From a bacterium (lineage in GTDB: Bacteria; Vulcanimicrobiota; JABDET01): a DNA stretch of 64,000 bases. The notes under the pieces were generated by a model. The model saw nothing but the letters and a program-made list of their open reading frames with translations. It was not told the origin of the DNA and did no database searches. This document shows positions 1 to 64,000 of the stretch, piece by piece (positions within the stretch are counted from its first letter, which is position 1; each line of letters opens with the position of its first letter). The position numbers and the translations under genes were made by a program. The stretch spans positions 1-64,000 of the forward strand of contig JAJYZB010000013.1 of the NCBI GenBank assembly GCA_021800275.1, in the 5' to 3' direction.

Positions 1-134
1 GAATTCAGGGGTTTCCGGGAGTTCAGGGGCTTCCACGATTTCGCCGAGTTCAGGGAATTCAGGAGTTTCCGGGAGTTCAGGGGCTTCCACGATTTCGCCG
101 AGTTCAGGGAATTCAGGAGTTTCAGGGGCTTCAC
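1..134. repeat. 54-bp tandem repeat (18-residue unit) in the PE-rich gene
   Basis: Two almost identical 54-bp units occupy 1-54 and 55-108, differing by one base near the start. A truncated third copy begins at 109. The unit length is a multiple of three, so the frame is kept and each copy encodes EFPELGEIVEAPELPETP. A more diverged, shorter set of the same PE motifs continues to about 290. The array probably continues past the left edge. Confidence 0.85.
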
Positions 135-447
135 ACTCGCAGCATTCTGGCATCTCTGGTGAAATTTCAAAAATGTCAGGAATTTCTGGAGTTTCAGGAG
201 CCTCAGGGATTTCAGGAGTTTCCGGGAGTTCAGGAGTTTCCGGGAGTTCAGGGGCTTCTACGATTTCGCCGAGTTCATGAATTTCAGGGGTTTCAGCAAT
301 TTCCACAGCCTCAATAATAATATCACTGGGGAGATTAGGCTGAGGGTTTATTTTTTCTAGTGGCAGATTTTCGATTGGGCTTGGATTAAAAAATGGATCT
401 CCTACACGACCTATGGGTGGTAAGAAATTCCCTCCTGACACTGCCAT
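1..447 (-). CDS. Pro/Glu-rich repeat protein, 3' end cut by window edge
   Basis: The reading frame starts with ATG at 447 and is open to the left edge (149 codons). An AGGAGG ribosome binding site lies 6 bases upstream. The first ~45 residues are non-repetitive (MAVSGGNFLPPIGRVGDPFF at the start). They are followed by a run in which nearly every third residue pair is PE (PETPELPETPEIPE and similar). Toward the edge an 18-residue unit (EFPELGEIVEAPELPETP) repeats. A CCEC cluster sits around residue 105-110. I see no signal peptide or recognisable catalytic domain. Extended, acidic, proline-spaced repeats suggest a rod-like or disordered spacer, but the function is unknown. The C-terminus and any anchoring domain lie outside the window. 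Upstream, on the minus strand, are a promoter-like pair and a palindrome also found before the two small genes at 15 kb. Confidence 0.75.
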   Translation of the reverse strand, partial: MAVSGGNFLPPIGRVGDPFFNPSPIENLPLEKINPQPNLPSDIIIEAVEIAETPEIHELGEIVEAPELPETPELPETPEIPEAPETPEIPDIFEISPEMPECCECEAPETPEFPELGEIVEAPELPETPEFPELGEIVEAPELPETPEF

Positions 448-599
448 GACCAACCTCCTAAGATTTAGTTTTTATATTCTATCCCTTCTCCAGGTGATTT
501 TTTGGTGATTTTCGTGAATCCCAATTTTATTATATATTTTGTTTATCACGCACTTTTCAGATTAGTAAATAGGCAGAGAACCTAGCTTCATAATATAGA

Positions 600-628
600 A
601 TTATATCACATGACCATTAGTCCATCTA
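600..628 (-). promoter_or_regulatory. Promoter candidate for the PE-rich repeat gene
   Basis: Read on the minus strand, TAGATG (623-628) and TATAAT (600-605) are separated by 17 bases. The -10 matches consensus while the -35 is weak. A transcript from here would have a leader of about 145 bases before the ATG at 447. The box spacing and the distance to the palindrome at 659-673 resemble the arrangement before the genes at 15067 and 15605, which is the main support. Confidence 0.45.
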
Positions 629-658
629 GCATCAATATGTAGATTTTTAGGTGAATTG

Positions 659-673
659 TTAACAAAATGTTAA
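659..673. promoter_or_regulatory. Inverted repeat TTAACA-AAA-TGTTAA (site A)
   Basis: A perfect 6-3-6 palindrome lies 30 bases upstream (minus-strand sense) of the -35-like element of the PE-rich gene. It overlaps the stop codon of the methyltransferase gene. The same element occurs at 14961-14975 and, with one mismatch, at 15503-15517, each upstream of a small low-complexity protein. It looks like a transcription factor half-site pair. The factor is unknown. Confidence 0.5.
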
Positions 674-1920
674 TTAGACTTTTTAGAGTTTTTAGTTTTG
701 GAAACAAGGCGCAGGGCGATAGATTGAGGAAGACTCGCGTATTGGGCAGTGATTTGCGGTGGGAGATTTTTCTCGGCTTCAGGAGATACCTCCGGTTCAA
801 CCAGATCTGTTACAATGAAACCACATTTTTGGAATTCGGCGAAATAATCTCCTAATGTGCGGTGAAAAAAGAGCAGTTTATGCTCATAACTAGTGGGTAG
901 AAACCAGAAAGGTTCTCGACTGAAATAGTATCCTATGATCATGGATCCCCATTCCTCTTTTCTGGGGGCATCTACAGGGACCTGATGCCATCTTGTTCCA
1001 GAACCAGAAAAACAGGGATGAGTAAACACAGTTACAATTCTGCCATCTGGCGCTAAAATACGCGCAAACTCTTGTAAGGCTCCTCTTATATCCTGGCAGT
1101 ACATAAATACATTGTTGCATACAATGGCATCCATGCTTTTGTCTTTTAAGAAGGGCATCCTGCTGATGGAGTCATGGATATATTGGATGCCTGCTGGCTC
1201 TGCTTTTTCTCGAAACTCTGCTTGCTCAAAAAGCTGCTTGGAATTCTCTACCCCGAATACTTTAGCTCCTTTTTGGGCTAACATTCGGGAGAGATATCCT
1301 TGTCCACAGCCTGCATCCAAAATAGTCTGCCCCCTCACTTCTCCAAGAAGGCGAAATAAAATCGGGTCAGTAAAATATCTTCTGGCAAAATCTCCTTGGT
1401 CTCCACAGATTTCTCCCCATGTTTTTGCATTTTCATTCCAAATTTTTTCAACTATTTTGTCAGAAACTTTATTTTTTTCTACCAAGAAATTTTTTGGGAA
1501 TGGCTGCTGCAGATAAGTTTCTTTTGATAAAAAGGAGGAGGGGATTTCTGTTTTATCGCTGTACTCCGCATAATCAATCCCTGGATGCCACAGGCCGCAG
1601 TAAGGGCATTGATAGTCCCAATAATATTTCCACCCCCAAAACTCGCAATTTTTTCGAACGGTGGATAAAGCGCATTTTTTGCAGAAGGGAACTTTTTCTT
1701 TAGGGCAAAAAGCTAAATCTTGAAAATGAAAGGGCTTGCCGCAGTGATCACATAAAAATCTCCAGTGGCGGGAACAGCGTGGAGCTTCACTCCCTAGATC
1801 AAAATCAGCAGGCAGATCCAGATAATTCGGATTGTGATTTTTAATGAGAGAGCAGTACCAACATTTCAAGCAGGAATAAAAGTTCTGTGAAGAGAAGAAC
1901 GATTCCTCTGTTATGCTCAA
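670..1920 (-). CDS. Class I SAM-dependent methyltransferase with N-terminal zinc ribbons
   Basis: 416 residues. The N-terminal ~110 residues hold several CxxC knuckles (CLKCWYC, CDHCGKPF, CKKC, CPYCGLW), so one or more zinc ribbons are likely. From about residue 195 there is a Rossmann methyltransferase: ILDAGCGQGYLSRML is the SAM-binding motif I, and an acidic residue ends the next strand (VFGVENSKQ). MDAIVCNNVFMY and LQEFARILAPDGRIV are typical of the Methyltransf_11 group. The substrate cannot be told. The start is TTG at 1920 with AGGTGAG upstream, so the 5' end overlaps the divergent gene by 8 bases. The zinc-ribbon plus methyltransferase layout resembles rRNA or nucleic-acid modifying enzymes, but that is inference. 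Confidence 0.7.
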   Translation of the reverse strand: MSITEESFFSSQNFYSCLKCWYCSLIKNHNPNYLDLPADFDLGSEAPRCSRHWRFLCDHCGKPFHFQDLAFCPKEKVPFCKKCALSTVRKNCEFWGWKYYWDYQCPYCGLWHPGIDYAEYSDKTEIPSSFLSKETYLQQPFPKNFLVEKNKVSDKIVEKIWNENAKTWGEICGDQGDFARRYFTDPILFRLLGEVRGQTILDAGCGQGYLSRMLAQKGAKVFGVENSKQLFEQAEFREKAEPAGIQYIHDSISRMPFLKDKSMDAIVCNNVFMYCQDIRGALQEFARILAPDGRIVTVFTHPCFSGSGTRWHQVPVDAPRKEEWGSMIIGYYFSREPFWFLPTSYEHKLLFFHRTLGDYFAEFQKCGFIVTDLVEPEVSPEAEKNLPPQITAQYASLPQSIALRLVSKTKNSKKSN

Positions 1921-4768
1921 AGACTCACCTGATCAGAATATTGAAGCTCTGCGTGAAGAACTCCGTCTTCTCCTGAAAGAAAAAGCCATACTTTATGCTG
2001 ATAATGAGCAGCCGATCCGGCTTCGTGACGGGAAATTATCTGCCTGGATGTTTTACAGTTGGACTGTCTCTTTGACCTCCAGGGGAATTCAATTAGCAGC
2101 TCTTTGTTTATTGGACAAATTGAGAGGATTTCGAGCTCCACAAATTGCGACGTTTGGCTATACAGGGATGCCTCTTCTCAGCGCCATCGTTCTTTTAGGA
2201 GAGGGAAGATATACAGGCATTTCGATTAGGGATGAGAGAAAAATCTATGGTTCCTGCAGACAAATTGAAGGTCCAGTGGACAAAAGAAAATCAGTTGTTT
2301 TAGTTGATGATTCTCTCAGCTCAGGCACTTCCATGATTAAGGGAGTTAAAGCTCTTGAAGAGGAAGGATTTGAGGTTGAGGGAGGAATATGCCTGGTTCA
2401 TTTTCCCTGGAGAGGAGGAATGGAAAGAATGCAGGGGCTGGGATACCGAGTTGAGACCCTGTTTGATATATGGAAAGATCTGGAGATGCCTATTCCTGTT
2501 TATATTCCTGGATACAAAAGAGCAGTCTCAGAAAAAGAAAAATGGTTAGATTTAAGGGTTGAGGATGGACTCCATCCCGCTCATGCAGCCCGCAGAGCCG
2601 CTGAAATTTATCTTTCTCAAAAAATGATCCCTCATCCTCCTCACAGGCTTGACCAGGAATATGATGCCAGAGGCGGCACTTTTATCAGCTTTCGTTATCG
2701 TGAAACGGATCACAGATTGGTTAGAGATGGGTTCTGGCATTTCAATCCCGCAGATGCAGATCCTTGTAGAGATGTTATTTTAGCCACCATTAAAACAATT
2801 CATGTTTCCCGCGGAACTCTTACTCTGGAAGAGCTTAAGAAATTGAAGATAGGCGTTACTTTTTTCAGCCCCCTGGAAAAGATTAGTCCCGGAAAATTAG
2901 ATTTTTCTAGATACGGGATCGTGGCCCGCAGTCAGGCTTATGAAACTAAATTAGGGGGGGCTCTCCCTAATACAGAGGTTTATACCAATGAAGTGGAACA
3001 GTACCGTCATGCTCGAGTCAATAATGCGAAAATTTCCCCTTTCGAACCTCATGATCTTTTCCGACACGATCTGACCAAATGTGTAGAACCAGGGGAATAC
3101 TGGCTGCCTTATGGATTCCCGGAGAACAAATTGAATCAGTGGCCTCAAGATCAGACCATAGGTCAAATTCTCACCAGGCGCGCTCAGGAATATTTGTATT
3201 CTGCAGCAGGAAAACCTCTGGCAGGGGAACCGATTCCTGAAAATCTTATTTCAGACCCTGTTTTTGCGGTTTCAGTGACCCTATTTCATAAAGGGATTAT
3301 AGGCTGCGGGGTTACCTGGGGGGATACCCTTGATGCTTGTATTGGCAAAGCGGCAAAGTATGCGTATCAAGATAAAAGATTTGCTCAGAAAAGAAAAGGG
3401 ATCGCAGTGGAAGAGATCAGTTTGTCAGTCTCGATTCTCCATGATAGAGAATGGTTAGGCGAGGTTTCAGAACAGAAAGCCGCGCGAAAAATGAGGAGAG
3501 GGTTGGATTCTCTTTCAGTTCAAAAAGGAAATTTAAAAGGTTTTTTTCTGCCGTATGTTCCTGTTTATTATAACTGGACAAAAGAACAGGTGGTCAAACA
3601 ATTGATGAAAAAAGCGGGGATTGCTCAAGGGCCCTGTGTTTGGTCAACCTATAAAACAGAAAGCTGGCTGAGAAGAGGGAATCGAGTTTGGAAACTGTTG
3701 AATGGCTTCCCTGATCGCTCTGGAGAAGGTTTCACCAGAGAAAATCTTCGAGAGCAAATTTTTCTATTAGGGAATTACATCAATCTCCACTCAATGGCAA
3801 GCGGATTTCCGACTTATCTCAATTTGCCTGTTCAGGGTTTCATCAAAAAAAAGGGAACATCCGCGAGAATTCTTCATGCTTTAGAGGTCTTAGAGATCGC
3901 GGGCAGGATGATGCAGGAACCTTCCTGGCGGAAAACCGCTGTAAATGGGCTTTTATCTTGTCTTCAGTATCTTAAAGTTGAAAAGGGGGAAGCCAGATTA
4001 TCTCTCCCTGGCCAGCCTGCTGCTCCTATGGCTGACTGCGTCCTTTTGACTGCTCTAGCAAATTCGGAAGATTCTCAACTGCATCAGGGTTATTTTCAAA
4101 ATTTAGTAGTCAGGATTAAAAACTTTTTTCAAGATGATGGAAGAATTTCTTATGCTCCAAAAGCAAGAGGATTTGAAACCGACCATGATTTTTTTACAGG
4201 ATCAGCAATTTTGGCTCTGGCATCCTCAGTCAAAGCGACAGGAGAAATTGGCGACCTGAAAGGATTGAAAACTCAATTTGATTGGTTTAAACGCCGATTT
4301 CGAGCTCTTCATCCTTGGGGGATGGTGGGATGGCATCCTCAGGGATGGGGTGCGGTTTATTCGATTCTTAAAGAACCACAGTATGCCGATTTTGTTTTTG
4401 AAATAGCAGATTGGGCATTGGACTGGCAGCAGGAAAAAAGCGGTGCTTTTTTAATTGAGCTGCATCCTTATGGACCAAGTTTTCATACTCTTTTTATCGC
4501 AGAGGGAATAGCAGCTGCCTGGAGAGTGGCGCAGTTGGTTGGGGACAGATCCAGGCAGTCTAAATATGAAGCTTCATGTCAAAGCGCCATGCGTTTTTTA
4601 AGCCAGTTGATGATCTATCCGCAGGATACCTTCTGCATGCCTCAGCCGCATCTGGCAGTTGGTGGGGTAAGAGGGTGTCTTTCAACCTCTGAGGTTAGAA
4701 TTGATTATGTGAGTCATTCTCTTCTAGCGGCTGTTAAGTGTTTTGAGTTAACGTCTGGGTTGCTCTGA
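1913..4768 (+). CDS. Fusion: phosphoribosyltransferase / two AMMECR1-like domains / helical toroid
   Basis: 951 residues. Residues ~20-210 look like a type I phosphoribosyltransferase of the OMP-decarboxylase-pathway (PyrE) kind, with the PRPP-binding loop VVLVDDSLSSGTSM near 127-140. Residues ~254-400 are a degenerate AMMECR1-like segment (GGTFISF, VTFFSPLEKI, LPYGF). Residues ~445-580 are a better copy (VTLFHKGIIGCGVTW, DKRF, ISLSVSIL, GLDSLSV, KAGIAQGPCVW). The last ~370 residues are Trp- and aromatic-rich alpha-helical repeats resembling an alpha/alpha toroid of the glycosidase, epimerase or cyclase type. I do not know a characterised protein with this order. Function is unknown; nucleotide-sugar or glycan chemistry is a guess. 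The start ATG at 1913 has only a weak ribosome binding site, and it is divergent from the methyltransferase with overlapping 5' ends. Confidence 0.7.
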   Translation: MLKDSPDQNIEALREELRLLLKEKAILYADNEQPIRLRDGKLSAWMFYSWTVSLTSRGIQLAALCLLDKLRGFRAPQIATFGYTGMPLLSAIVLLGEGRYTGISIRDERKIYGSCRQIEGPVDKRKSVVLVDDSLSSGTSMIKGVKALEEEGFEVEGGICLVHFPWRGGMERMQGLGYRVETLFDIWKDLEMPIPVYIPGYKRAVSEKEKWLDLRVEDGLHPAHAARRAAEIYLSQKMIPHPPHRLDQEYDARGGTFISFRYRETDHRLVRDGFWHFNPADADPCRDVILATIKTIHVSRGTLTLEELKKLKIGVTFFSPLEKISPGKLDFSRYGIVARSQAYETKLGGALPNTEVYTNEVEQYRHARVNNAKISPFEPHDLFRHDLTKCVEPGEYWLPYGFPENKLNQWPQDQTIGQILTRRAQEYLYSAAGKPLAGEPIPENLISDPVFAVSVTLFHKGIIGCGVTWGDTLDACIGKAAKYAYQDKRFAQKRKGIAVEEISLSVSILHDREWLGEVSEQKAARKMRRGLDSLSVQKGNLKGFFLPYVPVYYNWTKEQVVKQLMKKAGIAQGPCVWSTYKTESWLRRGNRVWKLLNGFPDRSGEGFTRENLREQIFLLGNYINLHSMASGFPTYLNLPVQGFIKKKGTSARILHALEVLEIAGRMMQEPSWRKTAVNGLLSCLQYLKVEKGEARLSLPGQPAAPMADCVLLTALANSEDSQLHQGYFQNLVVRIKNFFQDDGRISYAPKARGFETDHDFFTGSAILALASSVKATGEIGDLKGLKTQFDWFKRRFRALHPWGMVGWHPQGWGAVYSILKEPQYADFVFEIADWALDWQQEKSGAFLIELHPYGPSFHTLFIAEGIAAAWRVAQLVGDRSRQSKYEASCQSAMRFLSQLMIYPQDTFCMPQPHLAVGGVRGCLSTSEVRIDYVSHSLLAAVKCFELTSGLL

Positions 4769-5530
4769 CTTATTTGTGCAAATTGGAGAACAGATCAGAA
4801 CTGGATTTATGTTTGCTTTCAACTCCTTGATCTGGGGGCAGATTTTTTCTTTTTGGATCTCGCCAATGCGCTGCACAGGCATGATGCCTATTAAACTATT
4901 GGTTGCGAAAAATCCATCGGCTGCCAGCGCTTCCTCAAGTGTTATCTCTCTTTCTTCCACAGGTATTCCCAATTGACTTGAATATTGAATTACTTTTGAT
5001 CTTGCGATTCCTGGAAGGATCTTTCCATTTGCTGGAGGAGTGATGAGTTTTCTATGCGCAAAGATGAAAAAATTAGCTCTTGTGGTTTCTAGAATCTTCC
5101 CATCACGGGACACCATTAAGGCATCATGAAAATTATTTTGAACAGCTTTTTCCCACAATTCTTCATAATGCTTACGGTTCGTGGTTTTGTAAGCTGCCAG
5201 GGGTGCAGGCTCAACCACTGAAAGGGTCAGCTTCCATTCTCGCGGAAGTGATTTCGCTTCAAGAATTTGAATGAAAAATTCAGAATCAGGACAATAAGTT
5301 AGCCTGATTTTTTTCCTTCCTAATCCAGAAATTCCATTTTGGATGACTTTTATTATCTCGGAAGGATTAACGTCAATAGGGTAATTTAATTCTCTGCAGG
5401 AATTTTTTAGTCTGGTCCAGTGTTCTTCAAACAGAGCTGGAACTCCATTCACTGCAGAGAATGTTTCAAAAATTCCTTTCCCGTCAGGAAAGTCATCAGA
5501 TGGCGGTAGATGTATTTTTAAAGAGTTCAA
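4748..5530 (-). CDS. pabC: Aminodeoxychorismate lyase-like class IV aminotransferase
   Basis: A PLP enzyme of fold type IV, expected to convert 4-amino-4-deoxychorismate to p-aminobenzoate and pyruvate in folate synthesis. The domain begins at GKGIFETFSAVNG. YKTTNRKHYEEL carries the likely PLP lysine. LETTRANFFIF and LPGIARSKVI are the typical core and phosphate-cup motifs. I chose the TTG at 5530 (260 residues) because an AAAGGA lies about 10 bases upstream and the family domain starts soon after. The frame is open to an ATG at 5605, which would lie deep inside pabB. It overlaps the pabB 3' end in another frame, suggesting translational coupling. The adjacent pabB supports pabC over branched-chain or D-amino acid aminotransferase. 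The 3' end overlaps the convergent fusion gene by 21 bases. Confidence 0.8.
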   Translation of the reverse strand: MNSLKIHLPPSDDFPDGKGIFETFSAVNGVPALFEEHWTRLKNSCRELNYPIDVNPSEIIKVIQNGISGLGRKKIRLTYCPDSEFFIQILEAKSLPREWKLTLSVVEPAPLAAYKTTNRKHYEELWEKAVQNNFHDALMVSRDGKILETTRANFFIFAHRKLITPPANGKILPGIARSKVIQYSSQLGIPVEEREITLEEALAADGFFATNSLIGIMPVQRIGEIQKEKICPQIKELKANINPVLICSPICTNKSEQPRR

Positions 5531-6926
5531 AGAACGCTTTTCCTTTATCCAGAATTTCTTGATATTCCCCTTCAGCAGTAGAATCTGCCACAATGCCTCC
5601 TCCAACCGAAACGTGAGCCACTCTATCTTGAATGACTGCGGTGCGAATCGGCAGATTGAACATGAAATCTCCTGAAAACCCGATCCAGCCTAATGCGCCT
5701 GTATAAACCCCTCGAACAACAGGTTCAATTTCAGCAATAATGCTCATGGCTTTCTTTTTAGGGGCACCGGTGATGGAACCTCCTGGGAAAACTCCTCGTA
5801 GAATTTCTCTTAATCCTGTTTTTGGATTTAATTTTCCTGAAACAGTTGAAACCAGATGGAATACGCTGCCACAAGTTTCAACCCGTGTTAAATCTTTGAC
5901 TTGGATACTTCCTGTTTCACATACTCTTCCCAGATCATTTCTTTCCAGATCCACAATCATGAGGTGTTCAGCGCGATCTTTTTCAGATTGAAGCAGCTCA
6001 TTCATGACAGTCGCTTCTTCTTCAGAATGAATTGGTTTTAGCTTTGTTCCTTTAATTGGGCAGGTTTCAATGAGTTTTCCCTTTTTTTTCAGAAAAAGTT
6101 CAGGGGATGCGCTTAAAATGAAATTTCTCCCTGTATTTAAACAGGCAGATAAAGCAGTTGGATGGGATGTCCTTAAGGTTGAATAAGCGTTCCATGGGTC
6201 TCCATTGAAAGGAAAAGAAAATCTTTGGGATAAATTCGCCTGGTAGATGTTTCCGCGCTTAATATGATCCATGATTTTATTAAAAGCCTGCGCGTATTCC
6301 CCCTGTGTAAAAGAAGTTGTGAAATAAGAATGTTCAACGTGTTTGCTCTTTTTGAATAATTGATTTTCCGACTCAACCTGTTGTTTAATTTTTGAGCGAT
6401 TCTCTGGAAGTTTTCCTTTAGTCAGATGAGGAAGATCGAGAAAAGCGTGGTTGTTCTCAGGGATAGAGAATTTCAGGGAAAGTTTGGATTGGTGATCATA
6501 GATTGAGATTTTGTCGTGGAAAGCAAACCAGACGTCAGAAATCAATAGATCGTCCTCAGGCAGACAGGACAGGTTTTGCAAAGGGTATCCTAACTCATAA
6601 CTCAAGAAGCCAAATGCTCCCGGGGTAAAAAATTGATTTTCATCTAAAAATTCAGAATACCTGGTGCTGCACTGCAGAAGCAGATTTTCTAACACTTCCA
6701 GGGGTTCTCCTTGAAAAAAAGCAGCACCCTCCGGCTGGATAATTTTAATCAGGCTTCCTTTTGCTTCAAAAATTAAAAATGGGTCATGAGCAAGTACACT
6801 GTACTGCCCGTAGGTCCCGCTGAAGAAATTAGAGTCTAAAAAAGCAAAACCTGGATTTTGGGCTTGAGAGGAGCCGGAAATAATCCAATCTTCAGCGGAC
6901 TGTTTTTTCCAGGATTTTGCAGGCAT
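5496..6926 (-). CDS. pabB: Aminodeoxychorismate synthase component I
   Basis: 476 residues, a chorismate-utilising enzyme that adds ammonia to chorismate to give aminodeoxychorismate. The C-terminal catalytic domain shows SASPELFLKKKG, ETCPIKGT, EKDRAEHLMIVDLERNDLGRV and FPGGSITGAPKKKAM. The lysine in PIKGT is the PabB-type active-site residue (anthranilate synthase TrpE has alanine there), so I prefer PabB over TrpE. The glutamine amidotransferase partner PabA is not in the window. The start ATG at 6926 lies inside the preceding gene, overlapping by 35 bases, and pabC follows with a frame overlap. The three genes are probably co-transcribed. Confidence 0.88.
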   Translation of the reverse strand: MPAKSWKKQSAEDWIISGSSQAQNPGFAFLDSNFFSGTYGQYSVLAHDPFLIFEAKGSLIKIIQPEGAAFFQGEPLEVLENLLLQCSTRYSEFLDENQFFTPGAFGFLSYELGYPLQNLSCLPEDDLLISDVWFAFHDKISIYDHQSKLSLKFSIPENNHAFLDLPHLTKGKLPENRSKIKQQVESENQLFKKSKHVEHSYFTTSFTQGEYAQAFNKIMDHIKRGNIYQANLSQRFSFPFNGDPWNAYSTLRTSHPTALSACLNTGRNFILSASPELFLKKKGKLIETCPIKGTKLKPIHSEEEATVMNELLQSEKDRAEHLMIVDLERNDLGRVCETGSIQVKDLTRVETCGSVFHLVSTVSGKLNPKTGLREILRGVFPGGSITGAPKKKAMSIIAEIEPVVRGVYTGALGWIGFSGDFMFNLPIRTAVIQDRVAHVSVGGGIVADSTAEGEYQEILDKGKAFFELFKNTSTAI

Positions 6927-7932
6927 CGATCATGGTTTTTGAATTTGTCGGTTGGCACCAGGTAAAAGCGTGCATTCCAGGTCTAAAAGTGTGGCAGCGT
7001 TCACAGTATGGGACTTCAGAAGAATTTTTGTAAGGATAATCCTGTCCTTTAACTCTTCCTAACAGGAAGTCCATAATCGTAGCTTGACTAGCCCATACCA
7101 CATGGTGGGGATTGGTGTCTTCGATAGCATAAATGGCGTGCGCAGAAAAGTTTCTTCCTGGATGAAGCGGATCAGCAATACCCCATCCCCCTGTTTGTTT
7201 TTCCTGTGCCAGCCATGATTGGCCCAGCACTCTTCCCTTTGGTGCTGTGATCATGCTTGGCGGAAAGGCAACGAAAAATTCCAGCAGATTTCCCATGGTT
7301 GCAAAGTCAACATGCAGAATTTTCGCATTGGAATGGAGTTTTCCTAGTAAAAACGCGGGCTTCTTTAAAAGAGAAATCGCCTGCCTGCGGGAGGTAATAG
7401 GTTTTTGTAAAGGAATCATGGCTGCCTGAAGTTGAGTATTTATTTTTTTTATCATTTGAAATCTGGGATTCCACAAGACTTTAAATTTTCCAGCAAAAAC
7501 TGCATAAATTCCTTTCTCATGCATTCTCTCTTTTAATAAATTCGTGCTGGATTTGAGGTGGTTTAGGTCGTCACTCAAGCTCTCCACACCTTCATTGATT
7601 TGGTTGAGTTCATATTGAAACGCCTTCCTTGTAAAAGTATTCCCTTTTCTAGTCAGCACAAGGATTTTGGATGCCAGAATTCGAGTTCTATTTTGAAAGT
7701 CCTTGTGATAAGCAGCAGCCGCCTCAGAAGCTTCAAAAACAGGCTTTAGAACGTTTTGTGCTGTGGGTCTTTTTGATTTTTGAGAGTATTTTGTTCCGAA
7801 AAAGTTTGCCATTTGTTGGGCTGGTAAAAGAGGAGTTAACTGTTCCGCATCAATGATTTTAAACACGAGAAAAGCCGCTGCAGTCAGAAGAGCCGCGATA
7901 AATAATGTTCTTTTAAAACAATTTTTAATCAT
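6892..7932 (-). CDS. Membrane-anchored or secreted protein of unknown function, CxxCH near C-terminus
   Basis: About 346 residues from the ATG at 7932 (in-frame starts also exist at 7944, 7947 and TTG 7962). The N-terminus is basic then hydrophobic (KRTLFIAALLTAAAFLVF), a signal peptide or anchor. A helical, coiled-coil-like middle follows. The C-terminal half contains GGWGIADPLHPGRNFSAHA, HHVVWASQATIMDFLLG and YCERCHTFRPGMHAF. The CxxCH could bind haem c or metal, but one copy is not proof. I do not recognise the family. It overlaps the start of pabB by 35 bases, so it may be translated together with it, although no role in folate synthesis is evident. Confidence 0.6.
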   Translation of the reverse strand: MIKNCFKRTLFIAALLTAAAFLVFKIIDAEQLTPLLPAQQMANFFGTKYSQKSKRPTAQNVLKPVFEASEAAAAYHKDFQNRTRILASKILVLTRKGNTFTRKAFQYELNQINEGVESLSDDLNHLKSSTNLLKERMHEKGIYAVFAGKFKVLWNPRFQMIKKINTQLQAAMIPLQKPITSRRQAISLLKKPAFLLGKLHSNAKILHVDFATMGNLLEFFVAFPPSMITAPKGRVLGQSWLAQEKQTGGWGIADPLHPGRNFSAHAIYAIEDTNPHHVVWASQATIMDFLLGRVKGQDYPYKNSSEVPYCERCHTFRPGMHAFTWCQPTNSKTMIDACKILEKTVR

Positions 7933-8049
7933 TATGATCCACATCATATTAAAAAAATTCAAAAAAAAGCTTTAGAATCCTCCCACTGAAACTTAAAAAA
8001 ACACAGGATTACCCTTAAGATCGTGGAAATTAAATCAAGGGAGAATAGG

Positions 8050-10284
8050 ATGAATCTTGATTTAGCATTGAAAAAATACGAAAGAATGGTTGTGTTTAAT
8101 CCTAAAGATGGAGATTCCTATTTTGCGCTTGCCCTTCTTTATGATGCTAAACAGGATGGGATGCAAGCTGCAAAAACATTTCAAAGCGCCCTTGAACATT
8201 CTCCTAAAAGTTCCGCAGTTCGATTTTTTGATGGGTCTTTTTTGGCAAGATTTTCCAAAAAACTTGATCTGGCGGTTCATCAATGGGAAAAAGCCATTGA
8301 ACTGGAACCTTCTATTTTTGCTGATTTAGAGAAACTGATTCCTGAAGATGTCTCTTACCCTTTAAAAGAAAAACTCGCCGCCACTGTTGAGGTATTTGAG
8401 AAAGAAGCCGCGGCGTCTCCTGGCAGCGTTTTTCCTTTGTCCTGTCAGGGATTTGCGTATGGGCTTTGCAAAAGTCTCAAAGAGGGGATTTCTTTTTTTG
8501 ATTCACACATGAAAGCATTGGGCAGCAACTCTGCTTCTCTTTATCTTTATGGGCTTCTTCTTTTCATGGCAGAAAGTTGGGACCCTGCCGCACGGACTTT
8601 TGAAAAAGTGCTTGAAAATGATAAAACGAAAATAGGCGCTTATTATTTTCTTTCTCTCTGCTATTTAAAAGCTGATAAATTATCCCAGGCTGTTCGCTGT
8701 CTGGAAAAGCTGAAGGACACAGATCCCTCTTATGAAAAAGGAATTTATCTGTTGGCAGAAGTTTATTTGAAACTGGGGCGGTATGAGCAGGCTGTTAAAT
8801 TTTTACAGCAAATTATTCAATTCAATCCCCAGGATTCAAAAGCCCATTTTATGCTGGGGCAGTGTTATCAGGAATTATATCGTCTGGATGAAGCGGAAAA
8901 GGCGTATAAACAATCTGTTCAGCTCCAGCCCGAGTTTAAGGAACCTTATTTCAATCTTGGGATGGTTTTGACCCGATTGGGAAAATGGAATGAGGCGATT
9001 GGAAGCTTGAAAGAAGCGGCTAAACTGAGTTCTAAAGATCCCTCTGTTTTTTATCACCTAGGGCTCACCTATAATCAGACTGGTTCTTTTGAAGAAGCCA
9101 TTCATTCTTTTCAAGAGGCAATTTCGATTGAACCGGTTAAAACTCCGGTTGACTGTTATTTAGGGCTTGCTCTTGCTTATGAAAAGATTGATAATTTGAT
9201 TTCTGCGATTGACACTTACAAGAAAGTGTTAGAAAAAACAGGAGGTTCTTCACAGCAGGAATCTTATATACGGTATCATTTGTCTCTCTGTTATCAGAGA
9301 TTAGGAGAATACTCCCTTGCCATGGAGCAGCTGGAAGAAGTTCTCAAATTGAATCCTCAAGATGGTTATGCTGCTTATAATCTTGGATCTGTTTATGCTC
9401 ATTTAGCTCTTATGGGAAAAGCTCAGGATGCTTATTCCAAGGCATGTGAATTAAACCCTAATGATCTGTATGCGCATTTTAATTTAGGAGGTATTTTAGC
9501 TCGAGATGGTTTTGTGGCAGAAGCAAACGAGCAGTTTAAAAAAGCCCTTGAATTGACACCTAAAAATGATGCTGAATTAGCTCTTTATTCAACTCTTCTA
9601 GGTCAGATGGCGGTCAATATTGAAATAGCAAAATTAAATGCCAGATTGAAAGAGTCTTATTTTGAAACGGTAAAAGCCATTATTGGATGCCTGGATGCGA
9701 AAGATAAATATACAGCAGGTCATACCAATCGAGTTTCTGTGATTGCGGCAGAAGTGGGAAAAGTTTTAAACTTGTCAAAAGATGAAACCGATTCTTTAGC
9801 TATTGCCGCTGTCCTGCATGATATTGGGAAAGTTGGAGTTCCAGATGCCATTCTTTTGAAACAGGGAAAACTAACTGCTGAAGAGTTTCAAGTCATGAAA
9901 GAGCATCCTGTTTCAGGAGCGAAAATCTTGGAACAGGTCAGTTTTCCATGGACCCAGGTCGTCAATTATGTGAAACATCATCATGAGAGGTATGATGGTT
10001 CAGGATATCCTGATGGATTAAAAGGGGAAGAGATCCCGATCGGAGCAAGAATTTTATCGGTTTCTGATTTTTTTGATGCTCTGGCAACAGAGAGGCCTTA
10101 TAAAAAAGCGTATCCTATTCCTATTGTGCTTGAGCAGGCTGAAATGCAGAAAGGTAAATCTTTTGATCCCGATGTTATCGCCGCATTAAAAAAAGCGGCT
10201 CCTCGGCTGGAAGCCCTTTATAAACCTGCAGAAGCTTTGACAGAACTACCGACCTGGGAATCTTCCCTTGTTGACAGCGCATGA
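8050..10284 (+). CDS. TPR-repeat protein with C-terminal HD-GYP phosphodiesterase domain
   Basis: 744 residues. Residues ~1-530 are a long array of tetratricopeptide repeats (repeated patterns such as AHFMLGQCYQELYRLDEAEKAY and AAYNLGSVYAHL). Residues ~545-720 are an HD-GYP domain with AGHTNRV, VLHDIGKVGVPD, VKHHHERYDGSGYPDGLKG and SVSDFFDALATERPYK, all metal- and GYP-motif residues present. HD-GYP proteins usually hydrolyse cyclic di-GMP, and the TPR part probably recruits partners. No signal peptide is seen, so it is cytosolic. I chose the ATG at 8050, not the upstream GTG at 8023, because a purine-rich AGGGAG lies just before it. It is divergent from the pabB group and followed closely by the GerMN gene. 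Confidence 0.88.
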   Translation: MNLDLALKKYERMVVFNPKDGDSYFALALLYDAKQDGMQAAKTFQSALEHSPKSSAVRFFDGSFLARFSKKLDLAVHQWEKAIELEPSIFADLEKLIPEDVSYPLKEKLAATVEVFEKEAAASPGSVFPLSCQGFAYGLCKSLKEGISFFDSHMKALGSNSASLYLYGLLLFMAESWDPAARTFEKVLENDKTKIGAYYFLSLCYLKADKLSQAVRCLEKLKDTDPSYEKGIYLLAEVYLKLGRYEQAVKFLQQIIQFNPQDSKAHFMLGQCYQELYRLDEAEKAYKQSVQLQPEFKEPYFNLGMVLTRLGKWNEAIGSLKEAAKLSSKDPSVFYHLGLTYNQTGSFEEAIHSFQEAISIEPVKTPVDCYLGLALAYEKIDNLISAIDTYKKVLEKTGGSSQQESYIRYHLSLCYQRLGEYSLAMEQLEEVLKLNPQDGYAAYNLGSVYAHLALMGKAQDAYSKACELNPNDLYAHFNLGGILARDGFVAEANEQFKKALELTPKNDAELALYSTLLGQMAVNIEIAKLNARLKESYFETVKAIIGCLDAKDKYTAGHTNRVSVIAAEVGKVLNLSKDETDSLAIAAVLHDIGKVGVPDAILLKQGKLTAEEFQVMKEHPVSGAKILEQVSFPWTQVVNYVKHHHERYDGSGYPDGLKGEEIPIGARILSVSDFFDALATERPYKKAYPIPIVLEQAEMQKGKSFDPDVIAALKKAAPRLEALYKPAEALTELPTWESSLVDSA

Positions 10285-10288
10285 TTCT

Positions 10289-11203
10289 ATGGATAAAGGC
10301 ATGAACAGAAGAAAATTAACCTTGTTTCTACTGATTACAGGTTGTTTAATCACAGCGTTTGCGGCATCATGCGGTTTTTTTCACCACAAAATTTATGCCC
10401 AGCTTTATTTTCCCGAAAAGAGCGCTCAGCTGCTGGTTCCAATAACAGTGTCAGTCACTCGATTAACTCCTTCAATTTTGATTTCAGATCTTGAAAAAGG
10501 AGATCCTAATCCAAAGAATCTTCTTCCTCTCTTCCCTGACAAAGGAACTTTTCCTCAGGTTTCAACGGGCGGCAAAACCATCTTCATTAATTTTAAAACC
10601 CCGCCTCCTGCTGAGGAAGCGCCGCTGCTTATTCCAGGTATTTTGGCCACATTTCAACAGCTTCCAAAGTATAAAGCCGTTTTATTTTCCGTGAATGGAA
10701 ATCCTGAAACTCTGGGAGAAGGAGGGGTTGAGTTAGGGAGATTTTCTTTGAGGAAATTTTGGATTAATGATAATCTGGATCTGACTCCATTTCCTTATAT
10801 GACGGGTGAGTATCAAAAAGGAATCGTTTATTTAGAGCTTAAGAGAAGTCATTATCTTGTCCCTGTAACCCTTCGATTTCCTGGCAATATTACGATAGAA
10901 AAGGCCGTGGCCGCTGCTATTTCCGAGTCTCCTGACAGCATGAGTTGGCTTTTAAAAACTCCTCTTCCCTCTGGATTTAAAATTTTATCCGTTTCACGTT
11001 CTCATGACGGAATCGTCAATATTGTCATTCATCCTTCGGGAAGCTCAAGGGGAAATACCCTCGCCAATAGGGCTCTGGCTTTGAGTTTTTGCGGAATTTC
11101 AGGAGTGAAAGATGTGCGAATTAGAGTGGGGACAGGAATTTTTAGTTGGAGACCCTTGCAAAGTAAGCCAAATTTTGTTAATATAGTAAGTAAGAATAAA
11201 TAA
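10289..11203 (+). CDS. GerMN (GerM-like) domain lipoprotein
   Basis: About 304 residues with an N-terminal hydrophobic segment ending in a lipobox-like AASCGF, so a membrane lipoprotein. Residues ~30-150 follow the GerMN pattern (YFPEKSAQLLVPITVSVTR, FPQVSTGGKTIFINF, GILATFQQLPKYKAVLFSVNG). A second similar half follows (VYLELKRSHYLVPVTLRF to IRVGTGIFSW). GerM in Bacillus binds SpoIIQ complex components, and GerMN domains elsewhere accompany cell-wall amidases. The gene immediately precedes an amidase, murI and rph, the same neighbourhood as racE-gerM-rph in Bacillus. The start is ATG 10289 or ATG 10301; neither has a strong ribosome binding site. Confidence 0.75.
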   Translation: MDKGMNRRKLTLFLLITGCLITAFAASCGFFHHKIYAQLYFPEKSAQLLVPITVSVTRLTPSILISDLEKGDPNPKNLLPLFPDKGTFPQVSTGGKTIFINFKTPPPAEEAPLLIPGILATFQQLPKYKAVLFSVNGNPETLGEGGVELGRFSLRKFWINDNLDLTPFPYMTGEYQKGIVYLELKRSHYLVPVTLRFPGNITIEKAVAAAISESPDSMSWLLKTPLPSGFKILSVSRSHDGIVNIVIHPSGSSRGNTLANRALALSFCGISGVKDVRIRVGTGIFSWRPLQSKPNFVNIVSKNK

Positions 11204-11359
11204 AAGTTGATTTGGAAGGAGGTTGTTCGCTCTGCCTGAGGTAGGCTCATTTACTTGGCGCTTGGGGAATTTTGGGGAAATAAGCGCTGGGCATGGGCAG
11301 CAAAAAGGCAGGAGCTTGACAGCTCTGAAAAAAACAATGATTTAACGAAGGGAGAGAGA

Positions 11360-13231
11360 ATGGGGAATAAAATCAGAAAAGTCATTTTTGGAATTATTTT
11401 CTGCCTGGCAGCCAGGACAGTGTTCTGCAGCCAGGTTCCGCAGCTGGTGGTTTATGGTCAACCTGTTGTGCTGTCAGGCATTAAGATTCAAAATAATTCT
11501 ATTTATCTGGCAGCAGATAACCCGATCCTAAAGCAAATAGCCGCGATTTTAGGAGAAAAATTTAAGTACGACCCGTCACAGAACCAGATTATGGTGGTCA
11601 GCCATCACCACTACTCCTTTATTTTCCCATCAGGACTTGTTCTTCATGGAGTAGGGATCCCTTTTATTCCTCATCCTTTGTTATCCAGGGGTCAGTGGTA
11701 TTATCCCTTAAACAGTTATGCCAGCGCTTTTCACGCAAGCCTTGTTTCAAGTCCAGAACAAAATCGTTGGTATCTTGATCCTACGATTTTGGGAATGGCT
11801 GTTGATTTCAAAAAGAATGCAGTGAAGTTAGAGGTTCACTCGTCTAATCGTATTGAACCAAATGTCAAGATTCACGCCAAGCAGCACGAGATTACAGGTA
11901 AAATTCCATCCGCTTTTCTTTCTTCAAAAGTGACTCCTCCGACTCCTCCGATTCACAGCTTTATTACAAAGATCTCCTTTTATCAATATCACGTTGCTCC
12001 GAACGTGGTTGGATTTGTGATCCATTTCCAACCTGGGACTGTAAATTGGAACCTGAAGTCTAATCATAACGGCACAAAGTTTTCCTTAAAGTTCTCATAT
12101 ACTGGAATCACTAAGGGCATCGCTGCTGTTAAGCAGCCCATTTTGAAACAACTGTTCCAGCCTCAACCCCAGCAGAAGCCTGTTGGTACAGTTTTAGCTC
12201 AGGCTCCTTCAACAGCTTATCCCCCACCTACCTCTTTGACTGGCATTCATTTTAAAACAGGGAAGAAAGGACAATTTGAGGCTGTAGTTAGGCTGTCTGG
12301 AAGCACTCCTTATGTGTGGCATCAATTGAAACCACCTGACAATCGTTTTTTTATTGATTTTCTGGATACTACTAAAAATGTTGAAAAAGGGTTGAGGTAT
12401 AAGAGTTCTCTCTTAAACAAGATCAGACTTGCTCAATTTCAAGCTGCTCCTGTTCCAGTAACAAGACTGGTTTTTGCGCCTTATTCTCCTATTCATGTTT
12501 TTTTAAAAGACACCAGAAACGGTATAAGAATTTCTTTGTATCCAGTTCTTCAAAAAGTGGCTTTAAAAAATTTGGGAAATTTAACAGGGGAGGGTTTCAC
12601 TTCAATTTTACCTGAAACAGCGCCTCTTGCTGCTTTTAAAAGAAATCATATTACAATTGCTCTGGATCCAGGACATGGAGGGGAAGACACCGGAGCCATT
12701 GGTCCAGGCGGTTTGGAAGAAAAAAATGTGACTCTGGATGTCGGATTGAGGCTGCGGGCTCTTCTTAAACAGGATGGATTTCATGTCGTGATGACCAGAA
12801 CAACGGATACCGAATGTCTGGGATATCAAGGCACTGCTGTGGCAGAGCTTCAGTGTAGAGCCAATGTGGCAAATTATGACCATGCTGCGTTATTTATGGC
12901 TATTCACATCAATGCTTCTTACTATCCCTGGGTTCACGGAGTATCAACTTGGTGGTATAAACCTATGGATAAACCGTTGGCTCAGTTTGTTCAAAATTCG
13001 CTTGCCAAACGTTCAGGATTTTTAAATTTAGGAATCCGAAAAGCGCCTTTTTATGTTTTAAGGCATACATTCATGCCTGCTGTTCTGGTTGAATTAGGAT
13101 TTATTACGAATTTGAAAGACGAACATAAATTGGAAAATCCTGATTTTAGGGAAAAGTTAGCTGAAATTTTAAATCAGGGCATAGAGAATTACGTGCGAGC
13201 ATCTCTGACACACAGCCATTCTAATTTTTAA
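11360..13231 (+). CDS. N-acetylmuramoyl-L-alanine amidase (Amidase_3) with AMIN-like region
   Basis: 623 residues. The N-terminus is a signal peptide (GNKIRKVIFGIIFCLAARTVFC). It is followed by a copper-amine-oxidase-N-like or AMIN-like beta region. The C-terminal Amidase_3 domain shows ALDPGHGGEDTGAIG, GLEEKNVTLDVG, FMAIHINAS and PAVLVELGFITN. These give the zinc ligands (His, Glu, His) and the catalytic Glu. The enzyme should cleave the amide between muramic acid and the stem peptide in the periplasm, in cell separation or remodelling. I chose the ATG at 11360 because GAAGGGAGAGAG precedes it and it opens the signal peptide; the frame extends to a TTG at 11255 with no such features. Confidence 0.88.
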   Translation: MGNKIRKVIFGIIFCLAARTVFCSQVPQLVVYGQPVVLSGIKIQNNSIYLAADNPILKQIAAILGEKFKYDPSQNQIMVVSHHHYSFIFPSGLVLHGVGIPFIPHPLLSRGQWYYPLNSYASAFHASLVSSPEQNRWYLDPTILGMAVDFKKNAVKLEVHSSNRIEPNVKIHAKQHEITGKIPSAFLSSKVTPPTPPIHSFITKISFYQYHVAPNVVGFVIHFQPGTVNWNLKSNHNGTKFSLKFSYTGITKGIAAVKQPILKQLFQPQPQQKPVGTVLAQAPSTAYPPPTSLTGIHFKTGKKGQFEAVVRLSGSTPYVWHQLKPPDNRFFIDFLDTTKNVEKGLRYKSSLLNKIRLAQFQAAPVPVTRLVFAPYSPIHVFLKDTRNGIRISLYPVLQKVALKNLGNLTGEGFTSILPETAPLAAFKRNHITIALDPGHGGEDTGAIGPGGLEEKNVTLDVGLRLRALLKQDGFHVVMTRTTDTECLGYQGTAVAELQCRANVANYDHAALFMAIHINASYYPWVHGVSTWWYKPMDKPLAQFVQNSLAKRSGFLNLGIRKAPFYVLRHTFMPAVLVELGFITNLKDEHKLENPDFREKLAEILNQGIENYVRASLTHSHSNF

Positions 13232-13366
13232 GGATTGACACGCCTTTCTACTTGCCAGAAGAAGGCAGACATTCTGTGGTCTGCTAATCTGGGCCGTCAT
13301 AGGAGTTAAATCGCTGAATTTGCAGATTCGAAGGGTCAAGTGACTCGTGTGGCGAAACTGGAAATC

Positions 13367-14242
13367 ATGAAGATTGGCGCATTTGATTCTGGAGTTGGTG
13401 GTTTTACAGTTCTCAAGCCGCTTTTAAAACAAATGCCGAATCTATCGGTTGTTTATCTGGCTGACACAGCTCATGTCCCTTACAGCGGAAAAACACCGGA
13501 GGAATTGGAGATTATTATTCGGAAGATTTTAAAGTTTTTTTTAGAAAAAAAGGTAGAGGCTGTTATTTTTGCCTGCAACACTTCATCAGCCCTTGTTCTG
13601 CCAAAAGTTCGCCCGTACTCTTTTGTCCCTTTTTATGGGGTTGTGGGTCCAGGGATTAAATCTGCTTTAAAAGCCACGCAAGGAAAGGGGATCGGAGCTG
13701 CAGCCAATGAAGTTACCGCAAAAAGCGGGATTTTTAAAAAAATGATTCATGAAAAAGATCCCGCTATTCCTGTTTTTGAGCAGAGCTGTCCCGAACTTGT
13801 TTCTTTGGTGGAAAAAGGGGATCTTTCTTCTTCAAGAACAGTTTCTGCTGTAAGAGAATACATGAAGCCTATTCGAGGGAAGATTGATGCTTTGATTTTA
13901 GGGTGCACTCATTTTCCCTTCTTGAAGAAACAGTTTGAAGATTCTCTGCCTGACTGCGCAGTCATTGATCCAGCCAATTCTTTGGCAGAAGAGTTCGCTG
14001 AAGATTTTAAAAATAAAAAAGTTTATCATGGAATTGACTCTCGTCAAAAGTTGAATAAAGGGAATATTGTTTTTAATGAAGCCGTAAAAAATCATGAACT
14101 TTTTGTGACAAAACAATCTCCTCATATAGAGGAATGGGCTGAAAAAGTCCTGGGTTGGAAGGTGAAGGCAGAACTGCTGGATCTTAAATTTATTCGCCCC
14201 TGGACTCCTGAGGAGGTCGTTTCTTGTGAAACCCCGAGTTGA
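13367..14242 (+). CDS. murI: Glutamate racemase
   Basis: 291 residues. It interconverts L- and D-glutamate for peptidoglycan. [19 protein letters not shown] is the family N-terminus. The two catalytic cysteines are seen in [12 protein letters not shown] and LGCTHFPFL. The ATG at 13367 matches the family start; the frame is open from a GTG at 13340, which would add nine residues. It sits between the amidase and rph, and its last bases overlap the start of rph. Confidence 0.93.
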
Positions 14243-14948
14243 TGGAAGACTTCCTGATCAGGTCAGATCTGTTCGAATAACAGGAAACTATTTGAAACAT
14301 CCTGAAGGTTCTTTTCTTATTGAAATGGGGGATACTAAAGTCATTTGCGCTGCCAGTGTCGAAGAAAAGGTTCCTCAGTGGATGAAAAGTCAAAATGTTC
14401 CAGGGGGATGGATTACAGCAGAATATGGCATGCTTCCTGGTTCAACTCATACCAGAACACCTCGAGAATCAAACAGGACAAGCGGAAGAACTATGGAGAT
14501 TCAACGTTTGATTGGGCGTTCGATTCGGTCAGTCGTGGATCTTTCACTACTTGGCGAGAGAACAATCTGGCTGGACTGTGACGTCATCCAGGCAGATGGC
14601 GGAACCCGGACAGCCGCGATTACAGGAGCTTTTGCGGCTTTGAGTCAAGCATTGAATAAACTCGCTGCCAAAGGACTTGTTTCTTCTTCTCCTATTAAAG
14701 ATTCTGTTGCAGCAATCAGTGTTGGAATGGTAAAAGGGGATATTCTTTTGGATTTAAATTATCAGGAAGATTCAAAAGCAGATGTGGATTTAAATTTAGT
14801 GATGACAGGTTCCGGGCAGTTTGTAGAAATTCAGGCGACAGGGGAGAGAAAAATTTTTTCGCATCAGGATTTGAAGCGGTTCCTTGATTTAGGGGAAAAA
14901 GGAATCAGAGAACTGATTGAAATACAGAAAAAAGCGCTAACTGGCTGA
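14226..14948 (+). CDS. rph: Ribonuclease PH
   Basis: 240 residues, phosphate-dependent 3'-5' exoribonuclease acting on tRNA 3' ends. The signatures [34 protein letters not shown]-like [12 protein letters not shown] and [18 protein letters not shown] are complete. The GTG start at 14226 has AGGAGG nine to ten bases upstream and overlaps murI by 17 bases, so the two are translationally coupled. The nucleoside-triphosphate pyrophosphatase that often follows rph is absent; a promoter and small genes follow instead. Confidence 0.95.
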
Positions 14949-14960
14949 GTTCACATTTTT

Positions 14961-14975
14961 TTAACAAAGTGTTAA
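14961..14975. promoter_or_regulatory. Inverted repeat TTAACA-AAG-TGTTAA (site B)
   Basis: A perfect 6-3-6 palindrome just after rph, 31 bases upstream of the -35 box of the small gene at 15067. The same element appears at 659-673 and 15503-15517. It is probably an operator. Confidence 0.55.
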
Positions 14976-15006
14976 CTTGCTTGAAATGAAATCCAGGAAA
15001 TTTCTA

Positions 15007-15035
15007 TGGACAGATTCAGATTTTAGTGATACAAT
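15007..15035 (+). promoter_or_regulatory. Promoter for the first small Gly-rich protein
   Basis: TGGACA (15007-15012) and TACAAT (15030-15035) are separated by 17 bases, each one mismatch from the sigma-70 consensus. The predicted transcript starts about 25 bases before the ATG at 15067, with an AAAGGAGG binding site between. Confidence 0.65.
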
Positions 15036-15066
15036 AAAAGTAATCTTTCAAAAGGAGGGATGCAGA

Positions 15067-15258
15067 ATGGCAAGCGCAGTCGGCGGAGGTGGAGGACCAT
15101 CACCTGTAAAGGGATTAGGAAATATTTATAATAGCCAGGGATCGCAGAATATTCAAAATGAGGCACAAACTGCAAATACAGTCGTGGATTCTTATCAGCA
15201 AGTGGCTCAGCAGGACAGTCAGGGAAGTGGAAGTGGAAGTCAGCCTCAAGGTGGATAA
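15067..15258 (+). CDS. Small Gly/Ser/Gln-rich protein, paralogue 1
   Basis: 63 residues. The ATG at 15067 follows AAAGGAGGG by 6-7 bases. The protein has a Gly-rich head (GGGGG), a conserved core (GPSPVKGLGNIYN, then QNEAQTANTVVDSYQQ) and a Ser/Gly/Gln-rich tail. There is no signal peptide and no membrane segment. The core is nearly identical to the protein at 15605-15877, so the two are paralogues. I do not recognise the family. Small size, polar amphipathic core and strong own promoter suggest an abundant structural or peptide-type product, but function is unknown. Confidence 0.7.
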   Translation: MASAVGGGGGPSPVKGLGNIYNSQGSQNIQNEAQTANTVVDSYQQVAQQDSQGSGSGSQPQGG

Positions 15259-15286
15259 TTTATTTGCGTGATCTTGATCAGTAAAA

Positions 15287-15345
15287 ATCCTGTTTATTCT
15301 GTTTATAGCGATTTGTGTTAAACGGAATAAGCAGGAATTTTTTTT
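15287..15345 (+). terminator. Rho-independent terminator after the first small gene
   Basis: A long imperfect stem pairs CCTGTTTATTCTGTTTA with TAAACGGAATAAGCAGG, with a G-U pair in the DNA-encoded RNA. It is followed immediately by eight T residues. It lies about 30 bases after the stop codon at 15258. Confidence 0.75.
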
Positions 15346-15358
15346 GTCAGCAGATTTG

Positions 15359-15482
15359 CTGCGGCTCCACTCTTCTTTAAATTCTTTGAATTTTCAATCA
15401 ACTGCCGGTGCATAGGTTTCTCGCTGCGCGGTTTCTATACAGCTCCATTTTTTCGTAAATTCGTTGAACTTTCAATTAATTG
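15359..15482. repeat. Imperfect direct repeat between the two small genes
   Basis: Two copies of about 44-50 bases (about 15362-15405 and 15438-15481) share the pattern GCTCCA, a T-rich stretch, TAAATTC, TTGAA and TTTCAAT(C/T)AA. On the minus strand both would encode similar short peptides (QLIENSKNLKKSGA and QLIESSTNLRKNGA). This could be a duplicated regulatory element, or remnants of a duplicated small coding sequence. I see no start and ribosome binding site good enough to call a gene. Confidence 0.45.
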
Positions 15483-15502
15483 GGTTAAATATTTACATTT
15501 TA

Positions 15503-15517
15503 TTAACAGAAAGTTAA
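15503..15517. promoter_or_regulatory. Inverted repeat TTAACA-GAA-AGTTAA (site C)
   Basis: The same palindrome as at 659 and 14961 with one mismatch in the right arm. It lies 21 bases upstream of the -35 element of the second small gene, one DNA turn closer than site B. Confidence 0.5.
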
Positions 15518-15538
15518 TGCTTTTGAAACAAATGCTCA

Positions 15539-15567
15539 TAGACCTTTCTCTAGTTTGATGGTATAAT
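15539..15567 (+). promoter_or_regulatory. Promoter for the second small Gly-rich protein
   Basis: TAGACC (15539-15544) and TATAAT (15562-15567) with a 17-base spacer. The -10 is consensus; the weak -35 suits an activated promoter. AGGAGG and the ATG at 15605 follow. Confidence 0.6.
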
Positions 15568-15604
15568 AATAGCATCAAAATTGTTTTTTTAGAGGAGGTC
15601 CAAT

Positions 15605-15877
15605 ATGGGAGCCATAGCAGGGATAGCTGTTTCAGCAATTGGTGGACTTTTGGGTGGCAGCAGAGGCGGCGGGGGAGCCAGCGCAGGTGGAGCTTCAGGA
15701 CCGTCTCCAGTTACTGGATTAGGAAATATCTATAATAATGAAGGGACTCAGTCTGTTCAAAATGAGGCACAAACAGCGAATACGGTTGTGGATTCTTATC
15801 AGCAGATAGCTCAAGAGGACAGCCAATCTTCAGGTGGAGGGCGGTCTAACTCAGGCGCAGGGGTCCAGACAGGCTGA
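15605..15877 (+). CDS. Small Gly-rich protein, paralogue 2
   Basis: 90 residues, with AGGAGG a few bases before the ATG. It has an N-terminal weakly hydrophobic stretch (AIAGIAVSAIGGLLGG) that the shorter paralogue lacks. A Gly/Ala/Ser linker follows, then the shared core GPSPVTGLGNIYN and QNEAQTANTVVDSYQQ, then a Ser/Gly-rich tail. The hydrophobic head is too short and Gly-rich to be a confident membrane segment. The family is unknown to me. The paralogy, the matched promoter architecture and the shared palindrome show that the two genes are a regulated pair. The gene is convergent with hslO. Confidence 0.72.
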   Translation: MGAIAGIAVSAIGGLLGGSRGGGGASAGGASGPSPVTGLGNIYNNEGTQSVQNEAQTANTVVDSYQQIAQEDSQSSGGGRSNSGAGVQTG

Positions 15878-15900
15878 TCTGGTTTTATGTGATTCCAGAT
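15878..15900. terminator. Possible bidirectional hairpin between paralogue 2 and hslO
   Basis: ATCTGG (15878-15883) pairs with CCAGAT (15895-15900) around a 12-base loop at the convergent ends of the two genes. There is no clear T-run, so termination is only a possibility. Confidence 0.25.
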
Positions 15901-16769
15901 AATAGAGCTTCCAGATCCTTCTGATAGAGCAGGTATTTGTGGCTGCAGAAGGGGCAGGCAGCTTCTACTTTTCCCTGTTTTATCAGAATGTCTTGAATTT
16001 CTTTTTTTCCTAATGCCATTAAGATCTCTTTCAGCTTTTCTTTAGAGCAGCGGCATTTGAAATGCACCCTCTGCTTTCCTAAAATTTTGAATTCGAGTCC
16101 TCCTAAAGCTCTTTCAACTAAGCCTTCAGGTGTTTCCCCTTCCTGGATTAAATGACTGACATCTGATAGTTCTGCGGCATTTTTTTCAAGTTTTGGGATC
16201 AAAGACTTTTCAGCCCCTGGAAGCAGCTGCAGCAGAATACCACCTGCAGCAATGACTCCATCCCATCCTACTAAAACTCCCAGGGAAACAATTGCGGGGA
16301 TCTGTTCAGAGGTGTAAAAGTAATAAACCAGATCTTTAGCAATTTCTCCAGAAATAATCGGAGTGCATCCAGTATAAGGTTTTTCCATGTCCAGATCATA
16401 AGTTACACAGAGGGATCCCTGATTTCCAATAATGCCAGAAACATCTAATTTTTCCCAAGAATTTAAAGGAACATGGACATGAGGGTTTTTAGCATATCCT
16501 CTGACTTCTCCTTTAGCATTAGCATCAGCAATGATTCCCCCAACGGGTCCATCCCCAAAAATCCGCAGAGTAAGCGTTTCTTCTCCTTTTAGACAGGCGC
16601 CCATGAGAGCGGCTGCAGTGAGTATGCGCCCTACGGCTGCCGTAACTGTCGGGTAGATTTTGTGCCGTTCTCGGCATTCTTCGACCATACGGGTTGTTCG
16701 CGCAGCAAGAACCCTCACGTTTCCAGAGGAGTCTGTGGCTCTGGTTAGATAGTCAAAAGGGGGAATCAA
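15885..16769 (-). CDS. hslO: Hsp33 redox-regulated chaperone
   Basis: 294 residues. Hsp33 holds unfolding proteins during oxidative stress; its C-terminal zinc centre is the switch. DYLTRATDSSGNVRVLAA is the usual start of the fold. YPTVTAAVGRILTAAALMGA and GDGPVGGIIADA are core motifs. The redox cysteines are present as CRC about residue 240 and CPFC near 270. I chose the TTG at 16769, which overlaps the prfA stop as TTGA and matches family length. An ATG at 16802 is possible and would overlap prfA by 37 bases. It is the last gene of the rpmE-prfA-hslO run. Confidence 0.9.
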   Translation of the reverse strand: MIPPFDYLTRATDSSGNVRVLAARTTRMVEECRERHKIYPTVTAAVGRILTAAALMGACLKGEETLTLRIFGDGPVGGIIADANAKGEVRGYAKNPHVHVPLNSWEKLDVSGIIGNQGSLCVTYDLDMEKPYTGCTPIISGEIAKDLVYYFYTSEQIPAIVSLGVLVGWDGVIAAGGILLQLLPGAEKSLIPKLEKNAAELSDVSHLIQEGETPEGLVERALGGLEFKILGKQRVHFKCRCSKEKLKEILMALGKKEIQDILIKQGKVEAACPFCSHKYLLYQKDLEALLSGIT

Positions 16770-17839
16770 CTCACTGCTTTTAAGGCTTCTTCCTGTTCCC
16801 ATTTCCTTAAACTTTCTGTTAATTCATTCAGATCTCCATCCATGATTTCTTGAACATTATGAAAGGAGGAGCCAAGACGATGATCTGTAATTCTATTCTG
16901 TGGAAAATTATAGGTTCTAATTTTTTCCGATCGTTCTCCTGTTCCTACCTGCTGTCTTCGTAAATTTCCCTGTTCTTCAATTTGTTTTCTCATTTTGATT
17001 TCATAGAGATGGGTTCTTAAAATACGCATGGCTTTTTCTCGATTTTGCCTCTGGCTCCTCTCATCCTGGCAGGCAACCACAAATCCAGTTGGAATATGGG
17101 TAATGCGAATGGCGGATTCTGTTTTATTAACATACTGCCCACCTGCCCCTGATGCGCGGAAAGTATCAATTTTTAAATCGCTTTCTTGTATCACGACATC
17201 TACTTCTTCTGCTTCTGGAAGAACAGCCACTGTGGCAGTTGAGGTGTGAACTCTTCCCGATGATTCGGTGTCAGGAACACGCTGCACCCGGTGGACTCCA
17301 CTTTCAAATTTTGTCAGGCTCCAGGCTTGTTTCCCTTGAATTGAAAAAACAGCTTCTTTGATCCCTCCAAGACCGGTTGAATTGACATCCATAAGTTCAG
17401 CTTTCCAGCCTTTTCGTTCAGCAAATCGGGTGTACATTCGCAGGAGTTGAGAGGCAAAAAGAGCAGCTTCTTCTCCCCCTGTGCCAGCGCGAATTTCCAT
17501 CATCACATTTTTCCCCTCATTTGGATCGCGGGGAAGAAGGTAAGTCGTAAGCTCAAGTTCTATTTTTTGTTTTTTTTCGAGGAGAGTTTTTTTTTCAGAG
17601 TCAAGATAAGATTTTAATTCGTCGTCATCAGTTTTCAGCATGCTTTCAATTTCTTCCAGATCCTTCTCTATTTGGCGGTAAGACTGATAGGTATTGACTA
17701 CTTCTTCAAGAGATGATCTTTCTACTGACAGTTTTTTAACTTCTGCAGAATCAGTCAGCACTTCAGAAGAACAGAGCAGGGCTTCCAGCTCCTGACATCT
17801 TTTTTCAAGCAAATCTAATTTTGCGGAAAGAAAAAACAT
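16766..17839 (-). CDS. prfA: Peptide chain release factor 1
   Basis: 357 residues, reads UAA and UAG stop codons in the ribosome. The catalytic loop GAGGQYVNKTESA carries the universal GGQ. The codon-recognition region RVPDTESSGRVHTSTATVAVLPE is of the RF1 type rather than RF2. No PrmC methyltransferase gene, which often follows prfA, is seen; hslO follows instead. It starts 20 bases after rpmE. Confidence 0.95.
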   Translation of the reverse strand: MFFLSAKLDLLEKRCQELEALLCSSEVLTDSAEVKKLSVERSSLEEVVNTYQSYRQIEKDLEEIESMLKTDDDELKSYLDSEKKTLLEKKQKIELELTTYLLPRDPNEGKNVMMEIRAGTGGEEAALFASQLLRMYTRFAERKGWKAELMDVNSTGLGGIKEAVFSIQGKQAWSLTKFESGVHRVQRVPDTESSGRVHTSTATVAVLPEAEEVDVVIQESDLKIDTFRASGAGGQYVNKTESAIRITHIPTGFVVACQDERSQRQNREKAMRILRTHLYEIKMRKQIEEQGNLRRQQVGTGERSEKIRTYNFPQNRITDHRLGSSFHNVQEIMDGDLNELTESLRKWEQEEALKAVS

Positions 17840-17859
17840 ATTTTTTGAGTAAAAATTAG

Positions 17860-18267
17860 CTACTTAACCAAAGAATTTTTTTTTGCTGTTTTAGCTGCAG
17901 TTTCAGATTTTGCCGCAGATTCTTTTTGGGCAGGCGTTTCCTTTTTAGCCGCAGTTTCCTTTTTGGGAGGAGCTTCTTTTTTAACCGCGCTTTCCTTTTT
18001 AGGAGAAGACCCTTTATCAGACCCTGTGTTTTTTACTGGGCTCTGGCTAGCCGTAGGAGTTTCTTCTTTTTTTCTTCTGTATTTAGCCGTAAATTTCTCG
18101 ACTCTTCCTTCAGCATCCACAATTTTCTGCTGTCCCGTAAAAAGAGGATGGCATTTTGAACAGATTTCTACTTTTAAGACTTTTTTCGTGGAATAAGAAG
18201 TAAAACTACTGCCGCAGGCGCATGTAACCTGCGCCTCAACGAATTCTGGATGAATTTTTAGCTTCAT
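17860..18267 (-). CDS. rpmE: Ribosomal protein bL31 with a long Lys/Ala-rich tail
   Basis: 135 residues. The first ~70 are a normal zinc-type bL31: [41 protein letters not shown]. All four zinc-binding cysteines are present (C-x-C and C-x-x-C). The remaining ~65 residues are low complexity, made of repeats such as [21 protein letters not shown]. Typical bL31 is about 70-80 residues, so this tail nearly doubles it. It is positively charged overall and may contact RNA or be disordered. The start follows the RND gene by four bases. Confidence 0.93.
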
Positions 18268-18271
18268 GAAG

Positions 18272-21200
18272 TTAGGTAATTCGAGATAACAGTATTCCTT
18301 CCTTCTTGCTGTCAGAACTTTTACTTTTAGAAATAAGGGATTCTAGCAGGAGGTAGATGACAGGAGTGATGTAAAGCGTCAAAACTTGCGAAACAATGAG
18401 CCCTCCAACAACAGCTAAGCCGAGGGGCTGCCTCGAAGATCCCCCTGCTCCTAAACCAAGAGCAATAGGAAGGGTCCCAAGAAGGGCTGCCATAGTGGTC
18501 ATCATGATCGGTCTGAAGCGGATCAGGGAGCCTTGGTAAATCGCCTCTTCTGGAGTTTTTCCTTCATTTCTTTCAGCATTTAGAGCAAAATCAATCATCA
18601 TAATTCCATTTTTTTTCACGATGCCGATCAACATGATCAAACCCACAAATCCATACACATCCAGGTCCTTGTGAAACAGCAGCAGAGTGAAGATTGCGCC
18701 AATGGCGGCTGGAGGAAGAGCTGACAGAATGGTAATGGGATGGATGTAGCTTTCATAAAGGATTCCAAGAATAATATAAATCACGAAAATAGTCATGAGG
18801 ATCAGAATAGAAAGACCTGACAGAGAGGATTGGAAAGCCTGGGCATTTCCTTGAAAGGAACCAGTGACTGTTGGAGATATAATTTTTTTTGCTGCGGCTG
18901 TAATGTCAGAGACTGCCTGACTGAGAGCATATCCTGGTTTGATATTAAAAGAAAGGGTGACAGAAGGAAACTGCCCAAAATGATTAACAGTTAAAGGACC
19001 AACCCCTTTTGTAATTTTTGCCACTGCAGCTAGAGGAACAAGATTTCCATTTGAAGACTGCAGGTAAAGTTTAGAGAGCAGGTCAGGCCTTCTTTGGAAT
19101 TTGGGTTCAACCTGCATCACAACCCAGTATTCATTGGTTGGGGCGTAAATGGTTGAGATCTGTCCTTCTCCATACGCTAACTGTAAAGCATTTTCAATAT
19201 CCTGGGGAGTAACTCCCAGGGCAGCAGCTTTATCACGGACGATGCTCACATTAGCCTGAGGGCTTGTGATGTATAAATCGCTTGCCACATCCTGCAGGAT
19301 CGGGATCGTTTTCATTTTTGCTTCTAGAAGTTCAGCATCTTTATAAAGAGTGTTCGTGTTAGGAGAAACGAGTGTGTATTGATAAAGACTCTGGGTTGCC
19401 ATTCCTCCAACACGAACAGGAGGAGGATTCTGGAGAAACACTTGCAGTCCAACAATAGGTGAAAGTTTTTTTCGGATTTCCTGCATCACAGTATTGATAT
19501 TCGGGGTTTCTGTTCTGGGTTTGAGCATCAGAAAAAGGTGTCCTTCGTTTCCTGTTGCATTGGGTCCTCCTGCTCCAACACTGGACATGAATCGAGCCAC
19601 ATAAGGATCTTTTAAAATGATTTTATTGGCTTCCATCTGGTGATTGTACATACTGTCAAAAGAAATACTCTGAGCCCCCTGGGTAAATGCCATCAGCAGT
19701 CCTTCATTGCTGCTGGGAAGAAAACCTTTGGGGATAAGGTTGAAGTAATAAACTGTTCCAGCGGTCAAAAGGAAAAAAATGAAGAGGGTGATATATTGAT
19801 GTCTCAGCGTAATTTTTAAAGTTTTCCCGTAAAAATTGCGCGCTCCCTCGAAAAATCGTTCAGTGATTTCATAAAATTGGCTTCTTTTTTTCAAACTGGC
19901 AGGTTTGATGAACCGACTGCAGAGCATAGGGGTCAAGGTTAAAGAAACAAAACCGGAGACAAGAATAGCTGATGTGATCGTGAAAGCGAATTCATGGAGC
20001 AGCGCCCCTAAAATTCCTCCCATGAAAAGGATGGGAATAAAAGCAGCAACCAGGGAAAGAGTCATAGACAAAATTGTAAACCCAACTTCTTTCGCTCCAT
20101 CCAGAGCCGCTTGAATCGGGGGTTTTCCCATTTCAATGTGGCGTACAATATTTTCCAGCATGACAATGGCGTCATCTACCACAAAGCCCACAGAAAGGGT
20201 GAGCGCTAAAAGGGAAAAATCATCCAGAGTGTAGCCCATAAAATACATGACAGAAAAGGTTCCAATGATCGCGATCGGAAGAGCAAGAGCAGGAATTAAA
20301 GTGGCTGAAAGGTTCCGCAGAAACAAAAAAATGACCATAATCACAAGACACACAGCCAGCAGAAGCGTGAGTTTGACATCTGTGACGTCCTGCTGGATAG
20401 GAATTGAGTGGTCATGCATCACTGTGAGCTGCACAGACTGAGGAATCTGTTTTTGGAGATGTGAAACCAGATTCACAATATTTTGACAGACGGTCACAAT
20501 ATTTGAATCAGGCTGCCTTAATACTGCTAAAGCCACTGTTCGAGAGAGTTTTCCATTAATTCCCGCCCAGGCCGCGATCTTATCTGTCTGGACACTGTTG
20601 ACCGCTTTTCCGATCTGATATAATCGGATTGGAGATCCGTTTTGATAAGCGATAATCGCATTATTGTAAGGAGCTGCGCTGGTTAACTGTCCATTTGCCT
20701 GAACCGTAAAAGACTGATGATGCCCATAAAGGGTTCCAGTGGGAAGGTTCACATTTAAACTTTTAATAGAGTTTTCCACCTGGTTGATCCCTAATCCATA
20801 AGCAGCCATCAGATCTGGATTCACCTCAACTCTAACCGCATAGGTCTGTGAACCAAAAACTTCTACTTCAGCCACCCCATTGATCATGGAGATCTGCTGC
20901 CCTATCATGGTTTCAGCATATTCATCCACAGTAGATAAAGGAAGAGTTTTAGAAGTTAAAGCTAAAAACATAATCGGGGTTGACGCAGGGTTAACTTTGT
21001 TGTAAGTAGGTGGACTCGGCATTCCTGGAGGCAGCAGAGGCTCTGCTCGAGAAATAGCTGCCTGCACATCCTGGGCTGCTGAATCAATGCTGCGGCTTAA
21101 ACTAAAAGTCAGGGTGATCTGTGTTGAACCTAATGCGCTGGTAGAGGACATGGAATCAAGTCCAGCTATGGTTGAAAACTGTTTTTCAAGAGGTGTGGCA

Positions 21201-21388
21201 ACAGCAGAAGCCATGGTCTCAGGGCTTGCCCCAGGGAGACTTGCAGAAACTACAATCGTAGGAAAATTTACATTGGGGAGTTCTGCAATCGGGAGTTTTT
21301 GATATGCCATGATCCCTAAAAAAACGATTCCGATCATGATTAAAGAAGTCATGACAGGGCGTTTAATACAGAGATCGGTAAAATTCAT
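18272..21388 (-). CDS. RND (HAE1-type) efflux transporter, inner-membrane pump
   Basis: 1038 residues, normal length for an AcrB/MdtB-like pump. The N-terminus [19 protein letters not shown] is the first membrane segment. Two large periplasmic loops and two groups of transmembrane helices follow. [24 protein letters not shown] and [23 protein letters not shown] are the conserved TM4 and TM10-11 motifs; the DD pair relays protons. It exports drugs or other amphiphiles with the adjacent adaptor. No outer-membrane channel (TolC-like) gene lies nearby. ATGA overlap with the adaptor gene. Confidence 0.92.
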
Positions 21389-22587
21389 TTTTGGATGGAG
21401 ACTTTGGCTCCAGGGAAAAGATTCAACTGTCCATCTGTAACCACGGTCTCCCCTAATTTTAAACCTTTATTAATGACTGTTTCCCCTTGATAAGTTTCCC
21501 CTGTGACAATAGGATTGACCTGTACGGTATGATCAGGAAGAACAACAAAAACAAAAGATCCATTTTGCCCATACTGCACAGCTTGAGAAGGAACAACAAG
21601 AGCCTGAACACTTTTGAGGATCAATTTTACATTGATAAATTGTCCAGGCCAGAGGAGTTCTTTTTGATTTTGAAAGGTTCCTCTTAATTCAATGGTTCCT
21701 GTAGATGAACTAACCGTATTGTTCATAAAACTGAGAATCCCTTTTGTTGAGGCAGAGCTTCCTTGTGGGGACGCAAAAACAGTCAGGCTTTGGACTGCCA
21801 TATCATGTTTGATTTCAGAGAGGTTCTGTTCAGGGATAGAAAAAGAAACGTAAATCGGCTGCAGCTGATTAATTTGAACCAGGATAGAACTATTAGCTGT
21901 AATTAAATTTCCCGCGCGGATTAAAATAGCCCCTGTTTTCCCATCAATTGGGGAATGAATGTAGCAGTAAGATAGATTCACTGCTGCGTTTTGGACTGCT
22001 GCTTTATCAGCTTTAATCGCTTTTTCAGCGGTTTTTATGGCTGCCTGATCCGCTAGAACTGCAGCTTTTCCTGTAAGGGCATTGGTCCTCATCTGATCAT
22101 ACTGTTCTTTGGAAACATAATTTTCTTGCAGCAGAGTTTTGTATCGTTTGGCTTCAATTAGATTGTATTTTTCCTGTGCTGTATCTTTCTGGAGTTCAGC
22201 TTCTGCTTGTTTGAAGGCAGCTTGATCTTTTCCCAGATTGGCTCTGGTCTGCTGCAGCGCGATTTCAAAAGGGAGAGGATCAATTTTAAAGAGCAGCTCC
22301 CCTTTTTTGACCCTGTCTCCTTCCTTAAAGTAAACTTCTGTCAGTTTTCCCGTAACTTGTGACTGCACAGAGATGGTTGAAATGGCCTCTGCATTTCCAA
22401 TAGCAGAGAGTTCATGGGGGATCATTTTCTTTACAGCAGAAGCGGTTTTGACCAGGGCGGTTCTCTGGTGTTTGTCGACTGGTTTTGGATTGTTCCCGCT
22501 TTTGGAACAAGAAGAAAAGAATACAGCGGGGAAAAAAATAAAAATGATTAACCGCAGAGAGAGAGATTTTTTGAAAAGATCAGTCAT
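21385..22587 (-). CDS. RND efflux periplasmic adaptor (membrane fusion) lipoprotein
   Basis: 400 residues. A signal sequence ends in a lipobox (FFSSCSKSG), so it is probably lipid-anchored in the periplasm. ISVQSQVTGKLTEVYFKEGDRVKKGELLFKID is the biotinyl-lipoyl hairpin half. A coiled-coil hairpin follows, then LSYCYIHSPIDGKTGAILIRAGNLI and VVPSQAVQYGQNGSFVFVV. It links the RND pump to an outer-membrane channel. A 14-bp palindrome lies just before its start. Confidence 0.9.
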   Translation of the reverse strand: MTDLFKKSLSLRLIIFIFFPAVFFSSCSKSGNNPKPVDKHQRTALVKTASAVKKMIPHELSAIGNAEAISTISVQSQVTGKLTEVYFKEGDRVKKGELLFKIDPLPFEIALQQTRANLGKDQAAFKQAEAELQKDTAQEKYNLIEAKRYKTLLQENYVSKEQYDQMRTNALTGKAAVLADQAAIKTAEKAIKADKAAVQNAAVNLSYCYIHSPIDGKTGAILIRAGNLITANSSILVQINQLQPIYVSFSIPEQNLSEIKHDMAVQSLTVFASPQGSSASTKGILSFMNNTVSSSTGTIELRGTFQNQKELLWPGQFINVKLILKSVQALVVPSQAVQYGQNGSFVFVVLPDHTVQVNPIVTGETYQGETVINKGLKLGETVVTDGQLNLFPGAKVSIQK

Positions 22588-22595
22588 GTTTTCTT

Positions 22596-22609
22596 TCGAA
22601 ATATTTCGA
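22596..22609. promoter_or_regulatory. 14-bp perfect palindrome upstream of the efflux adaptor
   Basis: TCGAAATATTTCGA lies 9-22 bases before the ATG at 22587 and next to the GAAAG ribosome binding site. Efflux operons are often controlled by TetR- or MarR-type repressors that bind such palindromes; no such regulator is encoded here. A role in transcription or translation is inferred from position only. Confidence 0.35.
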
Positions 22610-22640
22610 GGAATTAATAGTTTGTCCTTCTAAGTTTTTG

Positions 22641-23879
22641 TTACTTCGGTCTGACTGCGGCGCAGGCGAATTGATTGGGATTTAGATACTGTTCTGCTAA
22701 TCTCTGGACTTCTGCAGCCTGCACTATCTCAATTTTTTTCGGATATTGATTGGCTGCTCTCCATCCCGAACCCAGCATTTCATAGCGCGCGAATCTTAAG
22801 GCCTGGTTTGATTTTTTCTGGCGCGCGATTTCATACAGACCGATTAAGTATCTTTTAGCCCTTTGAAGCTCATCTTCAGAAGGAGGAGCTTGTTTCAATC
22901 TCCAGATCTCTTCCAGCAAACCTTCTTTAGCCTGGGCTTCTTTTTCAGGAGAAGTTCCCATATACGTTTTTAAAATTCCGTAATCTAAAACAGCTTCATA
23001 TCTCGAACCAACAGAATATGCCAGTCCTTTTTTGTCTCGCAGCTCGACAAATAGTCTTGCTCCCATTCCTGATAAAACTCCATTTAAGACTTCAAATGAG
23101 AAGCGATCCTGATCCGTTGCTGATGGGGCTAGAAATCCAATGGAAACTGCTAACTGCCGCTTTTCTCGTTCTTCCACAATTTCTTTTTTCTTATCTCCAT
23201 TTTCAGAGGGGAGGTTCAGTTTTGGCAGCTTTTTTTTAGGGAGGGCTTCAAGGAGAGGATAAACTTTTTTCTGGACTTCATCCGCTGAAAAATCTCCCAC
23301 AATTGAAAAAATTAAGTTGTTGGGATGATACCAGGTTTGATGCCAAGAAAGGAGATCCTTTTGGTTAAGGAGCTGAATTAGTTCAGGAGTCCCTTTGATT
23401 GGAAAGCGGTACGGGTGATGGGAAAAAAGAGAGCTGTCGCAGAGTTCAAGGCAGCGGGAATAAATTTCGTCTCTGCTTTCCTGAATTTCAGCTAAAACAA
23501 TTTGTTTTTCTTTCTCCACTTCCAAAGGGGGGAAAGTTGGATGAAAAAGAGGATCTAAAAATAACTCTAGAGCTTTATCTAAATGTTTTGCCAGGACAGA
23601 AGTGTAAGCTCCAAAAGCGTCTTTGTCAGTGAAAGGAATCATGACTGATCCAATCGCTTCTGCTTTGAAGGCAAGCTCTTCCGCTGAAAAGTTTTCAGTT
23701 CCTTTTAACAGAACTTTCTGAGTTAAATAAGTGATCCCATTTTGTTTTTCATTTTCATGTCTAACCCCTCCTTTAAAATAGGCGCAGAATGAAACAATAG
23801 GGGTAGAATGATTTTCTTCAATTAAAAGAACAGATTTGTTGGGCAGTTTTATTTTTTTTGTTCCTCTGCGGTTTCTCAT
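22641..23879 (-). CDS. M16-family peptidase-like protein, catalytic motif lost
   Basis: 412 residues of the pitrilysin/processing-peptidase fold. Where active members have HxxEH this protein has YLTQK after NGI, so it cannot bind zinc in the usual way. The rest of the fold is conserved (VLLKGTENFSAEELAFKAEAIGS, QIVLAEIQESRDE, DLLSWHQTWYHPNNLIFSIVGDF). It is probably the structural partner of the active protein encoded three bases upstream, as in the alpha/beta pairs of mitochondrial processing peptidase. It begins with a short Arg-rich start (MRNRRGTKK) and has no signal peptide. Confidence 0.85.
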   Translation of the reverse strand: MRNRRGTKKIKLPNKSVLLIEENHSTPIVSFCAYFKGGVRHENEKQNGITYLTQKVLLKGTENFSAEELAFKAEAIGSVMIPFTDKDAFGAYTSVLAKHLDKALELFLDPLFHPTFPPLEVEKEKQIVLAEIQESRDEIYSRCLELCDSSLFSHHPYRFPIKGTPELIQLLNQKDLLSWHQTWYHPNNLIFSIVGDFSADEVQKKVYPLLEALPKKKLPKLNLPSENGDKKKEIVEEREKRQLAVSIGFLAPSATDQDRFSFEVLNGVLSGMGARLFVELRDKKGLAYSVGSRYEAVLDYGILKTYMGTSPEKEAQAKEGLLEEIWRLKQAPPSEDELQRAKRYLIGLYEIARQKKSNQALRFARYEMLGSGWRAANQYPKKIEIVQAAEVQRLAEQYLNPNQFACAAVRPK

Positions 23880-23882
23880 GGC

Positions 23883-25163
23883 TTAACTCCGAGTGTGGTA
23901 TAAAATTTCGCTGCAGTTTTCTTTTGAAAAGTATTTTTGCGCAGCTGTTTGGATCTGCTCAGGTGTTACCTTGAAATAGTTTTCAACCATTTTCTCTGCC
24001 AGGGTATAATCTCCCAGCATTTCCCAATAACCCAGAACTCTTCCCTGTCCTTCGACTGTTTCTTGAGAAAAAATGTATCCTGATTCTGCCATCTGCTTGA
24101 CTTTTAAAAGTTCTTCCTGAGAAACTAGTTCTTCCTGGAGTTTTCGAATCTCCTCCCAAACTCCTTTTTCAGTTTGAGCGATGTTTTTGTCTTCAAGCAC
24201 GGCGCTGAAAAAGAAAAGCCCTGGATGCTGCTGGGCAAAAATGCCGGCTTCGATATTATCAACAAGTTGTTTTTTTTCTTTTAAGGTCAAATTTAATCGA
24301 GAACTTCTTCCTTCTCCTAAAAGGGTTCCTATTAATCGAAGGGTGTAGTAATCTGGATGAATGGCATTTGGAACGTGGAATCCTATCTGCAGCCAGCTTC
24401 TAGCAATATCCCCTGTCATTTCTTGAATTCGGAATTCCTGCTGCTGTGGCTCTTCCTCAAATTGGATTTTTTCCTCCCCTGACGGAATATCTCGAAGGGC
24501 CGCTTTAATTTTCCGAATGGTTCCAGAGGGATTGACATCTCCTGCAATCGTAACAAACATCTGGTTCGAAGTATACCATTTTTGGAAATAAGAGATTAAA
24601 TCCTGGCGCGTTAATTGAAGAAGAGATTCTTCAAACCCTATAATGGGTCTTCCATAAGGATGTTTTTTGTAGGCTAGAGCCAAGAGCTTTTCAAAAGCAA
24701 AAGATTCAGGCCTGTCTTCATACATTTTCAACTCTTCAATAATAACCTTGCATTCTTTTTTCAGTTCAGTTTCGTCAAAAGTGGAGTTTAAAAGAGCATC
24801 AGATTGAATTTCCAGGGCGGCATCCAGGTATTTCGAAGGAAGGACGATCCAGTAGCAGGTCGTTTCGAAATCGGTAAAAGCATTCATGTATCCGCCTTTT
24901 GCATGGATTTCTTTAGCGATTTCTCCGACCATTCTTTTTTTGGTTCCTTTGAACAGCATATGTTCGATAAAATGGGAGATTCCAGCGATAGGATTGGTCT
25001 CATAAATCGAACCGACCCTGACCCAGATGGAAATAGACACTACAGCAGATGACTCTGACCGCTTCACTAGAATTTTGATTCCATTTTTCAGAGTATCCTC
25101 TGTAATGCGGGATGTCACAGGGGCAGCTGGTTGAAGAGTCAGTTGTTCATTCATCATGTTCAT
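23883..25163 (-). CDS. M16-family zinc peptidase, catalytic subunit
   Basis: 426 residues. The inverted zinc motif HFIEH is present in GISHFIEHMLFKGTKKR, with a downstream glutamate in VIIEELKMYEDRPESFA. The C-terminal half has the Y-x-R-type substrate loop region. No signal peptide is seen, so a cytosolic processing peptidase is likely. It lies three bases before an inactive paralogue, suggesting a heterodimer. The gene starts a minus-strand run that continues into the RND pump and rpmE-prfA-hslO; internal promoters are likely. Confidence 0.9.
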   Translation of the reverse strand: MNMMNEQLTLQPAAPVTSRITEDTLKNGIKILVKRSESSAVVSISIWVRVGSIYETNPIAGISHFIEHMLFKGTKKRMVGEIAKEIHAKGGYMNAFTDFETTCYWIVLPSKYLDAALEIQSDALLNSTFDETELKKECKVIIEELKMYEDRPESFAFEKLLALAYKKHPYGRPIIGFEESLLQLTRQDLISYFQKWYTSNQMFVTIAGDVNPSGTIRKIKAALRDIPSGEEKIQFEEEPQQQEFRIQEMTGDIARSWLQIGFHVPNAIHPDYYTLRLIGTLLGEGRSSRLNLTLKEKKQLVDNIEAGIFAQQHPGLFFFSAVLEDKNIAQTEKGVWEEIRKLQEELVSQEELLKVKQMAESGYIFSQETVEGQGRVLGYWEMLGDYTLAEKMVENYFKVTPEQIQTAAQKYFSKENCSEILYHTRS

Positions 25164-25278
25164 AAAAATTTGTCAGGGAGTGATTATTCTATAATGAGCT
25201 GCTTAAATCCCTTTTTCTATGAATAAGCATTTAAAGATAAAGGGGAAAAAAAAAGTTCAACGAATAAAATAAATGCGA

Positions 25279-25355
<77 letters not shown>

Positions 25356-25485
25356 GAGTCAACCCCTATCCCAATTGGTCCCGTATTTTAAAAAATAAAA
25401 TTCAATCGTTATTCCCTGAAGGAATTTTTCAAAAGAATTCGAAAGAACACAAAATTATTAAATTTTTCAAAAAAAGGAGGTAGTG

Positions 25486-28400
25486 ATGAAACAAACCAAC
25501 CAACATTTGCTTCATCAAGTCGAAGAGCCTGGAAGGGTCGAAGATCCTGGAAGGAAAACCAAAAGGAGCAGGAAAAGAAAAGGGAACCTCAGGCAAGTTC
25601 TTTTCGTTTTCACGCTTCTCGCGTTTTTTGCGTCGTCGTTCCTGCCTGCATTCGCCAGTATTACCCTGGGAAGTTTGACAGGTAGAGTCGTCAATAAAAC
25701 AACCGGCAAACCGGTTGCCAATGCTTTTGTGGTGGCAAAAGGATTAGGACAAACTTTCACCTCCACAACAGATACAACAGGTTATTTCTCTTTCGTGGAT
25801 ATGGAACCAGGAACCTACACTTTAAAGATCAGCCGAGTCGGCTATCAAACCATTACAGTAACAGATATTCCTGTAACCGCGAACAGCACTGTTTATGAAT
25901 CGTATAAACTGGCGACAGCGGTTTATCATGTTAAAGGGATTACAGTCAGCGGGTATCAAAGCCAGACAGTGAACCCCAGAGAAACCATGACTTATTATCA
26001 GTTTACTAAACATGAGTTAACTCAGTTTCTTCCTGCAGTTGCAAGCTTAGGGACTGAAGGACTTTTGGATTATTTTCCAGGAGTTGTAAACTATACAGCC
26101 ACCAGTTCATTTGCTTTAGCCGGACCCCATGTCCGCGGTGGAAGCGGGTTTGGAACAGTTTATGCTCTTGACGGGATTCCTTTGAATAATACGACATTTT
26201 TTAATGATTTAGGAACTGTAGGATTGACCACTGGGTTATCTGATTATCAGTTTTATCCAGGAATCTATCCTGTGCAGTATGGAAATGGAGCTGATGGATA
26301 TCAGAATACCATTGTCCCTGAAGGGTTTGGAAAACTTCATGGGTCACTCCAATTTTCTTATGGTTTCTGGCTGGATTCAGGGGAAAATGCTCCTATTATT
26401 AATGATACAACTGGTCAAATTGTGGGAGCCAGCAATCTTCAACCTCCTAATCCCGATATTTGGAACCTGCAGCTTTCAGGTCAGGCGCTCAATAATAAAC
26501 TTCATTATTACTTGAATTATGTGTCAGATATGGGTGGAAATTCAGGATTGAATCCTACGCTTCCAGCTGCTGATATTCAAGCCCTAACGTATGAAGGACA
26601 AGGAGGAACCACTTATCTCCATGTTTATAAAGATGGAGTTTTAAATTTAAATTATGATTTAAATATGAGCAACCAGTTGCAGTTTTTGTATTTCAGCGGA
26701 TTTGATCAATTTGCTTATGAAACAGGCTGTCCTGGGGGTACTGGTCCAGGAACTTGTTTTACTCCTCCACTGCCTGCGACTGAATCCAGTTTTACTGTAG
26801 CTGCTCCCTATATTCGGCAGCATTATGATCTGGAAAGTTTAGGTTATACTCATCATTTTTCACCAGGGAAAGCTATGACATTCCGAATGTGGCAGTTTAA
26901 TGATGAACCGGATCAGTTCTCGCCATCAGTTCTGGATGGGTTTTATACCCAGGATAACATCAGCAGATCCACAGCAGCCCGATTAGATTTTCACCTGCAG
27001 TTAAATCCAAAGAATACAGTGGTAGTTGGAGGTCAATACATTTATGATGCCAACGATGTTCATGCTTATTTAACAGGTGAAGGAGGAGCTTTTTTAGCTT
27101 TCCTTACTTCTGTCCTTGGTCAAAGCACACGATCCAATGCCAATACCCAGAACTCTTCTCTCTGGCTGAATGATGAATGGACCCCAACCCCAAAATGGGA
27201 TATTAATGCAGGACTTCGCTGGGATCAAATGAAGTATCAGCCTTTGTGTGGGGCTGGAATCCTGACCCAGGCGAACTGTCAGCCTTATGCAGCCCTTACT
27301 TATACCGGTTTTGCACCGGATCAGACGATTAATACGGCTGCTGATACAGCCGGGCTTTTCACGAACTGCACTCCTATTGGGAATGTATGTGTGGATAATA
27401 ATTTGAGCCCCTCTTTTGTGCAACCTCGAATTTCAGCTTCTTATAGGCTGACTCATGCTTTTACAGTTAAAGCAGGATGGGGTGAATTTGCGACTTTTGC
27501 TCCTGCTGGAAATGTGGATTTTACCTCTCAGTTGTGTTCTTCCGGAACAGGAGCTTCAAGCTTTAGCCCTTGTCTTCCTGGAACAGAACCCAGTGTGGCA
27601 TTAACAACTGCTGGAAATGTGGCTCAGAGCGGGAATGACTATGATCTTTCTTTTGAATACATGCTGAATAAGAACAGCTATATCAAAGTCACTCCATACT
27701 ATAAAACTGTTCAGAACCCCTTGATCTTCTCTTATGTTCCTCTGGCTGCAACAGGCGGAACCACCAATGCTTCAAGCCTTACATCCAAAGGAATTGAACT
27801 TGTGCTGCATACTCGAAATTGGCATGGGATCAGCGGTACTTTAAATTACACCCATAATCAAAGCACAATTATCGGAGATCCGGAATACACGGTATTTCTA
27901 GTTCCAAATTTTTCCCTCTCCAATTCTATTAGTGGACTTGCGATCAGTCAGCCCAATGCACTTGCCACTGCTCCTACTCTTTACAATCAAGTTAATTCAG
28001 CTGCCATTAATGCGGACTGGAATATTCCTAATACAGTGAACCTCCTCTTAAATTACACGACACCAAACAAGAAATGGGAATTTGCTCCTACTATTACTTG
28101 GGCAAATGGGGAGCCTTATGGACTTGGCGCAGCTAATCTTCAGGCACTTTATGCAAATCTTGTGGCTGCTTGCGGCGCATGCGCAGGGGACGTTCCGGCT
28201 AGTGGAAACTACAATCCACTGAATGAAAAACTTCCCAATGGATTTTTATCTCCCAATGTTTTAACAGGGGATCTGGCGATTACTTATAACCAATCCAAGA
28301 ATTTCAATGTCACATTCCAGATTTTCAATCTCTGGAATGCAGACACCCTTCTTGGCGAAAACTCTTCAGCAACCATTGGAACTTTTATGGCTGCTCTTGG

Positions 28401-28503
28401 TTATCCCTATTCTCCTGATTTCTCCCCTTTGAATGGGAAGTATGCTCCAGCAGGTTTCCAGACCATCCGCCAGTACTACATCACCACTACTTTCCACTTC
28501 TAA
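25486..28503 (+). CDS. TonB-dependent receptor with carboxypeptidase-regulatory-like domain
   Basis: 1005 residues from the ATG at 25486, five bases after AGGAGG. An unusually long, basic N-region (about 40 residues, with the imprecise repeat EEPGRVEDPGR and KRSRKRK) precedes the hydrophobic signal (VLFVFTLLAFFASSFLPAFA). Residues ~65-150 are a beta-sandwich regulatory-like domain (LTGRVVNKTTGKPVANAFV, TLKISRVGYQTITV). A plug domain follows (LDYFPGVV, HVRGGSGFGTVYALDGIPLNN), then a long barrel ending in aromatic TTFHF, a usual outer-membrane C-terminus. The substrate cannot be told. It proves an outer membrane. No TonB-ExbBD genes are nearby. Confidence 0.9.
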   Translation: MKQTNQHLLHQVEEPGRVEDPGRKTKRSRKRKGNLRQVLFVFTLLAFFASSFLPAFASITLGSLTGRVVNKTTGKPVANAFVVAKGLGQTFTSTTDTTGYFSFVDMEPGTYTLKISRVGYQTITVTDIPVTANSTVYESYKLATAVYHVKGITVSGYQSQTVNPRETMTYYQFTKHELTQFLPAVASLGTEGLLDYFPGVVNYTATSSFALAGPHVRGGSGFGTVYALDGIPLNNTTFFNDLGTVGLTTGLSDYQFYPGIYPVQYGNGADGYQNTIVPEGFGKLHGSLQFSYGFWLDSGENAPIINDTTGQIVGASNLQPPNPDIWNLQLSGQALNNKLHYYLNYVSDMGGNSGLNPTLPAADIQALTYEGQGGTTYLHVYKDGVLNLNYDLNMSNQLQFLYFSGFDQFAYETGCPGGTGPGTCFTPPLPATESSFTVAAPYIRQHYDLESLGYTHHFSPGKAMTFRMWQFNDEPDQFSPSVLDGFYTQDNISRSTAARLDFHLQLNPKNTVVVGGQYIYDANDVHAYLTGEGGAFLAFLTSVLGQSTRSNANTQNSSLWLNDEWTPTPKWDINAGLRWDQMKYQPLCGAGILTQANCQPYAALTYTGFAPDQTINTAADTAGLFTNCTPIGNVCVDNNLSPSFVQPRISASYRLTHAFTVKAGWGEFATFAPAGNVDFTSQLCSSGTGASSFSPCLPGTEPSVALTTAGNVAQSGNDYDLSFEYMLNKNSYIKVTPYYKTVQNPLIFSYVPLAATGGTTNASSLTSKGIELVLHTRNWHGISGTLNYTHNQSTIIGDPEYTVFLVPNFSLSNSISGLAISQPNALATAPTLYNQVNSAAINADWNIPNTVNLLLNYTTPNKKWEFAPTITWANGEPYGLGAANLQALYANLVAACGACAGDVPASGNYNPLNEKLPNGFLSPNVLTGDLAITYNQSKNFNVTFQIFNLWNADTLLGENSSATIGTFMAALGYPYSPDFSPLNGKYAPAGFQTIRQYYITTTFHF

Positions 28504-28524
28504 TCTCGAACCGCGAATAAACTC

Positions 28525-28560
28525 AAAGCCCTGCAGATTTGAGCCTGCAGGGCTTTTTTT
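28525..28560 (+). terminator. Rho-independent terminator after the TonB receptor
   Basis: AAAGCCCTGCAG pairs with CTGCAGGGCTTT over a short loop, followed by a run of seven T residues. It is the strongest terminator in the window. Confidence 0.92.
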
Positions 28561-28598
28561 GTTCTTAAGTTTTCAGTCTATCAATCAAAGGATAAAAA

Positions 28599-28735
28599 AT
28601 GCAAAATAAGCTGATATTTAATGCGCTGCTTGAGCAAAGTCAAGAAACAGACAAATGGAAGCCAGATTTTCAATCTCTTGAAATGATTTGATTCGGGAGT
28701 ATTACGAAACATTTAGAAATAAAAAAAGATTTTAA
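28599..28735 (+). pseudogene. Short frameshifted coding remnant
   Basis: An ATG at 28599, preceded by AAAGGA with good spacing, opens a 30-codon frame ending at a TGA at 28689-28691. From 28691 another frame carries on sensibly (IREYYETFRNKKRF, stop at 28735), as if DFQSLEMI-REYYETF were one sequence broken by a duplicated ATTTG. No family is recognised. It lies in the decayed accessory region after the terminator. Confidence 0.35.
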
Positions 28736-28759
28736 ATTTTCTCTCCGAAACTTATAATC

Positions 28760-29804
28760 ATGAAAAAACTCCCTATCGGCCTCCAAAATTTCGAGGAACT
28801 CAGAACAGAAAACTATTACTACGTGGATAAAACTCCGTTTATTAAACAATTGGTGGAAGGAGGAAAGTATTACTTCTTATCCAGACCCCGACGATTCGGA
28901 AAATCTCTTTTCCTCAATACCCTGAAACACGCTTTCTCCGGCAGCAAAACCTTATTCGATGGTCTGTATCTTGAGAACAACTGGGACTGGAATGTAAAAC
29001 ACCCGGTGATTCACATCTCGTTCGGCTCAGGAGTAATAGAAGACGAAAAATACTTAGAAAGAAGAATTCAGCAGATTTTAAAAGATAATGCGGAGAATTT
29101 AAATTTAACTTTTAAAGAGGAGTATGATAACCGCTATTTTTTCATTCAACTGATTCGGGAAGCCTGCAGAAAGTACGGCCAGAAAGCAGTGGTTCTGGTG
29201 GATGAATATGACAAACCGATCCTGGACAGCCTCACTCAGAAAGAAAAAGCTGTAAAAATGAGGGGGAAAACCCTGCGGATACACAGAAAAAGAACTCCTT
29301 GATTATCCTAACAAAGAAGTTAAGATCTCACTTACAGACGCTGTGCTGGATTACCTCAGTCAGAAATTCATAGAAAAAGAAAGAAACATCGAAAAACTTT
29401 ACAAAATCTTCATTGAAAACCAGATTCAAGCTTTAAAAGATTTATTTCACAGTTTTTTTGCTTCTATTCCCTACGAATGGTACACGAAAAACAACCTGGC
29501 TTCTTATGAAGGGTTTTACGCTTCCCTTGTTTATGCTTATTTCGCTGCTTCAGGATTAAACTGCACAGTGGAAGATTCCACTTCAAAAGGAAAGCTGGAC
29601 ATGGGAGTCTTTTACAAGAACAAAGCTTATCTTTTTGAATTTAAAGTTGTGGAACTGGAGCCAGAAGGAAAAGCTTTAGAGCAAATCAAGCAGAAGAAAT
29701 ACGAGGAGAAGTACCGTGGGGAATATGAGGAGATATATCTCATTGGAATTGAGTTCAGCGCCAGAGAAAAAAATGTCGTTCTTTTTGAATGGGAAAAAGT
29801 TTAG
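28760..29804 (+). pseudogene. AAA-ATPase-like / PD-(D/E)XK protein with internal deletions
   Basis: The N-terminal part (28760 to about 29263) matches the AAA-like family with PIGLQNFEELRTENYYYVDKTPF, the P-loop-like FLSRPRRFGKSLFLNTL and VVLVDEYDKPILD. After AVKMR the frame is lost. The match resumes in another frame at 29274 with CGYTEKEL and jumps at once to DYPNKEVKISL. The end (to 29804) carries the nuclease residues GKLDMGVF and LFEFKVV. Intact relatives are about 500-560 residues; here roughly 200 central residues are missing, including the sensor and the VYNPF/YWFETGTP region. Two shorter frames remain open (28760-29302 and 29343-29804). Non-functional as a whole, though the nuclease part might still be translated. 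Confidence 0.8.
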
Positions 29805-29806
29805 CT

Positions 29807-30367
29807 TTATTCATCCGATTTAAAAACATCTTCCAGGACAAGGGTGAAGCCAGGTAAAAGAAAAGATTCTATAACCTGACCCCTTTTGTAGATCCCTTTC
29901 TCTTGAAAAGCTTCCCCCTCTAAAATAAAGACAGAAATGGTTTCAGTGTCAGGGTCCACAATCCAGTACTCTTTAACCCCATACTTTTCATAGATCCCTT
30001 TCTTTTTGATGGTATCTCTCTTCTTATCTCCAGAAGAAAGGATTTCAATCACGAAATCAGGAGCCCCCTGAACATTGGCTTCTGTCAGGATGGATCTGCG
30101 CTCATTTGAGATGTAAAGAAGATCAGGCTGCACAATGTCATATTGAGATAAGACCACATCAAAAGGAGCATTATAAACTTTCCCTAAAGGATGGGTTTCA
30201 ACCCATTGACAGAGTCGAAATTCAATTTCTCTTGAAATTTCCTGGTGTTTTCTGAAAGGGGAAGGGGACATCAGAAGTTCTCCATCCAGAACCTCTGCCC
30301 GAACTTTTTCAGGGAGCTGACAGTAATCCTCATAAGTGTATTTCCTTTTTTCATGAAGAACAGTCAT
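29807..30367 (-). CDS. Uma2-family putative endonuclease (DUF820)
   Basis: 186 residues. The restriction-endonuclease-like fold motifs are present: YTYEDYCQLPEK, EVLDGELLMSPSP, QPDLLYISNER, PDFVIEILSSGDKKRDTIKK, KYGVKEYWIVDPDTETISVF. The acidic and lysine residues of the PD-(D/E)XK centre appear intact. The biological role of this family is not settled; it is common in multiple copies in cyanobacteria and other lineages. It is convergent with the AAA pseudogene and divergent from the following remnant. Confidence 0.82.
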   Translation of the reverse strand: MTVLHEKRKYTYEDYCQLPEKVRAEVLDGELLMSPSPFRKHQEISREIEFRLCQWVETHPLGKVYNAPFDVVLSQYDIVQPDLLYISNERRSILTEANVQGAPDFVIEILSSGDKKRDTIKKKGIYEKYGVKEYWIVDPDTETISVFILEGEAFQEKGIYKRGQVIESFLLPGFTLVLEDVFKSDE

Positions 30368-30469
30368 TTTTCTGCATCTCCTTTCTATGTTAACAGACCC
30401 CTGTCAAAAATTTGTCAAATTTTTGCCTCGGTTCCAACATTATCATATCATAAAACAAAGGGAAATTCA

Positions 30470-30616
30470 AGAAAAAATAAAGTTTCCTGGCTGAATGAAA
30501 AAGTCTATAACCCCTTTGACATCCTTTTATTCCTCCGAGAAAAACAGTTTCGCTCTTACTGGTTTGAAACAGGAACTCCAATTGTCACGATCCCTGCTCA
30601 CCAGCGTTATTACTAG
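30470..30616 (+). pseudogene. Central fragment of an AAA-ATPase-like / PD-(D/E)XK gene
   Basis: The frame ending at TAG 30614-30616 reads EKVYNPFDILLFLREKQF and YWFETGTPIVTI. VYNPF-LL and YWFETGTP are diagnostic for the same family as the pseudogene at 28760-29804, and this is exactly a module missing there. It has no start of its own. It is either the displaced piece of that gene or the remains of a second copy. Confidence 0.7.
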
Positions 30617-30775
30617 ACAGAGAGCTGGCAGAAAGCTGAAAAATAGGCAGATAAGGATGTCTAAAAATGCGGTCTTTTTAAGTTTTCGTCTGTTCAGGAG
30701 TTAATGAAAAGTGTAGAGCATCATCGCAAAAAAAATAAAAAGCGTTGATGTTTGTTTTGTCCACTTCTAAAAAAC

Positions 30776-30804
30776 TTGACGTTTAACTCCAAACGTCATA
30801 TAAT
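30776..30804 (+). promoter_or_regulatory. Strong promoter with inverted-repeat operator in the spacer
   Basis: TTGACG (30776-30781), a 17-base spacer and TATAAT (30799-30804). An inverted repeat TGACGTTT / AAACGTCA (30777-30784 and 30791-30798) fills the space between the boxes, so a repressor bound there would block the polymerase. This is the usual layout of an autoregulated toxin-antitoxin promoter. Only decayed coding sequence lies downstream. Confidence 0.6.
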
Positions 30805-31095
30805 AAAATCTCACACTTCTGTCCGATAAAAATTCTGCCCCATTTCTTGTTCTGAGAGGTGGTCAGACCTCCTGTCCGCCAATCTGCAGCAGAATAAATT
30901 GACAGGGGGTCTCTGTAGATCCCACATTATCCCGCTAATTCTTCTTGCTGCAGTGATTGCCCAGATACATGGATTCTAAAATATCCTAGCTTTTTAGTTT
31001 CTGCAGAACTTCTGAAAGGGTGTAGGTTTTATTCGTAATAGAATGCTTAATGATTTTTAACAGGATTTTGATCTCTGGTGCTAAAAGATTAAAGT

Positions 31096-31203
31096 ATGCA
31101 ATTGACACTCACAGAGTATATTAATGGGTCCATGGCTAAAGCTGTTTACAAAAAATTAGAAGATGGAACCTACGTTGGCAGGATACCTTCCTGTAAGGTT
31201 TAA
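31096..31203 (+). pseudogene. Truncated HicB-like antitoxin
   Basis: 35 codons: MQLTLTEYINGSMAKAVYK then LEDGTYVGRIPSCKV and stop. The N-terminal strand of HicB-type partial RNase H folds reads much like this (AVY-KLEDGTY-G-IP). The rest of the domain and any HicA partner are gone. There is no clear ribosome binding site. Confidence 0.5.
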
Positions 31204-31230
31204 TAATTTTAAGATTGCCTGCTGTTCTTC

Positions 31231-31353
31231 TCAAATTGCCAGCCTCACGAACTGTTCAACTGAATAGCCGAGTATTTTTGCAAACTGCGCGGCGCGCCCT
31301 GGGCTGACCATTTTCCGCGCTTTCTCAATATCACAGAGATGAGTCGGTAAGAG
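31231..31353 (-). pseudogene. C-terminal fragment of an HTH (Xre/HigA-type) protein
   Basis: The minus-strand frame ending at the stop 31231-31233 reads LPTHLCDIEKARKMVSPG then RAAQFAKILGYSVEQFVRLAI. The LCDIEKGRK-VSPERAA-FA motif is the recognition helix and following helices of small antitoxin-type HTH proteins. The N-terminal helices are absent. Confidence 0.5.
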
Positions 31354-31412
31354 GATTGACGACAAGATGATGTTCCCCCATGGTAAGATGATTTATGACT
31401 TGATTCGTTGTG

Positions 31413-31440
31413 TTGATTTTCTTAAGTATTCTGGTATAAT
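31413..31440 (+). promoter_or_regulatory. Promoter of the nucleotidyltransferase pair, predicted leaderless
   Basis: TTGATT (31413-31418), 16 bases, TATAAT (31435-31440). The ATG at 31448 lies only eight bases after the -10 box, so transcription would start at or next to the start codon. No ribosome binding site is visible, consistent with a leaderless message. Confidence 0.6.
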
Positions 31441-31447
31441 ATAATTA

Positions 31448-32029
31448 ATGAAAGATTTAGATGCTGGAAAAGATTGGAAAAAGAAGATCGCAGAACTTGA
31501 AGAAATAAAAAATCCTTTTGAAAGACTTATAAAGTTCATGTCTCATTTAACACAGGCATTATCCCTGCAGAACATTCGTCCGGTTATTACAGGAGGGCAT
31601 GCCGTTGAATTTTACACTTCAGGGGGATATGTGACAGGGGATATTGACCTGGTTTGCGGCAGTCGAGAAGCTGTTGGAAATCTTCTTGAACAGGCAGGAT
31701 TCAAAAAAAGAGGGAGATACTGGCATCATGAGGATTTGGATCTTTTTGTGGAGGTCCCTGGAGAGGCTCTAACTGAGGGTGAAGAAAAGCATCTTACCTG
31801 TGTTGAATTTGAGGGTCAGTCTATCTATTTTATTGGGGTCGAAGATATTTTGCAAGATCGGTTAAATGCCTGTGTTCATTGGAAATCAGATGAGGACTGC
31901 CGCTGGTCAAAAGAACTTATGCTGATTCACAAAGACTCCATTGATTGGGAATATTTAAAGGAAAGATCCATGGAAGAAAAGACAATGGAAGCGTTTAAAA
32001 GATTTAAGAAGGAGCTCCATTTGTCGTGA
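31448..32029 (+). CDS. Nucleotidyltransferase-fold protein (MNT/AbiEii-like)
   Basis: 193 residues. The polymerase-beta-like nucleotidyltransferase signature is seen as ITGGHAVEFYTSGGYVTGDIDLV, the GG plus D-x-D pair in the first third. The third acidic strand is HEDLDLFVEVPG. A helical C-terminal part contains VEDILQDRLNACVHWKSDEDC. Such proteins act in toxin-antitoxin or abortive-infection pairs or as transferases of unknown target. The next gene overlaps it by four bases (GTGA) and would be its partner. The predicted transcript is leaderless. The true function is unknown. Confidence 0.7.
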   Translation: MKDLDAGKDWKKKIAELEEIKNPFERLIKFMSHLTQALSLQNIRPVITGGHAVEFYTSGGYVTGDIDLVCGSREAVGNLLEQAGFKKRGRYWHHEDLDLFVEVPGEALTEGEEKHLTCVEFEGQSIYFIGVEDILQDRLNACVHWKSDEDCRWSKELMLIHKDSIDWEYLKERSMEEKTMEAFKRFKKELHLS

Positions 32030-32259
32030 GAAGAGTTGAATACCACGCCTTTTTAGAAGAAAAGAAAAAGAAGATCATTGAAAACATTCATATTTTAGTT
32101 GAGTTGAAAAAACGAGAAATCTCCCGAAGGGTTCGTGATCCAAGGAAATTAGAAGCCCTTATTCAGGTTGATCTGCAGCGGTATCAGAAGTGGGTAGAAA
32201 GAGGAGTTTTAGAAAAAATCTCTCCGCGCCATTTTAGAATTCATTTTGATAAATTGTAA
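32026..32259 (+). CDS. Small basic protein, partner of the nucleotidyltransferase
   Basis: 77 residues, rich in Lys, Arg and Glu and predicted helical (EEKKKKIIENIHILVELKKR). The GTG start overlaps the stop of the upstream gene (GTGA), so it is translationally coupled. There is no recognised domain. Its size and charge fit a small antitoxin or nucleic-acid-binding partner, which is inference from context. Confidence 0.6.
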   Translation: MRRVEYHAFLEEKKKKIIENIHILVELKKREISRRVRDPRKLEALIQVDLQRYQKWVERGVLEKISPRHFRIHFDKL

Positions 32260-32421
32260 GCTGGTTGGCACATCAAACAGTTCGTTGCTTTGACACAAAA
32301 ATGACTCTATAAAGCCATTTGCTTACCCAGTTTTCTTGACCTGTATTTTCCTTAAATTTTTTCCCTCAATACGACCTATTTTTGACAGATTTTTGCGCTT
32401 CTTGTGTTAGACTGAAAACAG

Positions 32422-32450
32422 TTGATTTCAGCCTTAAAATCTGCTACAAT
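32422..32450 (+). promoter_or_regulatory. Promoter of the coiled-coil PD-(D/E)XK gene
   Basis: TTGATT (32422-32427), 17 bases, TACAAT (32445-32450), followed at once by AAAGGAGGT. A short inverted repeat CTGAAA / TTTCAG (32412-32431) overlaps the -35 box. Confidence 0.6.
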
Positions 32451-32470
32451 AAAGGAGGTAAAAAACAGTC

Positions 32471-33241
32471 ATGCAGAACACTTTTAAAATTTACGAAAAT
32501 TTAAGACAGACCTTTGGAGATGAACCTGCAAGGGTGCTGACAGTTACTATTGGTCAGGTTTATGAAGATTTGGCTAATGTCGTGACAAAAGTGGAATTTA
32601 ACGAACTGAAAGAAGTTGTAAGAGAGTTGGCAGAAGCTCAGAAGCGAACTGAACTCAAAGTGGAGGAGTTGGCAGAAGCTCAGAAGCGAACTGAACTCAA
32701 AGTGGAGGAGTTGGCAGAAGCTCAGAAGCGAACTGAACTCAAAGTGGAGGAGTTGGCAGAAGCTCAGAAGCGAACTGAGGAAACGGTAAGACAGCTTGTG
32801 ACTGGCATAGATGATGTAAAAAAACAGTTAGGCGGTCTTTCCGCAGATGTAGGCTATGGACTTGAAGATAGATATCTTCCTCTCATGAAACCTTTTGTTT
32901 TGCATCAGTACGGCGCTCAACTCCCCACCACTGCTCAAAGGAAATTCATCCTTTATCCTAACGGGAAAAGAGATGAAGTGAATTTTTATTTAGAAGGGGA
33001 ATTAAAAGGGGAAAAAGTTTATTTTATAGGAGAAGCAAAAACAAAGCCAGGGAAAAAGGATGTTGAACAATTTAATGCTGTGTTGAAGCGTTTAAAAGTT
33101 CATTTCAATGCTGAAGTGAAAGGGTTTATGGTGGGGTATCTTTTCCCTCCAGAAGTGGAGGACTATGTAAAAGAAGAGTATCCTGAGATTGATTTATTCA
33201 AGACTTATGAGATTGAGGAGATTGCCCGAAAAGCTTCTTGA
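32471..33241 (+). CDS. Coiled-coil PD-(D/E)XK nuclease-like protein (DUF3782-like)
   Basis: 256 residues. Residues ~40-110 are a coiled coil made of a 14-residue repeat ([14 protein letters not shown]) in four copies. The C-terminal half looks like a restriction-endonuclease fold: [13 protein letters not shown], then [19 protein letters not shown], the D and E-x-K of a PD-(D/E)XK centre. Proteins with this make-up are often annotated DUF3782 and have unknown targets. AGGAGG is 12 bases before the ATG, longer than usual. It stands alone, with its own promoter, at the end of the accessory region. Confidence 0.75.
32624..32778. repeat. 42-bp tandem repeat in the coiled-coil gene
   Basis: Three identical 42-bp units start at 32624, 32666 and 32708, and a 29-bp partial fourth starts at 32750. 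Each unit encodes a 14-residue coiled-coil segment. Perfect identity between copies points to recent expansion or ongoing recombination, so copy number may vary between strains. Confidence 0.92.
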
Positions 33242-33315
33242 ATTTGATTTAGACAGTATTTAAATGGGACAGAAGGTAGTTTTGTGGAGGGGTCTAATAA
33301 AGAAATGGTTGAAAA

Positions 33316-34347
33316 ATGGAATTTGGTTTTTTAAATGGTGATGGGCCTTCTTCTCTTCTGGTTTTGTCCAGTCGCATTCGAATTGCCCGAAATTTGAAAG
33401 ATTATCCTTTCCCTTATAGAGCCACTGAAACTCTCAGAAAAGAGATTCTGGGAAAAATTTTTCAGGTAGTTCAATCTGAAGAATCGCTCAAGATTTTACA
33501 GTTTATAAATTTGGATGAATTTCAGAATCTTGAAAAGCAGGTTTTGCTTGAAAACCATCTGGTAAGTCCAAATTTTATTCAAGACAGTAAAGGAAAAGGA
33601 ATTTTCTTGCATCTTCCTACCACTATCAGCATGATGGTGAACGAAGAAGATCACCTGAGAATTCAGTGTTTAACATCAGGATTAGATCTGGAAAAAGGAT
33701 GGGAAGTTTTAAATAAGTTAGATGATCTTTTAGAAAGTCATTTGTCTTTTGCTTTTAACGAGTCCTGGGGGTATTTGTCCGCTTATCCAACCAATTTGGG
33801 AACAGGACTCAGGGCTTCTGTGCTGCTGCATTTGCCTGCTCTCGTCTTTCTTCAGGCAATGCCTGGTTTAATTCAATCTTTAAATCAAATGGGAATTGTT
33901 GTTCGCGGATTTTATGGAGAAGGAACAGAATCTCAGGGGTATTTCTTTCAGATTTCGAATGCATTTTCCATTGGACATTCAGAGGAAGAGATCGTGACTC
34001 GGATTTCTACGGTGGCTGGGCAAGTGTTGCATCAAGAATTGGAGTCCAGGGAAAGGATGAAAAAGAACCAGCCTGAATTAATTGTGGACCGCATCTGGAG
34101 AAGTTTTTCCGTCCTTAAATCTGCTAGATTGATTAATTCCGCTGAGGCAATGGAACACCTGTCACTGACTAGAATGGGGGTTCAAATGGGGATTCTTCCT
34201 CACATTCCAGCTAAAACTTTGAATGAACTGATGAGGATGACTCGATCCGCTAATCTGCAGAAAGAGCTGAAAGAAGAATTGGATGCCTTAAAAAGAGATG
34301 GAATGAGGGCTGATTATTTAAGAAGTTTGCTGGCAGGTTTTTCATAG
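33316..34347 (+). CDS. mcsB: Protein arginine kinase
   Basis: 343 residues. McsB phosphorylates arginines, marking proteins for the ClpCP protease. The phosphagen-kinase-like motifs are seen: LSSRIRIARNLKDYPF, MMVNEEDHLRIQCL, GYLSAYPTNLGTGLRASVLLHLPAL and GFYGEGTESQGYFFQISN. The C-terminal RDGMRA matches the RDxxRA phosphoarginine-binding site of allosteric McsB. The gene precedes clpC as in Firmicutes, but the regulator ctsR and the adaptor mcsA are not here. Confidence 0.92.
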   Translation: MEFGFLNGDGPSSLLVLSSRIRIARNLKDYPFPYRATETLRKEILGKIFQVVQSEESLKILQFINLDEFQNLEKQVLLENHLVSPNFIQDSKGKGIFLHLPTTISMMVNEEDHLRIQCLTSGLDLEKGWEVLNKLDDLLESHLSFAFNESWGYLSAYPTNLGTGLRASVLLHLPALVFLQAMPGLIQSLNQMGIVVRGFYGEGTESQGYFFQISNAFSIGHSEEEIVTRISTVAGQVLHQELESRERMKKNQPELIVDRIWRSFSVLKSARLINSAEAMEHLSLTRMGVQMGILPHIPAKTLNELMRMTRSANLQKELKEELDALKRDGMRADYLRSLLAGFS

Positions 34348-34439
34348 GATCTGGCGCCCAAGCCGTAAATTCAATTCTGACTAAGAAGGCATTTTTTTGC
34401 AGTCGTGGAAACTTTCAATTACTGATGAGGAGGTAGATT

Positions 34440-36920
<2,481 letters not shown>

Positions 36921-36977
36921 ATATTTGGAAACAGTTTATGGTTTGTAATTCTGCCGTCAAAGGATTAAAATAAGATT

Positions 36978-37361
36978 ATGATGTCAGGGAAGTTGCATAT
37001 TGGCTCTCTACGATTTGTAAAAATTGGAAAACCTACAAACCAGCCTATGGTCGATCCCAAGTTGGCAGAATCTTTAATTGAGCATGGTATGCCTAAAGAT
37101 CAGGTCATTTTGAATATCAATGAATTAAGAGAAAAAAACTCCGAAAAAAAATTAATTGGGAAGAGTTTTTATCATTTTCATCAGGAGTATGGAGATAAAT
37201 GCATTGATAATTTCAACAGTGGAACTCCACGTCCTGGAGGATACGGACAAAGCGCTGCATTTGTAAACAACGGAATGATCACTTTAACCACTTTTGCAGG
37301 CAGCAGGACTCAATTTATTTCACAGGATAAAAATGGGATTATTCGAGTGCAGTACTTTTAA
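36978..37361 (+). CDS. Unknown protein between clpC and radA
   Basis: 127 residues, soluble, with no signal peptide or recognised domain. There is a short repeat of polar, loop-forming residues (NFNSGTPRPGGYGQSAAF) and a C-terminal beta-like part (MITLTTFAGSRTQFISQ). The ribosome binding site is weak. It ends three bases before radA, so it belongs to the same transcription unit. It is not part of the known mcsB-clpC-radA module. The start could also be the second ATG at 36981. Confidence 0.6.
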   Translation: MMSGKLHIGSLRFVKIGKPTNQPMVDPKLAESLIEHGMPKDQVILNINELREKNSEKKLIGKSFYHFHQEYGDKCIDNFNSGTPRPGGYGQSAAFVNNGMITLTTFAGSRTQFISQDKNGIIRVQYF

Positions 37362-37364
37362 CGA

Positions 37365-38705
37365 ATGTCCTCTTTAAAAACAGTTTTTATTTGCCAGAGC
37401 TGCGGAAATCAAAGCCCTAAATGGCAGGGTAGATGCCCTGACTGCGGCTCCTGGAATAGTTTTGTAGAAGAAGGGGTTTATAAAACTTCTCCTCATATTC
37501 TTTCTGAATCCACCCCTTCTGAGCCTGTTCTCTTAGACCATGTTTTAGAGGAGGTAGAACGAATTCCAACCTTCCAAGAACTGGATCGAGTTCTTGGTGG
37601 AGGTTTTGTGCAAGGGGCTTTGATTTTGGTAGGAGGCGCTCCAGGGGTTGGAAAATCAACTTTGCTGCTGCAGGCTTCTTATGCTGCAGCCGAGAGAAAA
37701 AAAGTGCTTTATATCAGCGGGGAAGAATCAGAGCAGCAGACAAAATTAAGAGGAGGGAGACTGGGTCTAAAAAGCTCTAATCTTCTTATTGCGCATGAGA
37801 TTTCTCTGGATGTGATTTTATCCCATTTGAAAAAGATTAAGCCTGCTGTAGCTGTGATTGATTCCATTCAGACCGTGTACAAAAGCGATTATAATCAAGC
37901 CCCTGGAAGTGTAACTCAGGTTAGAGAATGCGCCGGAGAACTTCAGAGATTTTGCAAGCAGTCAGGCACAACCATTGTGCTGGTTGGACACATTACAAAA
38001 GAAGGGAGTATAGCTGGACCCAGGGTGTTAGAACACATTGTTGATGTGGTCTTGTATTTTGAGGGGGAGAACCATCATTCTTATCGGATTTTAAGGGCAT
38101 TTAAGAACAGGTTCGGGAGCACTCAAGAAGCTGGCATCTTTGAAATGACGGCAGGAGGGCTGGCAGAGGTTCAAAATCCCTCGGGTTTATTTTTACAGTC
38201 TAGAGTTGACTCTCCTGGTTCTGTGGCAGTCCCTGTTTTAGAAGGGCAGAGGGCTTTATTGATGGAAGTTCAAGCTCTTGTCACTCATTCCTGGTACGGA
38301 ATCCCTAAAAGAACTGCTGCAGGGGTGGATTTGAATCGGATGGCGATGATTCTAGCTGTTCTTGAAAAAAGATGCGGCTTAAAATTGGGACAGTCAGATG
38401 TGTATTTAAATGTGGCAGGGGGAATGAAAATAAAAGAACCTGCCATTGATTTAGCCGTGGCTGCTGCTGTTATTTCAAACACGAAAGATCGGGTAGTTCC
38501 ACAGGAATGGGTTGTTTTTGGAGAGATCGGGCTTGGCGGGGAGGTCAGGGCTGTCCCTTTTGCTGAAGAACGAGTCAAAGAGGCGGCCAGAATCGGATTT
38601 AATAAGGTTTTTCTCCCAAAAACAAACTGTTCTTTAGTTTCAAATCCATCTGGCATTACTCTTGTTGGAATTACGAAAGTGCAGGAATTTTTATGCAGTT
38701 TTTAA
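37365..38705 (+). CDS. radA: DNA repair protein RadA (Sms)
   Basis: 446 residues. An N-terminal zinc finger (CQSCGNQSPKWQGRCPDCGSW), a RecA-like ATPase with GGAPGVGKST, the RadA-specific FKNRFGSTQEAGIFEM and a Lon-protease-like C-terminal domain (LNVAGGMKIKEPAIDLA). It acts in branch migration during recombination and repair. The next gene overlaps its end by 13 bases. Confidence 0.95.
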   Translation: MSSLKTVFICQSCGNQSPKWQGRCPDCGSWNSFVEEGVYKTSPHILSESTPSEPVLLDHVLEEVERIPTFQELDRVLGGGFVQGALILVGGAPGVGKSTLLLQASYAAAERKKVLYISGEESEQQTKLRGGRLGLKSSNLLIAHEISLDVILSHLKKIKPAVAVIDSIQTVYKSDYNQAPGSVTQVRECAGELQRFCKQSGTTIVLVGHITKEGSIAGPRVLEHIVDVVLYFEGENHHSYRILRAFKNRFGSTQEAGIFEMTAGGLAEVQNPSGLFLQSRVDSPGSVAVPVLEGQRALLMEVQALVTHSWYGIPKRTAAGVDLNRMAMILAVLEKRCGLKLGQSDVYLNVAGGMKIKEPAIDLAVAAAVISNTKDRVVPQEWVVFGEIGLGGEVRAVPFAEERVKEAARIGFNKVFLPKTNCSLVSNPSGITLVGITKVQEFLCSF

Positions 38706-39769
38706 AGCTTTTGTTCGCTCTTTTTTTTATTTTTTTAGGAGGATTGACAGGGTATTTGTTTTCTCACCTGCTCAATCATTGGGATTACGTTTCTCAAAGT
38801 CGAACGATTGGGATTTTGCAAGATTTTGTTTTGACCTCAGCAGGGATTCTGGTTGGGTTTCTTATTTCGCCTTATTTTTTTACCTGGTTTTTGAATATTA
38901 TGGAAAGTCTGACAAAAGGGCTGGAAAAACTCTCAATGGTAGAAATTACAGCTCTGGCAGGAGGAGTGGTTTTTGGATTGATTGTTTCTTCTTTTATTGT
39001 CTATCTAATGGACTCATTTCTTTCATCTTTTCTGCGAAGTTCCTCAGGAATGAATCTTATCAGGCCTTTTTTTATCATCTTTTCCACCCTGTTTTGCACT
39101 ACTCTGGTTGTTATGATCACGACGCGCCTGCCGATGTTTGGGAAAGGATTCAAGCAGAAAGGAGCTTCTCCCAAAATTTTAGATTCTAGCGCCATTATTG
39201 ATGGAAGAATCGCAGATACGATTGAAACTGGATTCACAGAAGGAGGAATTTTAGTTCCTAAATTCGTTTTGGAAGAGATCCAGAAAATTGCAGATTCTGC
39301 CGATCCTCTGAAAAGAAACCGTGGAAGAAGGGGTCTGGACATTTTAAATCGTATGCGCCAATCGAAGTTGTTTAACATCCAAATTATGGAAAAGGATTTT
39401 CCTGATGGGGATGTGGACGCTAAACTGATTCTCCTGGCTAAAGAAATTCAGGGAGCTATTGTTACGAATGATTACAACTTAAACAAGGTGGCTCAATTTC
39501 AAGGAGTTCAAATTTTAAATATCAATGACCTGGCTCAAGCTTTAAAACCAGTAGTTCTGCCAGGGGAGGAAATTAATGTCCAGGTTATTAGGGAGGGAAA
39601 AGAGTATGGACAAGGGGTCGGTTATCTGGATGATGGGACAATGATTGTTATTGAAAACGGCAAAAAATACATTGGAGATTTTATCGAGGTGGAAGTTTCC
39701 AGCATTCTTCAGACCTCTGCTGGGAAAATGATCTTCGCAAAGCCCAAAGCTTCACTGTCAGGAAGCTGA
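38693..39769 (+). CDS. PIN/TRAM-domain membrane protein (YacL-like)
   Basis: 358 residues. Four hydrophobic segments in the first ~145 residues, a PIN nuclease-like domain (DSSAIIDGRIADTIETG, FVLEEIQKIAD, DGDVDAKLILLA, AIVTNDYNLN) and a C-terminal TRAM domain (INVQVIREGKEYGQGVGYL). Acidic PIN residues are conserved. Function is not settled in the family. Its place next to radA is the same as in Firmicutes (yacL). Confidence 0.88.
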   Translation: MQFLKLLFALFFIFLGGLTGYLFSHLLNHWDYVSQSRTIGILQDFVLTSAGILVGFLISPYFFTWFLNIMESLTKGLEKLSMVEITALAGGVVFGLIVSSFIVYLMDSFLSSFLRSSSGMNLIRPFFIIFSTLFCTTLVVMITTRLPMFGKGFKQKGASPKILDSSAIIDGRIADTIETGFTEGGILVPKFVLEEIQKIADSADPLKRNRGRRGLDILNRMRQSKLFNIQIMEKDFPDGDVDAKLILLAKEIQGAIVTNDYNLNKVAQFQGVQILNINDLAQALKPVVLPGEEINVQVIREGKEYGQGVGYLDDGTMIVIENGKKYIGDFIEVEVSSILQTSAGKMIFAKPKASLSGS

Positions 39770-39892
39770 AACTTTCTCTTTTACAGTTTCAGACTGCTGC
39801 TTGTCTTTCAGGTCTTTTTCTCCGCAGCATTTCGAAGAAATTTCTTTTTTCTCATCCGGTCCTTTTTTCTTAAACCATCCGCTGACACACAT
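39758..39892 (-). CDS. Small cysteine-containing basic protein, 44 residues
   Basis: An ATG at 39892 follows AAAGGAGATG with good spacing and opens a 44-codon frame that ends in TGA at 39758-39760. The product starts MCVSGWFKKKGPDEKKE and has a CC pair in the middle and a Lys/Glu-rich tail. A promoter precedes it. No family is recognised. The cysteines could bind metal. The end overlaps the convergent PIN/TRAM gene by 12 bases. Called from promoter, binding site and frame, without homology. Confidence 0.55.
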   Translation of the reverse strand: MCVSGWFKKKGPDEKKEISSKCCGEKDLKDKQQSETVKEKVSAS

Positions 39893-39926
39893 TTTTGTCA
39901 TCTCCTTTTAAACAATCTCTGTTTTC

Positions 39927-39955
39927 ATTCTACACGATTTTAAAAGAAAATGCAA
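39927..39955 (-). promoter_or_regulatory. Promoter of the 44-residue gene
   Basis: On the minus strand TTGCAT (39950-39955), 17 bases, TAGAAT (39927-39932). It lies between the end of the RNase G gene and the small gene, so the latter is transcribed on its own. Confidence 0.6.
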
Positions 39956-39979
39956 GTCTTGTGTGTGTTAAATTTCAAA

Positions 39980-41671
39980 TCAGGTAAACAGTTCGGCTAA
40001 AATATAAAAAGAAGTTTCCTTTTTGATTTTAATCTTGACTTTTTCTCCGATTAAATTTCCAGCATTAGAAACTTCCATGATTTTTCCGCTGCAAAAAGAG
40101 ATTCCGTTTTGAAAATTGAGAGGATGGGTATCCTGAATTTCAACTTCCAGATCGTTTTCTATTCTAAAGGGAGGCAGGTATTCTTGAATGTCTTTGGATT
40201 GGTCCCAGCGCAGAGAAAATTTTTCGATGTGGAATCTCGGATCGACCTGCAGGAAAATTTTTTTTTCAATTTTCTGATGCAGCGTCTCAATTTTACTCCC
40301 TTCCATGCCTGCCAGAAGCACTGAAACCTGGGGGTGAGCAGTAATCAGAACAGCATCGCTCTTTTCATGGGAAGCGTTTTGGAGAATTTCTCGCTCTACT
40401 TTGACAGCTACTGTCTCTGGGGTCAATACTCTCCCACTGCCTGAACAGTAAAAGCAGTCTTCTCTTAAAAGTCTGTCCAGATTTTTGGCAGAGCGCTTTC
40501 GTGTCATTTCAACCAGTCCCAGCCCTGTGATTCCAAGGATGGTTGTTCTAATGCGATCTGGCTTTAAACCTTCCTCCAAGGTCAGCAGCAGTTTTTCTTT
40601 GTCTTCTTTTTTGTCCATGTCAATAAAATCCACGATAATAATTCCTGATAAATCCCTCAGTCGTATCTGCCGAGAAATTTCAACTGCGGCTTCTAAATTT
40701 GTCTCTAAAACAGTTTTCTGGAAAGAATGGGAACCAACATGTTTTCCTGTATTCACGTCTATAACTGTCAGAGCCTCAAGTGCATCAATAATCAGGTACC
40801 CCCCTGAAGGCAGCCAGACTTTGCTTTTTAACAGTTTTTCAATTTCTGCATCTATCCCGTACTGTTCAAAAAGAGATTTCGTCCCTTCATAATAAAAAAT
40901 TCGATCGGTAAGCCTTGGATTGATTGTTTTGGCGAACTCCACTGTTTTTTCAAAAATTATTTTTGAATCAACGAGCACTTTGTGAATGTCTTCGGTAAAC
41001 AAGTCCCGAAGCGCTCGATCAATTAATTCTGAATCCTGATGGATCAAAGTTGGGGCTTTGGTCTTTTTTGACTGTTTCGAAATTTCTTTCCACAGTTCAA
41101 CCAGGAAATCTATTTCTTGCTTTAGCAAGTTTTCTTCTTTGAATTCTGCTGCTGTTCTTATAATGACTCCCATATCAGGAGGTTTCAGCTTGTTAACTGA
41201 ATTTTTTAATCTTTCTCTTTCGGAGTGCGATTCAATTTTCCGTGAAATTCCAATATAATTAGAAACAGGGAGAAGGATGAGATATTTCCCAGGAAGAGTG
41301 ATATGGGTCGTCACTCTCCCTCCTTTAGTCGAGATTGGCTCTTTTACCATTTGAACCAGAGTTTCCTGACCTTGTTTGAAAATATCTTGAATTGTATTTT
41401 TTTTCTTTTTTTTCCCCGTGTCAGTTAGTTCTTCATGCAGATGACCAGGAAGGGCATCGTCTAAACAAAGGAAAGCATTTTTTTCAGTTCCAATGTCCAC
41501 GAAAGCAGCCTGCATGCCAGGAAGGACATTGACAATTTTCCCTTTATAAATGTTTCCAACCATTCGCTCTCCTCGGGCAAAAAAAATTTCAACAATCTTC
41601 CCATTTTCCAGGAGGGCTGCTCGATCTTCCAGAGCATCGGATGAAAATAAAATTTCTCGGGAAGCAGTCAT
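39980..41671 (-). CDS. rng: Ribonuclease G/E family endoribonuclease
   Basis: 563 residues. An S1 domain (GERMVGNIYKGKIVNVLPGMQAAFVDIGTEKNAFL) is inside residues ~35-120. The catalytic DNase-I-like part has IDVNTGKHVG and IIIVDFIDMDKKEDK, giving the two metal-binding aspartates. The zinc-link cysteines are in CFYCSGSGRV. There is no long C-terminal scaffold, so RNase G rather than RNase E. It starts three bases after the GH15 gene. Confidence 0.92.
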   Translation of the reverse strand: MTASREILFSSDALEDRAALLENGKIVEIFFARGERMVGNIYKGKIVNVLPGMQAAFVDIGTEKNAFLCLDDALPGHLHEELTDTGKKKKKNTIQDIFKQGQETLVQMVKEPISTKGGRVTTHITLPGKYLILLPVSNYIGISRKIESHSERERLKNSVNKLKPPDMGVIIRTAAEFKEENLLKQEIDFLVELWKEISKQSKKTKAPTLIHQDSELIDRALRDLFTEDIHKVLVDSKIIFEKTVEFAKTINPRLTDRIFYYEGTKSLFEQYGIDAEIEKLLKSKVWLPSGGYLIIDALEALTVIDVNTGKHVGSHSFQKTVLETNLEAAVEISRQIRLRDLSGIIIVDFIDMDKKEDKEKLLLTLEEGLKPDRIRTTILGITGLGLVEMTRKRSAKNLDRLLREDCFYCSGSGRVLTPETVAVKVEREILQNASHEKSDAVLITAHPQVSVLLAGMEGSKIETLHQKIEKKIFLQVDPRFHIEKFSLRWDQSKDIQEYLPPFRIENDLEVEIQDTHPLNFQNGISFCSGKIMEVSNAGNLIGEKVKIKIKKETSFYILAELFT

Positions 41672-41674
41672 TTT

Positions 41675-44068
41675 TTACACAACATCAACCTTGAAATTTT
41701 TTCCTTCCCAATGGTTGGCATTTGTCCAAAAAAAAGTGAAAAGGATGGGGGAGTTTTGATTTCTGGTTGTGGGAATGTCAAGGTAATCTATGCCGAGAGC
41801 GGTGGAGCTAGATCGGGAATCATAACAGGTTATCCAGCCGTCTTTAGACCAGTGCAAGGTAAAAGCAGCTTCTGCCAGAATTCTTAAAGTGGTCCCTTTT
41901 TGAACAGATTTTGGCTGTCTGTTGAATTTCCAAACTTCCAGCGAGTTAGGTTTCTTGTTTTTCCAGTATCGTTCCGCGATTAAAGGAATAAAATCGTAAA
42001 CTTGTTTATCTCTGACAGATCTTAATAGTTTAATATACTCTGCATGCGCCCACATTAAAGGCATGGCAGAACCAGTGGGTCTTCCTAAAAATAGCTTTAA
42101 ACGGGGTTTGTCTTTTTCATCCCAAACCTGCTCAGGCAGCAGTCCAGTGGCACTGGAAAATCCTTCGATTGCTTTGATATAAGGGTTGACATCTCTGCCG
42201 CAGGCTAATTCATAATGACCTCTTTCGCCGGTTAAAAGAGGCCAAGCTCTTCCTCTGCCTGTCCCTGTATAAGGACCCCCATCTTCTCTTTGTCCGTACC
42301 CATCATGATTATATCTCCGCCAACAGGAACCGTATGGGGTTTCGACTTTTAATATCGCGTCAATCACTTTAAGCGAGTCCTCGATAATAGGATCCCCAGG
42401 TTTTCTTATTCCGTAGCGGACCAGTTCTAAAAAACCCGGATCTACGACTTCTTTTGCGGGAAATTCCCACTGTTTTCCAGGAGCGCGGTTTCGAATTGGC
42501 AGAGTTCCTTGATTTGGATCCTCTAATGGTCTTGAGTCCTCAGGACTGACTGGAAGAATGCGAATATAATGTTTGGGGATCCCTCGGACAAGAGTTCCCT
42601 GGGTTGTTACAGTCCAGTCTTCAATGTGACACTCTAAAAAATCCGCATATTCCAGAATAAATTGGGCTGTTTTTAAATCTCCTTTTTCGCGCGCGAATTC
42701 AGAGGCGCAGAACAGAGACGCAATATTGGCGGCCAGAGTTGAAGGAGAATACCCGCTGTTTTCCTCCCATCGTTCTTGAGGAGTGCAGGGTCCTTTTGTG
42801 ATGAGATATTTTGCCCCGCTTAAGATGACATGGTATGGATCAAAATTTTTCAGCCCATTTTCTTGCTTCAATTTCCATGCCAGTATAATGGGGAATGCAG
42901 ATTCATCCAGTTGTACTCCTTTCCAGTAAGGTTCGCCATTGATCCAAAAATTCTGATAAAATCCCCCATCTGATTCCTGTGTGCAGGCTAAATAAATCAA
43001 TGATCTGAGAGGAGTCGAGAGGTTCCCAGAAGCTAAAAGTGCGGACGCGCTGTTTACCATGTCTCTTGTCCAAACCAGATGGTATCCGCCTAAATCTTCA
43101 TCTCCTTTAGCTTCTCCCCATGGGATACTGAGAGAAGCGATCATGGCTCCTGGATATGTTTTGTCTTCATGGGCTAGAAGCAAACTGTGGCTGGTGGAGT
43201 AAAGTTTTCCTTGGTCATGTGAGAACTGTTTTAGAGGAATGACATGATTTACTGCACGAACCCACTGCTCGACAAATCGTTCTCTGAGTTCTTCGTATGT
43301 GACCCCAAGTGACTGGAATAGTTGAGTTACTGCAGCCTCTAAATTGTGTCCAAAAGCAAGAGCAAGAGTAAATTCCTTATGTTCTGAAAGATCCAGTTCC
43401 CCAGTTAGAGCAATGTTTCCGTTTTCAGCAGAGTCAAACTGCCAGTCCATTTGCATATTTTTTTTCAGATCTTGCCAGCCGTCCGTCATTCCAACATATC
43501 CGCAGGACCGTTTTAGAAAGGGAATTGTCCCTCCGAAAGCCAGCCAGGTTATCCCCTTATTTGCAACTAGAATTTCTCTTCCCGAAACTTCGCAGACATA
43601 TCCATTGTTTCCCCATCCCCCAATTTCCAGGTGAGGGGCTAAAAGAGAGAAAACATGAAGATTTTTAAGGGTCTGAGAGCTGCCTGAGAGTTTCGTATGT
43701 ATCAGCAGGACGGATTGATGAGGATTGACGATTACTTCTTTTTCAATTTGGAAATTTCCCTTTGGATCTGAATTGATTAATTTCATGCCTAGAACATGCT
43801 CCTGCAGATATTCGGTTTTTGTTCGCGATAAATGCCGCTCATCAACAAAAAAACTTTTGCCATCAGTAAATAAGAACTGTAGATCTCGAATTTGCGGATG
43901 GTCAATGGTTGGATAATAAACTTCATTTACAATCCCGGATGAAATCGTAAACCAGACCTTGCTTCCGGCAAAATAGGAGGTTCCGATTCCGTCTTTTGCG
44001 CTTCTAGTCCAGCGAGGCGGAATTCCTGGCCCGCCTGAGGCTGGAAAATTATTTTTTAAATCAGCCAT
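41675..44068 (-). CDS. GH15 glucoamylase-like glycoside hydrolase
   Basis: 797 residues. An N-terminal beta-sandwich (about 1-270) precedes the alpha/alpha-six barrel. Conserved GH15 parts: YHLVWTRDMVNSASALLASG, GEPYWKGVQLDESAFP with the likely acid, and TGLLPEQVWDEKDKP with the likely base. It should release glucose from starch- or glycogen-like chains. There is no signal peptide, so it probably acts on internal glycogen; treY downstream of the shared promoter region acts on similar chains. Confidence 0.88.
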   Translation of the reverse strand: MADLKNNFPASGGPGIPPRWTRSAKDGIGTSYFAGSKVWFTISSGIVNEVYYPTIDHPQIRDLQFLFTDGKSFFVDERHLSRTKTEYLQEHVLGMKLINSDPKGNFQIEKEVIVNPHQSVLLIHTKLSGSSQTLKNLHVFSLLAPHLEIGGWGNNGYVCEVSGREILVANKGITWLAFGGTIPFLKRSCGYVGMTDGWQDLKKNMQMDWQFDSAENGNIALTGELDLSEHKEFTLALAFGHNLEAAVTQLFQSLGVTYEELRERFVEQWVRAVNHVIPLKQFSHDQGKLYSTSHSLLLAHEDKTYPGAMIASLSIPWGEAKGDEDLGGYHLVWTRDMVNSASALLASGNLSTPLRSLIYLACTQESDGGFYQNFWINGEPYWKGVQLDESAFPIILAWKLKQENGLKNFDPYHVILSGAKYLITKGPCTPQERWEENSGYSPSTLAANIASLFCASEFAREKGDLKTAQFILEYADFLECHIEDWTVTTQGTLVRGIPKHYIRILPVSPEDSRPLEDPNQGTLPIRNRAPGKQWEFPAKEVVDPGFLELVRYGIRKPGDPIIEDSLKVIDAILKVETPYGSCWRRYNHDGYGQREDGGPYTGTGRGRAWPLLTGERGHYELACGRDVNPYIKAIEGFSSATGLLPEQVWDEKDKPRLKLFLGRPTGSAMPLMWAHAEYIKLLRSVRDKQVYDFIPLIAERYWKNKKPNSLEVWKFNRQPKSVQKGTTLRILAEAAFTLHWSKDGWITCYDSRSSSTALGIDYLDIPTTRNQNSPILFTFFWTNANHWEGKNFKVDVV

Positions 44069-44071
44069 TAA

Positions 44072-44476
44072 TTATCCATTTTTCTCTTTATTTGATTTTA
44101 ATCCTATTTTCAGGTTCCCTGACAAAGTGGCTCCTTCTGAAACAACTAACCTTCTGGCTTCAGCATTACCGATTAAACTGCCGCTTTGGCTTAATAGGAT
44201 TCGGCCGACAGCTTTCACGTTTCCTTCGACAATTCCTTCAATCACAATGTCAGTAGCAGAAAGGTCTCCTTTTACAAAGCCTTTTTCTCCCACCGAAATG
44301 TTTCCTCTGGTCAGTATTTCTCCTGAGAAAACATATTTTTGATTGAAAACTCGACTGTCCAGTGCAATTGTTTTTCCGCAGTTTGGGCAGGTAGCAGTAA
44401 TAGCTTTTGTCGGGCGAACAATTTCTTCGCAGCAAAAAGGGCATTCAATATGAGAGATGGAAGGAATTTCAAGCAT
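44072..44476 (-). CDS. Bactofilin with N-terminal zinc ribbon
   Basis: 134 residues. CPFCCEEI and CPNCGKTI in the first 40 residues form a zinc ribbon. The rest is the right-handed beta-helix of bactofilins (GNISVGEKGFVKGDLSATD, IEGIVEGNVKAVGRI). Bactofilins form filaments that guide envelope growth. It lies seven bases after a second bactofilin gene and three bases before the glucoamylase. Confidence 0.85.
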   Translation of the reverse strand: MLEIPSISHIECPFCCEEIVRPTKAITATCPNCGKTIALDSRVFNQKYVFSGEILTRGNISVGEKGFVKGDLSATDIVIEGIVEGNVKAVGRILLSQSGSLIGNAEARRLVVSEGATLSGNLKIGLKSNKEKNG

Positions 44477-44483
44477 TCATAAC

Positions 44484-44969
44484 TTATAATTTAAGACCTA
44501 GGCTTGCTTCAACTGGAGTTTTTCCAGAAACATTAACTGCTACTCTGGAGGATGAACTTTCTTTTTCCGCAGAAGATTTAATTCCAATTTCACAGTGACC
44601 TGTTAGAGTTGCTCCTTCTTCAACCACCAGTTTTGCAGCTTTAACATCTCCTATCAGTCGGGATGTGCTTCTCAGTTCCACTTTGTCCTGGGATGTCACA
44701 TTTCCAGTTACCGACCCTTCAATATAAATTGACCCTACTTTAATTTCAGCTTTTACTTTTGCATCTTTACCTACATAAAGGGAACCAGAAGTATTGATTT
44801 CTCCCTCAAATCCTCCCTCGATTTTTAAAGATTTTTCAAAGGAAAGGGATCCTTTGAAATGTGTGTCAGAGCTCAATATAGTGGATACTTGTTCAGACAT
44901 CGTTTTTGATACCTCCTGTTTTCCGCTTGAAATCTCTATGATCTGGTTTTCTTTTCTCTTTCCCAGCAT
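44484..44969 (-). CDS. Bactofilin
   Basis: 161 residues. STILSSDTHFKGSLSFEKSL then IEGGFEGEINTSGSLYVG and IEGSVTGNVTSQDKVEL are typical bactofilin helix turns, with disordered charged ends. The ATG at 44969 has AGGAGG five bases upstream. The two bactofilins may copolymerise. It is the first gene of the bactofilin-bactofilin-GH15-rng run. Confidence 0.88.
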   Translation of the reverse strand: MLGKRKENQIIEISSGKQEVSKTMSEQVSTILSSDTHFKGSLSFEKSLKIEGGFEGEINTSGSLYVGKDAKVKAEIKVGSIYIEGSVTGNVTSQDKVELRSTSRLIGDVKAAKLVVEEGATLTGHCEIGIKSSAEKESSSSRVAVNVSGKTPVEASLGLKL

Positions 44970-45000
44970 GCCAACCTCCTTGTCGAAGTTTTATAAAACT

Positions 45001-45029
45001 ATTGTATCAGATTTAGAAAAATAATGCAA
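45001..45029 (-). promoter_or_regulatory. Promoter of the bactofilin-GH15-rng run
   Basis: On the minus strand TTGCAT (45024-45029), 17 bases, TACAAT (45001-45006). It lies between the end of treY and the first bactofilin, followed by AGGAGG and the ATG at 44969. Confidence 0.65.
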
Positions 45030-45063
45030 CGATTTTTTTTAAAAACCTGTAGATTAGCTGCAG

Positions 45064-47922
45064 TCAGTTCTCGTCAGAGTATAAAAGAGTTACAGGAAAA
45101 TGGAGAAAAAGAGTTTTAAAAGTCAGAGTTTCCAGTTTTTCACCTGTATAAAGATGGGTCCAATGCAAGGAGGTTTTTGTGGGTATTATTAAGCTGGTTT
45201 TTTCACGACAGAGGGGAGCTTCTTTCTCTATTCTTGCCACCATGTTTAAAAAACGAGGAACAGCAGCAATGATTCGAGTTCCTTTGTAGGTCCGCATAAA
45301 AGCAAAAACATGATCTTTAATAGGTCCAGCCGCTTTCAATGGTAGATAGTCCCCTTTTTGAAATAGCTCAGAATGAGATCTCCTGAAATTCAATGTTTTA
45401 TAGGTCAGATAGAGTTTCATTTTGTCGTTATCCAGATATTCTACCAGGTTTTTTGTCAATCTCTTTTGACTGCTGGGTTTTGATTTTTTTATCTGAGCTA
45501 GAGCTTTTATGTTTTTTAAAAAATCAACAGGTCTTCGGTTATCCGGATCAACCAGCGAAAAATTCCAGAGTTCTGTTCCTTGATAGAAATCTGGAACCCC
45601 TGGAGCAGTCATTTTAAGAAGAGCTTGAGATAAGGCATTAATCGATCCGTACAGAGCGACTCTTTTTACAAATTTTTGGAAGAGAGACAAAAAGTTATTT
45701 TTAGGAGTTTTCTTTAAGCAGCGGGTAATGAAATCTTTAACCCCTGTTTCATAAGCCTCATCTGGATTGATCCAGTTTGTATGGATTTTTGCTTCTCTCA
45801 GAGCTTTTACTATGAAGCCTTGAATCCTGGCAGTTATTTCTTCATGTGTTTTCCGATCAGGGAGATTGGCGGGCCAAATACTTAAAAGGCTCTGATAAAA
45901 AAGGTATTCTTCATTTTTGTCAGGGATCTCTTCTCCGCTGTTCCAATTTTTTTTTGAAAAATTAAAGCGGTGAAATCTTCCAAGGACTTCATTCCACTCT
46001 TCAGGCATTTCAGAAAGCACATTTAATCTAGCTCTGGCATCTTCGCTTCTTTTGGTATCATGGGTTGAAGTGGTATTCAAAGAATGGGGATAATTTTTCA
46101 GTTTATGCTGATTCCAGCGATCAAATTCAGATGAGGCAGATCCTAATTTCCATGGGTCCCCACCAACTTCATTGAGTGAAAGAAGAGGATAATAGCGGTA
46201 AAACGCTGTATCCTCCATCCCTTTTGCCATGATTTGACTGGTCAGCTGCTGAAATTTCATAACAAATTCCAGATGTTCAGAATTTTCAGGAGATCCGAAT
46301 GGAGGCTCTAAAAGGAGAATCTTTTCAATAAAATTAAAAATCGAAGGGCTGACTGTTGGATTATGTTCTGCAGCCCAGAGAGCAGCCTGTTTAATTCGCA
46401 TTTTTTCCTCTCTGGTGTAAGCATCTTTTTCGTTTTTATAAGTTCTGTAAACGGGGAAATAAGCCATGACTTCTCTTAAAGCAAAACGCAAAGTTTCAAG
46501 AGTAAAGTCTCTTGACCACCGATTCTGCTTTGCGATTTTATTCAATCGAACAGCCAGCATGTACAGCTCGCTCGCCATTTGTGTCAGCAGAAACAGTTTT
46601 TTAGAGGTGGCAGCATGCGTAAAAAAATTGCTGGATACATGGGTAAAATCCAGGTAAAAACGTGTTAACCTGCCAAGCCCGTCAGGATGAATAAAAAGTT
46701 TGTTAGAAAAATTTAGAAAATCATATCCTGTGGTCCCATGAACAGGCCATTTAGGATTTAACTTTTCTTGTGTCGTTAAGATTTTCTCCACGACCACATA
46801 AAAGGGTTTATCTGAAGAAATGGGTGGCAGAGACTGCAGGTGCTCCGAGCAGCCTTTTTGAAGCTGCTGTAGATAGGCATGAGGATCATATAATCCATCC
46901 ACGTGATCGATTCGAAATCCAGCCGCATCTCCTTGTAACACCAGATCAAAAGCCAGCTTATGGAGAGCATTAAAAACCTCAGGTTTTTCCACGCGAATCG
47001 CGGCAAGAGAATTGATATCGAAAAAGCGTCGGTAATTGATCTCATCTGCTGCCACTCCCCAGTAGCATAAATGAAAGGCTTGAGCATTTAACAAATCTTC
47101 CAAAATATTGAAGCTTTCGGGAACGCCTTTTTCTCCATTGATTCTTAAAATCTGATTATTGAGAAGAGCTGTAAATGTTTGATCCTGTTCATGCAGGCCA
47201 GCGATCCTTTTTTTTATAACCTCTTTTTCACGCTGTCGTTCTCTCAGCTTTTCTTCATCTCGTTCCACTCTTTCAGGAAGATAGTTCAGAGCGGTTAAAA
47301 TGCTTTCCAGCTCAATTGTCCCAGGGTCAGTCTCGCCTCGTTCCAATTTTATCTTTTCCAATACAGGAGTTAAAATCGTCACATAACTTTTTGGAGCAAG
47401 AGGAAAAATCAGCGATCCATACTGTATGGAAAACCCTCCATTTTCATAATTGAGAGCGATGCCTTGATTTTCTAGGACTTTCCCATAAGGCTCCCCGAGG
47501 AAGGGAAGAAGAATTTTATTCAACATATTGTGAACAGGGGGCTCCCAGTTAATATCAAAATAGTCTGAATAAGGAGAGCTGGGTCCATTTTCCAGAACAC
47601 TATACCACCACTGATTGCCAGCGTGATCCACTGCCATATGATTGGGAACCAGATCCAGGATCAATCCCATATTATGTTTTTTTAAGACTGCTGTCAAATT
47701 TTTGAAATCTTCTTCTGAACCACATTCTGGGTTTAATTTTTCATGATTGATTATATCATATCCATGCTGGCTGCCAGGCTTGGCTTCAAAAATTGGGGAT
47801 GAATACAGATCCGTAATTCCGAGATCCGATAGATAAGGAATAATTTTTGCAGCATCAGAAAATTTAAATTTTTTATTAAACTGAACCCGGTAGGTTGAAA
47901 TCGGAATCCGCAGCATCACCAT
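45064..47922 (-). CDS. treY: Maltooligosyl trehalose synthase
   Basis: 952 residues, GH13 family. It turns the reducing end of maltodextrins into a trehalosyl unit. STYRVQFNKKFKF, YSSPIFEAKPGSQHGYDIINHEKLNPE, GLILDLVPNHMAV and AAGFRIDHVDGLYDP show the barrel and active site; FYVVVEKIL provides the acid. The TreZ hydrolase that would release trehalose is not in the window. It overlaps the PrsW-like gene by seven bases. Confidence 0.93.
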   Translation of the reverse strand: MVMLRIPISTYRVQFNKKFKFSDAAKIIPYLSDLGITDLYSSPIFEAKPGSQHGYDIINHEKLNPECGSEEDFKNLTAVLKKHNMGLILDLVPNHMAVDHAGNQWWYSVLENGPSSPYSDYFDINWEPPVHNMLNKILLPFLGEPYGKVLENQGIALNYENGGFSIQYGSLIFPLAPKSYVTILTPVLEKIKLERGETDPGTIELESILTALNYLPERVERDEEKLRERQREKEVIKKRIAGLHEQDQTFTALLNNQILRINGEKGVPESFNILEDLLNAQAFHLCYWGVAADEINYRRFFDINSLAAIRVEKPEVFNALHKLAFDLVLQGDAAGFRIDHVDGLYDPHAYLQQLQKGCSEHLQSLPPISSDKPFYVVVEKILTTQEKLNPKWPVHGTTGYDFLNFSNKLFIHPDGLGRLTRFYLDFTHVSSNFFTHAATSKKLFLLTQMASELYMLAVRLNKIAKQNRWSRDFTLETLRFALREVMAYFPVYRTYKNEKDAYTREEKMRIKQAALWAAEHNPTVSPSIFNFIEKILLLEPPFGSPENSEHLEFVMKFQQLTSQIMAKGMEDTAFYRYYPLLSLNEVGGDPWKLGSASSEFDRWNQHKLKNYPHSLNTTSTHDTKRSEDARARLNVLSEMPEEWNEVLGRFHRFNFSKKNWNSGEEIPDKNEEYLFYQSLLSIWPANLPDRKTHEEITARIQGFIVKALREAKIHTNWINPDEAYETGVKDFITRCLKKTPKNNFLSLFQKFVKRVALYGSINALSQALLKMTAPGVPDFYQGTELWNFSLVDPDNRRPVDFLKNIKALAQIKKSKPSSQKRLTKNLVEYLDNDKMKLYLTYKTLNFRRSHSELFQKGDYLPLKAAGPIKDHVFAFMRTYKGTRIIAAVPRFLNMVARIEKEAPLCREKTSLIIPTKTSLHWTHLYTGEKLETLTFKTLFLHFPVTLLYSDEN

Positions 47923-48851
47923 GATTCTCTTTCAACTTCAGGTCGTTTTCTCTCGTCATCTTTTGGGCGAGCGAATAAGTGCAGCGCTTTTTCTTTAAAA
48001 GGGGATACTTCTTCTGCCCATCTGATTCTTTTTTTTATCCAGCCGTACATGACGAAGAATAGAACCAGATCCAATAGTAATCCAACGATCACATAAGGTG
48101 GATGAGCCATCACTGAAAAGAGCATAAAATCCCAAAGTCCATGGGAAAAAGCGCCTAGCGCAAACCACTTGGTTAAATCTTTGCGTTCCTCAGGATGATA
48201 TATACCCCTGGCTATGCCATACCCCCAGAAACTGGAAAAGAGGACATGAGCTGGAACAGCCACCAGAGCTCTGATAAAAATTGCTTTCCATCCAAAAATA
48301 AATAGATAGCCAATAGTTTCAAAAGTGGCAAACCCTAAAGCTGCAGCAGAAGAGTACACAATTCCATCTATCGGCTCATTCAGGTCAGGACAATCATAGA
48401 TCGAATTAGCTGTATTTTGCAGCACAGGAAGTTCCTCATTTTTATTCTGTCTGAATTTTCGAATCAGGGAATCTACAGGCGCTGGAAGTTTAATGACAAA
48501 TATGGGCTGCAAATTCTTGTTTTGAATTTTTAATTTTGGCGCAAGAACTTTGACTACAGCTAAAAATTTTACAAATTCTTCAATAGGTCCAATAATAAAA
48601 AAACAGATGACAAACAACAAAGGGATCGGCACCAGTGCTAACTGGTTGTTATTGGGATTGAAACCCAGCAGGAGTTCTAATGCGATGGCTTCTATAATAG
48701 CTGCCATAAAAGAGAAGGCTGCCCCCCAAACAAATGTTTTTAAAACAAGCTTTTTGGGTTCAGGTTCATAAACATCCAAATGATAAACGTACCAGAGCCA
48801 AAAAATCCCTGGAGCCATTCCAATTATCAGTATGAATAATGGATTTCCCAT
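47916..48851 (-). CDS. PrsW-like intramembrane metalloprotease
   Basis: 311 residues, about eight hydrophobic segments. The CAAX/PrsW glutamate pair is in GPIEEFVKFLAVV. Further conserved segments are AALGFATFETIGYLF, VPAHVLFSSFWGYGIA and GAFSHGLWDFMLFS with the histidines. In Bacillus PrsW cleaves an anti-sigma factor; the target here is unknown. The 3' end overlaps treY, so they are co-transcribed, although no shared role is obvious. Confidence 0.82.
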   Translation of the reverse strand: MGNPLFILIIGMAPGIFWLWYVYHLDVYEPEPKKLVLKTFVWGAAFSFMAAIIEAIALELLLGFNPNNNQLALVPIPLLFVICFFIIGPIEEFVKFLAVVKVLAPKLKIQNKNLQPIFVIKLPAPVDSLIRKFRQNKNEELPVLQNTANSIYDCPDLNEPIDGIVYSSAAALGFATFETIGYLFIFGWKAIFIRALVAVPAHVLFSSFWGYGIARGIYHPEERKDLTKWFALGAFSHGLWDFMLFSVMAHPPYVIVGLLLDLVLFFVMYGWIKKRIRWAEEVSPFKEKALHLFARPKDDERKRPEVERESW

Positions 48852-49197
48852 GGCAAATGATTTAAAGCAGAATTATCTAAATAATGCTATTATTCCTCTG
48901 CTGAACGAGAGATTGACATGTTAAAACATAAAGCAGTAATTGTAGGAAAAGGAGAGAAGAGTATCATTGTGCTCAATGAATCCAGAGCTGCAGTAAAAAC
49001 TTGCAGAGACTATCAGGATAGAAAATACTTGTCTTCCATTGAAGCCGCGCAGGGGGCTCGAGGTATCAGTTAGATTTAGGTGCGAAAAAGATAAACTTTC
49101 GTGTGCTTCAGAGCCAGTGTGCGGCTAAAAGTCCCCAAGGACGTGGTGAAGAAAATCAATAAGATTTTTGTAGTTAGAAGTAAAGGAGGTTATTGAA
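48852..49197 (+). other. Intergenic region and possible leader of the phosphoketolase gene
   Basis: 346 bases between the divergent PrsW-like and phosphoketolase genes. A TATTAT at about 48888 could be a -10 box. A 51-codon frame (48918-49073, starting MLKHKAVIVGKGEK) is open but has a weak ribosome binding site and no homology I know. Between 49080 and 49150 there are short stems (CGAAA/TTTCG, GCC/GGC, GTCC/GGAC). I cannot match a known riboswitch. AAAGGAGG lies just before the ATG at 49198. Confidence 0.4.
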
Positions 49198-51573
49198 ATG
49201 ATAAAACAGCCGCAGTCTGTAAAAGAACCCCTGTCTGAGAAAGAATTAAATCAAGTCAATGCTTACTGGAGAGCAGCCAACTATCTTTCTGTGGGTCAGA
49301 TCTATCTGCGTGACAATCCTTTATTAAAAGAGCCCTTAAAAAAAGAACATATTAAACCTCGTCTTTTAGGGCACTGGGGCACAACTCCTGGTTTAAATTT
49401 TATTTATGCCCATTTGAACAGAATTATTAAGAAATACGATTTGAATATGATTTATATAACAGGACCAGGACATGGGGGACCAGGATTAGTGGCTAACACT
49501 TATCTTGAAGGGACTTACAGTGAATTTTATCCAAATGTTTCCCAGGATGAAGAGGGGTTAAAAAAACTTTTTACTCAGTTTTCTTATCCTGGAGGGATTC
49601 CAAGTCATGTGGCTCCTGAAACTCCAGGGTCAATTCATGAAGGAGGGGAATTGGGATATTCTTTAGCCCATGCTTATGGCGCTATTTTTGACAATCCTGA
49701 TTTATGGGCAGCGTGTGTGGTGGGAGATGGAGAAGCTGAAACAGGTCCACTGGCAGGAAGTTGGCATTCTAATAAGTTTTTAAATCCAGTGAGGGATGGA
49801 GTGGTTCTGCCTATTCTCCATTTGAATGGCTATAAAATTGCAAATCCTGCGGTGTTAGCTAGAATCAGCAGAAAAGAATTGGAAGAACTTTTCCGGGGAT
49901 ATGGCTATTCTCCTTATTGGGTTGAAGGACAGGATCCGCTCCACGTTCATCAGGTCATGGCTGAGGTTTTAGATCAAATCGTAGAAAAGATACGAGACAT
50001 TCAAGCAAGAGCCAGGAAAGAAGGGGAGACAAAAAGACCTGAATGGCCCATGATCATTTTTAAGACTCCAAAAGGATGGACAGGTCCAAAAATAGTGGAT
50101 GGGCTTCCTGTTGAAGGGAGTTTTAGGGCTCACCAAGTTCCTGTTTCAGATTTAGAGAAAAAACCTGAACATTTAAAAATTCTTGAGGAATGGCTTAAAA
50201 GTTATCGCCCCCAGGAGCTGTTTGAGGAATCAGGAAAATTAAAAAAAGAGTTGTCCACCTCAGCCCCTCAAGGAAATTCTAGAATGGGAGCCAATCCTCA
50301 TGCCAATGGCGGGATTCTGCTAAAGGATCTCAGACTGCCGGATTTTACGCAGTATGCAGTTAAAGTAGAAGATCCAGGCAGAGCATCAGCAGAAGGGACC
50401 AGAATTTTAGGAAAGTTTGTCAGGGATATTTTAAAACAAAATCCTGAAAATTTTAGAGTTTTTGGACCGGATGAAACAGCTTCTAATCGTTTAGATGATC
50501 TTTTTGAAGTGACCAATCGGGTCTGGATGGCTGATCTTGATCCACGGGATCAACATCTTTCTCCTGATGGAAAAGTGATGGAAGTTTTAAGTGAGCATTT
50601 AATTGAAGGCTGGCTTGAGGGGTATCTTTTAACTGGAAGGCATGGGCTTTTTTCCTGCTACGAAGCTTTTATTCATATTGTGGATTCCATGTTTAATCAA
50701 TATGCAAAATGGTTGAAAGTCTGCCGTGATATTCCGTGGAGAAGACCTATCTCTTCTTTAAACATTCTTTTAACTTCTCATGTCTGGAGGCAGGATCACA
50801 ATGGGTTCAGTCATCAAGATCCAGGATTCATTGACCATGTGGTTAATAAAAAAGCTGACATTATTCGGGTTTATCTTCCTCCTGATGCCAATACTCTTTT
50901 ATCAGTGGCTGATCACTGTTTTAAAAGTCGAAATTATGTGAATGTGATTGTGGCGGGGAAGCAGCCTGAGCTGCAGTGGCTGGATATGCCTGAGGCGATC
51001 AGACACTGCACTTCAGGGTTAGGAATTTGGGAATGGGCTTCTAATGATAAAGACGGGGAGCCGGATCTGGTTATGGCATGCGCTGGAGATGTGCCAACCC
51101 TTGAAACTTTAGCAGCCGTTAAAATTTTAAGAGAACTGGCTCCAGAGTTGAAAGTTAGGGTAATCAATATTGTGGACTTAATGACCCTTCAGCCTCAGAG
51201 TGAACACCCTCATGGGTTGAATGACAAAGATTTTGATGATTTGTTTACGAAAGATAAACCGATCATCTTTGCTTTCCACGGCTACCCCTGGCTGATTCAC
51301 CGCTTAATATACAGGAGAACCAATCATAACAATCTGCATGTTCGAGGGTACAAAGAAGAAGGGACCACCACAACTCCTTTTGATATGGTGGTTTTGAATG
51401 AGATGGACCGATTTCACCTAGTTAGGGATGCTGCAGATCGAGTTCCTGCTTTAAAATCTAAAGCCGCTTATTTAAAACAGTTTGTTCGGGACAAGCTTTT
51501 AGAACATAAAGAGTATATTAGAGAACATGGGGAAGATAGGCCTGAAATACAAAACTGGAAGTGGGAAGATTAG
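49198..51573 (+). CDS. xfp: Phosphoketolase (xylulose-5-phosphate / fructose-6-phosphate)
   Basis: 791 residues, a thiamine diphosphate enzyme giving acetyl phosphate and an aldose phosphate. [57 protein letters not shown] and [19 protein letters not shown] cover the cofactor and phosphate sites. Length is normal. It has its own AAAGGAGG site and is followed after ten bases by the HlyD-like gene; whether the exporter shares its message is not clear. Confidence 0.96.
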
Positions 51574-51582
51574 GTTGAGAGG

Positions 51583-52725
51583 ATGAGAAAAGTCAGGATA
51601 GGATTTTTAATTTTAATTGGTCTTGCTGCATTCGTTTACATTGTTTTTTATCTGTTTAAAGTTTTTTTTAAACCTCATTCTAAAGCCCTTGTTGTTTATG
51701 GAAATATTGAAGCCACAACCGTTAATTTAAGTTTTCAGATTCCAGGGTTGATGATTAAGAGATTAGCCAGGCAGGGAGAATTTATTCGAAAAAGGGAAGT
51801 AGTTGCCCTTTTAGATACAAGTTTATTCAAAAAGCAGATAGCAGAACAAAAAGCCGATGTGCGAGCTGCAAAATGGGCTTTAAAAGAGCTTCTGCGCGGA
51901 TCGCGGACTGAAGATATTGCTCAGGCAAAAGCTCTGGAACAGCAGAAAAGGTTTGCCCTTAAAGAATTACTGCGAGGTTCCCGTACTGAGGATATTGCTC
52001 GAGCAAGAGAAGCTGCAGTTCAGGCAAAAGTTTCCATGTTAAGAGCTGAAAGTGAGTATCACCGAGAAAAACAGCTGTATCTTCAGGGATTTATTTCGGC
52101 TCAGGATGAGATTAATGAAAGAGCTTCTTATAGAACAGCTCTCATGGATTATAGACAAGCAGAGGAGTATTATAAAGAGGTTTTGAAAGGGCCTCGAATT
52201 GAAGATATTCAGCAGGCTGAACAAGCGCTGAAACAGGCAGAAGAAAATTATAAAGAAGTTTTAAAAGGTCCAAGGATTGAGGTGATTCAGCAAGCCAGAG
52301 CTAATTTGAAAGCAGCAGAAGCCCTTTTAGCTCAATCTGAAATTAATCTGGGATATGCGACTCTGCGGTCCCCGCTGTCAGGGATCGTTTTAAGCAGAGA
52401 TTCTGAAGCAGGAGAATATCTTTATGCAGGAACACCGGTTGTTACTGCAGCGAATTTAAGTCAAGTCTGGCTCAGGGGATATGTAGATGAAGCAGATTTG
52501 GGGAAAATTAAATATCATGAACCTGCAGAAGTGATGACAGACACATACCCTGGAAAAGTATTTAAGGGATGGGTGGCTTTCATTTCTTCAGAAGCTGAAT
52601 TCACGCCTAAGACTGTCCAGACCAGAAGAGAAAGAACAACTCTGGTTTATCGTGTTAGAATTGACGTGAATAATCCTGGATTTGTTTTAAAACCTGGAAT
52701 GCCTGCAGAAGCGAAGCTCTATTAA
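51583..52725 (+). CDS. HlyD/YbhG-type membrane fusion protein
   Basis: 380 residues. One N-terminal membrane helix (IGFLILIGLAAFVYIVFYLF), a lipoyl half-motif, and a coiled-coil hairpin holding two pairs of repeated segments (ALKELLRGSRTEDIA twice; YKEVLKGPRIE twice). The second lipoyl half is LGYATLRSPLSGIVLSRDSEAGEYL. It joins the ABC transporter of the next four genes to the outer membrane. The next gene begins with an ATGG at its TAA (one-base overlap). Confidence 0.88.
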   Translation: MRKVRIGFLILIGLAAFVYIVFYLFKVFFKPHSKALVVYGNIEATTVNLSFQIPGLMIKRLARQGEFIRKREVVALLDTSLFKKQIAEQKADVRAAKWALKELLRGSRTEDIAQAKALEQQKRFALKELLRGSRTEDIARAREAAVQAKVSMLRAESEYHREKQLYLQGFISAQDEINERASYRTALMDYRQAEEYYKEVLKGPRIEDIQQAEQALKQAEENYKEVLKGPRIEVIQQARANLKAAEALLAQSEINLGYATLRSPLSGIVLSRDSEAGEYLYAGTPVVTAANLSQVWLRGYVDEADLGKIKYHEPAEVMTDTYPGKVFKGWVAFISSEAEFTPKTVQTRRERTTLVYRVRIDVNNPGFVLKPGMPAEAKLY

Positions 52726-53648
52726 TGGATGCAATTTCTGTTTCTTCTGTTTCTAAATCTTTTGGAACGATTCAGGCTGTGAAAGAATTGTCATTTTCAG
52801 TTCCATCTGGAGAGATTTTTGGACTGGTAGGTCCTGATGGTTCTGGAAAAACAACAACCATGCGCATGCTGACAGGGATTATGCTTTCTGACTCAGGAAC
52901 AATCAGAGTGCTGGGAAAAGAGATTGGGCTTCACTCAAAAAGCGCTAAAGATGAAATCGGTTATATGAGTCAGAGATTTGGTCTTTATCCTGATCTCACG
53001 GTTATGGAGAATCTTCGTTTTTTTGCGGATCTTTACGGAGTTTCTCGAAAAGAAAGAGAGTCCTCATCTGAAAGACTTTTAGAATTCAGCAGACTGTCTC
53101 TTTTTAAACATCGTCCGGCAGGGAAACTTTCGGGAGGAATGAAGCAGAAACTCGGGTTGATGTGCGCTTTAATTCATACCCCAAAAGTTTTATTTTTAGA
53201 TGAACCAACGTTTGGCGTGGATCCAGTGTCTCGATACGATTTCTGGCTGATCCTTTATCAGCTTTTAAAAGAGCATGTTACTATTTTCGTTTCTACCGCT
53301 TATTTGGATGAAGCTGAACGATGTGGACGTGTTGGATTCATGCATAAAGGAAGTTTATTAAGAGCTGATTCGCCGGAGAATTTAAAAGCAGGGTTGACCG
53401 AAAAAATTTTAGAGTTGGAATTAAAAGAAAACAGGCGCGCTGCTGCTGTTCTCCAAAATGAGTTTGGGTCTCGTTCTGTCAGCGTCTATGGAGGGAGAAT
53501 TCATATTGCAGTCAAAGATTACGAAAAAACTTCGGAGACAGCTTTAAACCTCCTTAAGGCGCAGAACATAAAGGTGGACGCAGTGAGACAAGTGCCTCCC
53601 AGTCTTGAAGATGTGTTTGTCGCCACCCTTTTATCAGCTCGGAATTAA
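52725..53648 (+). CDS. ABC transporter ATP-binding protein, first (YbhF-like)
   Basis: 307 residues. Walker A GPDGSGKTTTMRML, signature KLSGGMKQKLGLMCAL and Walker B VLFLDEPTFGVDP are intact. With the second ATPase it corresponds to the two halves of YbhF, here split into two genes. It powers the ABC-2 permeases downstream. Confidence 0.92.
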   Translation: MDAISVSSVSKSFGTIQAVKELSFSVPSGEIFGLVGPDGSGKTTTMRMLTGIMLSDSGTIRVLGKEIGLHSKSAKDEIGYMSQRFGLYPDLTVMENLRFFADLYGVSRKERESSSERLLEFSRLSLFKHRPAGKLSGGMKQKLGLMCALIHTPKVLFLDEPTFGVDPVSRYDFWLILYQLLKEHVTIFVSTAYLDEAERCGRVGFMHKGSLLRADSPENLKAGLTEKILELELKENRRAAAVLQNEFGSRSVSVYGGRIHIAVKDYEKTSETALNLLKAQNIKVDAVRQVPPSLEDVFVATLLSARN

Positions 53649-53649
53649 A

Positions 53650-54423
53650 ATGGATGATTACAGTGTGGTGGTCACAAATTTAACGAAGCGGTTTGGCAGC
53701 TTCACAGCTGTGGATCATTTAAATTTAAAGGTTGTGAAAGGGGAAATTTTTGGGTTTTTAGGACCGAATGGATCAGGCAAATCCACAACCATTCGGATGC
53801 TGTGTGGAATTTTGAACCCAACAGAAGGAACAGCCATTGTCGCAGGGCTGGATTTAGCGACCATGGCTGAAAGGATTAAATCCAACATTGGTTACATGAG
53901 CCAGAAATTTTCTCTTTATGAGGATTTAACAGTTGAACAAAATTTAAATTTCTGGGCAGGGATTTATAAAGTTGATCCTCAGTTAAAAGAGAAACGGAAA
54001 AACTGGGTGATTCAAATGGCGAATTTAGAAGAGCAGAGAGAACGAATTACAGGAACTCTGCCTGTTGGATGGAAGCAGAGATTAGCTTTTGGATGTTCTA
54101 TTTTGCATGAACCCCCTGTTCTTTTTTTAGATGAGCCCACATCAGGAGTGGATCCTCTTTCTCGAAGAGATTTCTGGAATTTAATTCAGGAGCTGGCAGC
54201 AAAAGGGATGACAATTTTTGTGACGACTCATTATATGGATGAAGCGGAGTACTGCGATCGTCTTGGGTTGATTTATATGGGGAAGCTGATTGCTTTAGGC
54301 TCTCCTGAAGAATTGAAAACAAACTATTTTAAAAAAGAATTCCTTGAAAATAAAGAAATTACGCGCCCTTCTTTAGAGGATGTATTTGTTTCTTTAATTC
54401 GAGAAATGAGGGGGGATTCTTGA
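53650..54423 (+). CDS. ABC transporter ATP-binding protein, second (YbhF-like)
   Basis: 257 residues from the ATG at 53650; an in-frame ATG at 53605 would overlap the preceding gene by 44 bases and lacks support. Walker A GPNGSGKSTTIRML and Walker B VLFLDEPTSGVDP are normal, but the signature is LPVGWKQ instead of LSGGxxQ. This fits an asymmetric ATPase pair. It overlaps the next start by four bases (TTGA). Confidence 0.9.
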   Translation: MDDYSVVVTNLTKRFGSFTAVDHLNLKVVKGEIFGFLGPNGSGKSTTIRMLCGILNPTEGTAIVAGLDLATMAERIKSNIGYMSQKFSLYEDLTVEQNLNFWAGIYKVDPQLKEKRKNWVIQMANLEEQRERITGTLPVGWKQRLAFGCSILHEPPVLFLDEPTSGVDPLSRRDFWNLIQELAAKGMTIFVTTHYMDEAEYCDRLGLIYMGKLIALGSPEELKTNYFKKEFLENKEITRPSLEDVFVSLIREMRGDS

Positions 54424-55553
54424 AGTTCGGGAGACTTGCAGCAGTAGCGCGAAAAGAATTTCTGCATCTTCTGAGGGATTGGAGAAGTCTTGTGACAGGA
54501 ATCGGGATTCCGCTTTTTATGCTTTTTATGTTTGGATTTGCTCTTTCATTAGATGTTGATCATGTTTCAACAGTGGTCTGGGATCAAAGCATGACCCATC
54601 AGAGCAGAGATTTAATCAGCCGTTTTGCTGGTTCCCGTTATTTTTCACTGATTGGATTTGTAAATAATTATAAGGCGTTGAAACAGGATATTGATAAAAG
54701 AAAAGTGATGATGGGACTGGTCATTCCAATAGGATTTGCCGAAAAAGTAGAGTCCGGGCAAAAGGCAAGGGTGCAGGTTATTTTAGATGGGAGTGATGCA
54801 AATACAGCCAGTATTATTTTAGGATATGCAAATGCCATTGTTCAGGGGTATTCAGCAAAAGTTCAGCTGAAGTATTTAAATCGTTATGGGGAACAGCCTG
54901 CTGTTGGACAGGCTGAATTAGATCCTGTTATCTGGTTTAATTCGAACCTGGAATCCAAGTATTTTTTAGTGCCCGGGTTAATTGTATTGATCATGATGGT
55001 CATAGGAACTCTTTTAACTTCATTAACCATTGCGAAAGAGTGGGAAAATGGGACAATAGAGCAGCTTCTTTCATCCCCTGTTACTCCTTTTGAAGTGGTG
55101 GTGGGAAAATTTATCCCTTATTTCTGTTTAGGGATGTTTGATATGATCATCTGTTTAGCAGTCGGTGTTTTTGTTTTTCATATTGCTTTTCGCGGCAGCC
55201 TTCTTTTATTTTTTCTCCTGTCCGGACTTTATTTAAGCGGAACCCTTGGGACAGGGATGTTAATCAGTATCCTGACCAGAAAACAGTTGAATGCCAATCA
55301 AGTGGCAATGATGGTCTCATTTCTTCCTTCTTTTCTTTTGTCAGGTTTTGTTTTTCCTGTTTCCAACATGCCGAAAATTCTCCAAGCCATTACTTATCTG
55401 GTTCCTGCCCGCTACTTCATTATTGTGGTTCGAGGGGTTTATTTAAAAGGTGTTGGCATCCGATCACTCTGGCTTCAGTCTTTATTTTTACTTCTTTTTG
55501 CGGGAATCACTTTTGCCGCTTCTCTTCACTTTTATAAAAGGAGACTCGAATGA
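54420..55553 (+). CDS. ABC-2 type permease, first
   Basis: 377 residues. A TTG start overlaps the upstream stop (TTGA). The N-terminal helix RSLVTGIGIPLFMLFMFGFAL precedes a large periplasmic domain. Five C-terminal helices follow, with NGTIEQLLSSPVTPFEVVVGKFIPY typical of YbhS/YbhR. It exports an unknown substrate. Confidence 0.9.
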   Translation: MKFGRLAAVARKEFLHLLRDWRSLVTGIGIPLFMLFMFGFALSLDVDHVSTVVWDQSMTHQSRDLISRFAGSRYFSLIGFVNNYKALKQDIDKRKVMMGLVIPIGFAEKVESGQKARVQVILDGSDANTASIILGYANAIVQGYSAKVQLKYLNRYGEQPAVGQAELDPVIWFNSNLESKYFLVPGLIVLIMMVIGTLLTSLTIAKEWENGTIEQLLSSPVTPFEVVVGKFIPYFCLGMFDMIICLAVGVFVFHIAFRGSLLLFFLLSGLYLSGTLGTGMLISILTRKQLNANQVAMMVSFLPSFLLSGFVFPVSNMPKILQAITYLVPARYFIIVVRGVYLKGVGIRSLWLQSLFLLLFAGITFAASLHFYKRRLE

Positions 55554-56686
55554 AACGGTTTGGACCTTTAAAAGAAGTCGCAGTTAAAGAATTTATTCAG
55601 ATTTTTCGAGATCCTGCCTCCATTCGAATGCTTTTTTTAATGCCTTTTCTGCAAATTTTACTTTTTGGATATGTCGTGAATTTGAATGTCAATCATATCC
55701 CCCTTGCCGTATTTGATTTGGATAACAGCAGGCAGAGCAGAGCTCTAATCTCCCGATTTTTGGACTCCAAATATTTTGATGCTGCTGCTTATGTTAAGAC
55801 AAACCATCAGGTTGTCCGATTAATTAATCAGTTTAAAGTAAAAGGAGTGCTGAAATTTGATCATGGATTTGGAGGAGATATTGTCGGAAGACAAACAGCT
55901 CCTGTGCAGTTGATTTTAGATGGGACCATTTCAAATTCTACCGGGATTACCTTGAATTATGCGACTCAAATTGTTCAGGAATACAATGATTCACTTCAAA
56001 AAAGAGAAGAGTGGGAATTTCCTTCCAAAATTCCTCCCCCTGGTGGAGTGATAATGGATCCAGTGGCATGGTTTAATCCAAACCTTAAAACGCGTTACTA
56101 TTATCTCCCTGCTCTTGTGGGTTTAATTGTCATGACTTCAACTGTTACTCTTGCCAGCATGGCTGTTGTTAGAGAAAAAGAGATAGGTACTATTGAGCAA
56201 ATTTTGGTGACTCCAATTTCTAAGCTCCAGTTTATTCTTGGGAAAACAATCCCTTTTGCTCTGATCGGGCTTTTCAGCGCAGCAGTTACCACAGCTGTCT
56301 CGGTTTTCTGGTTTCATGTTTCAATACAGGGGAGTGTTCTTCTTTTATTTTTTGGCACTGTGCTTTTTATTCTCTGTACTCTTGGAGCAGGACTTTTGAT
56401 TTCAACCATCAGTCAGACGCAGCAGCAGGCAATGCTGATCTCGTTTTTATTTCAGAATCCATTTATGCAGTTTTCCGGGTTTATTTTTCCAATCTCTAAT
56501 ATGCCTAAAATTGTGCAGTGGTTTTCGTACCTGAATCCGCTCCGCTATTATTTGTACATTCTTCGCGGCGTTTTTTTAAAAGGGATTGGAATCAGTATTT
56601 TATGGGGGCAATTTTTAGGATTAACGATTTTAGCTTTTGCAATTCTGGGACTTGCTGTCATGAGATTTCAAAAAACGGTTGGATAA
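55550..56686 (+). CDS. ABC-2 type permease, second
   Basis: 378 residues, a paralogue of the preceding permease with the same layout (IFRDPASIRMLFLMPFLQILLFGYVV; EIGTIEQILVTPISKLQFILGKTIPF). ATGA overlap with the upstream gene. Together they form the transmembrane heterodimer of the exporter. Confidence 0.9.
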   Translation: MKRFGPLKEVAVKEFIQIFRDPASIRMLFLMPFLQILLFGYVVNLNVNHIPLAVFDLDNSRQSRALISRFLDSKYFDAAAYVKTNHQVVRLINQFKVKGVLKFDHGFGGDIVGRQTAPVQLILDGTISNSTGITLNYATQIVQEYNDSLQKREEWEFPSKIPPPGGVIMDPVAWFNPNLKTRYYYLPALVGLIVMTSTVTLASMAVVREKEIGTIEQILVTPISKLQFILGKTIPFALIGLFSAAVTTAVSVFWFHVSIQGSVLLLFFGTVLFILCTLGAGLLISTISQTQQQAMLISFLFQNPFMQFSGFIFPISNMPKIVQWFSYLNPLRYYLYILRGVFLKGIGISILWGQFLGLTILAFAILGLAVMRFQKTVG

Positions 56687-56770
56687 TAGGAGGGAGCCTC
56701 TTTGTCTGCGTACGAGGCATAGGATAATTAAGAAGGAATTAAGAATCAGATTTGGAAAAAATTTGAATAC

Positions 56771-57460
56771 ATGAGAAGACAGATCCCCATGCTCATTGTT
56801 TTCCTTTCTGGCATGGTGATGATCCTGGCTTATTTTTTTCCTGAAATTCCTTTTATTCGAGGGGTTATTCCCATTTTTTTAAATTGGGGAAGAATTGCAT
56901 TAACCTGCGGCATGATTTTAGGAATTATAAATCTGCTTCACAGCAATTTTAAGAAAGTGGCGTTGAAGTCCCCTGGATGGATCTACAGCTTTATTCTGCT
57001 GATCAGTTTTGCAGCAACGTTCTATTATGCGATTCCTTATCATGTCGTTTTTGAAGCAGGACGCTGGATCTCAATCAAAGGAACGGATGTTGGAACAACA
57101 GGATTTAAGATTTTCACTTATGTTTATACTCCGCTATCTGCGACTATGTTTGCTCTGATCGCTTTTTACATTGCTTCTGCAGCTTTCAGAGCCTTTCGAG
57201 CTAAAAATATAGAGGCATCTCTCTTGATTCTTTCGGCTGTTGTTGTGATGCTGGGTTCTATTCCTTTTGTTCCTCCTGTTTTTTTCTGGCTCTCTAATGA
57301 AATTCAGGAGTATCCGATGACTGCTGCAATGAGAGGTATTTTGTTCGGGGTAGCCGTTGGAGTCGTGTCTTTCAGTGTTAAGATTTTAATAGGAATTGAT
57401 CGATCTTATTTTGGCGGAGAGATAGAGGAGGACCATGGAAGCTCTTCTGAACCATCTTAA
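56771..57460 (+). CDS. Polytopic membrane protein of unknown function (cassette gene 1)
   Basis: 229 residues with about six membrane segments (for example IPMLIVFLSGMVMILAYF, WGRIALTCGMILGIINLL, IYSFILLISFAATFYYAI). It ends in a short acidic tail. I do not recognise the family. No good ribosome binding site is seen before the ATG at 56771. It overlaps gene 2 by 26 bases. A short stem (GCCTC / GAGGC) lies at about 56695-56725 between the exporter and this gene. Confidence 0.75.
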   Translation: MRRQIPMLIVFLSGMVMILAYFFPEIPFIRGVIPIFLNWGRIALTCGMILGIINLLHSNFKKVALKSPGWIYSFILLISFAATFYYAIPYHVVFEAGRWISIKGTDVGTTGFKIFTYVYTPLSATMFALIAFYIASAAFRAFRAKNIEASLLILSAVVVMLGSIPFVPPVFFWLSNEIQEYPMTAAMRGILFGVAVGVVSFSVKILIGIDRSYFGGEIEEDHGSSSEPS

Positions 57461-58286
57461 AAGCATTGATCGAAGGATAATTTTTTTGATTCTTTTTGTT
57501 TTAATTGTTTTTAGTTTTCTTTTCCCTCAAAAATTGAAAGTTCCAATTGAACCTTCTGTAAAAAAAGCTTATCAGACTTTAAAGGCTTTAAAACCAGGGG
57601 ATCTGGTTCTGATTTCTTTTGATTATGGGCCAGCCACAATGCCTGAAATTCATCCTGCTGCTGTGGCAATGATGCGTCAGTTATTTCATGAGCATGTTAA
57701 AATTGCGATGATGACTTTGTGGAATGAAGGGCTGCCCATGATCCAGGATGCCATTCGAGAAGTGTGTGTCCCTTTAAAAGAAAAGCCAAATGTGGATTAT
57801 GTGAATTTTGGTTTTAAATATGGGGGATTAACAGGAGCCAGCGTGATCACAGAGTTAGGGAAAAATATGAAAAATGTATTTCCTGTTACCAATGATGGGG
57901 TTTCTTATAATAAAGTTCCTTTGTTAAAAGGGATTAGAAATTTAAAAAAATTTAAACTCTTGATCTCTTTATCAGCGGGTTATCCAGGGACCGTTGAATA
58001 TATTCAGTATGAGGAAGGAGTTTATCATGTCCCTATTGTTGCCGCTGTTTCAAAAGTGATGGCTCCTTCTATCTTCCCTTTTTTGCAGTCAGGGCAGTTA
58101 AAAGGGCTTTGTTCTGGGCTGCTGGGAGCTGCCGAATATGAAGAACTGGTTCATCATCCAGGATTTGGACTGACCGGTTTGTTTGCTCTGTCTGTTTCTC
58201 AAATGGTGATTCTTTTTTTTATTCTGCTTGGGAACGTCATTTATTTTGGAGAAAAGTTTTATGAAAAGAGGAATCTTGAAAAGTGA
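57435..58286 (+). CDS. Membrane-anchored protein with Rossmann-like domain, unknown (cassette gene 2)
   Basis: 283 residues. An N-terminal membrane helix (IIFLILFVLIVFSFLF), a soluble alpha/beta domain (LKPGDLVLISFDYGPATMPE; VKIAMMTLWNEGLP; DYVNFGFKYGGLTGASVI; FKLLISLSAGYPGTVEYIQY; LKGLCSGLLGAAEYEEL) and a C-terminal membrane helix. The DYGPATMPEIHP segment and the SLSAGYPG segment look like conserved motif positions. The fold suggests nucleotide or small-molecule binding; the function is unknown. AGGAGG lies before the ATG. Confidence 0.78.
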   Translation: MEALLNHLKSIDRRIIFLILFVLIVFSFLFPQKLKVPIEPSVKKAYQTLKALKPGDLVLISFDYGPATMPEIHPAAVAMMRQLFHEHVKIAMMTLWNEGLPMIQDAIREVCVPLKEKPNVDYVNFGFKYGGLTGASVITELGKNMKNVFPVTNDGVSYNKVPLLKGIRNLKKFKLLISLSAGYPGTVEYIQYEEGVYHVPIVAAVSKVMAPSIFPFLQSGQLKGLCSGLLGAAEYEELVHHPGFGLTGLFALSVSQMVILFFILLGNVIYFGEKFYEKRNLEK

Positions 58287-58927
58287 GCCACAATCCATGG
58301 ATTTGGGTTTCTGCTCTTTTGACTCTGGCCGTTTTTACTTTTCTCATAAAAGATAATGTTTTTTACAGGACTGCAGAACATATTTTTGTTGGAGTTTCTG
58401 CTGCCTGGCTGTTTGCCACTTATTTTCAATCTGATATTATTGAGGATATGCTCTTAAAAGCTTTTCCGGGGTGGTTTCATCAACCCGGAGCCCCGAATTA
58501 TTTGGTATTAGGGGGAGGGGTCATCGGACTTTTAATTCTTCTCCGTTTAGTTCCAGGAATTAACTGGATTTCGAGATGGGGGGTCGCTTTTGTGGTTGGA
58601 TTTCAGACAGGACTGCAGCTCTATACAGCCATTAAAGCATGGATTTTAGCGCAGTTAAAAGCCACACTCCTTTCTTTTTATGTGGCGGGACATATTCGTG
58701 AGACTATTAAAAATTGGATTCTAGTCAGCGGCACGTTCAGCAGTTTGTCTTATTTTTATTTTTCTAAAGAACAGAAAGGATGGTTTGGCGGATTAACCCG
58801 AGTTGGGATCTGGTTTTTAATGATTGGATTTGGAGCTTCTTATGGAGCAACTGTTATGACTCGCATCAGTATTTTGCTGGGAAGGATTTATTTTTTGCTT
58901 TCGACCTGGTTAGGAGTGGTGCATTGA
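58283..58927 (+). CDS. Polytopic membrane protein of unknown function (cassette gene 3)
   Basis: 214 residues. The GTG start overlaps the stop of gene 2 (GTGA). It has about six membrane segments (WIWVSALLTLAVFTFLI, YLVLGGGVIGLLILLRLV, GVAFVVGFQTGLQLYTAI, VGIWFLMIGFGASYGATV). There is no recognised domain. It overlaps gene 4 by four bases (TTGA). Confidence 0.75.
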   Translation: MSHNPWIWVSALLTLAVFTFLIKDNVFYRTAEHIFVGVSAAWLFATYFQSDIIEDMLLKAFPGWFHQPGAPNYLVLGGGVIGLLILLRLVPGINWISRWGVAFVVGFQTGLQLYTAIKAWILAQLKATLLSFYVAGHIRETIKNWILVSGTFSSLSYFYFSKEQKGWFGGLTRVGIWFLMIGFGASYGATVMTRISILLGRIYFLLSTWLGVVH

Positions 58928-59247
58928 AAAATCAGGAGCCCAGATCTTTTTGGGAGAGGACTAAAAGAGAGATCCAGAATGGGTTTTCTCTGCCTGAAAA
59001 AACGAAACCCGAAGAGGAAAAGTTTATTTCTGAAATTGTTTCTCGAGCTGAAAAGTATGGTTTAAACGTTCCCTTAATGATTTTTTTGGAAGGGCTGACC
59101 CCTTTGTATCGAGTCACTGCCAGTTTATTGAAAGGACTTGAACCCTTTGCTGATTTTTTTTTCCCTTTGGAGAGCTATCAGAAGTTGATAAATTTTTTGG
59201 AAAATCGAGAAAATTTAGAAAAACTTAAGAATAAACTTGATCCTTGA
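58924..59247 (+). CDS. Soluble protein of unknown function (cassette gene 4)
   Basis: 107 residues from a TTG at 58924 that overlaps the upstream stop. It is charged and helical (RSFWERTKREIQNGFSLPE, EEEKFISEIVSRAEKYGL, PLESYQKLINFLENRENLEK), with no membrane segment. It may be the cytosolic partner of the three membrane proteins. An in-frame ATG at 58780 lies wholly inside gene 3 and is not favoured. Confidence 0.65.
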   Translation: MKNQEPRSFWERTKREIQNGFSLPEKTKPEEEKFISEIVSRAEKYGLNVPLMIFLEGLTPLYRVTASLLKGLEPFADFFFPLESYQKLINFLENRENLEKLKNKLDP

Positions 59248-59295
59248 AAATCTTTCAGAGGAACCCAAAGCCCAGAATTGAATTAAATTTCTGTT

Positions 59296-60174
59296 ATGGT
59301 GATAGAAAAGCCTAAAATAAAAGATTATTTTGAAATGATTCGGATTCAGGAGTCCCTATTGGCTCTTCCTTTTGCTTATATGGCTGCTTTATTAGCAGCA
59401 AATGGCAAGATCATCCTTTGGAGTTTCTTCTGGATTACGGCTGCATTTTTATCAGGTAGAACGATTGGGATGAGTTTAAATCGTTTGATTGACAAGAATC
59501 TGGATGCTTTGAATCCTAGAACTTCGGGAAGAGCTCTTGTGATTGGAAGCATAAAGCCGATAGAGGTTTGGAGCTTGATCGGGATATCTTTGTTAATTTT
59601 TGTCCTTTCCTGTTTCTTTTTAAATCCGCTCTGCTTATATCTTTCTCCTCTGGCTGTTTTTATTTTGTGGGGACATACGTATTTAAAAAGATTTACCTGG
59701 CTCTGCAGCGCAGGGGTTGGGCTTGTTTTAGCCATGGCTCCTGTTGGAGCCTGGATTGCTGTTACTGGTTCTATAGGATTCATTCCTCTACTGCTGGGTG
59801 GAGCTGTTTTGTTTTGGGTGACAGGTATTGACATTTTTCATCGTTCAAAAGATTATAATTTTTATAAGCAGGTAGGGCTTTATTCCATTCCGCGGAAATT
59901 TGGGATTGAAAAGGCTTTGTGGATCAGCGTGTTTTTGCATATCGCGACCATTCTTCTTCTTGCTCTTGTGGGCATTTTTGCGCACCTGGGTCTGTTTTAT
60001 GGACTCGGCCTTCTGTTAGTGTCCCTGCTTTTAATTTATGAACATGCCCTTGTTTGTGCATCGGATTTCTCTGGTTTTGATCAAAACACCTGGTTTAAAA
60101 TCAATGCTTTGATCAGTATTCTTGTATTTATTTTTACTGCCGCCAGTTTTTTGCCCTGGAAATCGTTTTTATGA
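59296..60174 (+). CDS. UbiA-family prenyltransferase
   Basis: 292 residues, about eight to nine membrane segments. The first aspartate-rich motif is NRLIDKNLDALNPRTSGRAL, the second DIFHRSKDYNFYKQVGLYSIP. It joins a prenyl chain to an aromatic ring. With UbiX next to it, it should act in ubiquinone- or futalosine-type menaquinone synthesis (UbiA or MqnP). Which one cannot be told here. UbiX overlaps its end by four bases (ATGA). Confidence 0.9.
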   Translation: MVIEKPKIKDYFEMIRIQESLLALPFAYMAALLAANGKIILWSFFWITAAFLSGRTIGMSLNRLIDKNLDALNPRTSGRALVIGSIKPIEVWSLIGISLLIFVLSCFFLNPLCLYLSPLAVFILWGHTYLKRFTWLCSAGVGLVLAMAPVGAWIAVTGSIGFIPLLLGGAVLFWVTGIDIFHRSKDYNFYKQVGLYSIPRKFGIEKALWISVFLHIATILLLALVGIFAHLGLFYGLGLLLVSLLLIYEHALVCASDFSGFDQNTWFKINALISILVFIFTAASFLPWKSFL

Positions 60175-60770
60175 GCTATGTGGTTGGAATCACAGGAGCC
60201 AGCGGAGCTCCCTATGCTCAAACTCTTCTCCGCTATTTTTATCAGAAGAAGATTTCCACCCATCTTCTCTTGACAAAAGCGTCTCTGCAGGTTATTAAGG
60301 AAGAAATTGATCTCGAGTTTGGCCCATCCCCTCAAGGCTGGAGGAAAGGGCTTGAAAAAATGATTGGCAGAGAGTATTTCAAACATATATGTCTTCATGA
60401 TTTAGAGGACTGGCATTCTCCTCTTGCCAGCGGCTCGTATAAAACAGATGCCATGATTATTATTCCCTGCAGTGTTCACACGCTTTCAGCTATTGCCACA
60501 GGACAGTCCAGCAATCTCTTGGAACGGAGAGCTGACATCATGCTGAAAGAGAAAAAAACACTGGTGATTGTTTTTAGAGAGATGCCTTTAAATTCTATTC
60601 ATTTAGAGCATTTGCTCAAATTGAGCCAGATGGGAGCTCATGTTCTTCCTGCAGCTCCAGGTTTTTATCATCATCCTAAAACCATTCAAGAGATGGTGGA
60701 TTTTGTTATTGGAAGAGTTCTGGATGTGCTGGAAATTCCGAATGCTCTCTATAAAAGGTGGGGCGAATAG
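60171..60770 (+). CDS. ubiX: Flavin prenyltransferase UbiX
   Basis: 199 residues. It makes prenylated FMN for a UbiD-type decarboxylase. VVGITGASGAPYAQTLLRYF binds FMN phosphate; ASGSYKTDAMIIIPCSVHTLSAIATGQSSNL and FREMPLNSIHLEHLLKLSQMGAHVLPA are the remaining family motifs. No ubiD is in the window. The start overlaps the prenyltransferase stop. Confidence 0.95.
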   Translation: MSYVVGITGASGAPYAQTLLRYFYQKKISTHLLLTKASLQVIKEEIDLEFGPSPQGWRKGLEKMIGREYFKHICLHDLEDWHSPLASGSYKTDAMIIIPCSVHTLSAIATGQSSNLLERRADIMLKEKKTLVIVFREMPLNSIHLEHLLKLSQMGAHVLPAAPGFYHHPKTIQEMVDFVIGRVLDVLEIPNALYKRWGE

Positions 60771-60797
60771 GGCTTTATTGATTCATTTTTAAAGCCA
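60771..60797. terminator. Possible hairpin between ubiX and the molybdenum hydroxylase gene
   Basis: GGCTTTA (60771-60777) pairs with TAAAGCC about 12 bases later, at the convergent gene ends. There are T residues in the loop but no clear run after the stem, so termination is uncertain. Confidence 0.3.
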
Positions 60798-63062
60798 CTT
60801 CAGCAGTTTGTCAGGAGTGATAGGGAGATCTCGAATCCTGATCCCTGTGGCATGATATACTGCATTGGCAGTGGCTGCAGCCACACCTGTGATCCCGATC
60901 TCGCCTAATCCTCGAACTCCAAGTGAATTGAAGCGTGGATCGGGTTTATCAATGAAGTCTGCTTCAACAGCCGGGGAATCTGCCATAACCGGAATCAGAT
61001 AATCGCATAAGTTATCTGTGACCACTCTTCCTGTTCTGGGATCGTAAACTGTTTTTTCATGGAGCGCCATTCCTATTCCCATGATCATCCCTCCAATGGC
61101 TTGACTGCGAGCTGTTTTCTGGTTTAAAATCCTGCCAACATCAAAAACTCCGACCATTCTTGTGACTCGAATTTGACCTAGCAGCGGATGGACTTCCACC
61201 TCTGCAAACTGCGCTCCATGCGATTGCACTGTATATCCTTCTGCAGAATTATCAGGTTTTACAAAACTTTCTCCTTCAATATGGGAGAGGTTGTTTCTTT
61301 TTAGGATCTCTTCAAAAATTTCTGTTTTTGAAGGGTCATCTTGATAGACAAGTTTTCCATCTGCCGCATGAATTTTCTCTAAAGGGAGATGGTAAAGACA
61401 GGATGATGAGTCTTTGATGGAAATGTGGATCAAGGCTTCTATCGCTTTTTCTGCTGCTGATTTAACGGCTGGTCCTACACTGGCAGATGTCATAGAACCT
61501 CCTGAAACTGGAGCAGGAGGGTAGGATGAATCTCCGAGTTTAGAAACGATTCTATGGGGAGAGATCCTTAAAACTTCTGCTGCTATTTGTTTCATCGTGG
61601 TGTAGGTGCCTGTTCCCAAGTCTTGAGTCGCGCTTAATACCTCAGCCGTTCCATCTGATAAGATTTTTACTTTTGCTGCTCCCGGAGAACGAACTCCAGG
61701 GAACATTGCTGTCGCCATTCCAAGACCAACGAGAAAGCCTTTTCTTTTCATGGTTTTTGGTTTTGGATTTCGCTCTTTCCATCCGAAGATTTTAGAGCCG
61801 AGTTCATAACATTCTTTAATATGACTGTTTGACCAGGGTAGTTCCTCTTCAGGGCTTTTATCAGAAAGGTTGTTCAGTCGGAGTTCAATCGGATCTAAGT
61901 TTAAAGTGTATGACAGTTCATCCAGCAGAGATTCCAGAGCAAAAAGACCGGTGCATTCTCCAGGAGCCCGCATGAATGTTGGAGTTCCATGATTCAGGCG
62001 CACGACTTGATAGGAAACCAGGAGATTGGGGCAAGAGTAGATGCTCTGGGTTGGTCCTCCTGCAGCTTCTAAGAAATCATCCAGAAAAGAGGTTTGGGTG
62101 ATCGTGTGATGTTTGATGGCAGTGAGCTTTCCTTGTTTGGAGGAGCCTATGGATAACTCTTGATGGGTGGCCGGTCGGTGTCCAACTCCTGCAGCCATTT
62201 GGCTTCTAGATAGAACGACTTTGACAGGGCGTTTCAGATGCATGGCTGTCATGGCAGCAAGCAGGGTATGGGGCCAGACAAATCCTTTGCAGCCAAATCC
62301 GCCCCCGACGAAATGGGAGATGATTCGCACTTTCTCTCTAGGAAGTCCAAGGGCATCAGCCACGACATTTCTCGCTCCTACCACCCACTGCGTAGATTCA
62401 TAAAGGATCAGGTTATCTCCATCCCAGACAGCGGTGCATGCGTGGGGTTCCATAGGATTGTGGTGTTCCACAGGAGTGGTGTAAACTGCTTTGAGCTGAA
62501 CTTCTGTATTTGAAAAAGCTTTCTCAAAATTTCCTCTTATGACAGGAAGAGGGGTTCCCCAATTGTTGTCAGGGAAATAGGAATAAGGCAGCTCTTCTTC
62601 TGAATCAAGGGCAGATCTTTCCTCTTTGCAGATGACTTTTATAAGACGGGCTGCTTCTTGAGCGATTTCGAGAGTTTCAGCAGCAGCTAGTCCGACATAC
62701 TGTCCTGCATAATAAATTTTTTTATCCTGGAGCGGGAATCTCCCTTCAGCCAGTTTTGTCGCGGTTCCAAAATCGTTTTGAATCGGGAAGATTTTTTTAG
62801 CATTTTCATGGGTCAGAATGAACAAAACTCCTGGAAGTTTTTCGGCTGCCTCAACCTCAAGTTTGATAAGACTTCCACTGGCAGCAGGACTGACAATAGG
62901 AACTCCATAAACCATTCTCTCCAGCGGAAAATCAGCGGCGTACCGAGCTTTTCCTGTGGTTTTTAATTCTCCATCAGCCCTGTCTAAAGGAGCTCCTATC
63001 CACTGGACTGCCTTTGCCATTGTAGATTCTTTTGCTTTAGGTTCATTTATTTTGAGTGTCAT
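60789..63062 (-). CDS. Molybdenum hydroxylase, molybdopterin-binding subunit (xanthine dehydrogenase family)
   Basis: 757 residues. The TGKARYAADFPLERMVYG start, ARNVVADALGLPREKVRII, HFVGGGFGCKG, FMRAPGECTGLFALESLLDELS and, near the end, GVRGLGEIGITGVAAATANA are the cofactor and active-site segments; the last contains the catalytic glutamate. It most resembles the PaoC/YagR aldehyde oxidoreductase branch, although the substrate cannot be assigned. It follows the FAD subunit by 28 bases. Confidence 0.9.
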   Translation of the reverse strand: MTLKINEPKAKESTMAKAVQWIGAPLDRADGELKTTGKARYAADFPLERMVYGVPIVSPAASGSLIKLEVEAAEKLPGVLFILTHENAKKIFPIQNDFGTATKLAEGRFPLQDKKIYYAGQYVGLAAAETLEIAQEAARLIKVICKEERSALDSEEELPYSYFPDNNWGTPLPVIRGNFEKAFSNTEVQLKAVYTTPVEHHNPMEPHACTAVWDGDNLILYESTQWVVGARNVVADALGLPREKVRIISHFVGGGFGCKGFVWPHTLLAAMTAMHLKRPVKVVLSRSQMAAGVGHRPATHQELSIGSSKQGKLTAIKHHTITQTSFLDDFLEAAGGPTQSIYSCPNLLVSYQVVRLNHGTPTFMRAPGECTGLFALESLLDELSYTLNLDPIELRLNNLSDKSPEEELPWSNSHIKECYELGSKIFGWKERNPKPKTMKRKGFLVGLGMATAMFPGVRSPGAAKVKILSDGTAEVLSATQDLGTGTYTTMKQIAAEVLRISPHRIVSKLGDSSYPPAPVSGGSMTSASVGPAVKSAAEKAIEALIHISIKDSSSCLYHLPLEKIHAADGKLVYQDDPSKTEIFEEILKRNNLSHIEGESFVKPDNSAEGYTVQSHGAQFAEVEVHPLLGQIRVTRMVGVFDVGRILNQKTARSQAIGGMIMGIGMALHEKTVYDPRTGRVVTDNLCDYLIPVMADSPAVEADFIDKPDPRFNSLGVRGLGEIGITGVAAATANAVYHATGIRIRDLPITPDKLLKWL

Positions 63063-63090
63063 GTTTTTCTACTATTTAAGATCATTTCAC

Positions 63091-64000
63091 TTATTCTTTT
63101 TTTGTTTTTGATGCTAGACTGAGGGCATGGAGTATCACCCGTTTAGCCAGTTCAACTTTAAATTCATTATCTTTTTTTGGTTTTGCCCCTTTGAGAGCAG
63201 TTTCTGCGCAGGTTTGAAAAAGTTTTTTAGAAGGGGTAGAATGGTGCAGCAGTTTTTCTGCTTCCGGAACACGCCAGGGCTTTACAGCAATTCCTCCTAA
63301 AGCAATGCGCGCTTTTTGGATTTGGTTTTGATTGAACTCCAGAACCACAGCCGCAGAAACTAAAGCAAACTCATAAGAAGATCGGTCTCTGACTTTCAGA
63401 TAGCAGGTTCTGGTGCCTTCAGGAAGTTCTGGCAGATCCACTGCTGTGATGATCTCAGCAGGCTCAAGAGCTGTTTCTTTCCAGGGGGTGTTTTGTGGAA
63501 GAAGATAAAATTCGGTGATAGGCACAGTTCTTTTCTCCTTTTTTCCCTCTAGAACGATTTGGGCATCAAGGGCAGCAAGAGCCACACACATATCAGAAGG
63601 GTGTGTGGCTGAACATGAATCGCTGATTCCAAGCACTGCATGGCTGCGGTGGTATCCATGTTCTGCTGAGCACCCGGTTCCAGGATTTCGTTTGCTGCAG
63701 GGAGAGATTCCATCCCTGAAATAAGTGCAGCGGGTGCGCTGCATTAGATTTCCCCCCACAGTCGCTTGATTTCTAATTTGGGGGGAGGCTCCAGAAAGAA
63801 TGGCTTGAGATAAAACTGGATACTCTTTTTGAATAGAAGGATGAAAAGCCAGATCACTGTTTCGAACTAGAGATCCAATTCTGAACCCTCCTGAGGGGAG
63901 AGTTTCAATTTGATTCAATGGGAGGGATTGAATATCCACGACAGCCGCAGGGTTCATGATTTCAAGGCGCATCATATCAATCAGATTTGTTCCTCCAGCC
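63091..64000 (-). CDS. Molybdenum hydroxylase, FAD/Fe-S subunit, 5' end cut by window edge
   Basis: The frame is open to the right edge; AGGTNLIDMMRLE at the edge is the FAD-binding loop, so the N-terminus lies outside. An ATG at 63975 exists but is inside the domain. A PaoB-type iron-sulphur insertion is seen as CTYFRDGISPCSKRNPGTGC followed by AVLGISDSCSATHPSDMCVAL. It passes electrons between molybdenum and acceptor. The 2Fe-2S subunit that usually precedes it should lie beyond 64000. Confidence 0.9.
   Translation of the reverse strand, partial: AGGTNLIDMMRLEIMNPAAVVDIQSLPLNQIETLPSGGFRIGSLVRNSDLAFHPSIQKEYPVLSQAILSGASPQIRNQATVGGNLMQRTRCTYFRDGISPCSKRNPGTGCSAEHGYHRSHAVLGISDSCSATHPSDMCVALAALDAQIVLEGKKEKRTVPITEFYLLPQNTPWKETALEPAEIITAVDLPELPEGTRTCYLKVRDRSSYEFALVSAAVVLEFNQNQIQKARIALGGIAVKPWRVPEAEKLLHHSTPSKKLFQTCAETALKGAKPKKDNEFKVELAKRVILHALSLASKTKKE

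Follow-up and report, generated by a model that had tools for sequence, protein, structure and literature searches.

We identified a rare bacterial fusion protein that joins a PRPP-binding phosphoribosyltransferase (PRTase) domain, two AMMECR1 domains and a predicted C-terminal (alpha/alpha) toroid of the GH76/AGE/AprG fold. Full-length homologues (31-47% identical) were found as five genes in three phyla, this one included. All five lie within 2 kb of an ORF with tandem acid-rich, mostly Pro-rich repeats, which is directly next to the fusion in three of them. This suggests a new way of decorating ribosomally made peptides and a probable substrate for the AMMECR1 domain, although neither PRPP use nor peptide modification or leader removal was measured. 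In the following, the window is the whole analyzed stretch of 64,000 nucleotides (contig JAJYZB010000013.1, assembly GCA_021800275.1); C17, C28 and C30 are contigs of this genome. The five fusions are that of the window, those of Cellulomonas alba and a Syntrophobacteraceae MAG, and two named here CPR1 and G144.

Domain architecture of the fusion protein

The initial annotation described a 951-residue chain with a PRPP-binding loop, a degenerate and a well-formed AMMECR1-like segment, and a Trp-rich toroid-like C-terminus. Our analysis confirmed this observation, including the exact ORF with its ATG start (Table 1). Sequence profiles and predicted structure agree. The PRTase domain matched NCBIfam pyrE (4e-12), human OPRT (9.6e-10) and, in a Foldseek search with the predicted structure, 2wns (1.6e-5). 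The PRPP loop VVLVDDSLSSGTSM, which fits the pattern hhhhDDxxxSGxS, is kept in four of the five homologues and is altered to VVFVDESMTFGGS in G144. In the catalytic loop, Arg106, Lys110 and Gly113 are kept in all five, whereas the Lys that normally follows the Arg is kept in only one.

AMMECR1-II was detected by Pfam at residues 461-579 (2.2e-18, 66.8 bits against a gathering cut-off of 25). AMMECR1-I was found as a separate hit at C17:2585-2989 in a PF01871 search of the genome (E 5e-5). Profile-profile comparison (hhalign) with genuine AMMECR1 proteins gave a probability of 97% over 160 columns (4e-11) for AMMECR1-I and 92% for AMMECR1-II. Gly464-Cys465 of the RGC motif is invariant in domain II and absent from domain I. 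An AlphaFold2 model of residues 205-606 matched only the three solved AMMECR1 proteins at E <= 1e-3 (1vaj, 2.3e-9; 1wsc; 1zq7). The full-length model retrieved GH76, AprG, YihS/AGE and GH105 toroids and OPRTs. The pLDDT values are modest (59.6 and 64.9), because the alignments hold only 4 sequences. A sequence search of the toroid profile against PDB found nothing real.

Thus, both conditions that had been named in advance as able to overturn the annotation turned out in its favor: region 445-580 is AMMECR1-like, and residues 1-210 have a PRTase fold. Small corrections concern the extents of AMMECR1-I (about 221-388 instead of 254-400) and of the toroid (about 600-948 instead of 580-951). The annotated coordinates also missed the likely partner genes, a methyltransferase and a repeat peptide. 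The same domain order is present in four other full-length proteins, so it is a real architecture and not an assembly or frameshift artifact. The interpretation given with the annotation was also supported, since all four domain assignments survived. However, its phrase "an enzyme with predictable chemistry" needs qualification: PRPP binding is predictable, but the orotate-contacting region is rewritten, and the acceptor is probably not orotate.

Table 1. Features of the fusion gene and its surroundings (positions in the window)
Position	Strand	Feature	Remarks
1913..4768	+	PRTase-AMMECR1-AMMECR1-toroid fusion gene	951 aa
1913..2542	+	OPRT-like phosphoribosyltransferase domain	residues 1-210
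2228..2251	+	OPRT-type catalytic loop RDERKIYG	residues 106-113
2294..2335	+	PRPP-binding loop VVLVDDSLSSGTSM	residues 128-141
2573..3076	+	AMMECR1 domain I	residues 221-388; degenerate but full domain, lacks the Cys motif
3206..3661	+	AMMECR1 domain II	residues 432-583; keeps Gly464-Cys465
3710..4756	+	C-terminal alpha/alpha toroid, predicted GH76/AGE/GH105/AprG fold	residues 600-948; W807 H808 D833 T859 E864 R920 R929 D931 H935 invariant in seven aligned proteins
670..1920	-	Class I SAM methyltransferase with Cys-rich, Zn-finger-like N-terminus	head-to-head with the fusion; 37% identical partner beside the CPR1 fusion
1..447	-	Repeat peptide ORF (ATG at 447)	149 codons before the contig end; 26% Asp+Glu, 21% Pro; remaining part matches the end of contig C30
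454..459	-	AGGAGG ribosome-binding site	6 nt before the repeat-peptide ATG
1..252	-	Tandem array within the repeat peptide	units of 9-54 nt encoding PELGEIVEAPELPETPEF

Relation to known enzymes and systems

To test whether the fusion is a housekeeping orotate PRTase, we compared it with PyrE. It shares the fold, the PRPP loop and the Arg/Lys/Gly of the catalytic loop, but scored 46.2 bits against the curated pyrE cut-off of 106.8. In a genome search, it reached 50.6 bits, and a separate PyrE candidate on C28 scored better (62.4 bits, also below the cut-off). The DR motif after the last core strand, which contains the orotate-binding Arg, is replaced by (H/G/N/A)F(P/K): LVHFPW, LVGFKH, LVNFPW and LVAFPW, against LVDR/IVDR/LVNR in genuine PyrE sequences. 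G144 was left out of this comparison. The separate PyrE candidate and the lost orotate motif ruled out this role. The fusion is also below the cut-off of TIGR04335 (AmmeMemoRadiSam protein A), and no MEMO or AmmeMemo radical-SAM gene was found among its neighbors. A canonical AMMECR1-MEMO pair is encoded on C28. The genome has its own proteins for these jobs, so the fusion is not doing them. Memo-Ammecr1 systems are the subject of work from 2019 cited in PMC7159879.

The toroid is closest in fold to 6y8f (best E 7.6e-6, TM 0.67), at about 8-14% identity to GH76 mannanases, YihS/AGE isomerases, GH105/GH88 and AprG. No Asp-Asp pair corresponding to the catalytic GH76 pair (D136-D137 in the 6y8f entry) is invariant in the seven aligned toroids, which have their own invariant set W-H, D, T, E, R, R-x-D-x-x-x-H. 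Ter-type biosynthetic modules combine a PRTase with an ATP-grasp, as does the CPR1 locus, but they use other PRTase families (PRTase_2 gave only E 0.23), and no Ter genes were seen.

We also considered and rejected a mobile or phage origin of the locus: no phage match and no viral-contig relative were found in two scans, and on plasmids there were only two distant toroid matches; a second query added only pyrE/pyrF-type matches. A defense system was rejected as well, with a PADLOC value of only 0.05, and no RNA element was found in positions 1-6000. Two strong hits from a homologue search (G216 and G496) are PyrE-type proteins with an extra N-terminal domain and not relatives.

Repeat peptides and possible tailoring genes near the fusion

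Next, we analyzed the genomic context. Each of the five loci has a strong tandem array (TRF score >= 100) within 2 kb of the fusion. The background of 6 arrays in 250 kb predicts 0.096 arrays per locus, corresponding to a probability of about 6e-6 for five of five. The arrays encode acid-rich repeats with different sequences (PELPETPEF, PDHSEV, GIEAPEP, RVEARPK, RPDVTDI). When repeat copies were chosen by position or DNA seed, they differed mostly at third codon positions in the two arrays tested (142/119/538 and 19/7/50), indicating that these peptides are translated and constrained. The repeat sequences are not homologous between loci; they share only acidity and, mostly, proline, and no common leader was found. 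In the window genome, a TPR protein also has SPEPFKLPETPKPI linker repeats, showing that Pro/acid repeats are not unique to this locus. These two points would fit a fusion that is an independent metabolic enzyme with unrelated structural or surface proteins nearby by chance. We consider this very unlikely given the five-of-five association, the peptide-maturase-type neighbors and the gene overlaps described below.

In C. alba, the fusion, the repeat peptide and a 2OG-Fe oxygenase overlap by a few bases (9938-12796, 12786-13619 and 13616-14227), the mark of one transcription and translation unit. In G144, the peptide ends just before the reading frame of the fusion, and in the Syntrophobacteraceae MAG it starts 45 nt after the fusion. 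The peptide gene is not always contiguous with the fusion: the methyltransferase lies between them in the window, and an ATP-grasp gene in CPR1, where the peptide has no sure start codon. The methyltransferase was found in 2 of 147 genomes of the phylum, both of them fusion carriers, adjacent each time.

We then searched the loci for peptide-maturase-type genes. In the MAG, a RiPP radical-SAM C-methyltransferase (TIGR03975) scored 550 bits against a cut-off of 282. CPR1 has an MvdC/D-type ATP-grasp (MvdC-type, 1e-48) and C. alba a 2OG oxygenase nearest to YhhC (5e-7), both family matches below cut-off. Beside the window gene, only the methyltransferase was present, and no ATP-grasp, exporter, protease or classical RiPP enzyme was seen in the flanking genes read. 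With one locus of five above a curated cut-off, the presence of known RiPP tailoring enzymes does not settle the assignment either way, and the same holds for export and proteolysis, for which genes are present beside a relative of the toroid. This stand-alone relative in Rhizobium sits between a radical-SAM gene and a HlyD plus peptidase-ABC exporter, near a short peptide with Gly-Asp repeats. Multi-core graspetides and other multi-core RiPPs similarly have one precursor with many core repeats beside tailoring enzymes (PMC5934393, PMC8939145). In the loci studied here, however, the shared enzyme is the fusion, whose domains are not mentioned in the graspetide survey. A literature search found no paper on AMMECR1, phosphoribosyltransferase and peptide together, and a search for PRPP and RiPP gave nothing relevant.

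A proposed maturase of repeat-core peptides

We propose that the fusion is a multifunctional maturase of a ribosomally made, repeat-core peptide, a RiPP-type system (probability about 0.6). In this view, the neighboring gene makes a long peptide of short repeats, each with one or more Asp/Glu, usually with Pro. The AMMECR1 domains and/or the toroid would grip the repeats, the Cys-bearing AMMECR1-II being the likelier catalytic one. The OPRT-type domain would use PRPP to put a 5-phosphoribosyl group on the repeats, most plausibly on the acidic side chains. The toroid, whose fold relatives are sugar hydrolases, epimerases/isomerases and an aldol-transfer enzyme, would remodel or trim that sugar. 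Locus-specific partners (methyltransferase here; ATP-grasp, radical-SAM C-methyltransferase or 2OG-Fe oxygenase elsewhere) would add further changes. The domains, the PRPP motif, the association with the repeat ORF and the coding constraint on the repeats were shown by our analysis. That the peptide is the precursor and substrate is inferred and likely, whereas the chemistry from gripping of the repeats to sugar remodeling is a tentative conjecture and was not tested.

Two other explanations also involve the peptide, but we consider both unlikely. First, the PRTase domain may only sense PRPP, as regulatory PRTase-fold proteins do, and the AMMECR1 domains and the toroid may modify the peptide without a phosphoribosyl step. 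This is in line with the existence of AMMECR1-toroid proteins without a PRTase, some of them exported, with the toroid relative in a RiPP-like cluster, with the altered PRPP loop of G144 and with the loss, in most of the proteins, of the Lys that follows the Arg of the catalytic loop. In four of the five proteins, however, the PRPP loop and most of the catalytic loop are kept at 41-47% overall identity. Second, the peptide may be a carrier whose acidic side chains hold a growing small molecule, as LysW-type carrier proteins hold intermediates on a Glu, with the fusion building a ribose-derived or nucleotide-like metabolite that is then released. The many identical acidic sites per chain, the ATP-grasp in CPR1 and the combination of a PRTase with a sugar-type toroid fit this view. 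In contrast, known carrier proteins use one conserved attachment site and not long divergent arrays, radical-SAM C-methyltransferases and 2OG oxygenases usually modify peptides themselves, and the ATP-grasp was seen in only one of five loci.

The evidence does not exclude a new RiPP class, which we regard as possible but tentative: PRPP-dependent (phospho)ribosylation of acidic residues in long repeat-core peptides by a single chain, in which AMMECR1 domains hold or act on the peptide and a toroid remodels the sugar. This would give the AMMECR1 domain its first substrate type. AMMECR1 is conserved from archaea to man and has no settled biochemical role. Here, it is tied in one chain to a PRPP-binding domain and a sugar-enzyme fold, and by genome position to a peptide with many near-identical sites. 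This makes its function directly testable with a natural substrate candidate and built-in replicates (dozens of repeats per chain). If the proposed chemistry holds, it would add PRPP-dependent glycosylation to the list of RiPP modifications.

Domain composition and homologues of the fusion protein

To test the proposed domain order, we first analyzed the intact open reading frame with sequence profiles. Pfam detected an AMMECR1 domain at residues 461-579 (2.2e-18) and a weak PRTase match, and NCBIfam detected pyrE at residues 37-174 (4e-12). A phmmer search against PDB returned human OPRT (9.6e-10) and the AMMECR1 protein PH0010 (6.9e-8). When the whole genome was searched with PF01871, this gene was hit twice, at residues about 461-580 and about 225-359 (E 4e-13 and 5e-5, respectively). 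Profile-profile comparison of each region (4 homologues) with genuine AMMECR1 proteins gave 97% over 160 columns for the first AMMECR1 domain and 92% over 111 columns for the second.

Next, structure prediction was performed. The AlphaFold2 model of residues 205-606 (pLDDT 65) matched only AMMECR1 structures at E <= 1e-3. The full-length model (pLDDT 60, best in the toroid) gave 78 PDB matches at E <= 1e-3, led by GH76 mannanases, AprG, YihS/AGE isomerases and, for the N-terminus, OPRTs. The initial annotation had stated in advance that its reading of a PRTase-AMMECR1-AMMECR1-toroid fusion would fall if region 445-580 were not AMMECR1-like or if the first 210 residues lacked a PRTase fold. Neither was the case: the observed fusion is real, and its interpretation is supported.

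Full-length relatives were found in bacterium CPR1 (42-43%), in a genome of the same phylum (G144; 31%), in a Syntrophobacteraceae MAG (47%), and in Cellulomonas alba (42%). No further full-length match was detected in 149 phylum genomes beyond these, nor in 395, 397, 222, and 56 genomes around the MAG and Cellulomonas. The fusion is also lacking in the same-genus genome G001. The closest relative is in another phylum than that of the window genome, from which we infer that horizontal transfer is likely.

Genomic context of the fusion genes

The fusion gene lies head-to-head with a gene for a methyltransferase with a Cys-rich N-terminus. A 37% identical relative lies beside the CPR1 fusion in a different orientation. 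A two-member profile found this methyltransferase in 2 of 147 phylum genomes, both of which carry the fusion, but not in G144, Cellulomonas, or the MAG. Behind the methyltransferase, a peptide ORF preceded by an AGGAGG site runs off the contig. The end of another contig (C30) carries the same repeat in the same reading direction and ends in a stop (...PEIHELGEIYHGGPQPL). Thus, the two contig ends probably belong to one gene broken by the repeat, although this join is inferred. At the other end of the fusion gene, aminotransferase class IV and chorismate-binding genes (pabC/pabB type) overlap each other by 110 bp, and the first also overlaps the end of the fusion by 21 bp.

Features at the fusion locus and at other loci examined (L numbers designate individual loci)
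Location	Strand	Feature
window 1913-4768	+	fusion ORF, 951 aa
window 670-1920	-	methyltransferase
window 1-447	-	repeat peptide ORF
window 4748-6926	-	aminotransferase class IV and chorismate-binding genes
window 32624-32778		perfect 42-nt tandem repeat, 3.7 copies
L015:4045-5619		OPRT-like PRTase joined to PQQ-type beta-propeller
L016:6387-7949		OPRT-like PRTase joined to PQQ-type beta-propeller
L017:4806-6440		OPRT-like PRTase joined to PQQ-type beta-propeller
L011 (two genes)		OPRT-like PRTase joined to PQQ-type beta-propeller
L040:5919-7691		toroid protein without PRTase
L041:1639-3186		toroid protein without PRTase
L013:9812-11455		toroid protein without PRTase
L026:6068-7726		toroid protein without PRTase
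L027:3272-3493		short Rhizobium peptide
L042:4478-5461		PyrE behind a PilZ-like domain
L043:4683-5678		PyrE behind a PilZ-like domain
L063:6443-7288 (contig C10 of the window genome)		TPR protein with linker repeat
L025, upstream of the G144 repeat peptide	-	protein resembling an L,D-transpeptidase

The other four loci each contain an acid-rich repeat ORF, with the repeats PDHSE(V/T) in Cellulomonas (some 25 copies), GIEAPEP in CPR1, RVE(A/M)R... in the MAG, and RPDVTDI in G144. Upstream of the G144 repeat peptide, a protein was seen that, judged by eye, resembles an L,D-transpeptidase without the catalytic Cys. Tandem arrays with a TRF score >= 100 were detected within 2 kb in 5 of 5 loci, against a background of 6 in 250 kb. 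Since the 2-kb limit was chosen after the loci had been seen, the resulting value of 6e-6 is a guide rather than a formal P value. Among the alternative explanations, neighborhood by chance is the least likely. Within the window genome, a TPR protein has a SPEPFKLPETPKPI linker repeat, which is similar in flavor to the repeat peptide but unrelated in position. The perfect 42-nt tandem repeat of the window has a length that is a multiple of three, so it may encode a 14-residue repeat.

We also compared the repeat copies at the nucleotide level. They differ mainly at third codon positions, with 142/119/538 pairwise differences (first/second/third position) in Cellulomonas and 19/7/50 in the window. 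Copies of one array are not independent, but the direction is clear. Additional partner genes were found at three loci. In CPR1, an ATP-grasp gene lies between peptide and fusion (MvdC model 1e-48, below its cut-off). In the MAG, a radical-SAM protein is encoded beyond the peptide (TIGR03975, 550 bits, above the cut-off of 282). In Cellulomonas, a 2OG-Fe oxygenase gene overlaps the end of the peptide gene (YhhC model 5e-7, below cut-off).

Relatives of the toroid and PRTase domains

The C-terminal half also exists alone. A genome reached through the phylum of the MAG (G238) encodes a 590-aa protein with a Tat-like signal (judged by eye), an AMMECR1 domain (1.4e-8), and the toroid. Thioclava and Rhizobium plasmids carry 552- and 528-aa relatives of the toroid, respectively. 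We read their N-terminal half as a diverged AMMECR1 domain, but this was not supported by Pfam. The gene for the Rhizobium relative is located between a radical-SAM gene and a HlyD plus peptidase-ABC exporter. A short peptide with a GG-type leader and Gly-Asp repeats is encoded nearby and is a candidate RiPP precursor. Among the toroid proteins without PRTase listed in the table, some are clearly AMMECR1-toroid proteins, and several have signal or lipoprotein-like N-termini; those in L041, L013, and L026 are encoded near pilus or secretion genes. Across seven toroids, W807, H808, D833, T859, E864, R920, R929, D931, and H935 (window numbering) are invariant, suggesting a likely active site.

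A second fusion family in the phylum of the window genome joins an OPRT-like PRTase domain to a PQQ-type beta-propeller; in L015 to L017, a response-regulator-like gene lies next door. In two genomes, PyrE is preceded by a PilZ-like domain (named by eye), an unusual link of pyrimidine synthesis to a c-di-GMP-type domain.

Relation to known systems and proposed chemistry

Multi-core RiPP precursors are already known. What differs here is the domain architecture of the fusion, which we found in no described protein. No paper combining AMMECR1, phosphoribosyltransferase, and peptide was found in the literature searched, which lacks most subscription papers, so this is not proof of novelty. The graspetide survey mentions neither domain.

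PRPP binding by the fusion is predicted from its loop. In comparison with genuine PyrE proteins, the motif that holds orotate (LVDR, with an Arg of established role in OPRT) is replaced by LV-x-F-(P/K), so the acceptor probably differs. Which residue is modified and what the AMMECR1 domains do are conjecture. A pathway in which the peptide serves as a carrier, and a PRTase domain that senses PRPP without catalysis, are rival explanations. A PRTase that no longer takes orotate, joined to a sugar-type toroid and placed beside a peptide with dozens of acidic sites, is most simply read as an enzyme that puts a ribose-derived group on that peptide.
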